This document shows positions 1 to 64,000 of a stretch of 64,000 nt of DNA, one piece after another. A model generated the notes under the pieces. That model worked only from the letters and a program-made list of their open reading frames with translations. It did not search any database and was not told the DNA's origin. How positions within the stretch are numbered: the stretch's first letter is position 1; each line of letters opens with the position of its first letter. Source of the DNA: Lysobacterales bacterium (GTDB lineage: Bacteria; Pseudomonadota; Gammaproteobacteria; Xanthomonadales; BPKI01). The position numbers and the translations under genes are program-made. The DNA is taken from the NCBI GenBank assembly GCA_026005055.1, contig BPKI01000001.1:1364001-1428000 (forward strand), read 5' to 3'.

Positions 1-884
1 ATCCAACCCACCCGGGCGTGCGCGAAGTGCTGCGCCGCATGGGTCCGACGGTCTTCGCCGCCTCAGTGGCGCAGATCAACCTGATCGTGGGCACGGCTTG
101 CGCCTCGCTGCTGATGGTCGGGGCGCAGAGCTGGCTTTGGTACGCGGATCGGCTGCTCGAGCTGCCGCTCGGGCTGTTCGGGGTGGCGCTCGGAACGGTG
201 TTGCTGCCTCGGCTCGCCGAAGGCCATGCCCGCGACCGGGGCGAGGATTTCCGCGATTCGCTCTCATGGGGCATCCGGACCTGCCTGCTCATCGCCCTGC
301 CCGCCGCGGTCGGGCTCGCCCTCTTGGCCGAGCCGCTCGTGGGCGCGATCTACCAGCGCGCCGCCTTCTCGGTGTACGACGCCCGAATGACCGCTGCGGC
401 CCTATCGCTGCTCGCATGGGGGCTGCCTGGGTTCATGCTCGCCAAGATTCTGCTCTCGGCGTTCTACGCCCGAGGCGAGACGCGTCAGCCCATGCGGATC
501 GCCCTCGCGACGGTCGCGGTCAATCTCCTCCTGCTCGGCGTGTTGCTGCCGCTCATGCTCTGGCTGGAGGATGCTGCCCCCCACGCAGCGATTGCCGGAG
601 CCACGGCGGTGGCCGGCAATGCACAAGCGCTGTTCCTGCTTCGCGCTCTGCGTCGCGAGGCGCTGCTTCCGCCGAAGGAGGGCCGCGCCGGCTGGCGTCC
701 CCTGCTCGCCTCGGCCGTCATGAGTCTCGCCCTGGCATGGATTCTGGCCGTGCTTCCTTCCTGGACCGTCTTGGGCACAGCCGGCCGTTGGGCCTTGATC
801 GGGGCGGCGATCGCCGCGGGTGCGGCCGTGTACGCGGCGGCCTTGCTTCTGCTCGGCTGGCGTCCCCGCGAGCTTTTGCGCTGA
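1..884 (+). CDS. murJ: Lipid II flippase MurJ, C-terminal part (5' truncated by window edge)
   Basis: MurJ moves lipid II across the inner membrane for peptidoglycan synthesis. The reading frame is open from base 1, with P-T-H-P-G-V ahead of the first possible GTG at 18, so the start lies outside the window. About 290 residues remain. They contain the family stretches SVAQINLIV, SWLWYADRLLELP and GLFGVALGTVLLPRLA, followed by several hydrophobic helices and an AKILLSAFYARGETR segment typical of MurJ/MviN. The next gene, ribF, starts 31 bp downstream, an arrangement known from related gammaproteobacteria. The family assignment is firm; only the N-terminal part is missing. Confidence 0.95.
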   Translation, partial: PTHPGVREVLRRMGPTVFAASVAQINLIVGTACASLLMVGAQSWLWYADRLLELPLGLFGVALGTVLLPRLAEGHARDRGEDFRDSLSWGIRTCLLIALPAAVGLALLAEPLVGAIYQRAAFSVYDARMTAAALSLLAWGLPGFMLAKILLSAFYARGETRQPMRIALATVAVNLLLLGVLLPLMLWLEDAAPHAAIAGATAVAGNAQALFLLRALRREALLPPKEGRAGWRPLLASAVMSLALAWILAVLPSWTVLGTAGRWALIGAAIAAGAAVYAAALLLLGWRPRELLR

Positions 885-915
885 GCTTCCGCGGGGCAGA
901 TCGTATACTCGCGCC

Positions 916-1839
916 ATGCTACCAGTCTTTCGTGCGCCTCCCTCGCGCTCAGGGGGCGGATCTTCGCTTTGCATCGGTGCCTTCGATGGTCTGCACCGGG
1001 GGCACCTCGCGCTGATCGAGCGGACGGTCGCGTGGGCTGCCGCCGATGGGCTCGAGCCGCTCGCCCTGACCATGGATCCGCTGCCGAGGGAGTTTTTCCT
1101 GGGCGAGCTCGCCCCGCCGCGCATCCAACCCCTCGGCGAGCGGCTGCGCGGTTTGCTCGCGGCGGGTGTGCACCGGGTCGGGCTGATGCGCTTCGATCAG
1201 CGGGTCGCGGGGCTATCCGCGGAGGCGTTCGCAGCCTCCTGGCTGGCACGGGGGCTGGCTGCGCGGCGGGTGGTGGTGGGCGTCGACTTCCGCTTCGGGA
1301 AGGAGCGTGAGGGCGATGTCGGCCGCCTGGCGGAGCTGGGCCGTCGTTTCGGCTTCGCGGTGGAGGTGGTCGAGGCCGTTCTCGAGGGCGGGGAGCCGGT
1401 GTCGAGCACCCGCCTGCGCGCGGCCCTTCAGGCGGGCGATTTCGCGCTGGCCGAGCGGCTTCTCGGGCGTCGCTTCGCGCTTTCGGGACGGGTGCGGCCC
1501 GGCCGCCGGCTCGGGCGCGTGCTCGGCTTTCCCACCGCCAATCTCCCGCTCGGTCGGAGACGCTATGCCTGCGAGGGCATCCACGCCGTCCGGGTGGATG
1601 GCGAGGGTCTTCAGCGTTGGCCCGGGGTGGCGAGCATCGGACAGCGGCCCACGGTAGGCGGCGGCGAGACCTGGCTCGAGGTCCATCTCTTCGACTTCGC
1701 GGGCGATCTCTACGGAAAACAGCTGCGGGTGGAGTTTTGCGCCCGGCTGCGCGAGGAAAGGCGGTTCCCGAGCCTGGAGGCCATGATCGAGGAGATGCGT
1801 CACGATGCCGAACGGGCGCGCGCGGCATTGGCCGCTTGA
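916..1839 (+). CDS. ribF: Bifunctional riboflavin kinase / FAD synthetase
   Basis: RibF phosphorylates riboflavin to FMN and adenylylates FMN to FAD in the cytoplasm. The protein is 307 aa, the usual length. The N-terminal FAD synthetase domain opens with CIGAFDGLHRGH, the nucleotidyltransferase motif. The C-terminal riboflavin kinase domain carries GFPTANLPL and an RPTVGGGETWLEVHLFDF region. The ATG at 916 was chosen because homology begins right after it; the frame is open further upstream inside murJ, but that part is not family-like. A TATACT box at 904-909 lies only 6 bp before the ATG, so any promoter there would give a nearly leaderless message. This is a weak suggestion without a good -35. 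Confidence 0.96.
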   Translation: MLPVFRAPPSRSGGGSSLCIGAFDGLHRGHLALIERTVAWAAADGLEPLALTMDPLPREFFLGELAPPRIQPLGERLRGLLAAGVHRVGLMRFDQRVAGLSAEAFAASWLARGLAARRVVVGVDFRFGKEREGDVGRLAELGRRFGFAVEVVEAVLEGGEPVSSTRLRAALQAGDFALAERLLGRRFALSGRVRPGRRLGRVLGFPTANLPLGRRRYACEGIHAVRVDGEGLQRWPGVASIGQRPTVGGGETWLEVHLFDFAGDLYGKQLRVEFCARLREERRFPSLEAMIEEMRHDAERARAALAA

Positions 1840-1887
1840 GGCGCTACACTGGCGCGCTTCGCGCCTCGATCCGCGATCGGCCGAACC

Positions 1888-4712
<2,825 letters not shown>

Positions 4713-4722
<10 letters not shown>

Positions 4723-5219
4723 GGCGAGGGCGGCCGATCGCGTGGCCGTGGCTTGCGCTCGCTGCTCTGATCGTCCTCCTCGATCAGCTCACCAAGCTTT
4801 GGGCCCTGAGCGCGCTCGCCGAGGGCGAGCGCGTGCCCGTACTGGCATTCCTCAACTGGCGCTTGGCATTCAACACCGGGGCGGCTTTCTCCTTTCTCGC
4901 CGAGGCGGGCGGCTGGCAGCAATGGCTTTTCGGGGGCTTGGCGCTGGTCGTGGCGGCGGCGATGGTTTTCTTGCTCCTGACCGGCCGCGCCAAGGCAGGC
5001 TGGGAGCGCTTCGCCTACGCCCTCGTGCTGGGCGGGGCGGTCGGGAACCTGATCGATCGGGTGTGGCGCGGGGCGGTGGTCGATTTCGTGGAACTGCATT
5101 ACGCAGGGCTTTATTGGCCGGCTTTCAATGTGGCCGATGCCAGCCTGAGTGTGGCGGCCGTAGCGCTGGTCGTCGGCCTGATGATCGATGCCGCCCGCCA
5201 ACGCCGACTTCGGGGATAA
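4713..5219 (+). CDS. lspA: Prolipoprotein signal peptidase (signal peptidase II)
   Basis: LspA is an inner-membrane aspartyl protease that removes signal peptides from diacylglyceryl-modified prolipoproteins. A GTG start at 4713 gives 168 aa. It is preceded by a strong GGAGG at 4701-4705 and overlaps the end of ileS by 10 bp, suggesting coupling. There are four hydrophobic segments. The two catalytic aspartates lie in [14 protein letters not shown] and FNVADAS. Upstream in-frame codons exist but would only translate ileS DNA in another frame. Likely substrates in this window are the lipobox proteins at 35346-37034 and 61414-61647. The FKBP gene (fkpB) found between lspA and ispH in E. coli is absent. 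Confidence 0.96.
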
Positions 5220-5226
5220 TGGGCCG

Positions 5227-6186
5227 ATGGAAGTCCTGCTGGCCCGTCCCCGCGGTTTTTGCGCCGGCGTCGATCGCGCCATCGCCATCGTCGAGCGCTG
5301 TTTGGAATCGTTCGGCGCTCCGGTCTATGTCCGGCACGAAGTGGTGCACAACCGGGTGGTCGTGGAGGGCCTGCGCCGTCGCGGAGCCGTGTTCGTCGAG
5401 GAACTCGAGGAAGTGCCTGAGGGCGCGATCGTCGTGTTCTCCGCGCATGGGGTTTCGCAAGCAGTACGCGAACAGGCCAAGGCGCGCGGGCTGACGGTGT
5501 TCGACGCCACCTGTCCGCTGGTGACCAAGGTGCATGTGGAGGTGCTGCGTCACATGCGCGAGGGCCGTGACTTGGTGCTAGTGGGCCACGCCGGGCATCC
5601 CGAAGTGGAGGGCACGCTCGGGCAGTGGGATCCCGCCATCGCTCGCGGGCGCAGCTACCTGGTCGAGACCCTGGCGGATGCGGAACGGCTCGAGGTGAGC
5701 CAGCCGGAGCATCTCGCCTACGTCACTCAGACCACCCTCTCCCTCGACGACACCCGGCTCATCGTCGAGACCTTGCGCCGACGTTTCCCGGCGATCGTGG
5801 GGCCTCGTCGCGACGACATCTGCTACGCGACCCAGAACCGCCAGAACGCCGTGGCCCGACTGGCCGAGTGCTGCGACGGCATCCTCGTGGTCGGCTCTCA
5901 GAACAGCTCGAACTCCAATCGACTGCGCGAGCTGGCCGAGAAACGAGGCGTGCCTGCGAAGCTGATCAACGGGCCGGAGGACATCGAACCGGATTGGCTG
6001 CAGGGCAAACGCCGGATCGGGCTCACGGCGGGCGCCTCCGCGCCGGAAAGCCTCGTGCAGGCGGTGGTCGCTTTCCTCCGGGCGAAAGGGGCTACCGCGG
6101 TGCGAGAGATCGATGGCGTCGAGGAGGACATCGCCTTTCCCCTGCCGCGGGAGCTCAGGATGGCGGGCGGTGGGAGCTCGCGTTAA
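5227..6186 (+). CDS. ispH: 4-hydroxy-3-methylbut-2-enyl diphosphate reductase
   Basis: Last step of the MEP isoprenoid pathway, converting HMBPP to IPP and DMAPP with a [4Fe-4S] cluster. The protein is 319 aa from the ATG at 5227. The cluster cysteines are C12 (GFCAGVDRA), C96 ([11 protein letters not shown]) and C199 ([10 protein letters not shown]), almost the same numbers as in E. coli IspH. The catalytic TQTTLS segment is present. A possible earlier start at 5188 lies inside lspA and adds non-conserved residues, so it was rejected. It ends the murJ-ribF-ileS-lspA-ispH run. Two further MEP genes, ispD and ispF, are near 59 kb. Confidence 0.97.
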
Positions 6187-6214
6187 CAAACCGTTATTTC
6201 TCGGTGTGTATACT
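6183..6214 (+). promoter_or_regulatory. Probable promoter for the OmpA-family gene
   Basis: A good -10 hexamer TATACT lies at 6209-6214. The best -35 candidate is TTAACA at 6183-6188, but the spacing of 20 bp is longer than ideal. The region is an A+T-rich island in a G+C-rich chromosome, just after ispH, and would give a leader of about 50 nt before the ATG at 6270. It was found by eye only. Confidence 0.4.
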
Positions 6215-6269
6215 GTGCGGGCGCGTCATGGCGCGCTCCCCGAATCTTTTTACTGAGGAGTTTCGAGAC

Positions 6270-7313
6270 ATGCATCGCAAGAGACTCGCTGTGCTGATTG
6301 CCCTCGGTCTGGTGGCCCCTACCTGGGCGGCGGCCGAGGATTTCGATGATCGCTGGCGGGTGACCGCGGCGCTTGGCTCGGTGGGCCCGGACAACGATCG
6401 CGGCATCAAGCCGCACGCGCTTTACGCGGTCGGTCTGGAGCGGTACCTGAGCGCGGACTGGGCGGTCGAGCTGGCCTACTCTCAGGACCGCGGCGACTTC
6501 GAGAATCGCGCGGGCCGCTGGCGCAATCGCGAGCTGAGTCTGACGAGCCGCCATTTCTTCGGCGATTTCGAAACATGGCGGCCCTACTGGAGCGTGGGCG
6601 TGGGCGCGCTCCGTCACCGCGCCGATCTCGGCCCGACGACGTCCTCGCGCGGGACGAATGCCTCGCTGCGGGTGGGCGGTGGCCTTCAGGCCAACGTCAA
6701 CGAACGGGTCAACATGCGCGCGGATGTGACCTACCGCTACGACATGAACGATGAGGTCATCGCCCGCCAGAACGGCTTCGGCGACTGGATCTTCTCGGTG
6801 GGTCTGAGCGTGGCCTTGGGCGCGAGCCGCGCGCCGGCGCCCGAGCCGGTGCGCGAGGCGGCCGCCCCGCCGCCGCCGCCGGCGCCGCCGCCCCCGCCGG
6901 CGCGCACCGAACCCAAGTGCCCTCCGGCCAAGCCCGGTCAGATCATCGGGCCGGACGGCTGCCCGATGGATGTGGTGATCGACCTGCGCGGGGTGAACTT
7001 CGACTTCGACAGCGCGCGGCTCCGGCCGGATGCGATCGCCACCCTCGATGAGGCGGTGTCGATCCTGAAGCGTTACGACTCGATCCGCGTGGAAGTGGCT
7101 GGCCATACGTGCAACATCGGCGACGAGGCCTACAACCAGCGCTTGTCCGAGCGGCGCGCCAAGGTCGTGTTCGACTACCTGGTCGAAAAGGGCATCTCGT
7201 CGAACCGCCTGCGGTGGGTGGGCTATGGCGAGAGCCGTCCGATCGCGTCGAACGATACGCGCGAGGGTCGCATGATGAACCGCCGGACCGAGCTCAAGGT
7301 CCTGAACGACTGA
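6270..7313 (+). CDS. OmpA-family outer membrane protein (beta-barrel plus OmpA C-terminal domain)
   Basis: Structural outer-membrane protein expected to tie the outer membrane to peptidoglycan. The 347-aa product has a Sec signal peptide ending near WAAAEDF. A barrel-like region spans roughly residues 25-190. A Pro/Ala-rich linker follows, then a short cysteine-containing stretch (PKCPPAKPG, DGCPMD), then an OmpA C-terminal domain with VNFDFDSARLRP, LSERRA and NRRTELKV. The ATG at 6270 has TGAGGAG 9 bp upstream; the frame is open further 5' only over antisense-like ispH DNA. Oddity: the normal GHTD motif reads GHTC, so the Asp that binds diaminopimelate in A. baumannii OmpA is Cys281, while the partner Arg296 remains. 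A strong terminator follows. Confidence 0.93.
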   Translation: MHRKRLAVLIALGLVAPTWAAAEDFDDRWRVTAALGSVGPDNDRGIKPHALYAVGLERYLSADWAVELAYSQDRGDFENRAGRWRNRELSLTSRHFFGDFETWRPYWSVGVGALRHRADLGPTTSSRGTNASLRVGGGLQANVNERVNMRADVTYRYDMNDEVIARQNGFGDWIFSVGLSVALGASRAPAPEPVREAAAPPPPPAPPPPPARTEPKCPPAKPGQIIGPDGCPMDVVIDLRGVNFDFDSARLRPDAIATLDEAVSILKRYDSIRVEVAGHTCNIGDEAYNQRLSERRAKVVFDYLVEKGISSNRLRWVGYGESRPIASNDTREGRMMNRRTELKVLND

Positions 7314-7337
7314 GATCCTTTTCGCGATTTTCTTCGC

Positions 7338-7362
7338 AAGCCCCGCTTCGGCGGGGCTTTTT
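7338..7362 (+). terminator. Rho-independent terminator after the OmpA-family gene
   Basis: A perfect 9-bp stem (AAGCCCCGC at 7338-7346, GCGGGGCTT at 7351-7359) closes a TTCG tetraloop and runs into a T tract at 7358-7362. It lies 24 bp after the stop codon and is the clearest intrinsic terminator in the window. Confidence 0.92.
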
Positions 7363-7426
7363 CTTGCCAAGGCCGCGGCCTCGGAGCTAAGCTGCTCGCC
7401 TCGAAGCTCGTTGGGGAGTCACGCCG

Positions 7427-7930
7427 ATGTCTGCCGTCTTGCTCCTAGCCTTGTTCGCGGGTACGGAGACCGTCGCCGAGGCATGCTCCGGCTCGGGAGA
7501 GTCCGTCGCCGAGCAAGCTCGGGAGCGAACAGGTGAATACGTCTCGCCGGCGGCGCCCGAGGGCAAGGCCGAGTTCGACACCAGCCGCCGATTCTACTTC
7601 GATGCTCGCAAGAAGATGACGGCCGCCGATTTCGATGCCTGGCTCGCGAGCATCGGCGCTCGAGTCGTGGCAAGCGACGAGACGCTGGCCGACCCGGCGC
7701 AGGCGCCCTCGTCGGAGGTCGAGGGTTTCCACGCGACCGCTCTGGCGAAAGATGGCGAAGGGAATACGACCGCGCCGGAGGTCGAGGAAGCCTCCGCGAC
7801 GGCGACCGCCGCGGTCCAAGAGAGCCCTGCGTCCTCCCGAGGTGCGAGCCCGGTGACGACATCGCCGGCCGTGGTCGGCGGCGAGGGCCCGGGGCCGGCT
7901 GCGGTCAAGCCCATGCGGGTGGGCCGCTGA
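7427..7930 (+). CDS. Small exported protein of unknown function
   Basis: A 167-aa protein with a short hydrophobic N-terminus (LLLALFAG) that could be a signal peptide ending near VAEA. I do not recognise a named family. The middle contains FYFDARKKMTAADFDAWLASIG followed by ARVV, which looks like a compact conserved helix; the rest is Glu/Ala/Ser/Thr-rich and probably disordered. The ATG at 7427 has GGGGAG about 8 bp upstream. It stands alone after the OmpA terminator and faces the minus-strand fatty-acid cluster, whose last stop is 9 bp away. Coding status rests on the ribosome-binding site and the structured middle, not on a recognised homologue. Confidence 0.6.
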   Translation: MSAVLLLALFAGTETVAEACSGSGESVAEQARERTGEYVSPAAPEGKAEFDTSRRFYFDARKKMTAADFDAWLASIGARVVASDETLADPAQAPSSEVEGFHATALAKDGEGNTTAPEVEEASATATAAVQESPASSRGASPVTTSPAVVGGEGPGPAAVKPMRVGR

Positions 7931-7939
7931 TCGCGTCGC

Positions 7940-9004
7940 TCAGGAGGGTCGGCCGAAGCGCAGGTGAGAGACGGCCCACTCGCGGCCGCCGCGATAGCCG
8001 AAGAGCTCGGCGCAAGCCATCCAGAACAGCCGCCAGCGCTGGAGCCACTGATGGGCGATGCTCTCCCCGTAGAGCTCCGCGAAGATCTTCAGCACGGCGG
8101 ACCGGTGGCGATCCTGGTTGGCGAGCCAGGCCTCGGCGGTGTGCCGATAATGCATCCCTGAGAGCAGCCAGCGATCCTCGATCCTGAGCCCATTCTGGAA
8201 CCATAAGAGGGTTTCGGGCGCCGGCATCAGCCCTCCCGTGAAGAAGTGCCTCGCCATCCAGTCGTCGCCGCGCTCGTCTTCGAAGGGGTAGTGGTAGCGT
8301 CGGTGACAGAAGATGTGCACGAACAGCTTTCCGCCCGGCTTGAGCCACGAGGCGATGCGGCCCATCAGCGTCTCGTAGTTGCGCACGTGCTCGAACATTT
8401 CCACGGAAACGCAGCGATCGAAGCGCTCGCGCGGAAGCTCCAGAGCGTTGACGTCAGCCGTGAGCACCTCGACGTTGCCCAGCCCGCGTTCCCGGCAGCG
8501 CGCCTCGATAAGGGCGCGTTGGCTGCGCGAGTTGGATACCGCGAGGATCCTCGCATTCGGATACTTCTCGGCCATCCAAAGGGTGAGCGAACCCCAACCG
8601 CAGCCGAGCTCCAGGATCTGCTGGCCGTCGGACAATTCCGCGCGCTCGCAGGTGAGCTCGAGCATCGCCTCCTCGGCCGCGGCCAGGCTCTCGCGGCCCG
8701 TGGGGAACAGGCAGGCCGAGTACTTCAGGCGCGGCCCCAGAATGAGCTCGAAGAAACGGGCAGGAACTTCATAGTGCTGGCGATTGGCGGCGTCGGGATG
8801 GAGCGCCACCGGCGCCTGCCGAAGCATCCGTATCCGTTCCTCGAAACGCCGCCAGTCCCGCTCGCCGTCGCTTCCCCGCTCCAGTGCGAGGCGTCCGGCA
8901 CACAGCCGACGAATGGCAAGGCGGAGCAGCCAATCGGGCAGCCATCCGCTTTCCGCGAGCCGGATCGGCCAAGGCTCGGGGCGATGAAGCACCTGAACGC
9001 TCAT
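7940..9004 (-). CDS. Cyclopropane-fatty-acyl-phospholipid synthase-like SAM methyltransferase (second copy)
   Basis: Predicted S-adenosylmethionine-dependent methyltransferase acting on unsaturated acyl chains or a related lipid. The 354-aa product has the class I SAM motif ILELGCGWGSLTLWMAEKYP, then VEVLTADVNALEL and SVEMFEHVRNYETL. It shares the fold of Cfa but has a different C-terminus and is clearly diverged from the Cfa at 10333-11616. A strong AGGAGGT lies 8 bp before the ATG at 9004. It is the last gene of the lipid cluster, 13 bp after the DUF1295 gene. A methylase role like that in furan fatty acid synthesis is possible but only inferred from context. Confidence 0.85.
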   Translation of the reverse strand: MSVQVLHRPEPWPIRLAESGWLPDWLLRLAIRRLCAGRLALERGSDGERDWRRFEERIRMLRQAPVALHPDAANRQHYEVPARFFELILGPRLKYSACLFPTGRESLAAAEEAMLELTCERAELSDGQQILELGCGWGSLTLWMAEKYPNARILAVSNSRSQRALIEARCRERGLGNVEVLTADVNALELPRERFDRCVSVEMFEHVRNYETLMGRIASWLKPGGKLFVHIFCHRRYHYPFEDERGDDWMARHFFTGGLMPAPETLLWFQNGLRIEDRWLLSGMHYRHTAEAWLANQDRHRSAVLKIFAELYGESIAHQWLQRWRLFWMACAELFGYRGGREWAVSHLRFGRPS

Positions 9005-9017
9005 GACGGGCGACCTC

Positions 9018-9797
9018 CTAAGTCTTCCTCGGCCACCAGAGGAAAAACCGACTCACCCGCCGCTGGTAATCACGATAGAGCTCGCCGCGGGAAGCGAGCG
9101 CTTGCTGCTCGACGAAGGGCACGCCACTGATCCAGTTGAGCGAGACGAACATCAGCACCGGACCGAGCCAGGCGAGCCAAGCGATGGGCGAGCCGATGGC
9201 GAGGAAGACGTAGGCGAACCAGTGCAGCCATTCGAAGAAGTAGTTCGGGTGGCGAGAATAGCGCCAGAGGCCGACTTCACAAACCCGGCCTCGATTCGCA
9301 GGATCGGCGCGGAAAATGGCGAGCTGTCGGTCGGCGAGCCATTCGCCGCCGAGCGCGACGACCCAGACCAGCACGGCGGCGGCGCCCCAAGGCCAGAAGT
9401 CGAGGAGCTCGCCGTGGCCCGCCGCCAGGAATGGAACGGAAAAAATCGCCACGGCCAGCGCTTGAAGCTGGAAGAAGGCGAAGAACTTTCCCTGGTGACC
9501 TTGCCAATGTGCGCGCAGTCGCCGATAGCGCCCGTCCTCCTCCTCGTTCAACACTCGAACCAGCAGGTGCATCGCCAGGCGAAAGCCCCAAAGGCCGCCG
9601 AGCAGGGCGAGAAGGAGCCGCGAGAGGCTGCTGCCATCGCCGACCGCGCTGTACCACACCGCCGCCGCGCCCATCAGCGCCGACCAGGCCACGTCCACGT
9701 AGCCGGCGTTCACGGTGCGGCGCGAGAGCTCCCAGATCACCGTCATGACGACGGCGGAAGCGATCCAGACCACCAGCCAGGAGGCGAGCATGCTCAT
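9018..9797 (-). CDS. DUF1295 integral membrane protein (steroid 5-alpha-reductase/isoprenylcysteine methyltransferase-like fold)
   Basis: A 259-aa polytopic inner-membrane protein with about six hydrophobic helices. The signature GLWRYSRHPNYFFEWLHWF near the C-terminal third is the NADPH- or SAM-binding-like motif shared by DUF1295 and steroid 5-alpha-reductases. Its start overlaps the stop of the DUF2878 gene (ATGA, 9794-9797), so translation is probably coupled. DUF1295 proteins recur beside Cfa-type methyltransferases, which suggests a redox or tailoring role in lipid modification. The exact substrate is unknown. Confidence 0.88.
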   Translation of the reverse strand: MSMLASWLVVWIASAVVMTVIWELSRRTVNAGYVDVAWSALMGAAAVWYSAVGDGSSLSRLLLALLGGLWGFRLAMHLLVRVLNEEEDGRYRRLRAHWQGHQGKFFAFFQLQALAVAIFSVPFLAAGHGELLDFWPWGAAAVLVWVVALGGEWLADRQLAIFRADPANRGRVCEVGLWRYSRHPNYFFEWLHWFAYVFLAIGSPIAWLAWLGPVLMFVSLNWISGVPFVEQQALASRGELYRDYQRRVSRFFLWWPRKT

Positions 9798-10336
9798 CGC
9801 AATGCTCCGAAGGCGAAAAGCGGTGAGCGGCGTAAGCGTGCCGCGAGCTCACAAAGGAGCGGCGTCAGCAGCGCCCAGACCGGCGCGAGCACGCTCAGGC
9901 TCGAGAGAGGATCTGGGCCCAGGCTGGCGGCCTGCCAGCCATGGGCGGCGGCGAAGTAGGCGAGCGGCGCACCCAGGCCGCCCAGACCGGCGGCGAGCAG
10001 GGGACGCGTTCCGAGGAAGGCGAGGGAGTGATTGAGGGTCAGCGCGAAGGAGGCCCACAGGCCCAGAATCCATAGAGGCGCTGGCAGTGGGCCGGCGAGC
10101 CGGTATTCGATCAGTCCGAGGGTCGACATGGCGCCGTCCACCACCAAGCCGCAGAGCAGACACAGGGCGATCAGAACGAGGTCGGCTTGACGATGGGGCG
10201 AGACGAGGAGCTGCCAGGCGGCATAGAGGCTGGTCAGGGCAAGCCCGGGCAGCAGAGTGCCCTTCGCCGCCCCCACCACCCAGGCTAGCCAGCAAAGCTG
10301 GAAGCCCAGCGCGTTGAGCAGGAGCCTCGACTTCAT
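9794..10336 (-). CDS. DUF2878 membrane protein
   Basis: A 180-aa protein that is almost entirely hydrophobic, with around six short membrane helices. It starts MKSRLLLNALGFQLCWLAWV and has a WASFALTLNHSLAFL segment typical of DUF2878. The ATG at 10336 overlaps the stop of cfa by four bases (ATGA); a longer reading frame exists upstream but would only overprint cfa. DUF2878 has no established activity. Its constant company with Cfa, DUF1365 and the FAD oxidoreductase points to a role in the same lipid pathway. Confidence 0.85.
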   Translation of the reverse strand: MKSRLLLNALGFQLCWLAWVVGAAKGTLLPGLALTSLYAAWQLLVSPHRQADLVLIALCLLCGLVVDGAMSTLGLIEYRLAGPLPAPLWILGLWASFALTLNHSLAFLGTRPLLAAGLGGLGAPLAYFAAAHGWQAASLGPDPLSSLSVLAPVWALLTPLLCELAARLRRSPLFAFGALR

Positions 10337-11616
10337 GCGGCGCTCAAAAGAGGGGATCGCCGGCAGCCCGGTTTGACCAGGAGCATCTGAACGTCGCCGA
10401 GCACGCGCTCGGCGAAGCCGCCCTCGCAATAAGCGAGATAGAACCGCCACATCCGGCGGAAACGACGATCGAAACCGAGGGCTGCGACCTCCTCCTCGGC
10501 GGCGAGGAATCGCCGGTGCCATTCGCGCAAGGTGAGGGCGTAGCTCGGCCCGATGTCCTCGAGATGGAAGAGCTTAAGGTCGCTGGCCCGGGCGATGGCC
10601 GCCATCATCGGGGCCACTGCCGGGATGAAGCTTCCAGGAAAAATGTAGCGCTTGATGAAGTCGACCGAGCGTCTGGCCTGCTCGTAACGGCGCTCCTCGA
10701 TGGTGATCGCCTGGATCAGGGCCATGCCATGCGGGGCGAGCAGCTCGGCGACCTTGGCGAAGTAAGTGGGGAGGTACTGATGGCCGATCGCCTCGATCAT
10801 TTCGAGCGAGACCAGCTTGTCATAGCGGCCTTCGAGCTCGCGATAGTCGGCGAAGAGGACCTCCACGCGCCCCTCGAGGCCTCGTTCGGCAATGAGGCGG
10901 CGGCAGTACTCGTACTGCTGCCGGGAAATGGTGGTCGTGGTCACATGGCAGCCGTAGTGTTCGGCGGCATAGCAGGCGAAACCACCCCAGCCGCTGCCGA
11001 TCTCGATCACCCGATCGCCCGGGGCGAGCTCGAGCTTGCGGCAGACCGCATCGAGCCGCCGGCGCTGCGCCGCCTCGAGCGTCTCTCCGGGCTGCGCGAA
11101 CATGGCGCAGGAATACATGAGGTACTCGCGATCGAGGAACAGGCGGAAAAAGTCGTTGCCGAGGTCGTAGTGGGCGGCGATGTTGCGCTCGGCGCCTTTG
11201 CGCGTGTTGCGACGAAGCGCATGCAAGGCCCGCAGCAGCCAGCCGCGCAGGCGCGCCGAACCGCTATCGAGGGCGTCGAGCCGGCTCCGATTCCGGAGCA
11301 GGATACGGACCAGCGTGACGAGATCCTCGCAGTCCCACTGCCCATCCATGTACGCTTCGGCAGCCCCGACCGAGCCGGAAGTCGCGAGCCGCCACCAGAA
11401 CGCCGGATCGTGGACGCGCAGGGAAACGCTGAGGGGCGGACCGCTCTCGGCACCACCTCCCAGAACGACGGGCGCGCCATCCGCTTCGACGAGGTCGATC
11501 CGTCCTCCCTCGAGCTCGCGCAGCTTGTCGAGGACGGCGGCGCGCAGCCGGCGGGACAGCCAGCTCGGCCGCGTTTGCGGCGAACTGCTCGGAATGGAGG
11601 AAGCGAGCTCGGACAT
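10333..11616 (-). CDS. cfa: Cyclopropane-fatty-acyl-phospholipid synthase
   Basis: Cfa transfers a methylene from SAM to cis double bonds of phospholipid acyl chains at the membrane surface. The protein is 427 aa from the ATG at 11616. It contains the family motifs AAHYDLGNDFFRLFLD, YSCAMF (active-site Cys region), VIEIGSGWGGFACYAAEHYG for SAM binding, and EMIEAIGHQYLPTYF, plus the conserved FIKRYIFPGSFIP. An upstream in-frame ATG would overprint DUF1365 and was rejected. The start lies 2 bp from the DUF1365 stop. The order FAD oxidoreductase-DUF1365-Cfa-DUF2878 is known from singlet-oxygen (RpoE/ChrR) regulons in some proteobacteria; no such regulator is present here. Confidence 0.94.
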   Translation of the reverse strand: MSELASSIPSSSPQTRPSWLSRRLRAAVLDKLRELEGGRIDLVEADGAPVVLGGGAESGPPLSVSLRVHDPAFWWRLATSGSVGAAEAYMDGQWDCEDLVTLVRILLRNRSRLDALDSGSARLRGWLLRALHALRRNTRKGAERNIAAHYDLGNDFFRLFLDREYLMYSCAMFAQPGETLEAAQRRRLDAVCRKLELAPGDRVIEIGSGWGGFACYAAEHYGCHVTTTTISRQQYEYCRRLIAERGLEGRVEVLFADYRELEGRYDKLVSLEMIEAIGHQYLPTYFAKVAELLAPHGMALIQAITIEERRYEQARRSVDFIKRYIFPGSFIPAVAPMMAAIARASDLKLFHLEDIGPSYALTLREWHRRFLAAEEEVAALGFDRRFRRMWRFYLAYCEGGFAERVLGDVQMLLVKPGCRRSPLLSAA

Positions 11617-11618
11617 GA

Positions 11619-12401
11619 TCACTCGATGGGGTTGCGGCCAGGACCCGGGTGATCGTAAACGGGATTCCGTTTGCGCCAGGTCAAGAAGGCCTGCCAATGG
11701 ATGGCGGCGATGGTCTTGATCGTCATCGGTGGAAAATGCCAGAGGCAGCGCCCAAGACTTCCCCGCGCGAGCAGGCGGCGTTCCATCACCAAGGTCGCGT
11801 CGAACTCGCAGCGCTCACCATCCAGCACCCGCATGTGCACCCGAAGCGACTCCTCGGGGGCGGTGAAACGCCAATCGTAGCTGCGTTCGATGGGCAGGAA
11901 CGGCGAGACGTGGAATCGCTTGCGGAGGCGGAAATGCCAGGCGCGGCCGTGGGGCTCGCCGGAGGCGAGTGGAAGGACGTAGGCGTGCCGTTCCCCCCAA
12001 GGCGTGTTCGTGATGTCGGCGACGATCGCCTCCAGTGCGCGACCCTCGGCGGAATAGCAGTAGTAGAAGACCACCGGGTTGAAGCAGTAGCCGAAATAGC
12101 GAAGGTGACCGAGCATGCGGATGGGGCCCTTGGGACGCCAACCGACTTCGGCCTCGACGCGCTGGCGCACCGCTTCGGCGAGCGAAAGCTCCGTGGGCCC
12201 CATGTAGTCCTCGCGGCGGAAACGGGCGAGGGCCAGTCGGGAGCGCCCGAAGAAGGGGTGCAGGGCCAGCACCCGATCGATTTCCTCCAGATCGAGGAAG
12301 GGCTGGACGAGCCGGTAGCGGAAGCTGTGCGGATGGGGGTGGTGTCGGCGGTGCCGCACCCAGCCCTCGTAAACCGCGCTGTGCCATCCGAGCTCGCTCA
12401 C
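11619..12401 (-). CDS. DUF1365 family protein
   Basis: A 260-aa cytoplasmic protein of the DUF1365 family, recognised by MLGHLRYFGYCFNPVVFYYC, then ITNTPWGERHAYVL and a C-terminal HWQAFLTWRKR segment. The function is not established. The family almost always sits between an NAD(P)/FAD amine-oxidase-like protein and Cfa, as here, and is thought to help modify membrane fatty acids under stress. Its ATG at 12401 overlaps the stop of the FAD oxidoreductase by four bases, and cfa follows at once, so the three genes are probably translated together. Confidence 0.9.
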   Translation of the reverse strand: MSELGWHSAVYEGWVRHRRHHPHPHSFRYRLVQPFLDLEEIDRVLALHPFFGRSRLALARFRREDYMGPTELSLAEAVRQRVEAEVGWRPKGPIRMLGHLRYFGYCFNPVVFYYCYSAEGRALEAIVADITNTPWGERHAYVLPLASGEPHGRAWHFRLRKRFHVSPFLPIERSYDWRFTAPEESLRVHMRVLDGERCEFDATLVMERRLLARGSLGRCLWHFPPMTIKTIAAIHWQAFLTWRKRNPVYDHPGPGRNPIE

Positions 12402-13648
12402 GCCGGCCAGGACACGCCGAGCCGAGCCGCCACCTCGACCGCGCTTCTCAACCCATCCTCGTGGAAACCGAAACCCCAGTAGGCGCCGCAGTAGTGCGTA
12501 TGGCGCTCACCGTCGATTTCCTCTCGCCGCTCCTGGGCGGCGCAGGCGGCGAGGGTGAACTGGGGATGCTCATAGACCATCCGCGCCAGAACCCGCTCCG
12601 GCGCGATCTTGTCGCCGCGATTGAGGCTCACGCAGATGCGCTCCGGTGCATCGAGCGATTGTAGGATGTTCATGCAATAACTCACCGTGCAGTGTGCGCT
12701 TGGATCGGCCGGGATGCGGGCATTCCAGGCCGCATGGCAGCGCGGCCGGCGGGGAAGCTCGCGGGCATCGGTGTGCAGCACCGCCTCGTTCCGCTGGTAC
12801 GGGATGGCGCCGAGGATCGCTTGTTCTTGCGCTGAGGGGTCGGCCAGCAGGCTCAGCGCCTGATCGCTGTGACATGCCAGGACCAGCGCATCGAAAACTT
12901 CTCGACCGGCTGCGCTTTCGAGCTCGACACCCCGCGCGCCGCGCATCACCGCCTTCACCGGGCAGCCGAGCCGCTCCTCCACCGCCCAGTTCGTGCGCAT
13001 CGCCTCGATGTAGCGGCTCGAGCCGCCCTGCACCACGCGCCACGGCGGCCGGCCGCGGATCTGGAGCATGTGATGGTTGGCCATGAAGCGGAGGAGAAAG
13101 CGCAGCGGATAGTCGAGCACGCCTTCCGGCGGCGCCGACCAAAGGGCCGAGGCCATGGGAATCAGGTGAAGACGAGCGAAGGGCTCGGGATAGCCCTCGC
13201 GCCGGAGGAACTCGCCCAAGCTGAGCTCCAGCGGAGCCGTTTCGAGCAGACGCGGCGCCTCGCGATAGAAGCGCAGGATACCGGAGAGCATTCGCCAGAA
13301 GCGAGGCGAGATCAGATTCCGCCGCCGGGCGAAGAGCCCGGGAAGATCGGTGGCGTTGTACTCGAAGCCGGTGGCCTCCTCGTGCACCGAGAAGCTCATC
13401 GAGCTTGGCTGCGAGCCCACGCCGAGCTCTTGCAGCAATCGGGTGAAGAGCGGGTAGTGCACCGGATTGAAGACGATGAAGCCGCTGTCGACCGAGTAGG
13501 GCCTGCCTTCGATTTCGACGCGATGCGTGTGCGTATGCCCCCCGAGCCGCGATTCCTTCTCGAAGAGCACCACCTGGTGACGGCGTGAGAGTAGCCAAGC
13601 GGCCGCCAGGCCCGAGATGCCGGCGCCGACGACGGCGATCCTCGCCAT
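12398..13648 (-). CDS. FAD-dependent amine-oxidase-like oxidoreductase
   Basis: A 416-aa flavoprotein. The N-terminal dinucleotide-binding motif VVGAGISGLAAAWLLSRRH is followed by FEKESRLGGHTHTH and SGFIVFNPVHYP. These features place it with the NAD/FAD-binding amine-oxidase-like proteins that accompany DUF1365 and Cfa, rather than with phytoene desaturases. It begins one base after the desaturase stop and overlaps the DUF1365 start (ATGA). It probably oxidises or reduces a fatty acyl chain or a linked carrier; the substrate is unknown. Confidence 0.9.
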   Translation of the reverse strand: MARIAVVGAGISGLAAAWLLSRRHQVVLFEKESRLGGHTHTHRVEIEGRPYSVDSGFIVFNPVHYPLFTRLLQELGVGSQPSSMSFSVHEEATGFEYNATDLPGLFARRRNLISPRFWRMLSGILRFYREAPRLLETAPLELSLGEFLRREGYPEPFARLHLIPMASALWSAPPEGVLDYPLRFLLRFMANHHMLQIRGRPPWRVVQGGSSRYIEAMRTNWAVEERLGCPVKAVMRGARGVELESAAGREVFDALVLACHSDQALSLLADPSAQEQAILGAIPYQRNEAVLHTDARELPRRPRCHAAWNARIPADPSAHCTVSYCMNILQSLDAPERICVSLNRGDKIAPERVLARMVYEHPQFTLAACAAQERREEIDGERHTHYCGAYWGFGFHEDGLRSAVEVAARLGVSWPA

Positions 13649-13649
13649 T

Positions 13650-14564
13650 TCAGGCTCCGCGCAGACGGGCGGGCAAGGGCTTGAGGTCCCAGATCAGCCG
13701 CAAGGCCGCCAGAAGGCGGAGGAGATAGTACGTCGGGTCGAACTCCCACCAGCGAAAACCCTGGCGGGCGGCACCGGGGTAATGGTGATGGTTGTTGTGC
13801 CAACCCTCGCCAAGGGTGATCAGGGCGAGCAGAAAGTTGTTGCGGCTGTCGTCGTTCGTGGGAAAACGGCGGCGGCCGAAGCGGTGGGCGAGGGAGTTGA
13901 TGGTGAAGGTCGCGTGGAACAAGACCACGGTCGAGACCACGAAACCCCAGACGAGAAGCTGCCAGCCATTGGTTCCGAGCTCGGGGGCGGCATGGGCGAG
14001 CATCTCCCCGAGCAGGAAGAGCAGCACCGCCAGCACCGTCGGTGCGACGACGTCATAGCGGTCGAGCCAGCGCAGCTCCGGATAGCGGGCGAGGTCGGGG
14101 ACGGCGGAAAGATCGGTGGCGAACGCGCGCCGTTTCAGGAACCAAGCCACGTGACTGTGCCAGAAGCCTTCCCGAGGGGAATGCGGATCGCCCGGGCGGT
14201 CGGCGAGGCGGTGGTGCTTGCGATGATGCGCCGCCCACCACAGCGGACCGCGCTGGGCGCTGCTCGCCGCCAGGAACGCGAACACGAACTGTACGGCCCG
14301 CGAGGTCCGGAAAGCCTTGTGCGAGAAGTAGCGATGGTAAAACCCGGTGATCGCGAACATCCGCAGCAGGTAGGTCGCGACGGCGGTCCAGAAGGCGAAC
14401 CAGGAGAAACCGACGAGGAATACGGCGAACACCGCGAGGTGCAGCGCGAGGAAGGGCACGATGCGAAGCCAGTCGATCCGATCGGCGCCCGGGCCCATGT
14501 CGGAGAGGGCCGAGGCGTCGAACCAGGCGCGCAACCGGCGGAGTCTTGAGGTCGCTTCAGGCAT
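13650..14564 (-). CDS. Membrane fatty acid desaturase (delta-9 type)
   Basis: A di-iron membrane desaturase expected to insert a cis double bond into acyl chains, creating the substrate for the Cfa enzymes downstream. Three histidine boxes are visible: HRYFSH, HHRKHH and HNNHHH, with hydrophobic helices between them. From the ATG at 14564 the protein is 304 aa; a longer version from 14645 overprints suhB and adds no family sequence. It lies 37 bp after suhB and one base before the oxidoreductase gene, at the head of the dedicated lipid cluster. Confidence 0.92.
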
Positions 14565-14601
14565 TCTGTGTCTCGGAACGGCGCACGGATGGACCGCCGC
14601 C

Positions 14602-15486
14602 TCATTCTCGACCGCGCCGGTGAGCTCCCGGTGAAGGCTTCGCATCGCCGCGAGGACTGCGCGATCGCCGGGGCTCCGCCAGCCGCGCCAGCATCGCCTC
14701 GCTCACCGCAGGCCGGAGCGTCTCGTAAAGCAGGCCGCAGAGTTTCACGTTCGCCGCGATCACGCCGCCCGAGAACAGGTAGCGGTCGCCGTTGGCGAAG
14801 TCGGCACAGCGCCCGCCCGCCTCGCGCACGAGCAGGCTGCCGGCGGCCATGTCCCAAGGCGCGAGTCCATACTCGAAATAGCCATCGAGGCGGCCGCAAG
14901 CGACCCAGGCGAGATCGAGCGCGGCCGATCCGGTGCGGCGCAGGTCCTCGGCCTTCTCCAGCACACGGCGGAGCATCTCCAGATGCGCGGGCAGGTGTTC
15001 CGGCTCGCGGAAAGGGAAGCCCGTGGCGAGCAAGGCGCCATCGAGCTGGACACGTTGACCGACCCGCAGCCTTCGGCCATTGAGCAGCGCGCCGCTGCCG
15101 CGGCTTGCCGTGAACAGCTCGTTGCGTACGGGATCGAAGACCACCGCATCGACGAGTTGCCCCTGCTCCATCAGGGCGATGGAGACCGCGAAGTGGGGGA
15201 TACCGCGGAGGAAATTGCTCGTGCCGTCGAGCGGGTCCACGATCCAAACGCGTCGCGCCGTGGAGGAGCCGCGCTCGCCGCCCTCCTCGCCGAGGATCGC
15301 GCAATCCGGCCAGGCGTGGCGCAGTTCCCGTACGATCAACTCCTCGGCCATCCGATCCACTTGACTGACGTAATCGTGTCGGCCCTTGTGCTCGATCTCG
15401 AGCGTATGGATGCGGTCGAGGTGCCTTAGGATGAGCTCTCCTGCGGCGCGGGCCGCGCGGGTGGCGATCGTCACGGCAGGTCTCAC
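14602..15486 (-). CDS. suhB: Inositol-1-monophosphatase family protein (SuhB)
   Basis: A Mg2+-dependent phosphatase of the IMPase family; in E. coli SuhB also joins rRNA transcription complexes. The 294-aa product has the metal-binding motifs [21 protein letters not shown] and [15 protein letters not shown]. It starts with GTG at 15486; the N-terminus [14 protein letters not shown] matches the family. The C-terminus carries an Arg/Ser/Pro-rich tail beyond the usual end. The gene is divergent from trmJ, with the two open frames only 2 bp apart, and may be cotranscribed with the lipid cluster (37 bp to the desaturase). Divergence from trmJ recalls the suhB/trmJ neighbourhood of E. coli. Confidence 0.93.
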
Positions 15487-15488
15487 GA

Positions 15489-16298
15489 ATGGCTCTCCTT
15501 CCAGAAGTGCCGCGAGGAGACACGGCAGAGCACGAGGCGGCGAAGATTAGCACGCCGACCATCGCCCTTGCCGAACGCCTCCGCGTGGTGCTGCTACGCA
15601 CCTCCCACCCGGGCAACATCGGCGCCAGCGCCCGCGCGATGCGAACGATGGGCCTGAGGCGCCTGGTCTTGGTGGCACCCGATCGCTTCCCCGACCCGGA
15701 AGCCGAGGCGATGGCCTCCGGGGCTTCGGAATTGCTCGCCGAGGCCGAGGTCGGCACCGAGCTCGCCGCGGCGCTGTTCGACGTGCACTTCGCTTTCGGA
15801 ACCACGGCCCGGCGTCGAGGCGTGAGCATCCCCTTCCTCGCCCCCCGCGAGGCCGCGGCCGAGGCGCTCCGCCGCGTCCGTGCCGGGCAGCGGGTGGCGG
15901 TGGTCTTCGGCAACGAACGCACCGGACTCGAGAACGAGGAGCTCGCGCTTTGCCAGGCCGCGGTCATGATCCCGGCCAATCCCGAATATCCCTCGCTCAA
16001 TCTCGCCCAGGCGGTGCAGATCCTCTGCTATGAGCTGCGCATGGCGGCGCTCGCGCAGGAGCAGCAGGCGAGCCCTTTCCCCGCGCGCCGCGATCCGCCT
16101 GCCACCATCGCCGAGTTCGAGGGGCTCATGGCGCACCTCGCCCGCTACCTCGAGCGCATCGACTTCCACAAAGGCCGCTCGCCGAAAACCGTGCTGCTGC
16201 GCATCCGGCGCATGCTCCAGCGCGCCGAGCTCGACCGCCGGGAAGTGCGCATCCTGCGCGGCATCCTCTCGGACAGCGAGCGGCTGCTTGGGGATTGA
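15489..16298 (+). CDS. trmJ: tRNA (cytidine/uridine-2'-O-)-methyltransferase TrmJ
   Basis: A SPOUT-class enzyme that methylates the ribose at position 32 of several tRNAs. Motifs are RTSHPGNIGASARAMRTMGL, VAVVFGNERTGLENEEL and the knotted SAM site NPEYPSLNLAQAVQILCYEL. The C-terminus has ILRGILSDSERLL, as in E. coli TrmJ. The frame allows 269 aa from the ATG at 15489, but that start is only 2 bp from the divergent suhB start, and homology begins about 25 residues later. An in-frame GTG at 15507, or an unusual codon further in, may be the true start. Confidence 0.93.
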   Translation: MALLPEVPRGDTAEHEAAKISTPTIALAERLRVVLLRTSHPGNIGASARAMRTMGLRRLVLVAPDRFPDPEAEAMASGASELLAEAEVGTELAAALFDVHFAFGTTARRRGVSIPFLAPREAAAEALRRVRAGQRVAVVFGNERTGLENEELALCQAAVMIPANPEYPSLNLAQAVQILCYELRMAALAQEQQASPFPARRDPPATIAEFEGLMAHLARYLERIDFHKGRSPKTVLLRIRRMLQRAELDRREVRILRGILSDSERLLGD

Positions 16299-16315
16299 GC
16301 GTTTGCGGGAAACGC
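16299..16315 (+). terminator. Weak hairpin between convergent trmJ and hemE
   Basis: GCGTTT (16299-16304) and AAACGC (16310-16315) form a perfect 6-bp stem with a 5-base loop directly after the trmJ stop codon. There is no T tract, so termination activity is doubtful. The rest of the 104-bp gap to the hemE stop shows nothing recognisable. Confidence 0.25.
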
Positions 16316-16402
16316 CGCGCATCGCCCTCGCGCTGCGCGCCGAAGCGGATCGAGGGTTCGCGCTCGACCAAGCGCTGGGGAGCAGTTTCCGCACGAACGG
16401 GT

Positions 16403-17461
16403 TCAAGCGGCTTCGTGCAGAGGGGCGCTCAGGCGTGCGACGCAATCGATGAGGAAGCCGACGCGATCGGGGTCGATCCCGGGTGAGACGCCATGCCCGA
16501 GGTTGAAGACATGCCCCGGAGCCCCGGCGTAGGCGGTGAGGAGGCGTTCGGTTTCGGCCTCGATGGCAGCCGGGTCGGCGAGGAGTACAGCGGGGTCGAG
16601 GTTGCCCTGGAGTGCGACTCGGTCGCCGACGCGCCGTCGGGCTTCGGCGAGATCGACGGTCCAATCGAGGCCGAGCGCATCGTAGCCAAGGCCCGCGAGC
16701 TCCTCGAGCCAGGGGCCGGTGCCGCGTCCGAACAGGATGAGCGGAACCTCGGGATCGGCTTGGCGAATGCCGGCGGCGATGGCTCGAAGGGAGGGCAGGG
16801 CGAAAGCGCGGTAAAGCCGCGGCGGAAACAAGGTGCCCCAGGTGTCGAAGAGCATCAGCACGTCGGCCCCGGCTCGGCGCTGCATGAGGAGATAGCGGGT
16901 GGTGGCCTCGGTAAGCAGCTGCAGCAGCTCGGCGAAGGCTTCGGGTTCGGCGAAGGCGAAGGCGCGGGCGAGGGCGAAGTCGGCGCTGCTGCCGCCCTCG
17001 ATCATGTAGCAGGCCAGGGTCAGCGGGCTTCCAGCGAAGCCGATGAGCGGGACGCGCCCGGCGAGCTCGCGCCGGATGAGGCGCACCGCCTCGGCGACGT
17101 AGGAAAGGCGCTCTTCGAGTCCATCGGCGGTGAGCGCGGAGATCGCCTCCCGATCCCTGAGCGGACGCGCGAAGCGCGGCCCTTCGCCCTCGGCAAAGTG
17201 AAGCCCGAGCCCGAGGGCGTCGGGAACGGTGAGGATGTCGGAAAAGAGGATGGCGGCATCGAGAGGAAAACGCCGAAGCGGCTGCAAGCTGATCTCGCAG
17301 GCGGTCGCCGGATCCTTCGCCATCGCGAGAAAACTCCCCGCGCGCGCTCGCACCGCGCGGTATTCGGGCAGATACCGTCCGGCCTGGCGCATCAGCCAAA
17401 TCGGGGTGCGGTCCACGGGCTGCCGCCGTAAGGCGCGGAGGAGGCGATCGTTGGCGATCAT
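16403..17461 (-). CDS. hemE: Uroporphyrinogen decarboxylase
   Basis: Converts uroporphyrinogen III to coproporphyrinogen III in heme synthesis. The 352-aa protein begins [20 protein letters not shown] and has the signature [16 protein letters not shown]. The catalytic Asp is in [16 protein letters not shown], with the Tyr in [10 protein letters not shown] and the His in [10 protein letters not shown]. The ATG at 17461 overlaps the stop of the SPOR protein (ATGA), so it is translationally coupled to the end of the long metG-rsx run. No other heme gene lies nearby. Confidence 0.97.
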
Positions 17462-18210
17462 GGAGTTGCTCGCGAAGAGGCCACCCCCCTGAGCTCGTTC
17501 TGCAGGGGCCCGATCCGCCGCGGCCACACGGGCCGACCGAGGCGGGCGCTGAGCTCGGCGGCTTCAGATCGCGCTTCCTCGAGGGAGGGGTAGGGGGCCA
17601 GGAGGAGGAGGTGACCGGAACCGGAAAGCGGCAACAGATAGCCCCGCTCCGCGGCGATGCCTTCGGGGAGCCGTAGCCCCTCCTTGTCGCCCGCAGCGAG
17701 CTGAATCGCCCAGGACTCGGGCGGTAAGGCGAGAAAATCCCTGCCCTGGGGAGGCTCGCCCGCTTCAGGCCGAGAGGGCGCGGCTTTCTCCTTCGTCGGC
17801 CCGGGGGCGAAGGATGCGATCGGCGATCCGGACGAGGGTGTCTTCGCGATCTGTGGCTCGGTGCGGGTTTCCTGCGGATCGGGTTCAGGAGCGGGGGAGG
17901 CCATCCGCGACTCGGGCCTCGGGATGGCTTCGCTCGCGGCGGTGCCCTTTTCGTTCGGGCGGATCGGAGCGAACGCCTCGTGCCGAAGTCGTGGGTCCTG
18001 AAGAAAAGGCGGGGGCGGCGGGGCCGGGCGAGGCCGCATCGGCGTCGGGGCGGGCGGAGGCGTCGGCGCCTCGTGCTCGGGCCCGCAGATCCAACGCGTT
18101 CCCGTCGCGTCCGGAACGCAGACCTGACGAACCCTCTTCGAATCGCGACCCGAGGCGGGCTCCGCCAGGAAGGCGGCAAGGCAAAGCAGGGGAAGCCAGC
18201 AGGATCTCAT
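17458..18210 (-). CDS. Exported proline-rich protein with SPOR-like C-terminus
   Basis: A 250-aa protein with a clear signal peptide ([18 protein letters not shown]) from the ATG at 18210. The middle is a long Pro/Ala/Glu-rich disordered region. The C-terminal 75 residues, starting with [10 protein letters not shown] and containing [19 protein letters not shown], have the pattern of a SPOR domain, which binds denuded glycan strands at the division site. It overlaps hemE downstream and the WGR-like gene upstream by four bases each. A periplasmic peptidoglycan-binding role is inferred; the SPOR call is by pattern only. Confidence 0.75.
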
Positions 18211-18473
18211 CCGCGGTAGCCCGAGGGCGGTGCCTCGCCCTGGCTGAAGGTCAGGCGCCAACCGCGCCCAAGATACTGATCGCGCAGGCGCTCGAGTGCG
18301 GCGAGCGCCTGCTCCCGGCTGGTGAAGCGCTCGCGGCGCAACGTCGAGCGGCCGCCGATGCGTCCCGATTCGCGCAAAAGCTCCCAGCCGCCGAAGAGGT
18401 CCTGCTGGAGGATGAGTTGCAGGAACGGAGGCGCCGGGTCACTGGGAACGACGGCCTGAAGCAGCAGGCGCAT
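18207..18473 (-). CDS. Small WGR-domain-like protein
   Basis: An 88-aa protein that consists mostly of one WGR-like domain: LQLILQQDLFGGWELLRESG continuing into RIGGRSTLRRERF and then an ALAALERLRDQYLGRGWRL helix. WGR domains occur in PARPs and in bacterial MolR-like proteins and are thought to bind nucleic acid. The first residue of the WGR signature is Ser here (S-G-R-I-G), which is unusual. The gene starts 4 bp after the BtuF-like gene and overlaps the SPOR gene by four bases. No partner domain is present. Confidence 0.75.
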   Translation of the reverse strand: MRLLLQAVVPSDPAPPFLQLILQQDLFGGWELLRESGRIGGRSTLRRERFTSREQALAALERLRDQYLGRGWRLTFSQGEAPPSGYRG

Positions 18474-18477
18474 GCGC

Positions 18478-19290
18478 TCATTCTACCGGCACGGGCACGC
18501 CTGCCCAGGCCGCGATGTGCTGAACGATGCGATCCAACCCGTCGGTGAGCGCGGCCGGACCGGGCTGGAGGATCAGCGGTGAAGGAATCTCGTGAAGCGC
18601 ACCGTTTCGCACCGCGGGGATGGCATCCCAGCCCGGCCGGGCGGCAAGCCGCTCGGGGCGGAACTTCTTGCCGCACCACGAGGCGAAGACGATGTCGGGG
18701 GCACGGCGGATGACTTCGCTCGGATCGGCGAGGATGCGCTCGCGGGCGAGGCTCGCATGGCGCAGTTCGGGAAAGACCTCGATGCCGCCGGCGAGCTCGA
18801 TGAGCTCGCTCACCCAGCGGATCCCTGCGATCAGCGGCTCATCCCATTCCTCGAAGTACACGCGCGGACGGCGAGGGAGCGCCTGCGCCCATTCGGCGAT
18901 GCGCTGCAAGCGGCTTTGCAGCCGCGCGATGAGCGCCTCGGCTTTCGCCGCCGCGCCGACCATGGCGCCGAGCCGCAGGATGTAGCCGAGGATGCCCTCG
19001 ACGCTGCGGTGATTGCTCACCCACACCTCGACGCCAGCGCGGATCAGGCTGGCAGCGATGTCGGCCTGGAGATCGGAAAAACCGATCGCCAAATCGGGCT
19101 TCAGCGCGAGGATCTTGTCGATCTTGGCGCTGGTGAAAGCGGACACCTTGGGCTTCTCGCGCCGAGCGCGCGGGGGGCGGACGGTAAACCCAGAGATGCC
19201 CACGATCCGGTGCTCTTCGCCGAGGAGATAGAGGGTCTCGGTGCTCTCCTCCGTCAGGCAAACGATGCGCTCGGGGAAGAGTTCGTTCAT
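18478..19290 (-). CDS. BtuF-like cobalamin/siderophore-binding family protein without signal peptide
   Basis: A 270-aa protein with the type III periplasmic binding protein pattern of BtuF: ERIVCLTEESTETLYLLGE, VEVWVSNHRSVEGILGYI, a central helix and LIAGIRWVSELIELAGG. No hydrophobic export signal precedes it even if an upstream start at 19347 is used, so it looks cytoplasmic. No BtuC, BtuD or TonB receptor gene is nearby. It overlaps yjbQ by four bases and belongs to the long minus-strand run. Homologues are often labelled cobalamin-binding protein, but an intracellular ligand-sensing or salvage role is equally possible. Confidence 0.8.
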   Translation of the reverse strand: MNELFPERIVCLTEESTETLYLLGEEHRIVGISGFTVRPPRARREKPKVSAFTSAKIDKILALKPDLAIGFSDLQADIAASLIRAGVEVWVSNHRSVEGILGYILRLGAMVGAAAKAEALIARLQSRLQRIAEWAQALPRRPRVYFEEWDEPLIAGIRWVSELIELAGGIEVFPELRHASLARERILADPSEVIRRAPDIVFASWCGKKFRPERLAARPGWDAIPAVRNGALHEIPSPLILQPGPAALTDGLDRIVQHIAAWAGVPVPVE

Positions 19291-19703
19291 TCGCCGAGGA
19301 AGCTGGCGCTGAGGCGGCGGCGGTGGGGGCTTCGGCGATGTTCCCAAAGATAGATCCCCTGCCAGGTGCCGAGATCGAGGCGCGAAGAACGGACCGGCAC
19401 GGTCAGCGCTGAGCCGGTGAGCACGCTTCGCACATGCGCGGGCATGTCATCGGGGCCTTCCTGGTCATGGCCGAACAGCGGGTCGCCATCCCTCACCAGC
19501 CTGGCGAAGAAGGCCTCGAGGTCGGCCAGCACTTGGGGATCGGCGTTTTCGCAGATGATCAGGGAGGCGCTCGTGTGATGAAGGAAGATGTGGGCGACGC
19601 CCTCGCGCGCACCGCGTTCGCGCAGCCAGACGCCGATGAGTGGATCGACGCGCTGCAAGCCGCGCCCAGGGGTTTGGATCTCCCACTCGCCACGAAGGAA
19701 CAT
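19287..19703 (-). CDS. yjbQ: YjbQ / UPF0047 family protein
   Basis: A 138-aa protein of the UPF0047 family; some members have weak thiamine-phosphate synthase activity. The conserved stretches are HIFLHHTSASLIICENADP, GPDDMPAHVRSVLTGSALT and RLDLGTWQGIYLWEHR. The His residues probably bind a metal. Length is normal. It lies 3 bp after the pdxH stop and overlaps the BtuF-like gene by four bases. Confidence 0.93.
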   Translation of the reverse strand: MFLRGEWEIQTPGRGLQRVDPLIGVWLRERGAREGVAHIFLHHTSASLIICENADPQVLADLEAFFARLVRDGDPLFGHDQEGPDDMPAHVRSVLTGSALTVPVRSSRLDLGTWQGIYLWEHRRSPHRRRLSASFLGE

Positions 19704-19706
19704 CGG

Positions 19707-20291
19707 CTAAGGATAGAGGCGGCGTTCCTGCCAGCCGTCCTTGGCGCGATACTCGAAGCGATCGTGGAGCCGATGCGGCTGGCCGAACCAGAACTCGATG
19801 TAGTCAGGGATCAGGCGGTAGCCGGACCAGTGCGGCGGTCGCGGTACGGGCCCGCCGGCAAAGCGCGCCTCGAAATCGCGATAGCGCGCGAGTAAGGTGT
19901 CGCGATCCGGAAGCGGCTCCGATTGCAGCGAAGCCCAGGCGCCGAGCTGGCTTTCGCGCGGGCGGCTGGCGAAATAGGCGTCGGCTTCTTCGGGGCTCAC
20001 CGGCTCGGTGATGCCTTCGATCCGCACCTGCACCTGATGGCGCAGGTGTTTCCAGAGGAACAGCAGCGCCGCTTGCGGATGCACGCGGAGCTCTCGGCCC
20101 TTGCGGCTTTGTGTATTGGTGTAGAACACAAAGCCGCGTTCGTCGAAGGCTTTGAGCAATACCGTGCGCGCGCTGATCCGGCCCTGTGCATCGGCTGTGG
20201 CCAAGACCATCGCCGTCGGTTCGGGCTCACCGGCTGCCTTGGCTTCTTCGAGCAGCGCTCGGAAGCGCTCGATCAGAGATGTTGGAACCAT
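19707..20291 (-). CDS. pdxH: Pyridoxamine 5'-phosphate oxidase
   Basis: FMN-dependent enzyme that oxidises PNP or PMP to pyridoxal phosphate. The 194-aa protein shows ATADAQGRISARTVLLKAFD, GFVFYTNTQSRKGREL and FLWKHLRHQVQVRIEG. It ends with the family C-terminus HDRFEYRAKDGWQERRLYP. It is slightly shorter than E. coli PdxH because the N-terminal arm is reduced. PLP made by this enzyme serves, among others, the Kbl enzyme encoded at 32.5 kb. It follows rsxG after 36 bp, in the place where rsxE would be expected. Confidence 0.96.
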   Translation of the reverse strand: MVPTSLIERFRALLEEAKAAGEPEPTAMVLATADAQGRISARTVLLKAFDERGFVFYTNTQSRKGRELRVHPQAALLFLWKHLRHQVQVRIEGITEPVSPEEADAYFASRPRESQLGAWASLQSEPLPDRDTLLARYRDFEARFAGGPVPRPPHWSGYRLIPDYIEFWFGQPHRLHDRFEYRAKDGWQERRLYP

Positions 20292-20327
20292 GAGGCGATG
20301 ATCGCAGAAAAGGCGTCTGCGGGCCGT

Positions 20328-20960
20328 CTAGGGACAGCGAAGCGTCTCCGGTCCATCCTCGCTGAAAAGCGATGTTCCCTCGCGCTCGATCAGTTCGAGA
20401 ACCCGCCTCACCGCCTCGGTCACCGCTTGCGAGCTCACCGTTGCCCCGAGCAAGGCATCGAAGTCGCCGCCGCGCCGCCCGACCCGCCAGCGCTCAGCGG
20501 GTGGATCGCCGAGGCTGCGGCCCTCGAACTGGCGAATCCAGGGGTTTTTCGCCGCTTCGATGGCATCGCCGAGCCCTGGCGTTTCGCGGTGCTCGGTCAC
20601 CCTCACGCCGAGCACTTTCCCCGCCACATCCACCCCGACCATGAGCGCGATCGGGCCTGAATAGCCGTCGGGGGCAACGGCATGGACCACCAGGGCGCTG
20701 GGCTGGCCGAGGCGGCGCAGCCGGTAGAGGCGATGGCGCCCAGGCCCGAGCTGCGCTTCGTCGCAGATCTCGATCACATCGGCCAGGGGATCGTGATCGT
20801 GCCTCCCTGGCGGCAAGACTTCGGCGAGCGCCTGCCGCTCGAGCCGGCGCTGGCTCTCGGCGATACGCTCGCGGGTGAGGGCATGAATCGCGGCGAGCAG
20901 GGCGACCGCGGTGCCGGCCAATAGCCCAAGGCGAAGTCCAGCCGCGATCGGCGGGCTCAT
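20328..20960 (-). CDS. rsxG: Rsx/Rnf electron transport complex subunit G
   Basis: Periplasm-facing FMN-carrying subunit of the Rsx (Rnf) complex, which moves electrons across the inner membrane. The 210-aa protein has one N-terminal transmembrane helix and an FMN-binding domain with RVTEHRETPGLGDAIEAAKN and WIRQF. The flavinylation site reads FDALLGATVSSQAV. The acceptor Thr is present, but the Ser/Thr that normally stands three residues before it (TGAT in E. coli) is Leu. Its start overlaps the rsxD stop (ATGA). No rsxE follows. Confidence 0.93.
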   Translation of the reverse strand: MSPPIAAGLRLGLLAGTAVALLAAIHALTRERIAESQRRLERQALAEVLPPGRHDHDPLADVIEICDEAQLGPGRHRLYRLRRLGQPSALVVHAVAPDGYSGPIALMVGVDVAGKVLGVRVTEHRETPGLGDAIEAAKNPWIRQFEGRSLGDPPAERWRVGRRGGDFDALLGATVSSQAVTEAVRRVLELIEREGTSLFSEDGPETLRCP

Positions 20961-21979
20961 CGTCGTGCTCCGAAGATGCGCGGTGCCGCAAGCCGATCAA
21001 TGAGGGGGGCGAAGGCATTGAGCAGGAGCACCGCGAAGGCCACGCCGTCGGGGAAGTTGCCATAGCGGCGGATGGCGAGGGTGAGCAGCGCGAAGAGCGC
21101 ACCGAACATGAGCCGGCCGCGCGGCGTGCTCGCGCCGGAGACGGGATCGGTGGCGATGAAGAAGGCGCCGAGCATGAAGGCGCCCGAGAAAAGATGGGCG
21201 AAGGGACTCGGATGATGATCGGGGTCGAAGAGCCAAAGCGGCCCGGTGAGGAGGAGGACCGCGGCGATGGCAGCCACGGGCACGTGCCAGCTGGTGGCCC
21301 CGATGGCGATCAGGATGAGCCCGCCGAAGAGATGGGCGAGCGCGATCCAACTGGTTTCGCGTTCCCAGAGGGTGCCGAGGGTGGGGTCGGCGTAAGCCTC
21401 GGCCAGGGTACGGCCGGCGGTGGTGAGCTGACGCAGGCGATCCAGCGGCGTCGCCTCGACGATGGCATCCCAGGACCCCTCTTCCGGCAGAGCGCCGGTG
21501 AATACGGTCAGGACCGCATGCTCGAGGGAGACGGGTTGCTTCGGGTTGGGCCATTGCGAGAGCTCGAAGGGAAAGGCGAGGAGCAACAGGGCGTAGCCGG
21601 CCATCGCGGGATTGAACAGGTTGTGGCCGAGCCCACCGTAAAGCTGCTTGGCGAGGACGATGGCGACGAACATCCCGAGGAGCGCGATCCACCAGGGCGC
21701 GAGCGGTGGCACGCAAAGCGCGAACAGCCATGCGGTGATCAAGGCGCTGCCGTCCCCGAGAGCCGGCGCGAGCGGTCGGCGAAGCAGGCGCAGGATGCCC
21801 GCTTCCAGGAGGTATGCGAACAGCACGGCGAGCGCGAGCTGCAGCAGCACCCCCGCGCCGAAAACGAACATCTGGACGAGCGTCCCCGGCAGCAAGGCGA
21901 GGGCCACCTTGAGCATCCGGCCGCGCACGCTTCCGCGGGGCCGCCAGTGAGGTGCCGTTGCCGTCGGAAAGGATCTCAT
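20957..21979 (-). CDS. rsxD: Rsx/Rnf electron transport complex subunit D
   Basis: Membrane subunit with about nine to ten helices and a covalently bound FMN. The 340-aa protein has ALITAWLFALCVPPLAPWW, AKQLYGGLGHNLFNPAMAGY, HLFSGAFMLGAFFIATDPV and GNFPDGVAFAVLLLN, all strong RsxD/NqrB-family signatures. The FMN site reads DAIVEATPLD; E. coli has DGISQATPLD. The acceptor Thr is kept but the upstream Ser is Val. The ATG at 21979 overlaps the rsxC stop; the open frame upstream only overprints rsxC. Confidence 0.95.
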   Translation of the reverse strand: MRSFPTATAPHWRPRGSVRGRMLKVALALLPGTLVQMFVFGAGVLLQLALAVLFAYLLEAGILRLLRRPLAPALGDGSALITAWLFALCVPPLAPWWIALLGMFVAIVLAKQLYGGLGHNLFNPAMAGYALLLLAFPFELSQWPNPKQPVSLEHAVLTVFTGALPEEGSWDAIVEATPLDRLRQLTTAGRTLAEAYADPTLGTLWERETSWIALAHLFGGLILIAIGATSWHVPVAAIAAVLLLTGPLWLFDPDHHPSPFAHLFSGAFMLGAFFIATDPVSGASTPRGRLMFGALFALLTLAIRRYGNFPDGVAFAVLLLNAFAPLIDRLAAPRIFGARR

Positions 21980-23550
21980 TCGGGGGGCGTCTGGTCGCGC
22001 CGCGCGCGCGCTTGGGCGATCAGACTCGACACGGCTGCGGGGTCGGCGAGGCGTTCGGTCTGCTCTCGGCGCCGCGCCTCGCGCTCGGCGGCTTCCCGGG
22101 CGAGACGGGCCTGGCGCTCTTCGTGCCTCCGTTTCGCCTCGCGCGCGCGCCTCTCCTCTTCGGCGCGCGCCCCGAGCTCGCCCTTGCCGAAGCGGAACCA
22201 ATCGGCCAGCGGGATGTGGCTCGGGCAGACCAGATCGCAGCAGCCGCACTCGATACAGGCGGAGAGCCCGGCAGACTCCGCCTCCGGCCACTGTCGCGCA
22301 CGAACCCGCCGGAGCAGCTCGTGGGGCAGGAGGCGCGCCGGGCAGACCTCGGCGCAGGCCATGCAGCGGATACAGGGCAGCTCGGGCTCGGGGCGCGGAA
22401 GCTCCGAGGCGGCGAGCACCAAAATGCAATTGGTCGCCTTCGTCACCGGAAAGCCATCGTGCGGCAGCGCCAGGCCCATCACGGGCCCACCCACGATCAG
22501 GCGCGCGGCGTCTTCGCGGTAGCCGCCTGCGAATGCGATGAGCGTCTCGATCGGGGTTCCCAAGCGGACCTGATAGTTGCCCGGACGGCGCACACCGCCG
22601 CCGGTGACCGTGACCACCCTCGAGACGAGGGCTTCGCCGTGGACGACGGCGTCGAGGATCGCTGCTGCGGTGCCGACGTTGATCACGGCGACGCCGATGT
22701 CGCGAGGAAGTCCCCCGAGGGGCACCTCGCGGCCGGTGAGCGCGTAGATGAGTTGGCGTTCTCCGCCCTGGGGGTAACGGCTCGGAACCTGGACGAGGTC
22801 GATGGGGAGGCTCAGCCAGCGTCCCTCGCCCTCGCGCTCTTCGAAATGGAGCGTGTGTCCCGCCGGCGCGGGCGGACCGATGATCTCGCTCAGAGCGCGG
22901 GCGAGTGCGGCATGGGCCGCCTGCATGTGATCCTCGACCGCGATCAGAATGCGATTCGCGCCCACGGCCCGCGCGGCGATGCGCGCGCCTTGGACCACGG
23001 AATGGGCGCGCGCGCGAAGCAGGGCATCGTCGCAGGCGATGTAGGGCTCGCACTCCGCGCCGTTGACGATCAGGAGCTCGCGCGGCACCGCGAGCTTCTC
23101 GGCCGTGGGGAAGACCGCGCCTCCGAGGCCCACCACCCCCGCCTCGGCGATTCGTGCGATGAGGCGCTCGGCCGGCGCCTCGAGCGGGCGCGGGATCGGC
23201 GCAAGTTTCCGCCAGCGGTCGAGCCCGTCAGGGGCGATGACGATGCTCGGCTCGGGCGTGAAGGGAGGTTGCGGCGTGGGATGCGGCTCGATGGCGAGAA
23301 CCGTCCCCGAGGTGGGGGCGTGGATGCTCGCGCTCAGACCTTCCCCGGCGAGCGCGAGGGGTTCGCCCGCCATGACCCGATCCCCCGGCTCGACGCAAGG
23401 ATGGGCGGGTGAGCCGCGATGCTGCTTGAGCGGTAGGATCAAGCGTTCAGGTAGAGCGCAGACGCGAAGCGGCTGCGCGCGGCTTACCTCCTTGTGATGA
23501 TCGAGCGAGAGCCCGCCCGGGAAGTTTCGGACTCCGGTCGGCACGCGCAT
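21976..23550 (-). CDS. rsxC: Rsx/Rnf electron transport complex subunit C
   Basis: Peripheral subunit thought to take electrons from NADH or ferredoxin. The 524-aa protein has the N-terminal GGLSLDHHKEVS, a flavin/NADH-binding-like core (LIVNGAECEPYIACDD, ALTGREVPLGGLPRDIGVAV) and two [4Fe-4S] motifs, CIRCMACAEVCP and CIECGCCDLVCP. It ends in a charged Ala/Arg/Glu-rich helix, shorter than the repeat tail of E. coli RsxC. Its ATG at 23550 overlaps the rsxB stop by one base (TGATG). Confidence 0.96.
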   Translation of the reverse strand: MRVPTGVRNFPGGLSLDHHKEVSRAQPLRVCALPERLILPLKQHRGSPAHPCVEPGDRVMAGEPLALAGEGLSASIHAPTSGTVLAIEPHPTPQPPFTPEPSIVIAPDGLDRWRKLAPIPRPLEAPAERLIARIAEAGVVGLGGAVFPTAEKLAVPRELLIVNGAECEPYIACDDALLRARAHSVVQGARIAARAVGANRILIAVEDHMQAAHAALARALSEIIGPPAPAGHTLHFEEREGEGRWLSLPIDLVQVPSRYPQGGERQLIYALTGREVPLGGLPRDIGVAVINVGTAAAILDAVVHGEALVSRVVTVTGGGVRRPGNYQVRLGTPIETLIAFAGGYREDAARLIVGGPVMGLALPHDGFPVTKATNCILVLAASELPRPEPELPCIRCMACAEVCPARLLPHELLRRVRARQWPEAESAGLSACIECGCCDLVCPSHIPLADWFRFGKGELGARAEEERRAREAKRRHEERQARLAREAAEREARRREQTERLADPAAVSSLIAQARARRDQTPPE

Positions 23551-24098
23551 CACCGGCGGGCGTCGAGGTTTCCGCGGATCGCAGGAGGCGGCGGGCGCCA
23601 GGGCTGCGCCCGCGGTCTCAGGGCGATGCAGTCCACGGGGCACGGTGGCAGGCACAGCGCACATCCGGTGCAAAGCTCCACGATCACCTGGTGCATGCGC
23701 TTGGGCGCCCCGACGATCGCATCGACAGGGCAGGCCTGGATGCAAAGGGTACAACCGATGCAGCGCGCCTCGTCCACGATCGCCACCAACCCCTGCTCGG
23801 ACCCCCCGACGGCGAGGGGCTTGGGCTCGCGCCCGAGGAGGCGGGCGAGCGCTCTCACGCCTTCTTCGCCGCCAGGAGGACAGCGGTCGATGTCTGCTTC
23901 ACCGCGGGCGATGGCCTCGGCGTAAGGGCGGCAACCAGGGTAGCCGCATTGCCCGCACTGCGTCTGCGGCAACACGGCATCGATCGCCTCCACCACGGGA
24001 TCGTCTTGCCGACGAAGGCGCATCGCCGCGAGCGCCAGGGCGAACCCGAGCGCGAGCGCCAGCAGCGCGAAGGTCCCGAGGGGGAGCAGGAGGCTCAC
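23550..24098 (-). CDS. rsxB: Rsx/Rnf electron transport complex subunit B
   Basis: Ferredoxin-like subunit anchored by one N-terminal helix. The 182-aa protein has the four-Cys cluster motif [17 protein letters not shown] followed by two ferredoxin-type [4Fe-4S] motifs, [19 protein letters not shown] and [16 protein letters not shown]. The order and spacing match RnfB/RsxB. It overlaps rsxA by four bases and rsxC by one. Confidence 0.96.
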
Positions 24099-24673
24099 GG
24101 TGCCATCCCCCCGAAGCCCGAGAAGGCCAGCGCCATGAAGCCCGCGGTGAGGAATGCGAGCGGAGCGCCCCGCATCGCTTCGGGAGCGGGCGCCGCTTCC
24201 AGTCGGTCGCGCAGCGCGGCGAAGCCGATCAAGACCAGGCCGAAGCCGACCGCAGCACCGAAGCCGTACAGAATGGAAGCGGCGAGGCCGTGGCCGGCCT
24301 GGTGGTTGAGCAGCATCACGCCGAGCACCGCACAGTTGCTCGTGATGAGAGGCAAGTACAGACCGAGGAGCCGGTGCAGGAGAGGGGAGTAGGCGGACAG
24401 CAGGAACTCGGAGAGCTGCACCAGGACGGCGACGAGCAGGATGAAGGCGAGGCTGCGGAGGTATTCAAGACCGAGCGGGACGAGCAGGGCGTGAAAGATC
24501 GCATAGCTCAGCGCCGAGGCCAGGGTGAGGACGAATGCGGTGGCAAGCGCGAGGCCGAGCGCCGTATCGAAGCGCCGCGAGGTGCCGAAGAAGGGGCAGA
24601 GTCCCAGGAACTTGGTCAGGACGACGTTGTTGACCAGTACTGCCCCCACCAGGACCAGGCCGAACTCGCCCAT
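24095..24673 (-). CDS. rsxA: Rsx/Rnf electron transport complex subunit A
   Basis: Integral membrane subunit with six helices, paralogous to RsxE. The 192-aa protein has [20 protein letters not shown] and [17 protein letters not shown], which supply the two conserved cysteines that hold a metal cluster in the membrane with RsxE. The ATG at 24673 lies 4 bp after the metG stop; a start at 24712 would overlap metG and was rejected. No RsxE homologue is encoded between rsxG and the next gene or elsewhere in the window. Confidence 0.95.
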
Positions 24674-24677
24674 CGCA

Positions 24678-26726
24678 CTAGCGCACCCGCATACCTGGCT
24701 TTGCCCCATCATCCACGGTGAGCAGGCGAGGGAGACCGCCCTCCTCGCTCGCCGCGAGCACCATCCCTTCGGAGACGCCGAAGCGCATTCTTCGCGGCTC
24801 GAGGTTCGCCACCAGGATCACCAGTCGATCGCGCAGGCGCTCGGGATCGGGATAGGCGGCGCGGATGCCGGCGAAGACGGTCCGTTCGCCGAGCGGACCC
24901 ACGTCCAGGCGCAGTTTGAGCAGGCGATCGGCCCCCTCCACCCGCTCGGCGGCGATGATTCTCGCGACGCGCAGCTCGATGCGCTCGAAATCGCCGAGGG
25001 TGGCGGCGGGGGTACTCGATTGCCTTTCGGGTGCGGCTTGCGTGCCGCTCGGCTCTCGGCTTCGTTCTTGCATGGCGGCGATGTTCGCGGCTTCGATGCG
25101 GGTCCAGAGCGGCTCGTACGGGGCGAGCTCGCGCGGCGCTAGCCATCGCCCGATCTCGCTGGCACGCCAAGCGGGTGTTTCCCGGAAGAGGGCGGCGACG
25201 CGGCGCGCGGTGTCCGGCAGCACCGGAGCCAGGGCGATGGCGAGGGCACGGAAGGACTGTAGCGCCGTGCCGAGGATCAACCGCAGATCCTCTCGCGCGC
25301 TCGCCTGCTGGAGCAGGCGCCAGGGTGCTTCGGCGGCGAAGTATTCGTTCACCCGATCGGCTACGCTCATGATCCGGCGGAGGGCTCGGCCGTATTCGCC
25401 CGCCGAATAATCGGGAAATACGCCCTCGAGTTCGGCGATGGCATGCTGCCAGAGAACTTGAGCACGCTCGCGCGTCTCGCCCGCGGCCTCGCTCTCGCTC
25501 GGCGGCGGGCCGAGCGAGAGCGCGGCGCGGCTGAGCAAGGCCGTCGAGCGGGCGGCGATGTTGATGAATTTGCCGACCAGATCGGCGTTGACGCGCTGCG
25601 CGAAGTCCTTGAGGTCGAGGTCGAGGTCCTCCACCCCCGGGCCGAGACGGGTCGCCAAGTAATAGCGCAGGGCCTCCGGTGGCAGGCCGCAGTCGAGATA
25701 AGTGCGGGCGAGGATGAAGGTGCCGCGCGACTTGGACATCTTCGCCCCGTCCACGGTGAGATAACCGTTGACGTGCAGCCGCGACGGCGTCTTCAAGCCC
25801 GCGCCATGGAGCATCGCCGGCCAGAAGAGCCCGTGGAAGTTGACGATGTCCTTGCCGAGGAAATGATGCATCTCGATCGGGCTGGCCGGATCGAGATAAG
25901 GCGCGAAGTCCTCGCCGGTGCGCCGGCAAAGCGCCTTCAGGCTCGCCAGGTAACCGATCGGCGCATCGAGCCAGACGTAGAAGAACTTGTCCTTTTCTCC
26001 CGGGATCGGAAAGCCGAAATAGGGCGGATCGCGGGTGATGTCCCAGTCGCGAAGGCCCTGCTCCACCCACTCCATGAGCTTGGCGCGCACCGCGGGATGT
26101 GCGACCTCCCCGGCGAGCCAGCGGCGCAGGAAGGGCTCGCAGGCGGAGAGCCGGAAGAAGAGATGCTCGCTCTCCTGAAGCTTCGGTATCGCGCCCGAGA
26201 GGGCCGAGCGGGGATTCTTGAGCTCGGTCGGCGAATAGGTCGCGCCGCAGACCTCGCAATTGTCCCCGTATTGATCCGTCGCGCCGCAGCGCGGGCATTC
26301 GCCGCGCACGTAACGGTCCGGCAGGAACATCTGCCGCTCGGGATCGAAAAGCTGGCGGATACGCTCGCGTCGGATGAGTCCGGCTGCCTTGAGCCGCTCG
26401 AAGACGAAGGCGGCGAGCTCGCGATTCTCCTCGCTGTGCGTGCTGTGGTAGTGATCGAAAGCGACGAGGAACTCGGCGAAATCGCGTTCGTGACTCTCCT
26501 GGATGCGGCGGATGAAACGCTCCGGCGTTTCGCCGGCCGCTTCCGCGGCGAGCATGATCGGCGTGCCGTGGGCATCATCAGCGCAGACGAAGCGCACCTC
26601 GCGGCCCTGCATGCGCTGCGCGCGCACCCAGACATCGGCCTGGACGTAGCCGACCAGGTGGCCCAGATGCAGCGGCCCGTTGGCATAGGGCAGGGCACAG
26701 GTCACGAACAGGACGGGAGCCGTCAT
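24678..26726 (-). CDS. metG: Methionyl-tRNA synthetase
   Basis: Charges initiator and elongator tRNA-Met. The 682-aa protein has the HIGH-type motif LPYANGPLHLGH near residues 12-23, KMSKS at 329-333, a zinc knuckle with C144, C147, C157 and C160, and a C-terminal tRNA-binding (Trbp111-like) domain from about residue 575 that begins GDFERIELRVARI. It starts the long minus-strand run and is divergent from mrp, 50 bp away. In other gammaproteobacteria metG and mrp are also divergent neighbours, and the rsx genes are often close. Confidence 0.98.
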   Translation of the reverse strand: MTAPVLFVTCALPYANGPLHLGHLVGYVQADVWVRAQRMQGREVRFVCADDAHGTPIMLAAEAAGETPERFIRRIQESHERDFAEFLVAFDHYHSTHSEENRELAAFVFERLKAAGLIRRERIRQLFDPERQMFLPDRYVRGECPRCGATDQYGDNCEVCGATYSPTELKNPRSALSGAIPKLQESEHLFFRLSACEPFLRRWLAGEVAHPAVRAKLMEWVEQGLRDWDITRDPPYFGFPIPGEKDKFFYVWLDAPIGYLASLKALCRRTGEDFAPYLDPASPIEMHHFLGKDIVNFHGLFWPAMLHGAGLKTPSRLHVNGYLTVDGAKMSKSRGTFILARTYLDCGLPPEALRYYLATRLGPGVEDLDLDLKDFAQRVNADLVGKFINIAARSTALLSRAALSLGPPPSESEAAGETRERAQVLWQHAIAELEGVFPDYSAGEYGRALRRIMSVADRVNEYFAAEAPWRLLQQASAREDLRLILGTALQSFRALAIALAPVLPDTARRVAALFRETPAWRASEIGRWLAPRELAPYEPLWTRIEAANIAAMQERSREPSGTQAAPERQSSTPAATLGDFERIELRVARIIAAERVEGADRLLKLRLDVGPLGERTVFAGIRAAYPDPERLRDRLVILVANLEPRRMRFGVSEGMVLAASEEGGLPRLLTVDDGAKPGMRVR

Positions 26727-26776
26727 CGGAGGAATGCTGCGCGCAGCGATCGCGCCGCGTATCCTAAACCTTTCCC

Positions 26777-27871
26777 ATGCGAAGCGAGTCCGTGCGCTCC
26801 GAAGAAGCCATCCGTGCCTTGCTCGCGGGTCTTCGCGATCCGCACACGGGCCGCAGTCTGGGCGAAGACGGTTCGCTCAAAGGCGTGGGCATCGCCGGCG
26901 AGCGGGTGCTCGTGGATATCGTGCTCGCCTATCCGGCTGCGGGCTGGCGGCAGGCGCTCATGGAGGAGGTTCGTTCCCTGCTTCGAGAGCGGCTCGGCTT
27001 GAGCGAAGTGACCGTGAGCGTCGCGCACCGCATCCACGCGCATGAGGTGCAGGCGGGTCTCACCCCCCTGCCGGAAGTGAAAAACATCCTTGCCGTGGCC
27101 TCGGGCAAGGGCGGAGTGGGCAAGAGCGCGATCGCGGTCAATCTCGCCCTGGCGCTCGCGGCGGAGGGCGCGCGAGCCGGTGTACTCGATGCCGATCTCT
27201 ACGGGCCGAGCCTGCCGACCATGACCGGCACGATCGGCCCACCGGGGACCACCCCCGAGCGGAGAATCCTGCCCAAGCGCGCGCATGGGCTCGAGCTGAT
27301 GTCCATCGGCTACCTCCTCGGCGAGGATGCGCCCGTGATCTGGCGCGGACCGATGGCCACCCAGGCGCTCCAGCAGCTGCTCACGGAGACGGCCTGGGAG
27401 GGCTTGGACTATCTCGTGATCGACTTGCCGCCGGGAACGGGTGACATTCAGCTCACCCTCTGCCAGCGGGTACCGCTCTCGGGCGCGGTGATCGTGACCA
27501 CCCCGCAAGACCTCTCGCTCGTGGATGCGCAGCGGGCGCTCAAGATGTTCGAGAAGGTCGCGGTGCCGGTGCTTGGCGTCGTCGAGAACATGAGTCTGTA
27601 CCGCTGTCCGCATTGCGGCCATGAGGAGGCTATCTTCGGCACCGGCGCGGGCGAGCGCATCGCGGCGCGCTATGGGGTGCCCTTGCTCGGTCGGCTGCCG
27701 CTCGATCCGCGCATCCGCGCCGATGCCGATGGCGGTTTGCCGACCGTGGCCGCCGATCCGGAGAGCGAGCATTCGCTCGCCTTTCGGGCCATCGCCCGCA
27801 AGGCGGCGGCTCAGCTTTCGCTGCGCGCGCGCAGCCGGGCCTTGTCGATGCCGCGCATCGTCATCGAGTGA
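26777..27871 (+). CDS. mrp: Iron-sulfur cluster carrier ATPase Mrp/ApbC
   Basis: A P-loop ATPase that holds and delivers [4Fe-4S] clusters. The 364-aa protein has an N-terminal MIP18-like domain, then the deviant Walker A VASGKGGVGKSAIAVNLALA, DADLYGPSLPTM and the cluster-binding CPHC within SLYRCPHCGHEEAIFG. The start ATG at 26777 has only a weak ribosome-binding site. It is divergent from metG and lies 58 bp before dcd. Likely clients in this window include IspH, RsxB/C and RimO, which is inference only. Confidence 0.95.
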   Translation: MRSESVRSEEAIRALLAGLRDPHTGRSLGEDGSLKGVGIAGERVLVDIVLAYPAAGWRQALMEEVRSLLRERLGLSEVTVSVAHRIHAHEVQAGLTPLPEVKNILAVASGKGGVGKSAIAVNLALALAAEGARAGVLDADLYGPSLPTMTGTIGPPGTTPERRILPKRAHGLELMSIGYLLGEDAPVIWRGPMATQALQQLLTETAWEGLDYLVIDLPPGTGDIQLTLCQRVPLSGAVIVTTPQDLSLVDAQRALKMFEKVAVPVLGVVENMSLYRCPHCGHEEAIFGTGAGERIAARYGVPLLGRLPLDPRIRADADGGLPTVAADPESEHSLAFRAIARKAAAQLSLRARSRALSMPRIVIE

Positions 27872-27929
27872 GGCGGATGGCGAAGGCGCAGGCCAGACGT
27901 GATCGTTCGCCTCCTTTGAGGGCTACGCG

Positions 27930-28499
27930 ATGAGCATCAAGTGCGACCGCTGGATTCGGAAGATGGCGCTCGAGCACCGCATGATCGACCCTTTCGAGCC
28001 GAACCAGGTTCGCTTCCTCGAGGATGGCCGCCGGGTGATCAGCTACGGCACCTCGAGCTACGGCTACGACGTGCGCTGCGCGAGCGAGTTCAAGGTGTTC
28101 ACCAACATCAACTCGACGATCGTCGATCCCAAGGCCTTCGATCGGGGCAGCTTCGTCGATGTGGTCGGGGAGGTTTGCATCATTCCGCCGAATTCCTTCG
28201 CCCTCGCCCGCACCGTCGAGTATTTCCGCATCCCGCGCAACGTGCTCACCATCTGCCTTGGCAAGAGCACCTATGCTCGTTGCGGGATCATCGTCAACGT
28301 GACCCCGCTCGAGCCCGAATGGGAAGGGCACGTCACCCTCGAGTTCTCCAACACCACGCCCCTGCCCGCGAAGATCTACGCGAACGAAGGCGTGGCGCAG
28401 ATGATCTTTTTCGAGTCCGACGAGCCCTGTGAGGTGAGCTACGCCGACCGGGGCGGCAAGTACATGGGTCAGAAGGGCGTCACGCTACCCCTCGCCTGA
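27930..28499 (+). CDS. dcd: dCTP deaminase
   Basis: Deaminates dCTP to dUTP for thymidylate synthesis. The 189-aa protein is a standard length, with [20 protein letters not shown] and [19 protein letters not shown], which hold the catalytic Arg/Glu. [13 protein letters not shown] is at the N-terminus. Its last 31 bp overlap the 3' end of the convergent dienelactone hydrolase gene. Confidence 0.97.
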
Positions 28500-29182
28500 G
28501 CTTCGTCTCGTTCCAGACTGCGCAGGAAATCGAGGGTGCGCGTCCACGCGAGCGCGGCGCTCTCGGGGTGGTGATCGAGCCGCTCGTCGCAGTTGAAGCC
28601 ATGGCCGGCCGGATAGAGATGGATTTCCGCCTGAGGCCAGGCGGCCTTGAGCCGCTCGACTTCCGGCAGGGGAAAGAGCGGATCGCGCTCCCCGAAGTGC
28701 ATGAGGAGAGGCGCCTGCGGGTGTTCGTGGAGAAAAGGCGCGGTGCGGGCGCCGTAGTAGCTCACCGAGGGCAGGCCCAGCCGGGTCGCGCAAAGCGCCG
28801 CCAGGGTGCCGCCCCAGCAGAAACCGACGGCAGCCACGCGCTTCGCTTCCCGCTGGCGAAGCAGATGATCGGCAGCGGCGCGCACGTCCCGGAGGGGCGT
28901 ATCCCAGCCGAGGTCGGCGACCAGCGCGCGGCCGGCGGCGAGCCCAGGCGCGTCGTAGCCGTATTCCAGACCCTTGCCGAAGTGCTCGAAGAAGGCGGGC
29001 GCCAGCGCCGCGAAACCCGCTTGCGCGAAGCGCGTGCAGACGGCGCGGATGTGCCCGTTGACTCCGAAGACCTCCTGCAACACCACCACGCCGAGGGCGA
29101 AGGGCCGCGCCGGCTGCGCGAGAAAGGCGCCGATCGGCGCGCCGTCGAGGCCCTCAAGTTCGATCCACTCTTGCCGAATCAT
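28469..29182 (-). CDS. Dienelactone hydrolase family protein
   Basis: An alpha/beta hydrolase of 237 aa. The Cys-Asp-His triad of dienelactone hydrolases is visible: C122 in GFCWGG, D167 in GERDPLF and H194 in [12 protein letters not shown]. The N-terminus has [20 protein letters not shown], typical of the family. No catechol or chloroaromatic degradation genes surround it, so it is probably a general carboxymethylenebutenolidase-like esterase of unknown substrate. It converges on dcd with a 31-bp overlap. Confidence 0.92.
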
Positions 29183-29248
29183 CGCGCTCTCCCGAAGTGA
29201 ATGGCCGAGGAGCCGCTAGACTAGGGCTTTTCCCGCGGCGATTCTCCC

Positions 29249-30577
29249 GTGTCCTCCCGAATCGGTTTCGTCAGTCTCGGATGCCCCAAGGCCCTGGTGG
29301 ATTCGGAGCGCATTCTCACGCGCCTGCGGGCCGAGGGTTACGAGGTGGTCGGCTCTTACGAAGAGGCCGATGCGGTGGTGGTCAATACCTGCGGCTTCAT
29401 CGATTCCGCGGTCGAGGAGTCCCTCGATGCGATCGGGGAAGCGTTGGCCGAAAACGGCAAAGTGATCGTCACCGGCTGCCTCGGCAAGCGCGAGGCGCTC
29501 ATCCGCGAGCGCTTCCCCGAGGTGATCGCGGTCACCGGACCGGCGGATTTCGAAGCGGTGATGCAGGCGGTCCATGCGGCGCTGCCGCCCCGGCACGATC
29601 CATTCCTCGATCTGCTGCCGGAGGCCGGCATCAAGCTCACACCGCGGCATTACGCCTATCTCAAGATCGCCGAGGGCTGCAACAATCGTTGTCGCTTCTG
29701 CATCATCCCGAGCCTACGCGGACGGCTGCGCAGCCGGCCGATTGCGGAAGTGCTGCGCGAAGCCGAAGCCTTGGTCCGCGCGGGCGTGCGCGAGCTTTTG
29801 ATCATCGCCCAGGATACGGCCGCCTATGGTGCCGATCGCCGCTATCTCGCCGAGGAGTGGCGCGGTCGAGCGCGGCGCTGCCACGTGCTCGATCTCGCCG
29901 AGGCGCTTTCGGAGCTCGGGGTTTGGGTGCGCCTGCACTACGTCTATCCCTACCCGCACGTGGATCGCCTGGTGGAGATGATGGCCGAAGGCCGCATCCT
30001 GCCTTACCTCGATGTGCCCTTGCAGCATGCCAGCCCGCGCATTCTCAAGGCGATGCGCCGGCCGGCCGACCGCGAGGGAATGCTGGCGCGGATCGAGGAG
30101 TGGCGGCGGATCTGCCCGCGGATCACCTTGCGCAGCAGCTTCATCGTGGGTTTCCCTGGGGAAACCGAGGAGGATTTCGAGCTGCTGCTCGACTTCTTGC
30201 GCGAGGCGGCGATCGATCGCGTGGGGGCCTTCGCCTACTCGCCGGTGGATGGGGCGGAAGCGAATCGGCTGCCTGATCCCGTGCCGGAGCCGGTCAAGCA
30301 GGAGCGGCTCGAGCGCTTGCTCAGCGAGCAGGCGAGGATCAGCGCGGAGCGACTTCGTCGGCGGGTCGGCAACCGCGAGCTGGTGGTGGTCGACCGCATC
30401 GAACACGGCAGGGCGCTCGCGCGATCGGCTGCGGAAGCGCCCGAAATCGACGGTCAGATTCGCTTCCGCGCACCCCCCGGCCTGAAACCCGGCGATCGGA
30501 TCGAGGTGAGGATCGTGCGCCGCCTGGGGTCTCACGATCTGCTCGCCGAACCGCTTCGTGAGGAGGCGCCCCGATGA
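29249..30577 (+). CDS. rimO: Ribosomal protein S12 methylthiotransferase RimO
   Basis: Radical-SAM enzyme that methylthiolates an Asp of ribosomal protein S12. The 442-aa protein starts with GTG at 29249. The N-terminal UPF0004 domain has [15 protein letters not shown] and NTCGFIDSA; the radical SAM cluster is C144-xxx-C148-xx-C151 in [19 protein letters not shown]-terminal TRAM-like region follows. It overlaps the peptidase gene by four bases (ATGA) and so leads the rimO-peptidase-kbl operon. Length and the NTCGFIDSA motif favour RimO over MiaB. Confidence 0.96.
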
Positions 30578-32541
30578 GCGCGCGTCGAGTCGCTGGCGGC
30601 ATCCTCGCACTCGCTCTCCTCTTGCCGCCTCTCCTCGCGGCTGAGCCGATCCTCCGGCGGGAAATCGGAGCGGTGGTGCTCGAAGACGTGCCCGAGGTCC
30701 CGCCCTCCTGGCGCGAGCGCCTGATGCGCTATCAGAACGTGCGTCAGGCCCAGTTCCAGGACTGGCTGCCCGACGGGGGTATGCTCATCCTCACTCGATT
30801 CGGGGACAGCAACCAGGTGCATCGGGTCCGCTTCGCGGAGGGAGCGCGCGAGCAGCTCACTTTCCTCGATGAGCCCGTCTATGCGGCCCGCGCCTTGGAG
30901 GATGGATTCCTCTTCGTCACGGACCGCGGCGGCTCGGAGTTCTTCCAGATTTATCGCTTTCACGAACCGGGCGGAAGGATCGAACTCTTGACCGATGGCC
31001 GCTCGCGGCACTCGCCGCCGGTGCTGAGCTGGGATGGCCGGCGCATCGCCTTCGTGGGTACCGGAAGGAATGGCCGCGACTTCGACGTCTACGAAGGACC
31101 GCTCGCGGGGCCTTTCGAGCGGGTTTTCGAGAGCGAAGGCACTTGGCAGGTCTTCGACTACTCGCCCGATGGGCGCTACTTGCTGATCCTCAATCGCATT
31201 TCGATCAACGAGAGCGAGCCTTTCCTCTTCGACCTCGAGGCGCGAAAGCTCTTTCGCCTCGCGCCCGAGGGACGGAAGGCCGCGCACGATCTGCTGCGCT
31301 TCGCACCGGATGGCCGCAGCATCTACTACGTGTCGAATGCCGATGGGGAATTCCGAACCCTAAGGCGCCTCGAACTCGCGAGCGGACGCGAGCAGCCGCT
31401 GAGCGCGAGCATTCCTTGGGATGTCACCGCATTCGATCTGAGCCGCGACGGTCGCCGCCTCGCTTTCGTCGTCAACGAGGAGGGTTTTTCCCGTCTGCAC
31501 GTGCTCGATTTGCGCAGTGGGCGGGAGCATCGTTTGCCGAGTATTCCCGATGGGGTGATCTCGGTCCTGCGCTTCAGCCCGGACGGCAAGAAGCTCGGTT
31601 TTGGTCTCAGCGCCGCACGCATCCCCGGGGATGTCTTTGCCCTTGAGTTCGGCGCTCGGATCAAGCTCGCCCGTTGGACGCGGAGCGAGACGGCCGGGCT
31701 CGATGCCTCGCGCTTCGCTGAAGCCAGGCTCATTCGCTACCCGAGCTTCGATGAGGAGGCTCCGGGCCGTCGGCGACTGATTCCGACTTTCTACTATCTG
31801 CCCGAGGGACCCGGTCCGCACCCGGTGCTGATCCAGATCCACGGCGGTCCGGAGGCGCAGTCTCTGCCGAATTTCAACGCAATCCGCCAGTTCTGGATCG
31901 ACGAGCTGGGCCTGGCCGTCTTCACTCCCAACGTGCGCGGCTCATCCGGCTACGGCAAGACTTATCTCGATCTCGACAATGGCCGTCTGCGCGAGGATGC
32001 GGTGCGCGACATCGGCGCGCTCTTGGATTGGATCGCAAGCCAGCCTGATCTTTTCGACGCCTCCCGGATCGGGGTGATCGGCGGCTCCTATGGCGGCTAC
32101 ATGGTGCTGGCCTCCCTCATCCACTTCCCCGAACGGATCCGGGCAGGGGTGGACATCGTGGGCATCAGCCATTTCGTGACCTTCCTCGAGAGCACCCAGG
32201 AATACCGCCGCGACGCGCGCCGGGTGGAGTATGGGGATGAGCGCGATCCTGAGATGCGCGCTTTCCTTCATGCCATCTCGCCGCTCACCCGCGCGCACGA
32301 AATTCGCGCGCCCTTGCTGATCGCCCAAGGGCAGAACGATCCGCGTGTGCCCGTCAGCGAGAGCGAGCAGATGGTGCGACGCATCCGCGAGCAGGGCGGT
32401 ACCGTCTGGTATTTCCTCGCCCGGGACGAGGGTCATGGTTTTCAGAAGAAACGGAACCGCGATCTGTTCGAGACGGTGACCGCGCTTTTTCTGGAACGCA
32501 AGCTGCTCGGTCGCACGAAGCAATCGGAGGAAGGCCCGTGA
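30574..32541 (+). CDS. Exported S9 family prolyl oligopeptidase
   Basis: A 655-aa serine peptidase with a signal peptide ([18 protein letters not shown]). An N-terminal seven-bladed beta-propeller contains repeats such as [27 protein letters not shown] and [11 protein letters not shown]-terminal alpha/beta hydrolase domain has the triad S505 (GGSYGGY), D589 (QGQNDPRVP) and H621 (DEGHGF). Probably periplasmic and involved in peptide uptake. It is coupled by ATGA overlaps to rimO before it and kbl after it. Confidence 0.94.
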
Positions 32542-33746
32542 GCAAGACTGTGCACATCGAGGAATACGAATCGGCGCTCGCCGAGCTTCAGAACCAGGGC
32601 CTGTTCAAGCGCGAGCGGATCATCACGAGTCCGCAGTCGGCGGAGATCACGCTCGCCGATGGCCGCCGCGTGCTCAACTTCTGCGCCAACAACTACCTGG
32701 GTCTCGCCGATCACCCGCGCCTGATCGAGGCAGCCAAGCGGGCGCTCGATCGCCACGGATTCGGCATGGCCTCGGTCCGTTTCATCTGCGGAACCCAGGA
32801 CCTGCACAAGGAGCTCGAGGCTACGATCGCCGGCTTCTTCGGCAAGGAGGATGCGATCCTCTACGCGGCCTGCTTCGACGCCAACGGCGGCTTGTTCGAG
32901 CCGCTGCTCGATGAGCGCGACGCCATCGTCTCCGATGCGCTCAACCATGCTTCGATCATCGATGGGGTGCGCCTGTGCAAGGCGAAGCGCTACCGCTACG
33001 CGAATGCGGATCTCGCCGATCTCGAGCGGCAGCTTGAGCAGGCCCGTCGCGATGGGGCGCGCCGGATCCTGATCACCACCGACGGGGTGTTCTCCATGGA
33101 TGGACTGATCGCGCCGCTCAAGGGCATCGTCGAGCTCGCCGAGCGTTTCGATGCGATGGTGCACATCGATGAGTGCCACGCCACCGGCTTCGTCGGGGCC
33201 ACCGGCCGCGGCTCGGCGGAGGTGTATGGCGTTCTCGACCGGATCGATCTCATCACCGGCACCTTGGGCAAGGCGCTCGGCGGTGCCTTGGGTGGCTTCA
33301 CCGTCGGGCCGCGCGCCCTGATCGAGACCTTGCGTCAGCGCTCGCGCCCCTACCTGTTCTCGAACTCCCTACCGCCGCCGGTGGTCGCTGCGGCGATCGA
33401 GGTCTTTCGTATGCTCGAGGAGGCGGATGATCTGAGGCGCCGGCTCGCGGAGAACACCCGCTTTTTCCGCGAGGCGATGGGCGCCGCCGGCTTCGAGCTC
33501 AAAGGCGAGGAGCATCCGATCGTGCCCGTCATGCTCTACGACGCGCCGCTCGCCCAGCGCTTCGCCGACCGGCTGCTCGAGGAAGGGATCTACGCCATCG
33601 GCTTCTTCTATCCCGTGGTGCCGAAGGGCCAGGCGCGAATCCGCACGCAAATGAGCGCCGCCCACACGCGAGAGCACCTCGAGCGCGCGGTGGCCGCTTT
33701 CACCAAGGTCGGATACGAACTCGGAGTGCTTCAGGGCGCGCGGTAG
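32538..33746 (+). CDS. kbl: Glycine C-acetyltransferase (2-amino-3-ketobutyrate CoA ligase)
   Basis: PLP enzyme that splits 2-amino-3-ketobutyrate with CoA into glycine and acetyl-CoA in threonine breakdown. The 402-aa protein has NFCANNYLGLADHPRL, VHIDECHATGFVGATGRG and the PLP lysine K245 in GTLGKALGGALGGF (E. coli K244). The usual partner threonine dehydrogenase (tdh) is not adjacent. The gene overlaps the S9 peptidase start-to-stop by four bases, and its 3' end overlaps the convergent exported-protein gene by 16 bp. Confidence 0.96.
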   Translation: MSKTVHIEEYESALAELQNQGLFKRERIITSPQSAEITLADGRRVLNFCANNYLGLADHPRLIEAAKRALDRHGFGMASVRFICGTQDLHKELEATIAGFFGKEDAILYAACFDANGGLFEPLLDERDAIVSDALNHASIIDGVRLCKAKRYRYANADLADLERQLEQARRDGARRILITTDGVFSMDGLIAPLKGIVELAERFDAMVHIDECHATGFVGATGRGSAEVYGVLDRIDLITGTLGKALGGALGGFTVGPRALIETLRQRSRPYLFSNSLPPPVVAAAIEVFRMLEEADDLRRRLAENTRFFREAMGAAGFELKGEEHPIVPVMLYDAPLAQRFADRLLEEGIYAIGFFYPVVPKGQARIRTQMSAAHTREHLERAVAAFTKVGYELGVLQGAR

Positions 33747-35311
33747 CGTGCCGAATAGGCGAGGAGCAAGCCGCGCTCCTCTTGCCGCAGGGAGAGATCC
33801 AGCCGTTCGAGCGATGCCCCGCGCTCGCGCCAGCGGGACAGGGTCTGTTCGGCGCCGGGGATCCAGCGCAGCCCCAGAGCGCCTTCTTGCGCGAGCTGCT
33901 CGAGGAGAGCCCCGCGCAGGGTCAGTTCGAGAATCGTTCCGGTAGGAACCGGTGGCGCCGCGAGATGGGCGCGCAGCGAAGCGCCCTCCACATCTGCGAA
34001 ACTCAGGCCGAGCATTTCATCTTGACGGCTCGCGAATGCGGGATGAAGCCCGCCGAGCCTGGCCTCGGAGCCGAGGGGACGCAGCGAACCATCGCCAGGC
34101 AGACCGGATAGATCATCGAGGGGCAACAGCATTCCGAGCGCACCGAGGTTCAGGCTCGGGATTTCATCATCCCGACCGCGTAAAACCGCGCTCAGGCTCA
34201 AGCTCGGCCGGCCCTCGACGAAACGGAGCTCATGCAAGGCGAGGCTGGCGCTGAATTCCGACTCGCCGCCGAGGCTTGCCAGAATCCCGCGAAGACCGCC
34301 GACTGCGGGGGCGAAGGAAGAGACGGGCCCGCAGGCATCGAGGGCGCGTTCCATCGCGGCGAGGGCCTTGTCTGCTCGATCGGCCTCGATCGGCGCGAAC
34401 ACGAGCCTGAGCTGCGCTTCCTGAGCCGGCGTGGGCGGGCGCAGGGGCGGTGAGGTCTCGTCCTGTGTCAGGCGAAGCTCCAGCACCGCTTCGAGCGCCT
34501 CCTCGCTCAGGCGGCGAAGACCAAAGCCGAGCCCGCCCATGCGCTCGCTCGCCGCGGCGATGGCCTCGCCGCACTCGCCTGTCTGATCGTCGCGCGCAGC
34601 CAACACGCGCGCGTAGCGCATGAGATCGAGCTCGCCGAGCCAATGAGGGCCCAGGGCCAGCGATTCGCGCAGCCTGCCGATCCGGCTCGGATCATCGGCG
34701 AGGCTCGGCGAAGGGCGCTTCTCGGCGAGGAGCAGCGCGATCCTCTGCTCGTCAACGGGCGCGAGCGCGCCGGCGATCGTGAGCGCATGCTCGCTCAGCA
34801 GCAGATGAACTTCGCCGGCCTCGCTGTCGATGCGCCACCACTCGCCCTCGCCGCGCACTTGCGGACTCGGGAGCCGCAAGAGATGCGTGAGCGCCTGGCG
34901 GACACGCTCGCGATCGGCGATCTCGAGGCGGAAGACCGGGTCGCCGCCGACCGCATAGAAAGCAAAATGAAAATTCGCGGCGAGGCCGAGGCGACCGAAT
35001 CCTTGTTCATCGAACTTTTCAGGAAGCGCCTCGCGCAAACGGCCGACCACGTCCCCGTCGAGTTCGCCGACGACGATCTTGAGCCCCGGCATGATCAGCG
35101 AAAGCAGCGATTCGCGGTCGAGAGCGGCGTGCCGGAGATGGGCCTTCGCGACCGCAGCGGGCACCCGCTCGAGGCTGAGCGCGAAAAACGGCGTATCCGC
35201 CGGAATGTCGGCGAGGAAAGGATTCTGCTCCCCACGGCGCGGCCCGCCTGCGAGCCACCACGCGGCGATCACGGCGACCACCATGAAGAGGATCAAGGCC
35301 CTGGCGCGCAT
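33731..35311 (-). CDS. Exported or membrane-anchored protein, paralogue of the upstream lipoprotein
   Basis: A 526-aa protein of unknown function with an N-terminal hydrophobic segment (LILFMVVAVIAAWWLAGG) that acts as a signal or anchor. The mature part begins NPFLADIPADTPFFALSLER. It matches the neighbouring 562-aa lipoprotein in order and wording: both have a PADTP opening, a later LPE(K/R) segment, H-x-AFY(A/G)V and FRLE(I/L)ADR(E/D)R. The two therefore arose by duplication. It lies 34 bp downstream of its paralogue, probably in one operon. No enzymatic motif is visible; a structural envelope role is a guess. Confidence 0.8.
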   Translation of the reverse strand: MRARALILFMVVAVIAAWWLAGGPRRGEQNPFLADIPADTPFFALSLERVPAAVAKAHLRHAALDRESLLSLIMPGLKIVVGELDGDVVGRLREALPEKFDEQGFGRLGLAANFHFAFYAVGGDPVFRLEIADRERVRQALTHLLRLPSPQVRGEGEWWRIDSEAGEVHLLLSEHALTIAGALAPVDEQRIALLLAEKRPSPSLADDPSRIGRLRESLALGPHWLGELDLMRYARVLAARDDQTGECGEAIAAASERMGGLGFGLRRLSEEALEAVLELRLTQDETSPPLRPPTPAQEAQLRLVFAPIEADRADKALAAMERALDACGPVSSFAPAVGGLRGILASLGGESEFSASLALHELRFVEGRPSLSLSAVLRGRDDEIPSLNLGALGMLLPLDDLSGLPGDGSLRPLGSEARLGGLHPAFASRQDEMLGLSFADVEGASLRAHLAAPPVPTGTILELTLRGALLEQLAQEGALGLRWIPGAEQTLSRWRERGASLERLDLSLRQEERGLLLAYSARYRAP

Positions 35312-35345
35312 CGCTTAGCCCTCGGAGACGGCGATCCGGCGAAAA

Positions 35346-37034
35346 TTATCGCGCGGCGGGAAGCGGTATGAAGCTTGCCTTCAGGTTGTACTCGATGCCG
35401 ACCGGCTTGATGCGCAGATCGAGGGACATCCGATCGAGATCGCCTCCCATGTCGCGCAGCTGCCGAACCAGGGTTCTCGCCTCCGTGGAATCGCCGCTTT
35501 GCTTCTCGATGAACTCCGCGAGCATCCTCAGGAGCTCGCCGCGCCAGCCCAAGTGCAGAATGACGCCCGCTGCTTGCGGAAGCTGCTTCACCGCGGCTTC
35601 GACGCGACGCCCATCGCGGTGGTTGAGACCGAAGGCGATCACACGCTCGCCGAGGGCGGCGAAGCCGCGCTCGACCGGTGCCATCAGCATCCCCGCGGGC
35701 AGCGGCTTGGCCTCCCCGCCGGGGACGAGCCCGAGCAAATTGAGGTCGGGCGCAAAGCTTCCGGCGAGGGCCAATACACTCGTCGGATTTTCGGACACGA
35801 GGAGGACCGAGGCCTCGAAGTCGTACTTCGGCTCGCGATCGAGGTCTAGCCGTTCGAGGCTCACGAGGACACCCTCTCCGGTCATCGAGGCGATCCCCAG
35901 AGCGGGGTTGGCGGCGGCCTCCTTGAATCCCTTGGAAAGATCGTTGAGAGTGAGGAGCGCGTCGCAGCGGTAGGGCGCTTGCTCCAGGGCCTGTGCCCAG
36001 GCGGAGAGCAAGGCGGGCACTTCGGCGAGCCGGAGCCCGAAACCGACCTCGGCCAAGGCGGAAGTCCCCGGCGGGGGCAGCTTGGGCACCAAGGGGGTCA
36101 AGGACTGAGGGAGGTTGGGCTCGAGAAGGAAGACGAAGCCGAGCTCCAGCTGATCCCTGGTGAAGGAGCGGAAGCCGAATTCGAGGCCGGGAAAGCGCCG
36201 ACCGAGGGCGGCGAATTCCTCGGCGCATTCAGGCTTGGCCAACATCGTCGGCTCGCCCCCTGGGGCGGATGATCCGTTCTTACGAAGCGCCTCGAGGATG
36301 CCGCTGCTGCTCAGGCGACCGAGCTGAATGGGCTGGAATCCGTGGCGGGCCTTGAGCTCGGCGAGCAACGTCGTGTCGGCCAAGGATTGCGCCGGCGGCG
36401 TTTCTCCGAGCATTCGGGCGAGATCGGATTCCTCGATCTCGCTCGGGGCGAGTGCGAAGTGCAGATCGCTGCCGAGCGTGAGGTGAATCGTCAGCGGACC
36501 GGTCGGTACGCGCAGCCACAACCGACCCTCGCGCTCCCCGCGCTCGGGCGCGAGCTCGAGCGCTTGCCATAGGCGATCGAGGAAGGCGAGGAAGCGATCG
36601 CGGTCGGCAAGCTCCAAGCGGAACGCGGGCAGCAGATCGACACCGTAGAAGGCGAGGTGGGCATCCGGACGAAGTCCGAGTTCGGCGAGAGCGGCTTGGT
36701 CGAGACGCTCGGGCAAGAGCTCGAAGATGCGACGGACGGCCGCTCGCGCGGAGCGCTCCTCATCCGAAAGACCCTCGGCCTCGGGATCCACCTCGAGCAG
36801 CAGGGCGTGCTTGTCGAAATGTTGCCGCGCGAGATGCGCGAGCATCACATCGAGCGAGGGCCGTTCCTCGGTGATCAGGAAATACGGCGTGTCGGCCGGC
36901 ACCAAGCGGAGATAGGGGTTGAGCCGACCGGCGGGGGCCGCAGGCGCCGAAGCGGGCTCTGGGTCGCGGCTGCAGCCGCCGACCGCGGGCAGCAACAAGA
37001 GTAGCGAGAGGGCGAGAGAGAGTGAGACGCGCAT
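35346..37034 (-). CDS. Lipoprotein of unknown function (tandem paralogue pair)
   Basis: A 562-aa predicted lipoprotein. The signal peptide ends in the lipobox AVGGC, with the lipidated Cys at residue 21, followed by a Pro/Ala-rich spacer and NPYLRLVPADTPYFLITEER. The middle has HLAFYGVDLLPAFRLELADR, mirrored in the downstream paralogue. The ATG at 37034 has GAGGGG at a good distance. The 226 bp upstream, up to the DUF4139 gene, show no gene and presumably hold the promoter. No known domain was recognised. Confidence 0.8.
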   Translation of the reverse strand: MRVSLSLALSLLLLLPAVGGCSRDPEPASAPAAPAGRLNPYLRLVPADTPYFLITEERPSLDVMLAHLARQHFDKHALLLEVDPEAEGLSDEERSARAAVRRIFELLPERLDQAALAELGLRPDAHLAFYGVDLLPAFRLELADRDRFLAFLDRLWQALELAPERGEREGRLWLRVPTGPLTIHLTLGSDLHFALAPSEIEESDLARMLGETPPAQSLADTTLLAELKARHGFQPIQLGRLSSSGILEALRKNGSSAPGGEPTMLAKPECAEEFAALGRRFPGLEFGFRSFTRDQLELGFVFLLEPNLPQSLTPLVPKLPPPGTSALAEVGFGLRLAEVPALLSAWAQALEQAPYRCDALLTLNDLSKGFKEAAANPALGIASMTGEGVLVSLERLDLDREPKYDFEASVLLVSENPTSVLALAGSFAPDLNLLGLVPGGEAKPLPAGMLMAPVERGFAALGERVIAFGLNHRDGRRVEAAVKQLPQAAGVILHLGWRGELLRMLAEFIEKQSGDSTEARTLVRQLRDMGGDLDRMSLDLRIKPVGIEYNLKASFIPLPAAR

Positions 37035-37260
37035 CGGGAATTCCCCTCGAGACGAATGGGGCTTCGCGGGACGTCGAGCGCCCCTGTGCGCGAAGCGCCC
37101 TCGGATTCTCTCGCCAGTGGATGTCGCTGTCCATCGCAGACGGACGGTGGCGGCGAGCGCTGGCCGGATTGCGGGCCAGGGGAGGAACCGCGAGCCGAGG
37201 CGTCGCCGCGAGTCATGCCGATCCGCGAGGGAGCGACCCCACGGGCGCGCGAGGCCATGC

Positions 37261-38721
37261 TCACCAGTCGTAACGCACCTTGTAACGGACGCTCACGGTG
37301 CCATCGGCAGGAACCTCGATCGGGAAGTCGATGGTCTGCGCGTCCCGCTTCTCGTAGCGATGACTGGCCTCGAGGATCTTCCATCCGCTCCAGCGGTAGA
37401 GGTACTCGCGGAGGATGATCGTGGCCTTCTCCATCTTACGGTTGCGAACCTCGATGGCGAAGCTCTCCTCGATCCAGCGCCCCTTGAAGTCGCTGCGGAA
37501 ATCGGTTTGCCGCCGCTCGCCGGCGATGTCGAAGGCGGTACCCAGGCGCAGGGAGATGGTCTCGTTCCGGGGCGTGTGCCGGATGGTGTCCTCGCCGATG
37601 AACTCGAGACTGCCGTCTTTCGCGAGCTGGTTCACGCGGACCCGCCCTGCGGGCAGCGGCATGCCCATGCGGTTCTCCGCGCGATTCTCGAACTCGAGGA
37701 AGGCATTCGCTTGGCCGCGCTGGGTGGCGGCGAAGCCTTGGTCGGTGTTCGGGGCGTAGAAGACCCGCACCTCCGGTGCTGCGGTGAACACCAGCTGCTT
37801 GCGACAGTTGGCGCCGACGACGGCGGGGAAGAGCTCGATCTGCTTGGTCGAGTTGTCCGGTAGATCGGTTCGCCGACCGAGGGTGTAGAGGTGATATTCG
37901 AACAGCTCCGATTCCTCGAAGCCGTCCATCTCGGCGGCGCCGACCATCATTTCCTGGGTGATCGTGCGCATCTTCACGGCCGCCGGACGGGCGCGGTGCA
38001 CCTCGCCTGCTACTAGCCTGAGACTCGCGTTGGGGAAGCTGCCGCCGGATTGGTTGACGATGGTGACCCACGCGCTCAGATCCATCCGGCAGCCTTCCCG
38101 CTCGTCGAGGATGACGTTGTAATCGGCCCACCAGGTCAGCCCGAGCGCCTGGTAGGCGACGCGGACCTTGTGCTCCCCCGCGCGCGCCGCATCGAGCAAC
38201 CAGACCAGGGTCGGCTTGGTGATCAAGCCGCCCGGCAGCGCCGGATAGTCGATCGCGTGCCAACTGGTGAGCGTGCTCACCTCTCCGCTCGGCAGGCGCA
38301 GCGTGATCCCATTCTGGGCGGAGAGAAGCTCGCCGCTGACCTTTCGCGTCTCCTGTCCGAGCACTTGCAGCACGGTGATGTTTCGGCCGAGATAGCGCTC
38401 GAGCAGCTTCTGGCCGGAGACCAGGTCGAATTGATAGTTCTGCTCCAAGACCCGCGTCCCCGAGGGATCGGTGAGCGAGACGAAGGCGACGGTGGTCGGG
38501 TCCATGCGAGCGGCGACGTCGGTGAAGCGGAGCTCCTGGCGCCCTCGGGCGAGCTCGAGGGTGCGCTCATCCCGAATCAGGGCATAGCCGGGAAGCTGCT
38601 GACTGACCTCGCTCAGCGAGGTGGGATCCAAGCTGCCGGGCTCGGCGCTGGAGTAGACGGTGAGGGTGTATTCGGGTGCGCTGCTGCTCATGGCGGCGAG
38701 GAGGAGATGAACGGGGATCAT
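37261..38721 (-). CDS. DUF4139 domain exported protein
   Basis: A 486-aa protein with a short signal peptide (MIPVHLLLAAMSSSAPE) from the ATG at 38721. It has the DUF4139 pattern: VAYQALGLTWWADYNVILDE, LSAWVTIVNQSGGSFPNASL, a beta-rich C-terminal half with FLEFENRAENRMGMPLPAGR, and VRYKVRYDW at the end. The family function is unknown; members occur in many Gram-negative envelopes. A longer frame begins at 38868 but lacks a signal peptide and runs into the divergent nuclease-family promoter region. Confidence 0.88.
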   Translation of the reverse strand: MIPVHLLLAAMSSSAPEYTLTVYSSAEPGSLDPTSLSEVSQQLPGYALIRDERTLELARGRQELRFTDVAARMDPTTVAFVSLTDPSGTRVLEQNYQFDLVSGQKLLERYLGRNITVLQVLGQETRKVSGELLSAQNGITLRLPSGEVSTLTSWHAIDYPALPGGLITKPTLVWLLDAARAGEHKVRVAYQALGLTWWADYNVILDEREGCRMDLSAWVTIVNQSGGSFPNASLRLVAGEVHRARPAAVKMRTITQEMMVGAAEMDGFEESELFEYHLYTLGRRTDLPDNSTKQIELFPAVVGANCRKQLVFTAAPEVRVFYAPNTDQGFAATQRGQANAFLEFENRAENRMGMPLPAGRVRVNQLAKDGSLEFIGEDTIRHTPRNETISLRLGTAFDIAGERRQTDFRSDFKGRWIEESFAIEVRNRKMEKATIILREYLYRWSGWKILEASHRYEKRDAQTIDFPIEVPADGTVSVRYKVRYDW

Positions 38722-38807
38722 GGCGGCATGTCCGGAAGGCGGCCGGCTACTTGTAACCCAGCGCTGCTCGGCTGAGCGGGGACGGGCCGATGGCCGTTCA
38801 GGCTGGA

Positions 38808-41693
38808 TTATGGGCACTGTGCCACGGGGGCGAGGAGAGGTGCCGACGCCGTGTACTCCGGGTAACATCGCTTCGGTCCCCTCACGGAGCGTGTGTCATG
38901 CTTCGGGCGCTCCTTTGTCTGGCCGCATTCTGGGCCTTCGCGTCGCAAGCGCGCGAGTTTCGCGAGCTTCCCTCGGCGCTGGTGCCGGTCGAAGTGCGTG
39001 GCGTGGGCGTGGATCCGGAAACCCTCAGCCCTGCGGTCCTGCTTCAAGAGATCGAGGGCAAGCGCGTCTTGCCCATCTATGTCGGTTGGACCGAGGCCGA
39101 AGCGATCGAGCGGGCCCGCCAGCGCGCCCGGCCCGAGCGCCCGCTCACCCACGAACTCCTCGGCGACGTTTTCGAGGCGAGCGGCGCCACGATGAGGCGC
39201 CTCATCATCGACTCGCTGCGCGAGGGGGTCTATTTCGCGATGATCGAATGCGAGCTCAAGGGGCGCGAGGCACCCGTGCAGCTCGATGCGCGGCCGAGCG
39301 ATGGCATCGCCCTCGCTCTGCGCTTCGAGGTCCCGATCCTGGTGGCTGAATCCCTGCTCATGGTGCCGGGGGCCCCGGAGAGCGCTCGCGAGTCCGAGAT
39401 CACGGCGGCGCGGCCGTTTCCGCCGTTCCCAGGTACGTGAAATCCACGCGCGCGTGATTACGGCCCCGTCGAGGGCGAGCACGCTGTGCCCGCCCGGTCG
39501 GGCGAGGACGACTCGCACCCAGGCGCTCGCCTCGGCCTGTGCGACGGGCGCGCCGTCCAGGAACCACAGCACCCGGTCCTCCGCCCCGATGGCGCGGAGC
39601 TGGATCGCGGCCGGCGCGGGTGAGGCGGTGAGGAGGCGCCCCCCGTGCGGGATGCCCTCGATCGCCAGCCGCCCCGCGCGATGGATGGCGCAGGCTGGGG
39701 CCCAGGCGGGCGGCGTGCTTCGCGCGCGCAGTTCGGCATCGAGCCAGGGGAGCGCGCGCGCTGGCCAAAGCGCGAGCGCCGTGCGGCGCGTCGGCCCGGT
39801 GGCGCAGCCCGCCTCCACCCGAAGACCGCTGGCGGCGTCGCTGAGTACCGTCTCGATCCGCGCCCCGAGGCGAGGCAAGTGTCGCTCCGGGAGCGTCGGC
39901 GGGAGGCGGCCGGCGAGCGCCAAGCCGCGTCTCTTGCGGTGGCAGAAGGTCGCCGGGGTCCGCTCGGCAGGGGTTCCGAGTGGCCAACAGATTTCCCGTT
40001 CGACCACGTCCGTCGGCCGTGGCGGGCGCGGCAGGCGCAGCGGATCGGGCAGGGTTGCGACCAGCTCGCGCAGCAGTCCGAGCGCCCGCTGACCGTCCAG
40101 CCCGCGCACCCCGCCACCGTCGGGGCGGCCGATCCAGACCCCGAGCGTCACTCGGCCATTCACCCCGAGAGCCCAGGCGTCGCGGAAGGAGTGACTGGTG
40201 CCGGTCTTGAAGGCGAAGGGCGCCTCTGCGCCGCTTGCGAGCATGTGCCAGGTCAGCCAGGCCGGTCCCTGGGCGAAAACCGGCCGCGACTGCGCCGGCT
40301 CTTCGAGCGAGAGCCTGGGCGAACTCAGGGTGCCGCCGTTGCCGAAGACGCCGTAGCCGGCAGCAAGCTCCAACAGGCGGGTCTCCACCGCCCCGAGGAT
40401 CATCCCCGGGGACGGCGGCTCGCCGGGCGCGAAGCGCAAGGGGATGCCCGCTCGCGCGAGGCGGGCCGCGAGCCGCGCGGGGCCGGTGCGCGCGATCAGA
40501 TCGACCGCCGGGGTGTTGAGCGATTCGGCGAGAGCGGTCGCCGCACTCACCGCCCCGCGGAAGCGACGATCGAAGTTGCCGGGACGGTAGTCGTCGAGGG
40601 AGAGAGGGGCATCCACCAGCAGGCTCTCGGGATGAATGAGCCCATCCTCGATCGCCAGGGCGAAGAGGAAAGGCTTGAGCGTCGAGCCAGGGGAACGGAA
40701 GCGGGCGGCGTAGTCGAGGGAGTCATGTTCCCCGGCGCGGGGGTCGAGGCGCGAGGCATAGACCAGGACCTCTCCCTGGCGATGGTCGATGACCACCGCC
40801 GCGGCGGCGAGTCCCGGCGCGCTCTGGGCGAGGTGACGGAGGAGCAGCCGTTCCGCCCGCCGCTGCAGCTCGCGGTCGAGGCTGCTTCGGACGCGATCGC
40901 CGGCGCGGGCGATGCGCTCGGCGAGGCGCGCCGCCTCGCGCGGGAAGCTCCGGCGAACCGTGGGAACCGGCTCGGCCAGGGCCCGCTCGACTTCTTCCGC
41001 TGACCACAGGCCCGCTTCCGCCATGCGCCGGAGAAGGGTGTCACGGGCCGCTCGCGCGGCCTCGGGACGACGATCCGGGCGGAGGCGGCTCGGCGCTCGG
41101 GGGAGAACCGCGAGGAGGGCAGCCTGGGCATGGTCGAGCTGGCGTGGTTCCTTGCCGAAATAGGCCAGGCTGGCAGCACGCACGCCCGAGAGGTTCCCGC
41201 CGAAGGGGGCGAGGGCGAGATAAAGCTCCAGGATCTCGCGCTTGTCGAATCGCCATTCCAGCTGAAGCGCGCGCAGGCTCTGCCTGAGCTTACCGGCGAG
41301 GCCGCGGGAGGTCGGCTCGATCAGCCGCGCGGTCTGCATGGTGAGCGTCGAGGCGCCCGACACCACCCGCCCCGCGCGCAGGTTCTGCCAGGCGGCGCGC
41401 AGCACCGCCAGCGGATCCACACCGGGATGGTGGAAAAAGCGGCGGTCCTCGAGTGTGAGCAGCGCCTGCAGATAGCGCGGCGAGACCTCCTCCAGTCGCG
41501 ACCGAAATCGCCAGTGGTGGTCGGCGCCGGGGAGGACGTGGAGCAGCTTGCCATCCCGATCCGATACTTCGGCGGCATAGAGCGCAGTCGGGGGCAGCGG
41601 CGGCGGGAACAGGCGGTCGAGCAGAAGGAGCGTCCCGGCGATCCCGGCGAGCGTCGTCAGCGCGAAGCCGATCCGACGGCTCGGGAGTCTCAC
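38808..41693 (-). CDS. pbpC: Penicillin-binding protein 1C with aberrant C-terminal read-through
   Basis: Bifunctional peptidoglycan synthase partner of alpha-2-macroglobulin. It starts with GTG at 41693, overlapping the macroglobulin stop (GTGA). After one N-terminal helix comes a GT51 transglycosylase domain with the catalytic Glu at residue 82 (LEDRRFFHHPGVDP). A transpeptidase domain follows with SxxK at 336-339 (SPGSTLKPF), SLN and KTGTS, then the PBP1C C-terminal domain. That domain should end near base 39440, about residue 750, close to the 770 aa of the E. coli protein. Here no stop occurs, and the frame runs on for about 210 residues of biased sequence antisense to the whole nuclease-family gene. 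The added tail has no family character, so lost termination or an indel is likely. Confidence 0.85.
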   Translation of the reverse strand: MRLPSRRIGFALTTLAGIAGTLLLLDRLFPPPLPPTALYAAEVSDRDGKLLHVLPGADHHWRFRSRLEEVSPRYLQALLTLEDRRFFHHPGVDPLAVLRAAWQNLRAGRVVSGASTLTMQTARLIEPTSRGLAGKLRQSLRALQLEWRFDKREILELYLALAPFGGNLSGVRAASLAYFGKEPRQLDHAQAALLAVLPRAPSRLRPDRRPEAARAARDTLLRRMAEAGLWSAEEVERALAEPVPTVRRSFPREAARLAERIARAGDRVRSSLDRELQRRAERLLLRHLAQSAPGLAAAAVVIDHRQGEVLVYASRLDPRAGEHDSLDYAARFRSPGSTLKPFLFALAIEDGLIHPESLLVDAPLSLDDYRPGNFDRRFRGAVSAATALAESLNTPAVDLIARTGPARLAARLARAGIPLRFAPGEPPSPGMILGAVETRLLELAAGYGVFGNGGTLSSPRLSLEEPAQSRPVFAQGPAWLTWHMLASGAEAPFAFKTGTSHSFRDAWALGVNGRVTLGVWIGRPDGGGVRGLDGQRALGLLRELVATLPDPLRLPRPPRPTDVVEREICWPLGTPAERTPATFCHRKRRGLALAGRLPPTLPERHLPRLGARIETVLSDAASGLRVEAGCATGPTRRTALALWPARALPWLDAELRARSTPPAWAPACAIHRAGRLAIEGIPHGGRLLTASPAPAAIQLRAIGAEDRVLWFLDGAPVAQAEASAWVRVVLARPGGHSVLALDGAVITRAWISRTWERRKRPRRRDLGLASALRGPRHHEQGFSHQDRDLEAQSEGDAIARPRIELHGCLAPLELAFDHREIDPLAQRVDDEAPHRGAARLENVAEEFVGERALGPGALAGPLDRFGLGPTDIDGQDALALDLLKQDRRAEGFRIHAHATHFDRHQRRGKLAKLARLRREGPECGQTKERPKHDTRSVRGPKRCYPEYTASAPLLAPVAQCP
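38898..39440 (+). CDS. Exported bifunctional nuclease (BFN/DUF151) family protein
   Basis: A 180-aa protein: signal peptide (RALLCLAAFWAFASQA) followed by a complete BFN domain. The domain is recognised by VLLQEIEGKRVLPIYVGWTE, RPLTHELLGDVFEASGA, VYFAMIECELKG and LDARPSDGIALALRFEVPIL. Plant and bacterial relatives have weak DNase/RNase activity. Export is unusual, since most bacterial members are cytoplasmic. The ATG at 38898 lies 176 bp from the divergent DUF4139 start. The whole gene lies inside the antisense extension of pbpC, but its domain integrity shows it is the real coding strand. Confidence 0.87.
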   Translation: MLRALLCLAAFWAFASQAREFRELPSALVPVEVRGVGVDPETLSPAVLLQEIEGKRVLPIYVGWTEAEAIERARQRARPERPLTHELLGDVFEASGATMRRLIIDSLREGVYFAMIECELKGREAPVQLDARPSDGIALALRFEVPILVAESLLMVPGAPESARESEITAARPFPPFPGT

Positions 41694-44600
41694 GGCCCGA
41701 CGATGCGGATATGCGAAGGCTTCGGGCTGTCGATGCCGTACACCCAAGGCCGGTACATGTCCTCGGCCCGCGCTGCGGGCACTTGATACTCGCCGGGCGT
41801 GACCGCGGTCATCACGTAGAACAGAGTGACCTCGCTGCCCGCCCAGGACATGGGCATCGCAGCGAAGTAGCGGTCGTCCCTGAATTCCTCGCGGTCGGGG
41901 GTGACGCCGTGATGTCGCTGGCCGACCGCAAGCCCGTCGATCAGCAGGCCGGGGAAGGGATCGTGGTCGCCGAGCGCAGGAATTTCGAGCTCGAGGCCAG
42001 CGGGGAGGAGGTCCTCGACCAGGAGGTTCGCGACGGGCTGGGCGACGCTCAGTCGGATGCGCCCGATCACCACCTCACCCTCGGTGAGCTCCCCGCCCTC
42101 GAAGGGCGTGCCGTCGCGCCGGAAGTAATCACGGCGGATGCTGATGCCCTCGCTCCTCGGCGCCGGCGGTGCGGAGGGCTCACCCGCCAGTTCGACGAGC
42201 ACATAGGCCAACTGCTCGCCCTCGTTGCGGATGGTGAGACCGTCGAGGCTCTCGGCGGGGATCTCGCGGCGCAGCGGACCTTTACCCTGGAGCGCCAAGG
42301 CTCCTTCGCCACCGTCGAGCTGCAGGGCGAGCGGGCGTGCATCGCTTGCCCCGAGTTCGCCTAGGCGGAGCATGGTGGCGAGCTCGAAGGTGCTGAGTCC
42401 GCTCGACCAAGCATCCTGTCCTCCTCTTTGGCGCGCGCTCCATTCGCGGTGCGCCTCCCAGAGCAGGGAGGCGGCGTCGCCGATCCGGTGGCGGGCGATC
42501 ACCAGGGCGACGCTCAGGCGTTCCGCGAGCGGCGAGGCGAAATCGGCGTGAAGACCGCCCGGGTGCGGGCGCGTCGCGCGCATGGCGCGAAGCGCCTCGC
42601 GCGTCAGCCGCTCCTCGCCGGCGAGGTGGAGGGCAGCCGCGAGGTAGGCGAGCGCGCGCGGCCCCGGCGCCTCGCCGCGTCGCTCGTAGAGCGAAAGGAG
42701 TGCGGAATGCTCTCCCCGTCCGGCGCGCGCGAGGACATAAGCCGCGTGCGCATGGTAGAGAAAGCGCAGCCGGTCGGGCTCGAGGCTGTGGTGGAAGCTC
42801 GGATCACCGCGCAGCAGATCGCGCCGCATGGCCTCGAGCGCTCGCTCGAGCATGCCCGCGGAGACAGCATGGCCCGCCTCCTCGGCATCGAGAAGAAGCT
42901 CGGCGACGAGGGGGGTGACCATCGGATTGGGGATCGCCGATTCCGGCCACATCGCGAAATGGCCATCCGCGAGCTGCATGCCGGCGAGGCGGGCGAGGGC
43001 GCGCTCGAGGAGGACGGAATGCGCCTCGCCGGTACCATCGAGGGCGGCATAGGCCCGGCCGATGGTCTGCTCTGCGCAGCCGAGCGGGAAGGTCTTGAGT
43101 CGCTCTCGCGCGCTCTCGAGCGGGAAGGGCGGGTAGGCCGCGGCGGTCAGGCGCGCGGCCACCGAGCCGGGCACGAGACCTTCGGCGAGGCCGAGGGGCA
43201 AGGTGCGGGAGCGCCTCGGTCCGAGCTCGAAGGCGAGACTGCGGTGCTCGGTGGGTGCGATGCCGCGCACCGCGATCTCGACGCGGCGTTCGAAGCGGTG
43301 TTCCCCGGCCTCCGCCTGGATCACCAGCCGGGCGATGCCGCGGGCGATGCGCGGGCTGATCTCGAGGGGGACCCGCCGACGCTCCCCCGGCGCGAGCGCG
43401 AGCGAGAGCCCCTCGGGGCGCAGTTCGAGGCCGGTGCTGCCATCGAAGCGCAGACGGACCGGCAGTTCACGCTCGAGGGTGTTGTGGAGCACCACCGAGG
43501 CCTGTCCGCGGTCGCCCGGGGCGCGGTGGGGGAGATCACGAGTGCTCCGCGCACGGTCGTCACGGCTTCGGCATCGCCGAAGCGTTCCCGTCCGTAGACC
43601 AAGGCGTTCAGGCGCAGGCGGCCGTCGAAGGCGGGCGCGTCGAAGGTGAGCTCGGCGCGACCTTTGGCGTCCAGCCGCACCGGTCCGATGCGCAGGTCGG
43701 GGATCTCGACCTCGGCGCGCGGCCGGGTGGGGGTGGGCGGTGCCGGAGCCGGCGCCGCGTCGCCGCCGAAGCGCAGCCGCGCGAGGGTGCCCTCCACTTG
43801 ACCGACCACGCGCCCGTAGAGATCGCGCAGTTCGGCGCCGAACATCCGGCGCGCGAAGATCGCTCCGAGCAGCGCGGGAATCCGGTAGCGGGTGATGCCG
43901 AGCGCGCCCTCGTCCACGGCGTAGAGGATGACCTCGGCCTCCTGGCCGGCCAGCTCCGGCGCCTCCACGGCGATCGACGCGCGGCCGCCAGGCTCGAGCG
44001 TCGAGGGGGCCTCGAGCCGGACGGTTGCCGCATGCGCGCTGCGGTCGACGGGTAGCGGCAGGATGCCGATCGCGCGGGCGGGTCCGGCTCCCCCGCGGCC
44101 CATCGGCCGCAGCACGATGACCGAGACGTACACGTCCTCGCGGATCATCTCCGGCGTGAGCTCGAGCTCGAGCCGGGTTCCCGATCGCGCCTCGAAGCGC
44201 CGGCGGAGCAGCGGCCGGTCGGCCTCGACCATCAACAGCGCGGGCCCTGCGTAAGGTGGATCGACGCTGAGGGCGAGGCGCCCGCCGCCTCGCGCCGCGG
44301 TGCCGTCGAGGCTCAGCTTCACGCGGTCGGGCACGAGCTCGGCATCGGACCCGCTCCACCCCGCGCGGAACGGGAGCTTCGTCTCCCTGCCGGTGGCGGT
44401 GTCACGCGCGACGAGCAGGTACTCTCCCCAGTCGATCGGAAACTCGACGTTCGCCGGTTGGCTCGGATCGAGGCTGAGCCGCTGCCGTCCGACCTCGGTT
44501 TCTTCGACGCTGCGGCGCGGCTCGAAGCCCCCGTCCTTGAGCAGGATCCACACCCACTGTTCGCGACGGCGAAGCAGAACGACCTCGACTTCGCCACCGA

Positions 44601-46470
44601 GCGTTCGCCCATCGCGCGCGAAGCGCTGGATCGCGAAGGAGACCCGACTCTCGGCCCGCGCGCCTTCGCCGAGCGCAAAGCCGGGCGCGACTCCGATCAG
44701 CTCCGCGGCTGGCCAGAGGGTGGCCGAAGCCTTGCGCCGCAGCGCCCGCCCGCCGCTTTCGAACACCGTGACCTCGACCTCGAGATCGCTCGGCGCGGGG
44801 AGATCGCGCGGCGGAGGAATCGAGAGCTCGGCGCGGCCGGCGGCGTCGAGCTCGCCTTGCTCGATCAGATCATCCCCGCTCGGCCAGCTCGCCGCGAGGT
44901 CGCCGAAGTACCAGCCGCTGCGATCGGCGAGCGGCCGCGCCGATGGACTCAGCCGCTGCCGCACCTCGAAGCGTTCGCCCGCCGCCGGCGCCCCGTAGAG
45001 ATAGGCCGCATCGAGCGTGAGTCGCAGCGGCTCGCCGACCTCCGGGCGATGGGGCGAGAGCGCGAGCTCGAGCGCGAGACGCTCGGGCAGGAACTCCTCG
45101 AGGTGCACCGGCAGGGCGGCGAGCGGGGCTTCGGTACTGGGATCGGTGCGAAGCTCGACACGCCAGCGACCGGTCGGCCAATCCGCCGCCGAGCCCAGCT
45201 CGAGGCTCAACAGGCCGAGGGGCGTCGCGGTGAGCCGCCGCTCGAGCACGGCGCGGCCGTCGGGTTGGATCAGGCGGGCGAAGAGCGGCGGCATCACGGT
45301 CGGCAGCTTGCCTTCCCGATCGCGCAGCAGTGCGTCGATGCGCAGCGTCTCGCCGGGGCGGTAGAGATCGCGTCCCGACCATAGCGCCAGCGACCAAGGC
45401 GAGGGGAGGATGCCGCCGACCTCGAACTCGGAGAGCTTGAGCACGGTCTGGGTGAGCGAAATCCAGGCATGATGCGCCCCGCGCCGGGCATAGACGACCT
45501 GTCCGGAGCGCGGGCGTCCGGGAAGGAAGAGCGCGCCGTCCGCCTCGGTCCGCCCGCTCAAGACCACTCGACCGAGCTCGTCGAGCACGGCGACCTCCGC
45601 ATCGGCGAGCGGCTCGCCGCTCTCGAGGGAGGCGGCGAGGACGAGCAGCCCTTCGGAATAGAGGCGGGTGTGGATCGCGAGATCGGTGACGAAGAACAGC
45701 GTCGTGGCGCGGTCGGCCGCGAAGCTGCCCGCTGGTCGCATCGCCGCGACGTACACCCCAGGGCGGCGCAGCTCCGAGATGCGCTGAATGGGCAGCAGCG
45801 AGTTCGCGCTCTGGCTCTCCCCCGCGGCGATCTCGAAGCGTCCGCTGTAGGCGAGCTCGAGCGCCGGGGCCATCTCGCTGAGCTCCCAGCCGCCGAGGTT
45901 TCGCGCGCGCGGCGGCTCGGCGAGCAAGGCCGGAAGCTCCTGCGGCAGGACCCTGAAGAAATCGACGTCGACCTGGCGGATCCCGATGCTCTGGACCGGA
46001 AGGCCGCGATGGCCATGCGCGGGCAGTACCGTCCCGCTGCTGCCGAAGCGCACGAGGCCTTCGCTGACGGTCCCGCCGGCGGTCACCGTCTGCGCGAGCG
46101 CCTTGCCGAGCTCGGAGCCGTCCACGGCGCGCAGGCCGGGACAGACGGATACGCGGTATTCGGCACCGCGCTCGAGGTAGGGCAGGATCAGGCGCTGCCG
46201 CATCCGGTCGAAGATCGGCCCGATCGCGATGGGACCGTGCTGCGCGTGTTCGATGCGTACGCACAGATCGAAATCCTGTGCTGGGTCGAGGGCGCGGGTG
46301 AAGCCGAGGGCGATCGCCGGCGCCCCTTCGTGGTTGATGCCCTGCGCCGATTCGAGTTCGAAGTTCGGAGGCGCCGAGGGAAGCTCTTGCGCGGGCTCGC
46401 GGGAGCAGCCGAGGGCGAGGAGCAAGACGGTGAGCGATAGCGCACCGCAGGGCGAGGAATGACGCGGCAT
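41690..46470 (-). pseudogene. Bacterial alpha-2-macroglobulin (YfhM type), frameshifted
   Basis: Periplasmic protease-trapping lipoprotein that works with PBP1C. The N-terminal part, from the ATG at 46470, has a lipobox (LLALGC) and macroglobulin domains up to TVRGALVIS. At about 43517-43523 the frame breaks: upstream reads T-A-P-R, while the conserved continuation A-P-G-D is in another frame. The second part holds the thioester motif CAEQ (43067-43078) and the C-terminal domains, ending at 41690 and overlapping the pbpC start. The family normally has PRFLAPGD here, so the observed sequence fits a 13-nt deletion. Neither half alone should be functional. A sequencing error cannot be excluded. 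Confidence 0.85.
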
Positions 46471-46517
46471 GGACAAGTCCCCCGGCAGGATCGTGAGGCG
46501 TGTCGCCCGAAGCCGCC

Positions 46518-48110
46518 ATGCTACGACAAGTTTCAGGAAGCCGCGGTGACGGCGTCGGCCTGCGTCGGCTGGTGATCGTCCTCGGCGATCAGCTCGATCC
46601 GGAAGGTCCCGCGCTTTCCGGATTCGACCCGTCGCAGGATGCGATCTGGATGGCCGAGGTCCCCGAGGAAAGCACCAAGGTCTGGTCGCACCAGGCGCGC
46701 ATCGCCCTCTTTCTCGCCGCCATGCGCCGTTTCGCCGAAGCCCGCCGCCGCGAGGGCAAGCGGGTGATCTACCGGGCCCTCGGCAGCCATCCGCACCATC
46801 GGCTCGCCGAGGCGCTGGCCGCGGATCTTCGCGCGCTCAAGCCGGAAAAAGCGATCCTCTGCGAGCCAGGCGAATGGTCGGTGCGGGAAGCGCTCCTCGC
46901 CACCCTGAAGGCGAGCGGCATCCCCTACGAGGAGCGGGTGGATGATCACTTCCTCTGCTCGCGCGCCGATTTCGCCGCCTTCGCGCGCGGACGCCGGCAG
47001 CTGCGCATGGAGCATTTCTACCGCTGGCTACGGCGGCAGCGGAAGGTGCTGATGGAGGGCGCCCGTCCCCTCGGTGGTCGCTGGAACTTCGATGCCGAGA
47101 ATCGCAAGCCCCTGCCGCGCACCGGTCTGCACCTCCCTCCGCCGCCCTTGGCGTTTCCGCCCGATGCCGACACTCAGGCGGTGCTCGCGGAGGTGGGCCG
47201 GCGCTTCGCGGAGCATCCAGGATCGCTCGCCCATTTCGCTTGGCCGCTCGATCGGGCTCAGGCGCTCCGCGCGCTCGCCGATTTCGTCAAGGCGCGGCTT
47301 CCTGGTTTCGGGCCCTATCAGGATGCGATGCAGAAGGATGCCCCTTGGCTTTGGCACTCGCGCCTGTCGGCGGCGATCAACCTCAAGCTCCTTCGGCCGA
47401 TGGAGGTGATCGCCGCGGCCGAGGAGGCCTATCGCCAGGGCCTGGTGCCGCTGGCTTCGGCCGAGGGCTTCATCCGGCAGGTGCTCGGCTGGCGCGAATA
47501 CGTACGCGGGATGTACTGGTTGCGGATGCCTGATTTCGCAAGCGAGAACGCGCTCGGGGCGGAGGAGCCTCTGCCGCGTTTCTACTGGGATGGCAAGACC
47601 CGGATGCGCTGTCTCGCCGAGGTCATCGGGCAAACCCTCGAGCTTGGCTATGCCCATCACATTCAAAGGCTGATGGTGACCGGACTTTTCGCGCTCTTGC
47701 TCGGGGTCCGGCCGCAGGAGGTGCATCGGTGGTATCTCGCGATCTACGTCGATGCCGTGGAATGGGTCGAGCTTCCCAATACCCTGGGCATGAGCCAGTT
47801 CGCCGATGGCGGCGTGCTCGCCTCGAAGCCTTACGTGGCAAGCGGCCGCTACATCGCGCGGATGTCGAATTACTGCCGGTTCTGCCCATTCGATCCGGCA
47901 CGCGCGACAGGTGCGGCGGCGTGCCCCTTCACCACCCTGTTCTGGGACTTCCTCGCCCGCCATCGAGCGCGTTTCGGCGAGCATCCGCGGGTGGGGCCGA
48001 TGTGGCGCCAGCTCGCGCGGAAAAGCGCGAGCGAGCTCGCGGCCATCCGGCGTGCGGCCGATCGTCTGCGGGAGGCGTTCCAGGCCGGCCGCGACGCGCA
48101 TGAGGTTTGA
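46518..48110 (+). CDS. Prokaryotic (6-4) photolyase / FeS-BCP cryptochrome family
   Basis: Light-driven repair of (6-4) photoproducts with FAD, a ribolumazine-type antenna and a [4Fe-4S] cluster. The 530-aa protein starts with VIVLGDQLDPEG. It has the cluster cysteines C365, C453, C456 and C469 (the last three in YCRFCPFDPARATGAAACPF). Their spacing of 88, 3 and 13 residues is the same as C350/C438/C441/C454 of Agrobacterium PhrB. HHIQRLMVTG and the flavin region are intact. The ATG at 46518 was chosen; a GTG at 46500 is an alternative. The CPD photolyase gene follows after 6 bp. Confidence 0.93.
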   Translation: MLRQVSGSRGDGVGLRRLVIVLGDQLDPEGPALSGFDPSQDAIWMAEVPEESTKVWSHQARIALFLAAMRRFAEARRREGKRVIYRALGSHPHHRLAEALAADLRALKPEKAILCEPGEWSVREALLATLKASGIPYEERVDDHFLCSRADFAAFARGRRQLRMEHFYRWLRRQRKVLMEGARPLGGRWNFDAENRKPLPRTGLHLPPPPLAFPPDADTQAVLAEVGRRFAEHPGSLAHFAWPLDRAQALRALADFVKARLPGFGPYQDAMQKDAPWLWHSRLSAAINLKLLRPMEVIAAAEEAYRQGLVPLASAEGFIRQVLGWREYVRGMYWLRMPDFASENALGAEEPLPRFYWDGKTRMRCLAEVIGQTLELGYAHHIQRLMVTGLFALLLGVRPQEVHRWYLAIYVDAVEWVELPNTLGMSQFADGGVLASKPYVASGRYIARMSNYCRFCPFDPARATGAAACPFTTLFWDFLARHRARFGEHPRVGPMWRQLARKSASELAAIRRAADRLREAFQAGRDAHEV

Positions 48111-48116
48111 GCAACC

Positions 48117-49532
48117 ATGCCCACGACCATCCTCTGGTTTCGCCGCGATCTTCGCCTTTCCGATCATCCTGCGCTCGCCGCGGCGCTCGGCCGCGGCGGC
48201 GCCGTCCTGCCGGTCTACATCCACGCGCCCGAGGAGGAAGAACCTTGGGCGCCAGGGGCCGCGAGCCGCGCCTGGCTTCATTTCAGCTTGAAGGCGCTCG
48301 ATGAGGCGCTTTCCGCGCGGGGCTCGCGCCTCGTGCTGCGGCGCGGCCCCAGCCTCGAGGCGCTGCTTGAGCTCGTCGCGGAAAGCGAGGCGGATGCGGT
48401 CTTTTGGATTCGGCGCTACGAGCCTCGGATCATCGCCCGCGACACGATGATCAAGGCGGCTTTGCGCCGGCGCGGCATCCGCGCCGAGAGCTTTTCCGGC
48501 AGCCTGCTGGTCGAGCCGTGGACGCTGAGCACGGGGGAAGGCAAGCCCTACCGCGTGTTCACGCCCTTCTGGCGGGCGGCGCGCGAGCGCCTCACTCCCG
48601 AGTCGCCTTTGCCGGCGCCTTCGGCGCTTCCGGCGCCGCCTCGTTTTCCGCAAAGCCTATCGCTCCCCGAGCTTGGTCTTCTGCCCAAGCCGCGATGGGA
48701 TGAGCCCTTCTGGAGGCTTTGGCAACCCGGCGAGCCAGGCGCTCAGGCCCGCCTTCGCGAGTTCATCGAGGATGTCCTGCCGCAGTACAAGAGTTCCCGC
48801 GACCGGCCGGACCAGAAGGGGACCTCGAGGCTTTCGCCGCATCTCGCCTTCGGCGAGATCTCGCCGCGGCAGATTCTGGCCGCGGTTCGGGCGAGCGACT
48901 TGGGAAGCAGTGTCTCGGCGGCCAAGTTTCTTTCCGAACTCGGCTGGCGGGAGTTCTCCCATCACTTGCTCTACCACTTCCCGCATTGTGCCGAGGCCAA
49001 TCTCAATCCGCGCTTCGATGCTTTTCCCTGGGCGGAGCCCGATCCGGCCTCGCTTCAGCGTTGGCAGCAGGGGTCCACGGGCGTGCCGATCGTGGATGCC
49101 GGGATGCGCGAGCTGTGGCAGACCGGCTGGATGCACAACCGGGTGCGGATGCTGGTGGCGTCCTTCCTCACGAAGAACCTTCGCATCCACTGGCTGCACG
49201 GAGCGCGCTGGTTCTGGGACACCCTCTTGGATGCCGATCTCGCCAACAACACCCAGGGCTGGCAGTGGACCGCGGGCACCGGCGCGGATGCCGCGCCTTA
49301 CATCCGCATCTTCAATCCCGTGCTCCAGGCTCAGCGCTTCGACCCCGAGGGCGCCTACATCCGGCGCTTCTTGCCAGAGCTCGCCGGTCTCCCCAAGGAG
49401 CGCATCCATGCCCCATGGGAGGGGATGCTTCCTCGCGACTATCCTCCGCCGATGGTGGACCTTGCGACCAGCCGCCAGGAGGCGCTCGCCGCTTTCTCGA
49501 CGATCAAAGGGCGTTTCAAGGACGAGGGGTAG
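48117..49532 (+). CDS. phrB: Deoxyribodipyrimidine (CPD) photolyase
   Basis: Splits cyclobutane pyrimidine dimers with blue light. The 471-aa protein begins ILWFRRDLRLSDHPAL, the antenna-domain signature. Its FAD domain contains SRLSPHLAFGEISPRQI, ELGWREFSHHLLYHFP, GWMHNRVRMLVASFLTKNL and LDADLANNTQGWQWTAGTG, including tryptophans of the electron-transfer chain. It is 6 bp downstream of the (6-4)-type photolyase, so both dimer types can be repaired from one transcript. Its stop overlaps the convergent DUF1810 gene by 17 bp. Confidence 0.96.
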   Translation: MPTTILWFRRDLRLSDHPALAAALGRGGAVLPVYIHAPEEEEPWAPGAASRAWLHFSLKALDEALSARGSRLVLRRGPSLEALLELVAESEADAVFWIRRYEPRIIARDTMIKAALRRRGIRAESFSGSLLVEPWTLSTGEGKPYRVFTPFWRAARERLTPESPLPAPSALPAPPRFPQSLSLPELGLLPKPRWDEPFWRLWQPGEPGAQARLREFIEDVLPQYKSSRDRPDQKGTSRLSPHLAFGEISPRQILAAVRASDLGSSVSAAKFLSELGWREFSHHLLYHFPHCAEANLNPRFDAFPWAEPDPASLQRWQQGSTGVPIVDAGMRELWQTGWMHNRVRMLVASFLTKNLRIHWLHGARWFWDTLLDADLANNTQGWQWTAGTGADAAPYIRIFNPVLQAQRFDPEGAYIRRFLPELAGLPKERIHAPWEGMLPRDYPPPMVDLATSRQEALAAFSTIKGRFKDEG

Positions 49533-49983
49533 CGCGGTCCCAGCGAAGGCGCGCTTCGGTCAGCGGGCAGCGCCGGCCGCCGAAGAAGCGCTCCAAGGCG
49601 GTCGCGAAGAGGTTTTGCTCATCGCTGCGGCCGCTTGCGCGTGCGGCGGCTTCGAACAGGGTCAGCGAGGAGCAGAGCTTGAGCGCATCGATCGGTCCGA
49701 GGATGACGCTGGCAGAGTCCTTCGGATTCGCCATGAGAGCGCGGACGCATTCGACGTAGCGTTCGCCAAGCGTGGGATGCGCGAGAAAAGCGACGGCCTC
49801 GGTGAGATTGGCGATGCCGTAGTACTCGCTCCGCCAGGAATGCCCCAAACCTTTCAGTTGCGGAAAGACGAACCACATCCAATGGCTGCGTTTGCACCCT
49901 TCCTCGAGTTCGGCGAGAGCCTGCGCGTAAATCGGCTCCTGCGCCTCGATGAAGCGCTCAAGGTCTTTTTCGCGGCCACTCAT
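49516..49983 (-). CDS. DUF1810 family protein
   Basis: A 155-aa cytoplasmic protein of the DUF1810 family, recognised by LERFIEAQEPIYAQALAELE, KRSHWMWFVFPQL, LGHSWRSEYYGIANLTEA and HPTLGERYVECVRAL. The function is unknown. The ATG at 49983 was chosen because homology starts there; upstream in-frame codons to 50040 add nothing family-like. It converges on the CPD photolyase with a 17-bp overlap and is divergent from the SpoIID-like gene. Confidence 0.9.
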   Translation of the reverse strand: MSGREKDLERFIEAQEPIYAQALAELEEGCKRSHWMWFVFPQLKGLGHSWRSEYYGIANLTEAVAFLAHPTLGERYVECVRALMANPKDSASVILGPIDALKLCSSLTLFEAAARASGRSDEQNLFATALERFFGGRRCPLTEARLRWDRATPRP

Positions 49984-50075
49984 CCCGTCTTCCCTCGCGC
50001 TCGTCGCCCCGAAGCCTGAGAAGCGCTTACCGGCTTGCAAGGATAGAAAAGTTGCCCACGCTTGTTTGGGGGGGT

Positions 50076-51833
50076 ATGCGCATCGGGGGTGCTGCTTTGC
50101 TCTTGCTCGCGGCCGGTCTCGCCCACGGCGCGAACTGGGTGGTTCGGGACGTGGAAAGCGGGGCGCCGATCGCCGCCGAGATCAGCTTTTACGCGGGCGC
50201 GGACCTCGCTTCGCTCGGGCATGCGGAGCTTGCGGCGCTTTCCGCTCGCCCGCCGGATCGGAGGCTTTCCGCTCCTGCGAGCGCGTTTGCCGCCCCTGCA
50301 TGGGGCGAGGGACTGGTGCGGATCGAGGCGGAGGGTCATCGGCCCCTTTTTGCCAAGGTGGCCTCGGGGGTTGGGATGACCTTCTGGCTCGACCCGCTCG
50401 CGCCCGATTGGCCCACGGAGCTTGAGTCGGATGCGCTCGTGCTTTTCGGTCATGTCCGCTCCGGCAAGACCCTTCAGCCGATCGCCGGTGCCCGGGTGCG
50501 GATCGAACCCTTCGGTGTGGAAGCGATCAGCGACGAGCAGGGTTTCTATCGGCTCTCGACGCCGCTTCCGCCGCCGCCCACCGAGCCTGCGTTCCTCGCG
50601 ATCAGCTTGCGCCTGCCCGGAGCGGCTTCCTGGCGGGTGGTCGAGCGCAGTCTGCCGTGGGCTCCGGGCTTCGCCCATCGCCTGATCCACGACGATGAGC
50701 TCGCCCTCCGCACGCTGCATCGTCATCTGGCCTTGCCGGAGGAGCTTGCCGCGCACAGCACACCGCCTCCGCTCGAGACGCGCGCGCCGCTCGGCCCCGA
50801 TGATCCGCCAGGAAGCATCCGCGTGGGCTTCAACGACGCCAACTGCACCCAAAGCTGCTGCGGGACGAGCTGTAGCCACGTCTGCGTTTTTCCGCTCGAG
50901 ACCTACGTGCGCCGTGGCATCACCCACGAGTGGATCGCGTCCTGGAATCAGCACGCGCTTCGCGCCGGCACCGTGGCCTACCGCGGCTACGGCGCATGGC
51001 GGGTAGGCACCCCGATTCATCAGAACTACGACATCTGCTCGAGCGCCTGCTGCCAGGTCAATGGAAGCACCACCCATTCCAATGGCATCGCGGCGGTGGC
51101 CCGCACCCGCGGCATCATCATGCTGCGCAACGGCGCCCGCTTCTCGGCCGAATACTCGGCCGAGAACAACTGCCTGCTCGGCAGCAGCTCGTGCTCGAAC
51201 AACGATCTCTCCTGCGGCAACGGCTACAACGGCTCGCCGGTGAATGATTGGCCCTGCCTGGCCGATCCGGTGGGCCTGAACCAGGCCTGCTTCGGCCATG
51301 GGCGGGGGATGAGCCAATGGGGTAGCCAGCGCTGGGCGAGTCACGCCAGCACCCCGCGCACTTGGCCGTGGATCGTCAACCACTACTACAACGCCCATGG
51401 TTCCGGTTCGGGAAGGCGCACCGCGGTCATGAGCAAGGTGCTCGCCATCGAGGGGGTGACGCCCTCGCCAGCGGCGGTCCATCCCGGGCAGAGCTTCACC
51501 ATTTCGGTACAGGCGCGAAACCGCGCCGCCGAACCGCATGAGCGGGTCTTGATCGGGGCCAGCATCCGTCGAAGCGGGGGATCGTGGATCTCCGATCCCG
51601 GCAACGATGCGCCGGTGATCCTGCCAAGCGGCCTCTCTTCGAATCAGCGCGTCTTCCAAGTGCCCGCGGGGGCCGCCGCGGGAAGCTACGAACTCGCCGT
51701 CTCGCTTTTTCTCGACATCGACGAGAACCAGCAGATCACCAGCGCCGATCTTCTCCAGGCCAGCCTCCAGCAACCGGCCGCGATCACCGTTCTCCCGCTG
51801 TCCACGGAAATTTTCCGCGACGGCTTCGAATGA
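50076..51833 (+). CDS. Exported cysteine-rich SpoIID/LytB-domain protein
   Basis: A 585-aa secreted protein with a signal peptide (IGGAALLLLAAGLAHG). A carboxypeptidase-regulatory-like beta domain comes first (LFGHVRSGKTLQPIAGARV). A SpoIID-type domain follows with FPLETYVRRGITHEWIASWN, then ALRAGTVAYRGYGAWRV and FGHGRGMSQWGSQRWA; SpoIID proteins are lytic transglycosylases acting on glycan strands. About 13 Cys lie within this domain, suggesting disulfides. An Ig-like C-terminal domain ends in TEIFRDGFE. The ATG at 50076 follows a G-rich ribosome-binding site; an in-frame TTG at 50052 is less likely. No sporulation genes are present. It stands alone; its target is unknown. Confidence 0.82.
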   Translation: MRIGGAALLLLAAGLAHGANWVVRDVESGAPIAAEISFYAGADLASLGHAELAALSARPPDRRLSAPASAFAAPAWGEGLVRIEAEGHRPLFAKVASGVGMTFWLDPLAPDWPTELESDALVLFGHVRSGKTLQPIAGARVRIEPFGVEAISDEQGFYRLSTPLPPPPTEPAFLAISLRLPGAASWRVVERSLPWAPGFAHRLIHDDELALRTLHRHLALPEELAAHSTPPPLETRAPLGPDDPPGSIRVGFNDANCTQSCCGTSCSHVCVFPLETYVRRGITHEWIASWNQHALRAGTVAYRGYGAWRVGTPIHQNYDICSSACCQVNGSTTHSNGIAAVARTRGIIMLRNGARFSAEYSAENNCLLGSSSCSNNDLSCGNGYNGSPVNDWPCLADPVGLNQACFGHGRGMSQWGSQRWASHASTPRTWPWIVNHYYNAHGSGSGRRTAVMSKVLAIEGVTPSPAAVHPGQSFTISVQARNRAAEPHERVLIGASIRRSGGSWISDPGNDAPVILPSGLSSNQRVFQVPAGAAAGSYELAVSLFLDIDENQQITSADLLQASLQQPAAITVLPLSTEIFRDGFE

Positions 51834-51836
51834 GGC

Positions 51837-52916
51837 TCAGGGCGGCGCGGCGCTGTGCAGGAGAGGCCACACTTCGGGTCGGGCGCCGCGGCAGCGGTCG
51901 AGGTAGCGGTCCTCGGCCAACGCGAAACCGGCGCCGTCGTCGCGGAAGACGCTCACCCGGCCGCAGTCATCGCGGCTGCGCAGCCGCTCCCAGCTGCGGA
52001 TCTCCCCCCGCATCGGATCGAAGACAGCCTCGACCAGGGCCTCGAGCGCGACCGTCCCGCCCTGCCGACGATCGATGGCCGGTCGCCGAAAGACGAGCGG
52101 CTCGGCACTTCCCCGTTCGACCAGAAACCACCGGGTGATCCGCCCATCGCGCGCCCGCGCGCAGTCGATTTCGACGAGCAGCCGGTCAACTCCGCTCAGG
52201 CGCCACACCCGATCCTCGCGTTCCTCAGCGCTCAGGGGCTCGCACCATCCCTGCGGAAGGCGCGCATGGGCAGCCGCCAGCGCGGCTGATGCCACTTCTT
52301 GCTCGCCGACCAGGACAGCGCGACGATGCGGAATCTCTGGCGGCCTTGGCGGAGGCGGAAAATCGCGATCGGCAGCGACCGGGCCCCGTCGGATCAGGGC
52401 GTTTTCCCGGCCGACGCGGCCTTGCCGTTCGTCGATCCAGAGCAGGACCGCGCTCGCGCCCTCGGCCGAGGCATCGCCGAGCGAACGCCCTTCCGCCACC
52501 AACCGGATGCGCGAGGCCTTTCGTAGTGCGCCGAGTAGGGCCTCGATCTCCTCGGATGCGGTGATCCGCAACTGATCGGCGCGGCCCTCGGCGATGGCAT
52601 CGAGCAAGATGTGGGCATCGCCGATCGGGAACAGTGGGTGGTCGTCGGCGAAGAGTCGTGCGTGGAGGTCGAGAGGTAGCCCCGCCCGAGGCATGAGATC
52701 GATCCAGACCACCCGATCGTGGGCACCGCCGTCGCGCAGGAGCACGAGGTCCATGCCCTCTGCCGCATTCGCGGGCGGCAGCGCGAGTGCGGTGCAGCTC
52801 CGGCTCGCGTCACAGGCGGCTGCCCAGTCACCGTGGGCGAAATAGGCTTGGGCCGCGAGCGATCCGGAGACGAGGGCAGAGGCGAGCAGCAGGGGGTAAC
52901 GCAAGGCGGCGATCAC
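51837..52916 (-). CDS. DUF1176 exported protein
   Basis: A protein of 359 aa from a GTG at 52916, giving the signal peptide IAALRYPLLLASALVSGSLA. The mature start FAHGDWAAACDASRSCTALA is the DUF1176 signature. A paired Cys near the C-terminus (DDCGRVSVF, DRCRGARPEVWPL) suggests disulfide bonding in the periplasm. An alternative ATG at 52991 overlaps the parE stop (TGATG) and would add 25 residues before the hydrophobic core, which is long for a signal peptide but would allow coupling. The function is unknown. Its stop lies 3 bp from the convergent SpoIID-like gene. Confidence 0.8.
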   Translation of the reverse strand: MIAALRYPLLLASALVSGSLAAQAYFAHGDWAAACDASRSCTALALPPANAAEGMDLVLLRDGGAHDRVVWIDLMPRAGLPLDLHARLFADDHPLFPIGDAHILLDAIAEGRADQLRITASEEIEALLGALRKASRIRLVAEGRSLGDASAEGASAVLLWIDERQGRVGRENALIRRGPVAADRDFPPPPRPPEIPHRRAVLVGEQEVASAALAAAHARLPQGWCEPLSAEEREDRVWRLSGVDRLLVEIDCARARDGRITRWFLVERGSAEPLVFRRPAIDRRQGGTVALEALVEAVFDPMRGEIRSWERLRSRDDCGRVSVFRDDGAGFALAEDRYLDRCRGARPEVWPLLHSAAPP

Positions 52917-52990
52917 GGGGCCGATCCGAGGTAGAGGTTTGCGATTCCCATCTTGCCGGAATGCCGCATGCGACCGCTCGCCGAGGAGCA

Positions 52991-54877
52991 TCAAACCTCG
53001 AGGCTGGCCAGGTCGCCCTTGCTCTCGAGCCAATGCCGCCGCTCGGCGGCGCGTCGCTTGCCGAGCAGCAGATCCATGAGCGCTTCCGTTTCGGCCGGAT
53101 CATCGAGCGTCAGCCGGATCAGACGGCGGCTTCGTGGATCCATGGTCGATTCGCGAAGCTGCGCCGGGTTCATTTCTCCCAAGCCCTTGAAGCGGGTGAT
53201 CTGGACGTCGCGGCTGCCCTCGGCTTTTCCGGCGCGGGCGAGGATCGCCCGCTTCTCCTCGTCATCGAGCGCGTAGAAGACCTGCTTGCCGATGTCGATG
53301 CGATAAAGCGGCGGCATCGCCACATAGACGTGGCCGCGTTCGACCAAGGCCGGGAAATGCTTGAGGAAAAGGGCGCAGAGCAGGGTGGCGATGTGCAGAC
53401 CATCCGCATCGGCATCGGCGAGGATGATGATCTTGCCGTAGCGAAGCCCGGAGAGATCGCGGCTGCCTGGGTCGCAGCCGATGGCCACGGCCAGATCGTG
53501 CACCTCCGCCGAGGCGAGCACGTTTTGCGGTTCGACCTCCCAGGTGTTCAGGATCTTGCCGCGAAGCGGAAGGATCGCCTGGAAGCTTTTGTCCCTGGCC
53601 TGCTTGGCCGAGCCGCCCGCGGAATCGCCCTCGACGATGAACAGCTCGCTGCGGGACAGTTCGCTCTCGGTGCAGTCGGCCAGTTTCCCAGGCAGCGCGG
53701 GACCTGCGCCGACCTTCTTGCGAGTGACCACCTTCTCTCGGCGCAGCCTGGACTGCGCCCGCTCGATCACGAGCGCGGCGATCGCCTCACCTTCGGCCAC
53801 GTGCTGATGCAGCCAAAGGCTGAAGGCGTCGTGTGCGAGGCTTTCCACCAAGGCTGCGGCCTGACGCGAGGAGAGGCGCTCCTTGGTCTGGCCGGAGAAC
53901 TGCGGTTCGTGAATCTTCAGGGAAAGCACGAATGAAAGCCGTTCCCAGAGGTCCTCTGGAGCGATGCGCAGTCCGCGCGGAGCGAGGTCGCGAAGCGCGA
54001 TGAACTCGCGGAGAGCCTCGGTGAGACCGGCGCGCAGGCCGCTGACGTGGGTTCCGCCCTGAGGCGTGGGGATCAGATTGACGTAGCTTTCTTGGACGAG
54101 CTCGCCTTCCGGCAGCCAAGCCAGGCAGAACTCCACCGCCTCGCCTTCGCGCTCGAGCGAAGCATGCCAGCCTCCGGCGGGCAACAGGCTCGCCGGAGCG
54201 AGCAGGCCGAGCAGGTAATCGCGCAGGCCGTCCCGGTAGAGCCAGCAGCGTTCGCTGCCCTCCGCTTCGTTCCAAAGCCGGATCTCGAGCCCGGGACAGA
54301 GCACCGCCTTGGCGCGAAGCAAGTGCTCGAGGCGGGGAACGGCGACCTTGGGTGAATCGAAAAACTGGGGATCGGGCCAGAATCGGAGGCGGGTGCCGGT
54401 CTTACGCTTGGGCGCAGCCGCGACGGGCGAAAGCGGGGCGAGCGGTTCCCCGTCCGCGAACTCCTGTCGCCATTCCTGCCCGTCGCGCCAGACGTGCACC
54501 ACCAGGCGCTTGGAGAGCGCGTTCACCACCGAGACCCCCACGCCATGCAAGCCGCCGGCGAAGGAATAGTTCTTGCGGCTGAACTTGCCGCCGGCATGGA
54601 GCCGGGTGAGGATCAGTTCCACGCCCGAAAGGCCTTCCTCGGGGTGGAGGTCCACCGGCATCCCGCGGCCATCGTCCTCGACCTCGATGGAACCATCGGC
54701 GAAGAGGCGCACTTCGATTCGCTTGGCGTAACCCGCGAGCGCCTCGTCCACGGCGTTGTCCACCACCTCCATCACCAGGTGATTGGGACGGCTGGTGTCG
54801 GTGTACATGCCGGGGCGGCGGCGCACCGGCTGCAGCCCGGAAAGGACTTCGATGTCGGCGGCGACGTAGCGGCTCAT
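52991..54877 (-). CDS. parE: DNA topoisomerase IV subunit B
   Basis: ATPase subunit of topoisomerase IV, which decatenates daughter chromosomes. The 628-aa protein has the GHKL ATPase motifs EVVDNAVDEALAG, VEDDGRGMPV and GGLHGVGVSVVNAL. The TOPRIM domain has FIVEGDSAGGSAKQARD and IILADADADGLHIATLL, and the C-terminus carries RFKGLGEMNPAQLRESTMDP. Length and the lack of a GyrB-type insertion favour ParE over GyrB. It is divergent from pyrG. Confidence 0.96.
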   Translation of the reverse strand: MSRYVAADIEVLSGLQPVRRRPGMYTDTSRPNHLVMEVVDNAVDEALAGYAKRIEVRLFADGSIEVEDDGRGMPVDLHPEEGLSGVELILTRLHAGGKFSRKNYSFAGGLHGVGVSVVNALSKRLVVHVWRDGQEWRQEFADGEPLAPLSPVAAAPKRKTGTRLRFWPDPQFFDSPKVAVPRLEHLLRAKAVLCPGLEIRLWNEAEGSERCWLYRDGLRDYLLGLLAPASLLPAGGWHASLEREGEAVEFCLAWLPEGELVQESYVNLIPTPQGGTHVSGLRAGLTEALREFIALRDLAPRGLRIAPEDLWERLSFVLSLKIHEPQFSGQTKERLSSRQAAALVESLAHDAFSLWLHQHVAEGEAIAALVIERAQSRLRREKVVTRKKVGAGPALPGKLADCTESELSRSELFIVEGDSAGGSAKQARDKSFQAILPLRGKILNTWEVEPQNVLASAEVHDLAVAIGCDPGSRDLSGLRYGKIIILADADADGLHIATLLCALFLKHFPALVERGHVYVAMPPLYRIDIGKQVFYALDDEEKRAILARAGKAEGSRDVQITRFKGLGEMNPAQLRESTMDPRSRRLIRLTLDDPAETEALMDLLLGKRRAAERRHWLESKGDLASLEV

Positions 54878-54879
54878 GA

Positions 54880-56657
<1,778 letters not shown>

Positions 56658-56658
<1 letters not shown>

Positions 56659-57515
56659 TGGAGCTTTGCGGCTTCGAGGTCGGGCTCGATCGGCCTTTCT
56701 TTCTCATCGCCGGGCCCTGCGTGGTCGAATCGCTCGCGCTTCAGCTCGAGACCGCCGGTCGCCTCAAGGAAATCACCGCTCGTCTCGGCATTCCCTTCAT
56801 CTTCAAGTCGAGCTTCGACAAGGCCAATCGCAGCTCGCTCAAGTCCTACCGCGGCTTGGGTATGGAGCAGGGGCTGCGCATTCTCTCCGAGGTCAAGCGC
56901 CAAATCGGGGTGCCGGTGCTGACCGATGTGCATGAGTACACGCCGATTCACGAGGTGGCGGCGGTGGTAGACGTGCTCCAGACCCCGGCCTTTCTTTGCC
57001 GCCAGACCGATTTCATCCAGAACGTCGCGCGCGCCGGACGGCCGGTCAACATCAAGAAGGGCCAGTTCCTGAGTCCGTGGGAGATGAAGAACGTGGCCGA
57101 AAAGGCGCGCGCCACCGGCAACGATCGCATCCTGGTCTGCGAGCGCGGCTTCAGCTTCGGCTACCAGAATCTGGTCGTGGACATGCGATCGCTCGCGGTG
57201 ATGCGGGAGACCGGCTGTCCGGTGGTCTTCGACGCCACTCATTCGGTGCAGCTTCCCGGAGGGCGGGGCGATCGCTCCGGCGGACAACGCGAGTTCGTGC
57301 CGGTGTTGGCGCGCGCGGCGGTGGCGGCGGGCATCGCGGGCCTCTTCGCCGAGACCCATCCGGATCCGGAAAAGGCCCTTTCGGACGGCCCCAATGCCTG
57401 GCCGCTCGCACTCATGGAACCCCTTCTCGAATCGCTCCTGGAAATCGATGCCGCGGTCAAGCGCCGCGGCTTCCTCGAAGATCATCAGCGCCTCTCGTCC
57501 TGCGACCGCTCATGA
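56658..57515 (+). CDS. kdsA: 3-deoxy-D-manno-octulosonate 8-phosphate synthase
   Basis: Condenses arabinose 5-phosphate and PEP to KDO-8-phosphate for lipopolysaccharide. The 285-aa protein has [43 protein letters not shown] and [13 protein letters not shown]. Its presence confirms a Gram-negative outer membrane with LPS. It overlaps pyrG by one base and eno by four. Confidence 0.97.
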
Positions 57516-58810
57516 GCGCCCTTGCCATCGCCGACCTTCATGGCCGGGAAATCCTCGATTCGCGCGGTCACCCGACCGTCTTCGCCGAGATCGTGCTCGC
57601 CTGCGGCGCACGCGGGCGGGCGGCGGTGCCCTCCGGCGCCTCGACCGGGTCGCGCGAAGCCCTCGAACTGCGGGACGGCGATCCGAGCCGTTACCTCGGC
57701 CGCGGGGTGCGGCGGGCGGTGATGCACCTCAACGGACCGATTCGCGATGCCTTGCTCGGTGTCGAGGTCGGCGAACAGGAGTCCCTCGATCGGCGTCTGC
57801 GTGAGCTCGACGGCACCGCGAACAAATCCCGACTCGGGGCGAATGCGATCCTGGCTGCCTCGCTCGCGGCCGCGCGTGCCCGCGCGGCGGCCCGCGGGGT
57901 GGATCTATGGCAAGACCTGATCGGCGCGGGCACTCCCTGTCTGCCGGTACCGCTCCTCAACATCCTGAACGGCGGGGCGCATGCCGACAACAACGTGGAT
58001 TTCCAGGAATTCATGATCGTGCCGCTCGGCGCCCCGAGTTTCGGCGAGGGCCTGCGCATCGCGGTCGAGGTCTACCACGCCCTGAAGTCGGTCTTGCGCC
58101 AGCGCTCGCTGGCGACGGGGGTCGGCGACGAGGGCGGTTTCGCCCCCGACCTCGCCTCGAACCGAGAGGCCGTGGAGCTGATCCTGGAGGCGATCGCGCG
58201 CGCGGGTTTCCGTCCAGGGGAGGAGGTCGCTCTCGCCCTGGACGTGGCCGCGAGCGAGTTCTTTTCCGAGGGGCGTTACCGGCTCGAGGGCGAGGGTCGG
58301 GTGCTCGCCGCCGAGGACCTGGTCGAACTCTATGCGCAATGGTGCCGCGACTATCCCATCGTCTCGATCGAGGACGGCATGGCGGAGCACGACCTCCGGG
58401 GTTGGAAGCTCATCACCGAGCGTCTCGGCGATCGGGTCCAGCTCGTCGGCGATGATCTGTTCGTGACCAACCCGGAGATCCTCCGACGCGGGGTCGCCGA
58501 GGGCATCGCCAACGCGCTCTTGGTCAAGCCCAACCAGATCGGCACGCTGAGCGAGACGCTCGAGGCAATCGCGGTGGCGGAGGCAGCGGGTTATGCCCGC
58601 ATCCTCTCGCATCGCTCCGGCGAGACTGAGGATCCGATCATCGCCGACTTGGCGCTGGGAACCGGCGCTTCGCAGATCAAGACCGGTGCGCCCTGTCGCT
58701 CCGACCGGGTGGCGAAGTACAACCGTCTGCTCGAGATCGAGGAGGGACTCGGGGGCGCGGCGCGTTATGCTGGGCGTGGTGCATTCCCGCGCGCGGCTGT
58801 GCGCTCCTGA
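57512..58810 (+). CDS. eno: Enolase
   Basis: Converts 2-phosphoglycerate to PEP, which KdsA upstream also consumes. The 432-aa protein shows [66 protein letters not shown] and [10 protein letters not shown], all catalytic or metal-binding segments. The ATG at 57512 overlaps the kdsA stop (ATGA). Length is normal; ftsB follows after 3 bp. Confidence 0.98.
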
Positions 58811-58813
58811 GGG

Positions 58814-59110
58814 ATGTTGCGACTTCTCTTGCTCGTCCTCGCGGTCCTGTTGTTGCTGCTCCAGGTGCGCCTTTGGGTTTCGCCGGGCGGAATGCGCGAA
58901 GTCGAGCGCTTGCGCGAGGCGATCGCCATCCAGGCCGAGGACAACCGTCGGCGGCAAGAGCGCAACGAGCGACTCGCCGCGGAAGTCGAGGACCTGCGCT
59001 CGGGCGGTCCCGCTCTCGAGGAGCGAGCGCGGGAAGAGCTCGGTCTGGTCGGCGAGGACGAGGTGTTCTTCCAGGTGTTCGAGGACGGCTCCGCCGAAAC
59101 CCCGCCGTGA
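58814..59110 (+). CDS. ftsB: Cell division protein FtsB
   Basis: Small bitopic division protein of the FtsQBL complex. The 98-aa product has an N-terminal membrane helix (LLLLVLAVLLLLLQVRLWV) and a periplasmic coiled coil with AIQAEDNRRRQERNERLAAE. It ends with a conserved EERAREELGLVGEDEVFFQV. It lies between eno and ispD, as in E. coli, and overlaps ispD by four bases (GTGA). Confidence 0.96.
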   Translation: MLRLLLLVLAVLLLLLQVRLWVSPGGMREVERLREAIAIQAEDNRRRQERNERLAAEVEDLRSGGPALEERAREELGLVGEDEVFFQVFEDGSAETPP

Positions 59111-59790
59111 GCATCTGGGCGATCGTGGTAGCGGCCGGGCGCGGCGAGCGCTTCGGCGGACCCAAGCAATTCGCGCCCCTGCGCGGTCGCATGGTCCTCG
59201 AGTGGTCGCTTTCGCGGCTCGCGGCTTGTCCCTCGGTCGCGGGCCTGGTCCTCGTGCTGCCCGCGCTCGATGCGCCTGGAATCGCGAGCGAGGCTCTGCG
59301 CGGCAAACCGCTTCGTCGGGCCCTCGGCGGCTCCACGCGCGCGCTGTCGGTGCTCGCAGGGCTGCGCGCCCTTCCCGAGCATTACCCCGCCGATGGGCCC
59401 GTTTTGGTCCACGATGCGGTCCGCCCTTGCATCGAGCCGGAAGCCGTGGAGCGTTTGATTCGCGAAGTCGGAAACGATCCCGCCGGCGGGATTCTCGCGC
59501 TGCCGGTGGCCGACAGCCTCAAGCGCGCGTCGGGCGAACGGATCGAGGAAAGCGTGTCTCGCGAACGGCTCTGGCGGGCGCAGACCCCACAGCTCTTCCC
59601 GAAGTCGCTGCTCGAGCGCGCCCTGGCGGCCGAGTGGGGGGAGGGCGCAGGCGATGAAGCCGAGGCGGTGAGCCGGCTCGGACTTCGACCGCGCCTGGTT
59701 CTGGGTGCCGAGAGCAACCTCAAGATCACCCGTCCTGAGGATCTTCGGCTCGCGGCGGCGATCCTCGCCGATCAGGAGGATTCCGCGTGA
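59107..59790 (+). CDS. ispD: 2-C-methyl-D-erythritol 4-phosphate cytidylyltransferase
   Basis: Third step of the MEP pathway; attaches CMP to MEP, using CTP made by PyrG in the same run. The 227-aa protein starts with GTG at 59107, overlapping ftsB. Motifs are VVAAGRGERFGGPKQFAPL, VHDAVRPCIEPEAVERLI, a PVADSLKRA segment and ITRPEDLRLAAAIL. It is coupled to ispF by a GTGA overlap. Confidence 0.96.
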   Translation: MSIWAIVVAAGRGERFGGPKQFAPLRGRMVLEWSLSRLAACPSVAGLVLVLPALDAPGIASEALRGKPLRRALGGSTRALSVLAGLRALPEHYPADGPVLVHDAVRPCIEPEAVERLIREVGNDPAGGILALPVADSLKRASGERIEESVSRERLWRAQTPQLFPKSLLERALAAEWGEGAGDEAEAVSRLGLRPRLVLGAESNLKITRPEDLRLAAAILADQEDSA

Positions 59791-60272
59791 CTCGCGTCGG
59801 CTTCGGTTTCGACGTCCATCGTTTCGCGCCGGGCGATCATCTCATGCTCGGCTTGGTACGGATCCCGCACGCGTGCGGGATCGAGGCCCACTCCGACGGG
59901 GACGTGCTCGTGCACGCGCTGTGCGATGCCCTGCTCGGCGCCAGTGGTCTGGGCGACATCGGGCACCATTTCCCGCCCTCGGATGAACGTTGGCGCGGCG
60001 CGCCGGGGCGCCTGCTGCTCGCCGAGACCCTAAGGATCCTGAAGCAGGCGGGGTTTCGCCCCCACAACGCGGACCTCACCGCGGTCTGTGAGCGTCCGCG
60101 GCTCGCGCCGCACTTCCCGGCGATGCGCGCAGCGCTCGCCGAGGTCTTGGGGCTGCCGGAAAGCGCGGTCAACCTCAAGGCGACGACCTCCGAGGGGTTG
60201 GGCTTCACCGGCCGCGGCGAGGGTATCGCCGCCTTCGCGGTGGCGATGGTGGTGCCATCCTCGCTTGGCTGA
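59787..60272 (+). CDS. ispF: 2-C-methyl-D-erythritol 2,4-cyclodiphosphate synthase
   Basis: Cyclises CDP-ME 2-phosphate to MEcPP. The 161-aa protein starts with GTG at 59787. It has the metal ligands in GFDVHRF and AHSDGDVLVHALCDALLGA, plus LGDIGHHFPPSD and KATTSEGLGFTGRGEGIAA. It overlaps ispD by four bases and truD by one (TGATG). Confidence 0.96.
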   Translation: MTRVGFGFDVHRFAPGDHLMLGLVRIPHACGIEAHSDGDVLVHALCDALLGASGLGDIGHHFPPSDERWRGAPGRLLLAETLRILKQAGFRPHNADLTAVCERPRLAPHFPAMRAALAEVLGLPESAVNLKATTSEGLGFTGRGEGIAAFAVAMVVPSSLG

Positions 60273-61291
60273 TGCGCTGGCCCGAAAGCATCGCCGCAAA
60301 GCCGCTCGTCGCGCGCTACAAGCAAGAGCCGGCCGATTTCCGAGTCCAGGAGATCCTCGGCTTCGACGCGGACGGGGAGGGCGAACATTGGCTGCTCGCC
60401 ATCGAGAAGGAGGGTCACAACACGGAGTTCGTCGCATCCGCTCTCGCCCGCCATGCGGGAGTCGCCCCGGTCGCCGTGGGTTTCGCCGGGCGCAAGGACC
60501 GCCACGCACGGGTGGTTCAGCATTTCACCGTCCACGCGCCGCGGCTCACGGCGGATCACTGGCGAGGATTCTCCCATCCCGGCGTGCGCATCCTCTCGGT
60601 GGCTCGCCACCGTCGCAAGCTGCCGCGCGGGGCGCACCGGGGCAATGCCTTCGTCGTCCGGCTACGGCAGGTCCGGGGGGAGGAGCCGACCATCGCCGCC
60701 TGGCTCGAGCGCATCGCGCGCGAGGGTTTCCCGAACTATTTCGGAGCGCAGCGTTTCGGCCGAGATGCCGCCAACCTCGAGGCGGCGGTAGGGCGGTCGC
60801 GGCGCTCGCGTCGCTGGCGCGAGTTCGCCCTGTCCGCGGCGCGAGCGGCACTATTCAACGAGATCCTCGCGCAGCGCGTCGCAGCCGGGACCTGGGATCG
60901 GCTGCTGGCGGGGGACCTCGCGACCCTCGACGGGCGAAGGAGTTTTTTCAAGGTGCTCGATCCGACCGAAGCCTCGATCGAGACGCGGCGCGCCGAGGGC
61001 TTTATCCACCCGAGCGGCGCGCTCTGGGGGCGCGGCCCGACGCCGGCCTCCGGAGCGCCGGGACAGCTCGAGGCGGCCGTGGCCGCCGCCCATCCCGACT
61101 GGGCCGCTGCCTGCGAGCGGGAGGGGCTGCGACAGGAGCGCCGCGCCCTTCGCGTCATTCCGGCGGGGCTACGCTTCACCTTCGAGCGCTCGGACACGCT
61201 GATCCTCGAGTGCGTCCTGGCGCGCGGCAGCTACATGACGGTGCTTCTCGAGGCGATGGGAGCGACTTGTGCAACAGAGAAAGAGGAGTGA
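60272..61291 (+). CDS. truD: tRNA pseudouridine(13) synthase TruD
   Basis: Converts U13 of certain tRNAs to pseudouridine. The 339-aa protein has the catalytic Asp76 in GFAGRKDRHA, preceded by EKEGHNTEFVASALARH, and FPNYFGAQRFGRD in the TruD insertion domain. C-terminal LECVLARGSYMTVLLEA matches the family. The ATG at 60272 overlaps the ispF stop by one base. It ends the pyrG-truD run; the 122 bp that follow show no gene. Confidence 0.96.
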   Translation: MRWPESIAAKPLVARYKQEPADFRVQEILGFDADGEGEHWLLAIEKEGHNTEFVASALARHAGVAPVAVGFAGRKDRHARVVQHFTVHAPRLTADHWRGFSHPGVRILSVARHRRKLPRGAHRGNAFVVRLRQVRGEEPTIAAWLERIAREGFPNYFGAQRFGRDAANLEAAVGRSRRSRRWREFALSAARAALFNEILAQRVAAGTWDRLLAGDLATLDGRRSFFKVLDPTEASIETRRAEGFIHPSGALWGRGPTPASGAPGQLEAAVAAAHPDWAAACEREGLRQERRALRVIPAGLRFTFERSDTLILECVLARGSYMTVLLEAMGATCATEKEE

Positions 61292-61413
61292 ACGCGGTGT
61301 GCAACGAAGGCGTCGCTCTTCGCTCTGGTCGGCGGCGTGAAACCGTCGCATAGTTCGGAATGGCGAGGGTGATTGACGATCCCCGTCGAGCTCCCGATCG
61401 GGAGGAGGTGAAG

Positions 61414-61647
61414 ATGCGAGCCAAGTCCTGGTCCCCCATCCTGCTGGCTCTCTCGTGCCTGTCGCTTGCGGGCTGTGCCACGACCGAGAGCGTGAGTCGC
61501 GAGGGCAAGGTGCTCGAGCTCCCGCAAGGCCGGATGGTCCTGCGGGTGGATCGCGAGTATGTGGCCCGGATCGAGGCGATCGCGCGGCAGCACGGTACGC
61601 GGGTGCACTGGGTGAACCCACCGCTCAAGCGGGTCGAGCTGGAGTGA
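61414..61647 (+). CDS. Small lipoprotein of unknown function
   Basis: A 77-aa predicted lipoprotein. The signal peptide SPILLALSCLSLAGC carries a textbook lipobox, and the mature part has ELPQGRMVLRVDREYVARIE and [13 protein letters not shown]. The ATG at 61414 has GGAGGAGG immediately upstream; an ATG at 61360 would spoil the signal peptide. It lies where many gammaproteobacteria have only spacer between truD and surE. Its last 23 bp overlap the convergent Smr gene. The function is unknown. Confidence 0.8.
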   Translation: MRAKSWSPILLALSCLSLAGCATTESVSREGKVLELPQGRMVLRVDREYVARIEAIARQHGTRVHWVNPPLKRVELE

Positions 61648-62212
61648 AGTTCCCCCCTCGGCGAGGGCGCCGAGCGGCGAGGAGGACGATCGTGGCTCCG
61701 GTCCCCCCTTGTTGGGGACGGGCCGGGGCGAAGGCGAGCACGTCGGCGCGAAGCCTGAGCATCCGGTCGACGAGCGCCTTGAGCACCGGGCCGCGGCCCC
61801 GCGAGCGCAGTCCCTTGCCGTGGATGATTTTAACGCACAGTCGCTCTTCTCGCCGGGCCTCCTCCAAGAAGCGTTTGAGGACCTCTTCAGCGGTGCGCGC
61901 ATCCATCGCATGGAGGTCGATCTCGTCGCGAACCGCGTAACGTCCCCGTCGCAGACGCCACAGCAGCGCGGGTGCCACCCCTGGCTTGAGGTAAAGCAGT
62001 TCCTCGCCGGTCTCGGTGAGGGTCTGGGCGCTCTCGGCTAGGGCCTGCACGAAGGCCTCCCGGCGGGGAATCTCGGCTCCTTGCGGCGGGGCGCGGCGCA
62101 ACGACTCTTCGGAGCGGCGTTTGCCTCGAATCGGCCGGACACGACCGATGCTCGCGCGGAATAGGGCCGAATCCTCCTCTGGTTCGGTATCGCTGGAGAA
62201 AGGTTCTGCCAC
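61625..62212 (-). CDS. Smr-domain protein
   Basis: A 195-aa protein with a C-terminal Smr domain: [20 protein letters not shown], then [20 protein letters not shown] and [12 protein letters not shown]. These give the DLH, HGKG and GGTGA motifs; the domain acts as a nicking or RNA endonuclease in other proteins, and the family resembles E. coli SmrA/SmrB. The N-terminal half is charged. A GTG at 62212 was taken as the start; a TTG at 62242 is possible. The 3' end overlaps the small lipoprotein gene. Confidence 0.87.
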
Positions 62213-62286
62213 GGTTCCCGGGACGTTCTCGGACGGGAGCAAAGATAGCGGCTTCGGTTATAGTGTCGCCACCGCGCGAGGCCGCC

Positions 62287-63066
62287 ATGCACTTGCTCAT
62301 CAGCAACGACGACGGGGTCGAGGCTCCCGGGATTCGAGTGCTCGCCGAGGCGCTCTCTGCGCTCGGGAAAGTCACCGTGGTCGCGCCCGACCGCGACCGC
62401 TCGGGCGCGAGCAACTCGCTAACCCTAGATCAGCCGATCCGCGTCAGCCAATTGGAGAATGGTTTCTTCCGGGTGGTGGGAACCCCGACCGATTGCGTTC
62501 ACCTCGCCCTCTGCGGTTTGCTGCCGGACGACCCCGACATCGTCGTTTCCGGAATCAACAACACCGCCAATCTCGGCGACGACGTGATCTATTCCGGCAC
62601 GGTGGCGGCGGCGATGGAGGGGCGTTATCTCGGTTTGCCGGCGATCGCCGTGTCGCTCGCGGCGCAGGATGGCAGCCCCCGTCACTTCGAGAGCGCCGCC
62701 AAGGCTGCGCGACTGCTGGTCGAGCGGCTGCTCCGTGACCCTCTGCCGGCGGACACCATCCTCAACGTCAATGTCCCGGATCGCCCGTGGGGCGAAATCG
62801 CCGGCTTCGAGGTCACCCGCCTCGGCCACCGGCACCGCGCGGAAGCCTGCGTGATGCAGGTCGATCCACGCGGGCGGCCGATGTGGTGGATCGGACCGGC
62901 GGGGCCCGAGCAGGACGCCGGCCCCGGCACGGACTTCCACGCGGTTCGGCGAGGCTATATCTCGATCACGCCCATCCACGTCGATCTCACCCGTTATCAG
63001 GCGTTGGACAAGGTCGCCGGATGGGTGAGCGCCCTCGAGCGCGGGATCGCTGCCGACGCCCTCTGA
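62287..63066 (+). CDS. surE: 5'/3'-nucleotidase SurE
   Basis: Metal-dependent phosphatase that removes phosphate from nucleoside monophosphates and is needed in stationary phase. The 259-aa protein has the metal-binding Asp pair D8-D9 in [24 protein letters not shown] and [20 protein letters not shown]. The ATG at 62287 was chosen by homology. A TATAGT box at 62259-62264 could be its -10. The gene is followed by pcm after 3 bp, the classic surE-pcm pair. Confidence 0.96.
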
Positions 63067-63069
63067 GAG

Positions 63070-63738
63070 ATGAAGGGAGGATCGGCGGAGCGGCTCGGAC
63101 TCGGCATGACCTCGCAGCGGGCGCGCGACCGGCTCGCCGAGCGCCTGCGCGAGCGCGGGATTCAGGACCCGCTGGTGCTCGCGGCGATGCGCACGGTGCC
63201 GCGGCATCTTTTCGTGGATGAGGCGTTGGAGAGTCGCGCTTACGAGGACATCGCCTTGCCGATCGGCTTCGGTCAGACGATCTCGCAGCCTTACGTCGTC
63301 GCCCGCATGACCGAGCTCCTTCGCGCCGGTCGCGAGCTCGGCAAGGTTCTCGAGATCGGTACGGGTTGCGGTTACCAGGCGGCGGTCTTGGCCCAACTGG
63401 CGCGCGAGGTCTACACCATCGAACGCATTGCCGAGCTCTCCCGTCAGGCACGCCGACGCTTCCGCATGCTCGGTTACCGCAATGTCTTCAGCCGCCACGA
63501 CGACGGGCGCCTCGGCTGGCCGGAGGCGGCACCCTTCGATGGAATCCTAGTGGCCGCCGCCGCCGAGAGCTTGCCCGCCGCGCTGCCCGAGCAGCTCGCG
63601 GAGGGGGGCGTCTTGGTCGCACCGCTGGGGCCGGCCGGTCAGCAGCGACTGGTACGTCTGCGCCGCCGGGAAGGGCGGATCGAGGAAGAGTCCTTCGATC
63701 CCGTGCTCTTCGTGCCGCTGCTTCCCGGGCGGGGCTGA
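63070..63738 (+). CDS. pcm: Protein-L-isoaspartate O-methyltransferase
   Basis: Repairs isoaspartyl residues in damaged proteins by SAM-dependent methylation. The 222-aa protein has [40 protein letters not shown] and the SAM-binding [18 protein letters not shown]. Its stop overlaps the next ATG by one base (TGATG). Confidence 0.96.
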
Positions 63739-64000
63739 TGCGCCTCTTTCGTCCGCTCTACGAGCGCACCCTGGCGCTGGCCTCACACCCTCGGGCACCG
63801 GCGATGCTCGTCCTGGTGAGCGCCGCCGAGAGCGTCGCATTTCCCGTGCCACCGGACGTGATGCTCGTTCCGATGGCGCTGGCCGCACCGGCGCGGGCGC
63901 TCTATTTCGCGCTGCTGTGCACCCTCGCCTCAGTGGGTGGCGGTCTGATCGGCTGGCTGCTCGGGCGTTTTGCGATGGAGGCGATCGCGCCCTGGCTCGA
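63738..64000 (+). CDS. YqaA/DedA-like membrane protein, N-terminal part (3' truncated by window edge)
   Basis: The first 87 residues of a membrane protein begin [20 protein letters not shown] and continue with AAESVAFPVPPDVMLVPMAL and a glycine-rich helix (ASVGGGLIGWLLGRF). This is the YqaA family of the SNARE-associated/DedA superfamily, which usually follows pcm and precedes nlpD. The ATG at 63738 overlaps the pcm stop. The rest lies beyond base 64000. Confidence 0.9.
   Translation, partial: MRLFRPLYERTLALASHPRAPAMLVLVSAAESVAFPVPPDVMLVPMALAAPARALYFALLCTLASVGGGLIGWLLGRFAMEAIAPWL

Follow-up and report, generated by a model that had tools for sequence, protein, structure and literature searches.

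Gene content and organization of the locus

The minus-strand gene that runs from 46470 to 41690 of the window (the whole 64 kb stretch of DNA that was analyzed; Table 1) is a bacterial alpha-2-macroglobulin gene of the YfhM type in a member of the Xanthomonadales. Its start codon is an ATG at 46470 on the minus strand, and the N-terminal part contains a signal peptide with the lipobox L-A-L-G-C. In the upstream frame, Pfam matches were found to bMG1, A2M_bMG2, bMG3, MG2, bMG5, bMG6 and the bait-region domain A2M_BRD. The C-terminal part carries the CUB, thioester and bMG10 domains, and this downstream half matches the solved structures of the E. coli and Salmonella YfhM proteins (4ziq, 5a42, 4rtd and 4u48). 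The C-x-E-Q sequence that characterizes the YfhM type is found as C-A-E-Q at 43067-43078, downstream of the break. Relatives align with the broken gene along its full length at 31-36% identity. The YfhM-type order of domains (MG domains, bait region, CUB and bMG10) is present, but it is spread over two frames, and the single uninterrupted frame expected of this type is absent. The C-terminal region of the macroglobulin was detected once in the genome, and the broken locus is the only YfhM-type macroglobulin gene detected there.

The adjacency to pbpC that is expected for the YfhM type is also present. In E. coli, yfhM and the gene for penicillin-binding protein 1C are arranged as an operon (PMC4498604). 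When compared with E. coli YfhM (ECAM) and the Salmonella alpha-2-macroglobulin, which belong to the thioester class and lie in an operon with pbpC, the window gene is alike in its domain order, lipobox, thioester motif and downstream pbpC; it differs in the frame break within the A2M domain, and no intact product is expected.

On the minus strand (window positions 38808-39467) the frame of pbpC shows no stop at the end of the BiPBP_C domain near 39467 and continues for about 220 codons, an extension opposite in sense to a convergent gene that occupies 38790-39440. A stop loss or a frameshift at the end of pbpC is possible. No Rfam matches were found within the window.

Table 1. Positions of the macroglobulin gene parts, the break and the neighbouring gene in the window.
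Feature	Position	Strand	Basis
N-terminal part of the alpha-2-macroglobulin (YfhM-like lipoprotein) gene	43522..46470	-	ORF 46476..43321, frame intact
Break, net loss of 13 nt, inside the PF00207 domain	43517..43532	-	Spacing compared with orthologues
Out-of-frame tail of the upstream frame, to the first stop at 43321-43323	43321..43521	-	ORF list
C-terminal part, -1 frame, open to the stop at 41690-41692	41690..43522	-	Pfam CUB_A2MG and bMG10
Thioester motif G-C-A-E-Q, intact, downstream of the break	43067..43081	-	Sequence comparison
pbpC (penicillin-binding protein 1C), next downstream, overlaps the end of the macroglobulin gene	39427..41747	-	Pfam Transgly, Transpeptidase, BiPBP_C

The frame break

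On the reverse strand, V-R-G-A-L-V-I-S-P-T-A-P-R is read in the upstream frame, which then stays open until the stop at 43321-43323, and A-P-G-D-R-G-Q is read in the -1 frame from 43522. These two frames had been described in the initial annotation, and both the open reading frames and a six-frame codon-usage model, trained on the neighbouring genes together with both halves of the macroglobulin gene, agree with that description. The model, which is independent of alignments, places the frame switch at 43532/43533. The single minus-strand CGCCCCG was likewise found where it had been reported, at 43517-43523. Past the switch, the upstream frame overruns by 211 nt, compared with 68 nt or less at the other same-strand switches in the 64 kb window. 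The macroglobulin break is the sole unexplained frame switch within the window, and the macroglobulin gene shows no second lesion. Another flagged frame switch, at position 970, marks the point where murJ and ribF meet and not a lesion.

The break lies inside the PF00207 domain, upstream of the intact thioester motif. In L062, an intact relative, residues 943-1024 make up this domain, and residue 996 is where the motif lies. A profile search found no PF00207 match over the threshold in the genome, in which the break splits the domain.

Comparison with relatives and size of the loss

The stretch that begins with the V of V-R-G-A-L and runs to the A of A-P-G-D measures 32 nt in the window gene, whereas it measures 45 nt in each of the relatives tested from the order (49/49); 13 nt are thus missing, which is exactly the shortfall that had been claimed. 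The same register was found in 72 named loci, many of them from outside the order, whose windows were read by eye; these come from a second collection (n=80), in which the motif pattern matched 72 loci and missed 8. The P-R that stands two residues before the A is invariant in the 49 relatives. It is followed by V-L or V-M, with A or I rarely at the first position, so that the order reads P-R-V-L/M-A-P-G-D and the motif P-R-F-L given in the initial annotation is wrong for it; P-R-F-L is seen more often in groups that are more distant, e.g., Pseudomonas and the enterobacteria. Orthologues that lack these residues had been named as contrary evidence, and they were looked for among both sets (49 and 72); every orthologue examined keeps the residues.

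The relatives used in this comparison are distant. The best amino-acid identity in the order and class searches was 38%, and peptides of the window protein, when matched to named genomes in a first scan, gave no close relative. The named relatives at the head of the second genome scan (Stenotrophomonas, Lysobacter, Pseudoxanthomonas, Luteimonas, Arenimonas and others), together with the distribution of hits in the order search, point to the Xanthomonadales as the order of the source genome. In one draft contig, from Pantoea wallisii (L103), yfhM is likewise spread over several frames, with breaks away from the motif.

One possible option is that the break is a sequencing or assembly error and that the cell carries an intact gene. 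The sequence is known from one unreplicated assembly, the gene is G+C-rich (68% G+C in the window) and it carries no other lesion, all of which would fit such an error. Yet, 13 nt are missing rather than 1, the nearby homopolymers are short (4 C and 3 G), and the window is free of other unexplained frame switches. Ten further stretches of 20 kb each were also sampled from the genome for frame switches, and most of them show no suspicious one. A one-base error in particular is a poor explanation, as was argued in the initial annotation, because the ancestor must then already have been four residues short, and no relative shows this. Taken together, we regard an error of sequencing or assembly as improbable.

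Two successive events, that is, an older in-frame loss of residues followed by a single-base indel or a read error, would leave net lengths identical to those of one event. However, a loss of residues at this site was seen in none of the relatives examined, and a tolerated in-frame loss there would therefore be exceptional; we consider this course of events very unlikely. Another hypothesis is that a full-length protein is still made by programmed -1 frameshifting or by transcriptional slippage, which would suit a downstream frame that is the -1 frame and is open to its natural stop. Nevertheless, the shifted product would still be short of residues at a motif that is conserved in every relative examined, the relatives do not share the break, and reading the junction by eye revealed no canonical slippery heptamer (X XXY YYZ). 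The chance that the gene is expressed in this way appears negligible.

The explanation that best fits these data, and which we hold with high confidence, is that a single-copy gene of the yfhM type was inactivated by one small deletion, of net 13 nt, in the A2M (PF00207) domain.

How the bases were lost

In the initial annotation the deletion was attributed to slippage between two CGCCCCG copies. The length of 13 nt stands, and the two ancestral copies are compatible with the data. We simulated ancestors from the codons used in seven coding stretches within the window, together with the residues seen in relatives, and a repeat of at least 7 nt at the deletion ends arose in 6.4% of them and one of at least 6 nt in 15.4%. 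Among the 72 named relatives, none has a 13-nt-spaced repeat of at least 6 nt at the site, and in most of them the residue just ahead of P-R is a different one.

For A-P-R and A-P-G-D to overlap as they do, it suffices that Ala is encoded by GCC and Pro by CCG, and by the local codon counts this is expected by chance with a probability of about 0.22. As weak evidence, the overlap favours a retained left copy of the repeat by a factor of roughly four to five. If deletions are assumed to be ten- to thirty-fold more frequent at short repeats, the posterior for an ancestral repeat of at least 6 nt is about 0.65 to 0.85. We set our confidence in slippage below this posterior to allow for error in the assumptions: slippage between short repeats may be the likeliest single cause of the deletion, at slightly better than even chances.

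Expected consequences of the deletion

Translation would start normally, leave the frame at about 43522 and terminate at 43321. The predicted product would be a lipoprotein of roughly 1,050 residues without the thioester, CUB and bMG10 domains. These domains trap proteases. Judging from the family, the protease-trapping function should be lost, and a polar effect on pbpC is possible.

The domains on both sides of the break are intact, and the order with pbpC is operon-like. The remainder of the gene is without lesion, and therefore either the gene was lost recently or this allele is specific to the strain. The locus is probably an ordinary pseudogene that was recently broken; it resembles other bacterial pseudogenes that arose by short deletions, with one small frame-disrupting deletion in a gene that is otherwise complete, and shows no notable difference from them. 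For annotation, this means that the locus should be marked as one frame-broken yfhM and not as two genes.

A further-reaching reading is that the lesion has become fixed in the lineage as a sign that a small-genome branch of the Xanthomonadales has generally lost its periplasmic defence against proteases while keeping pbpC without its usual partner. We consider this unlikely; if the lesion were fixed in a lineage, the locus would offer a natural example in which pbpC is present but the macroglobulin does not work.

Genome context and other broken genes

The assembly consists of one contig of 2,441,650 bases with a completeness of 99.96%, and the source genome is the only member of its family in the collection searched. 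At 2.44 Mb, the genome is small next to most of those listed from its order.

The genome holds some other broken genes, and the macroglobulin break is not exceptional in it. In one of the ten 20-kb stretches, a SulP-type sulfate permease is split over three frames (L055, about 9100-9975). In another stretch of the same genome (L053, 7300-9000) the coding signal is weak and rapidly shifting; this region, which lies upstream of a DUF559 protein, may be a mobile element that has decayed.
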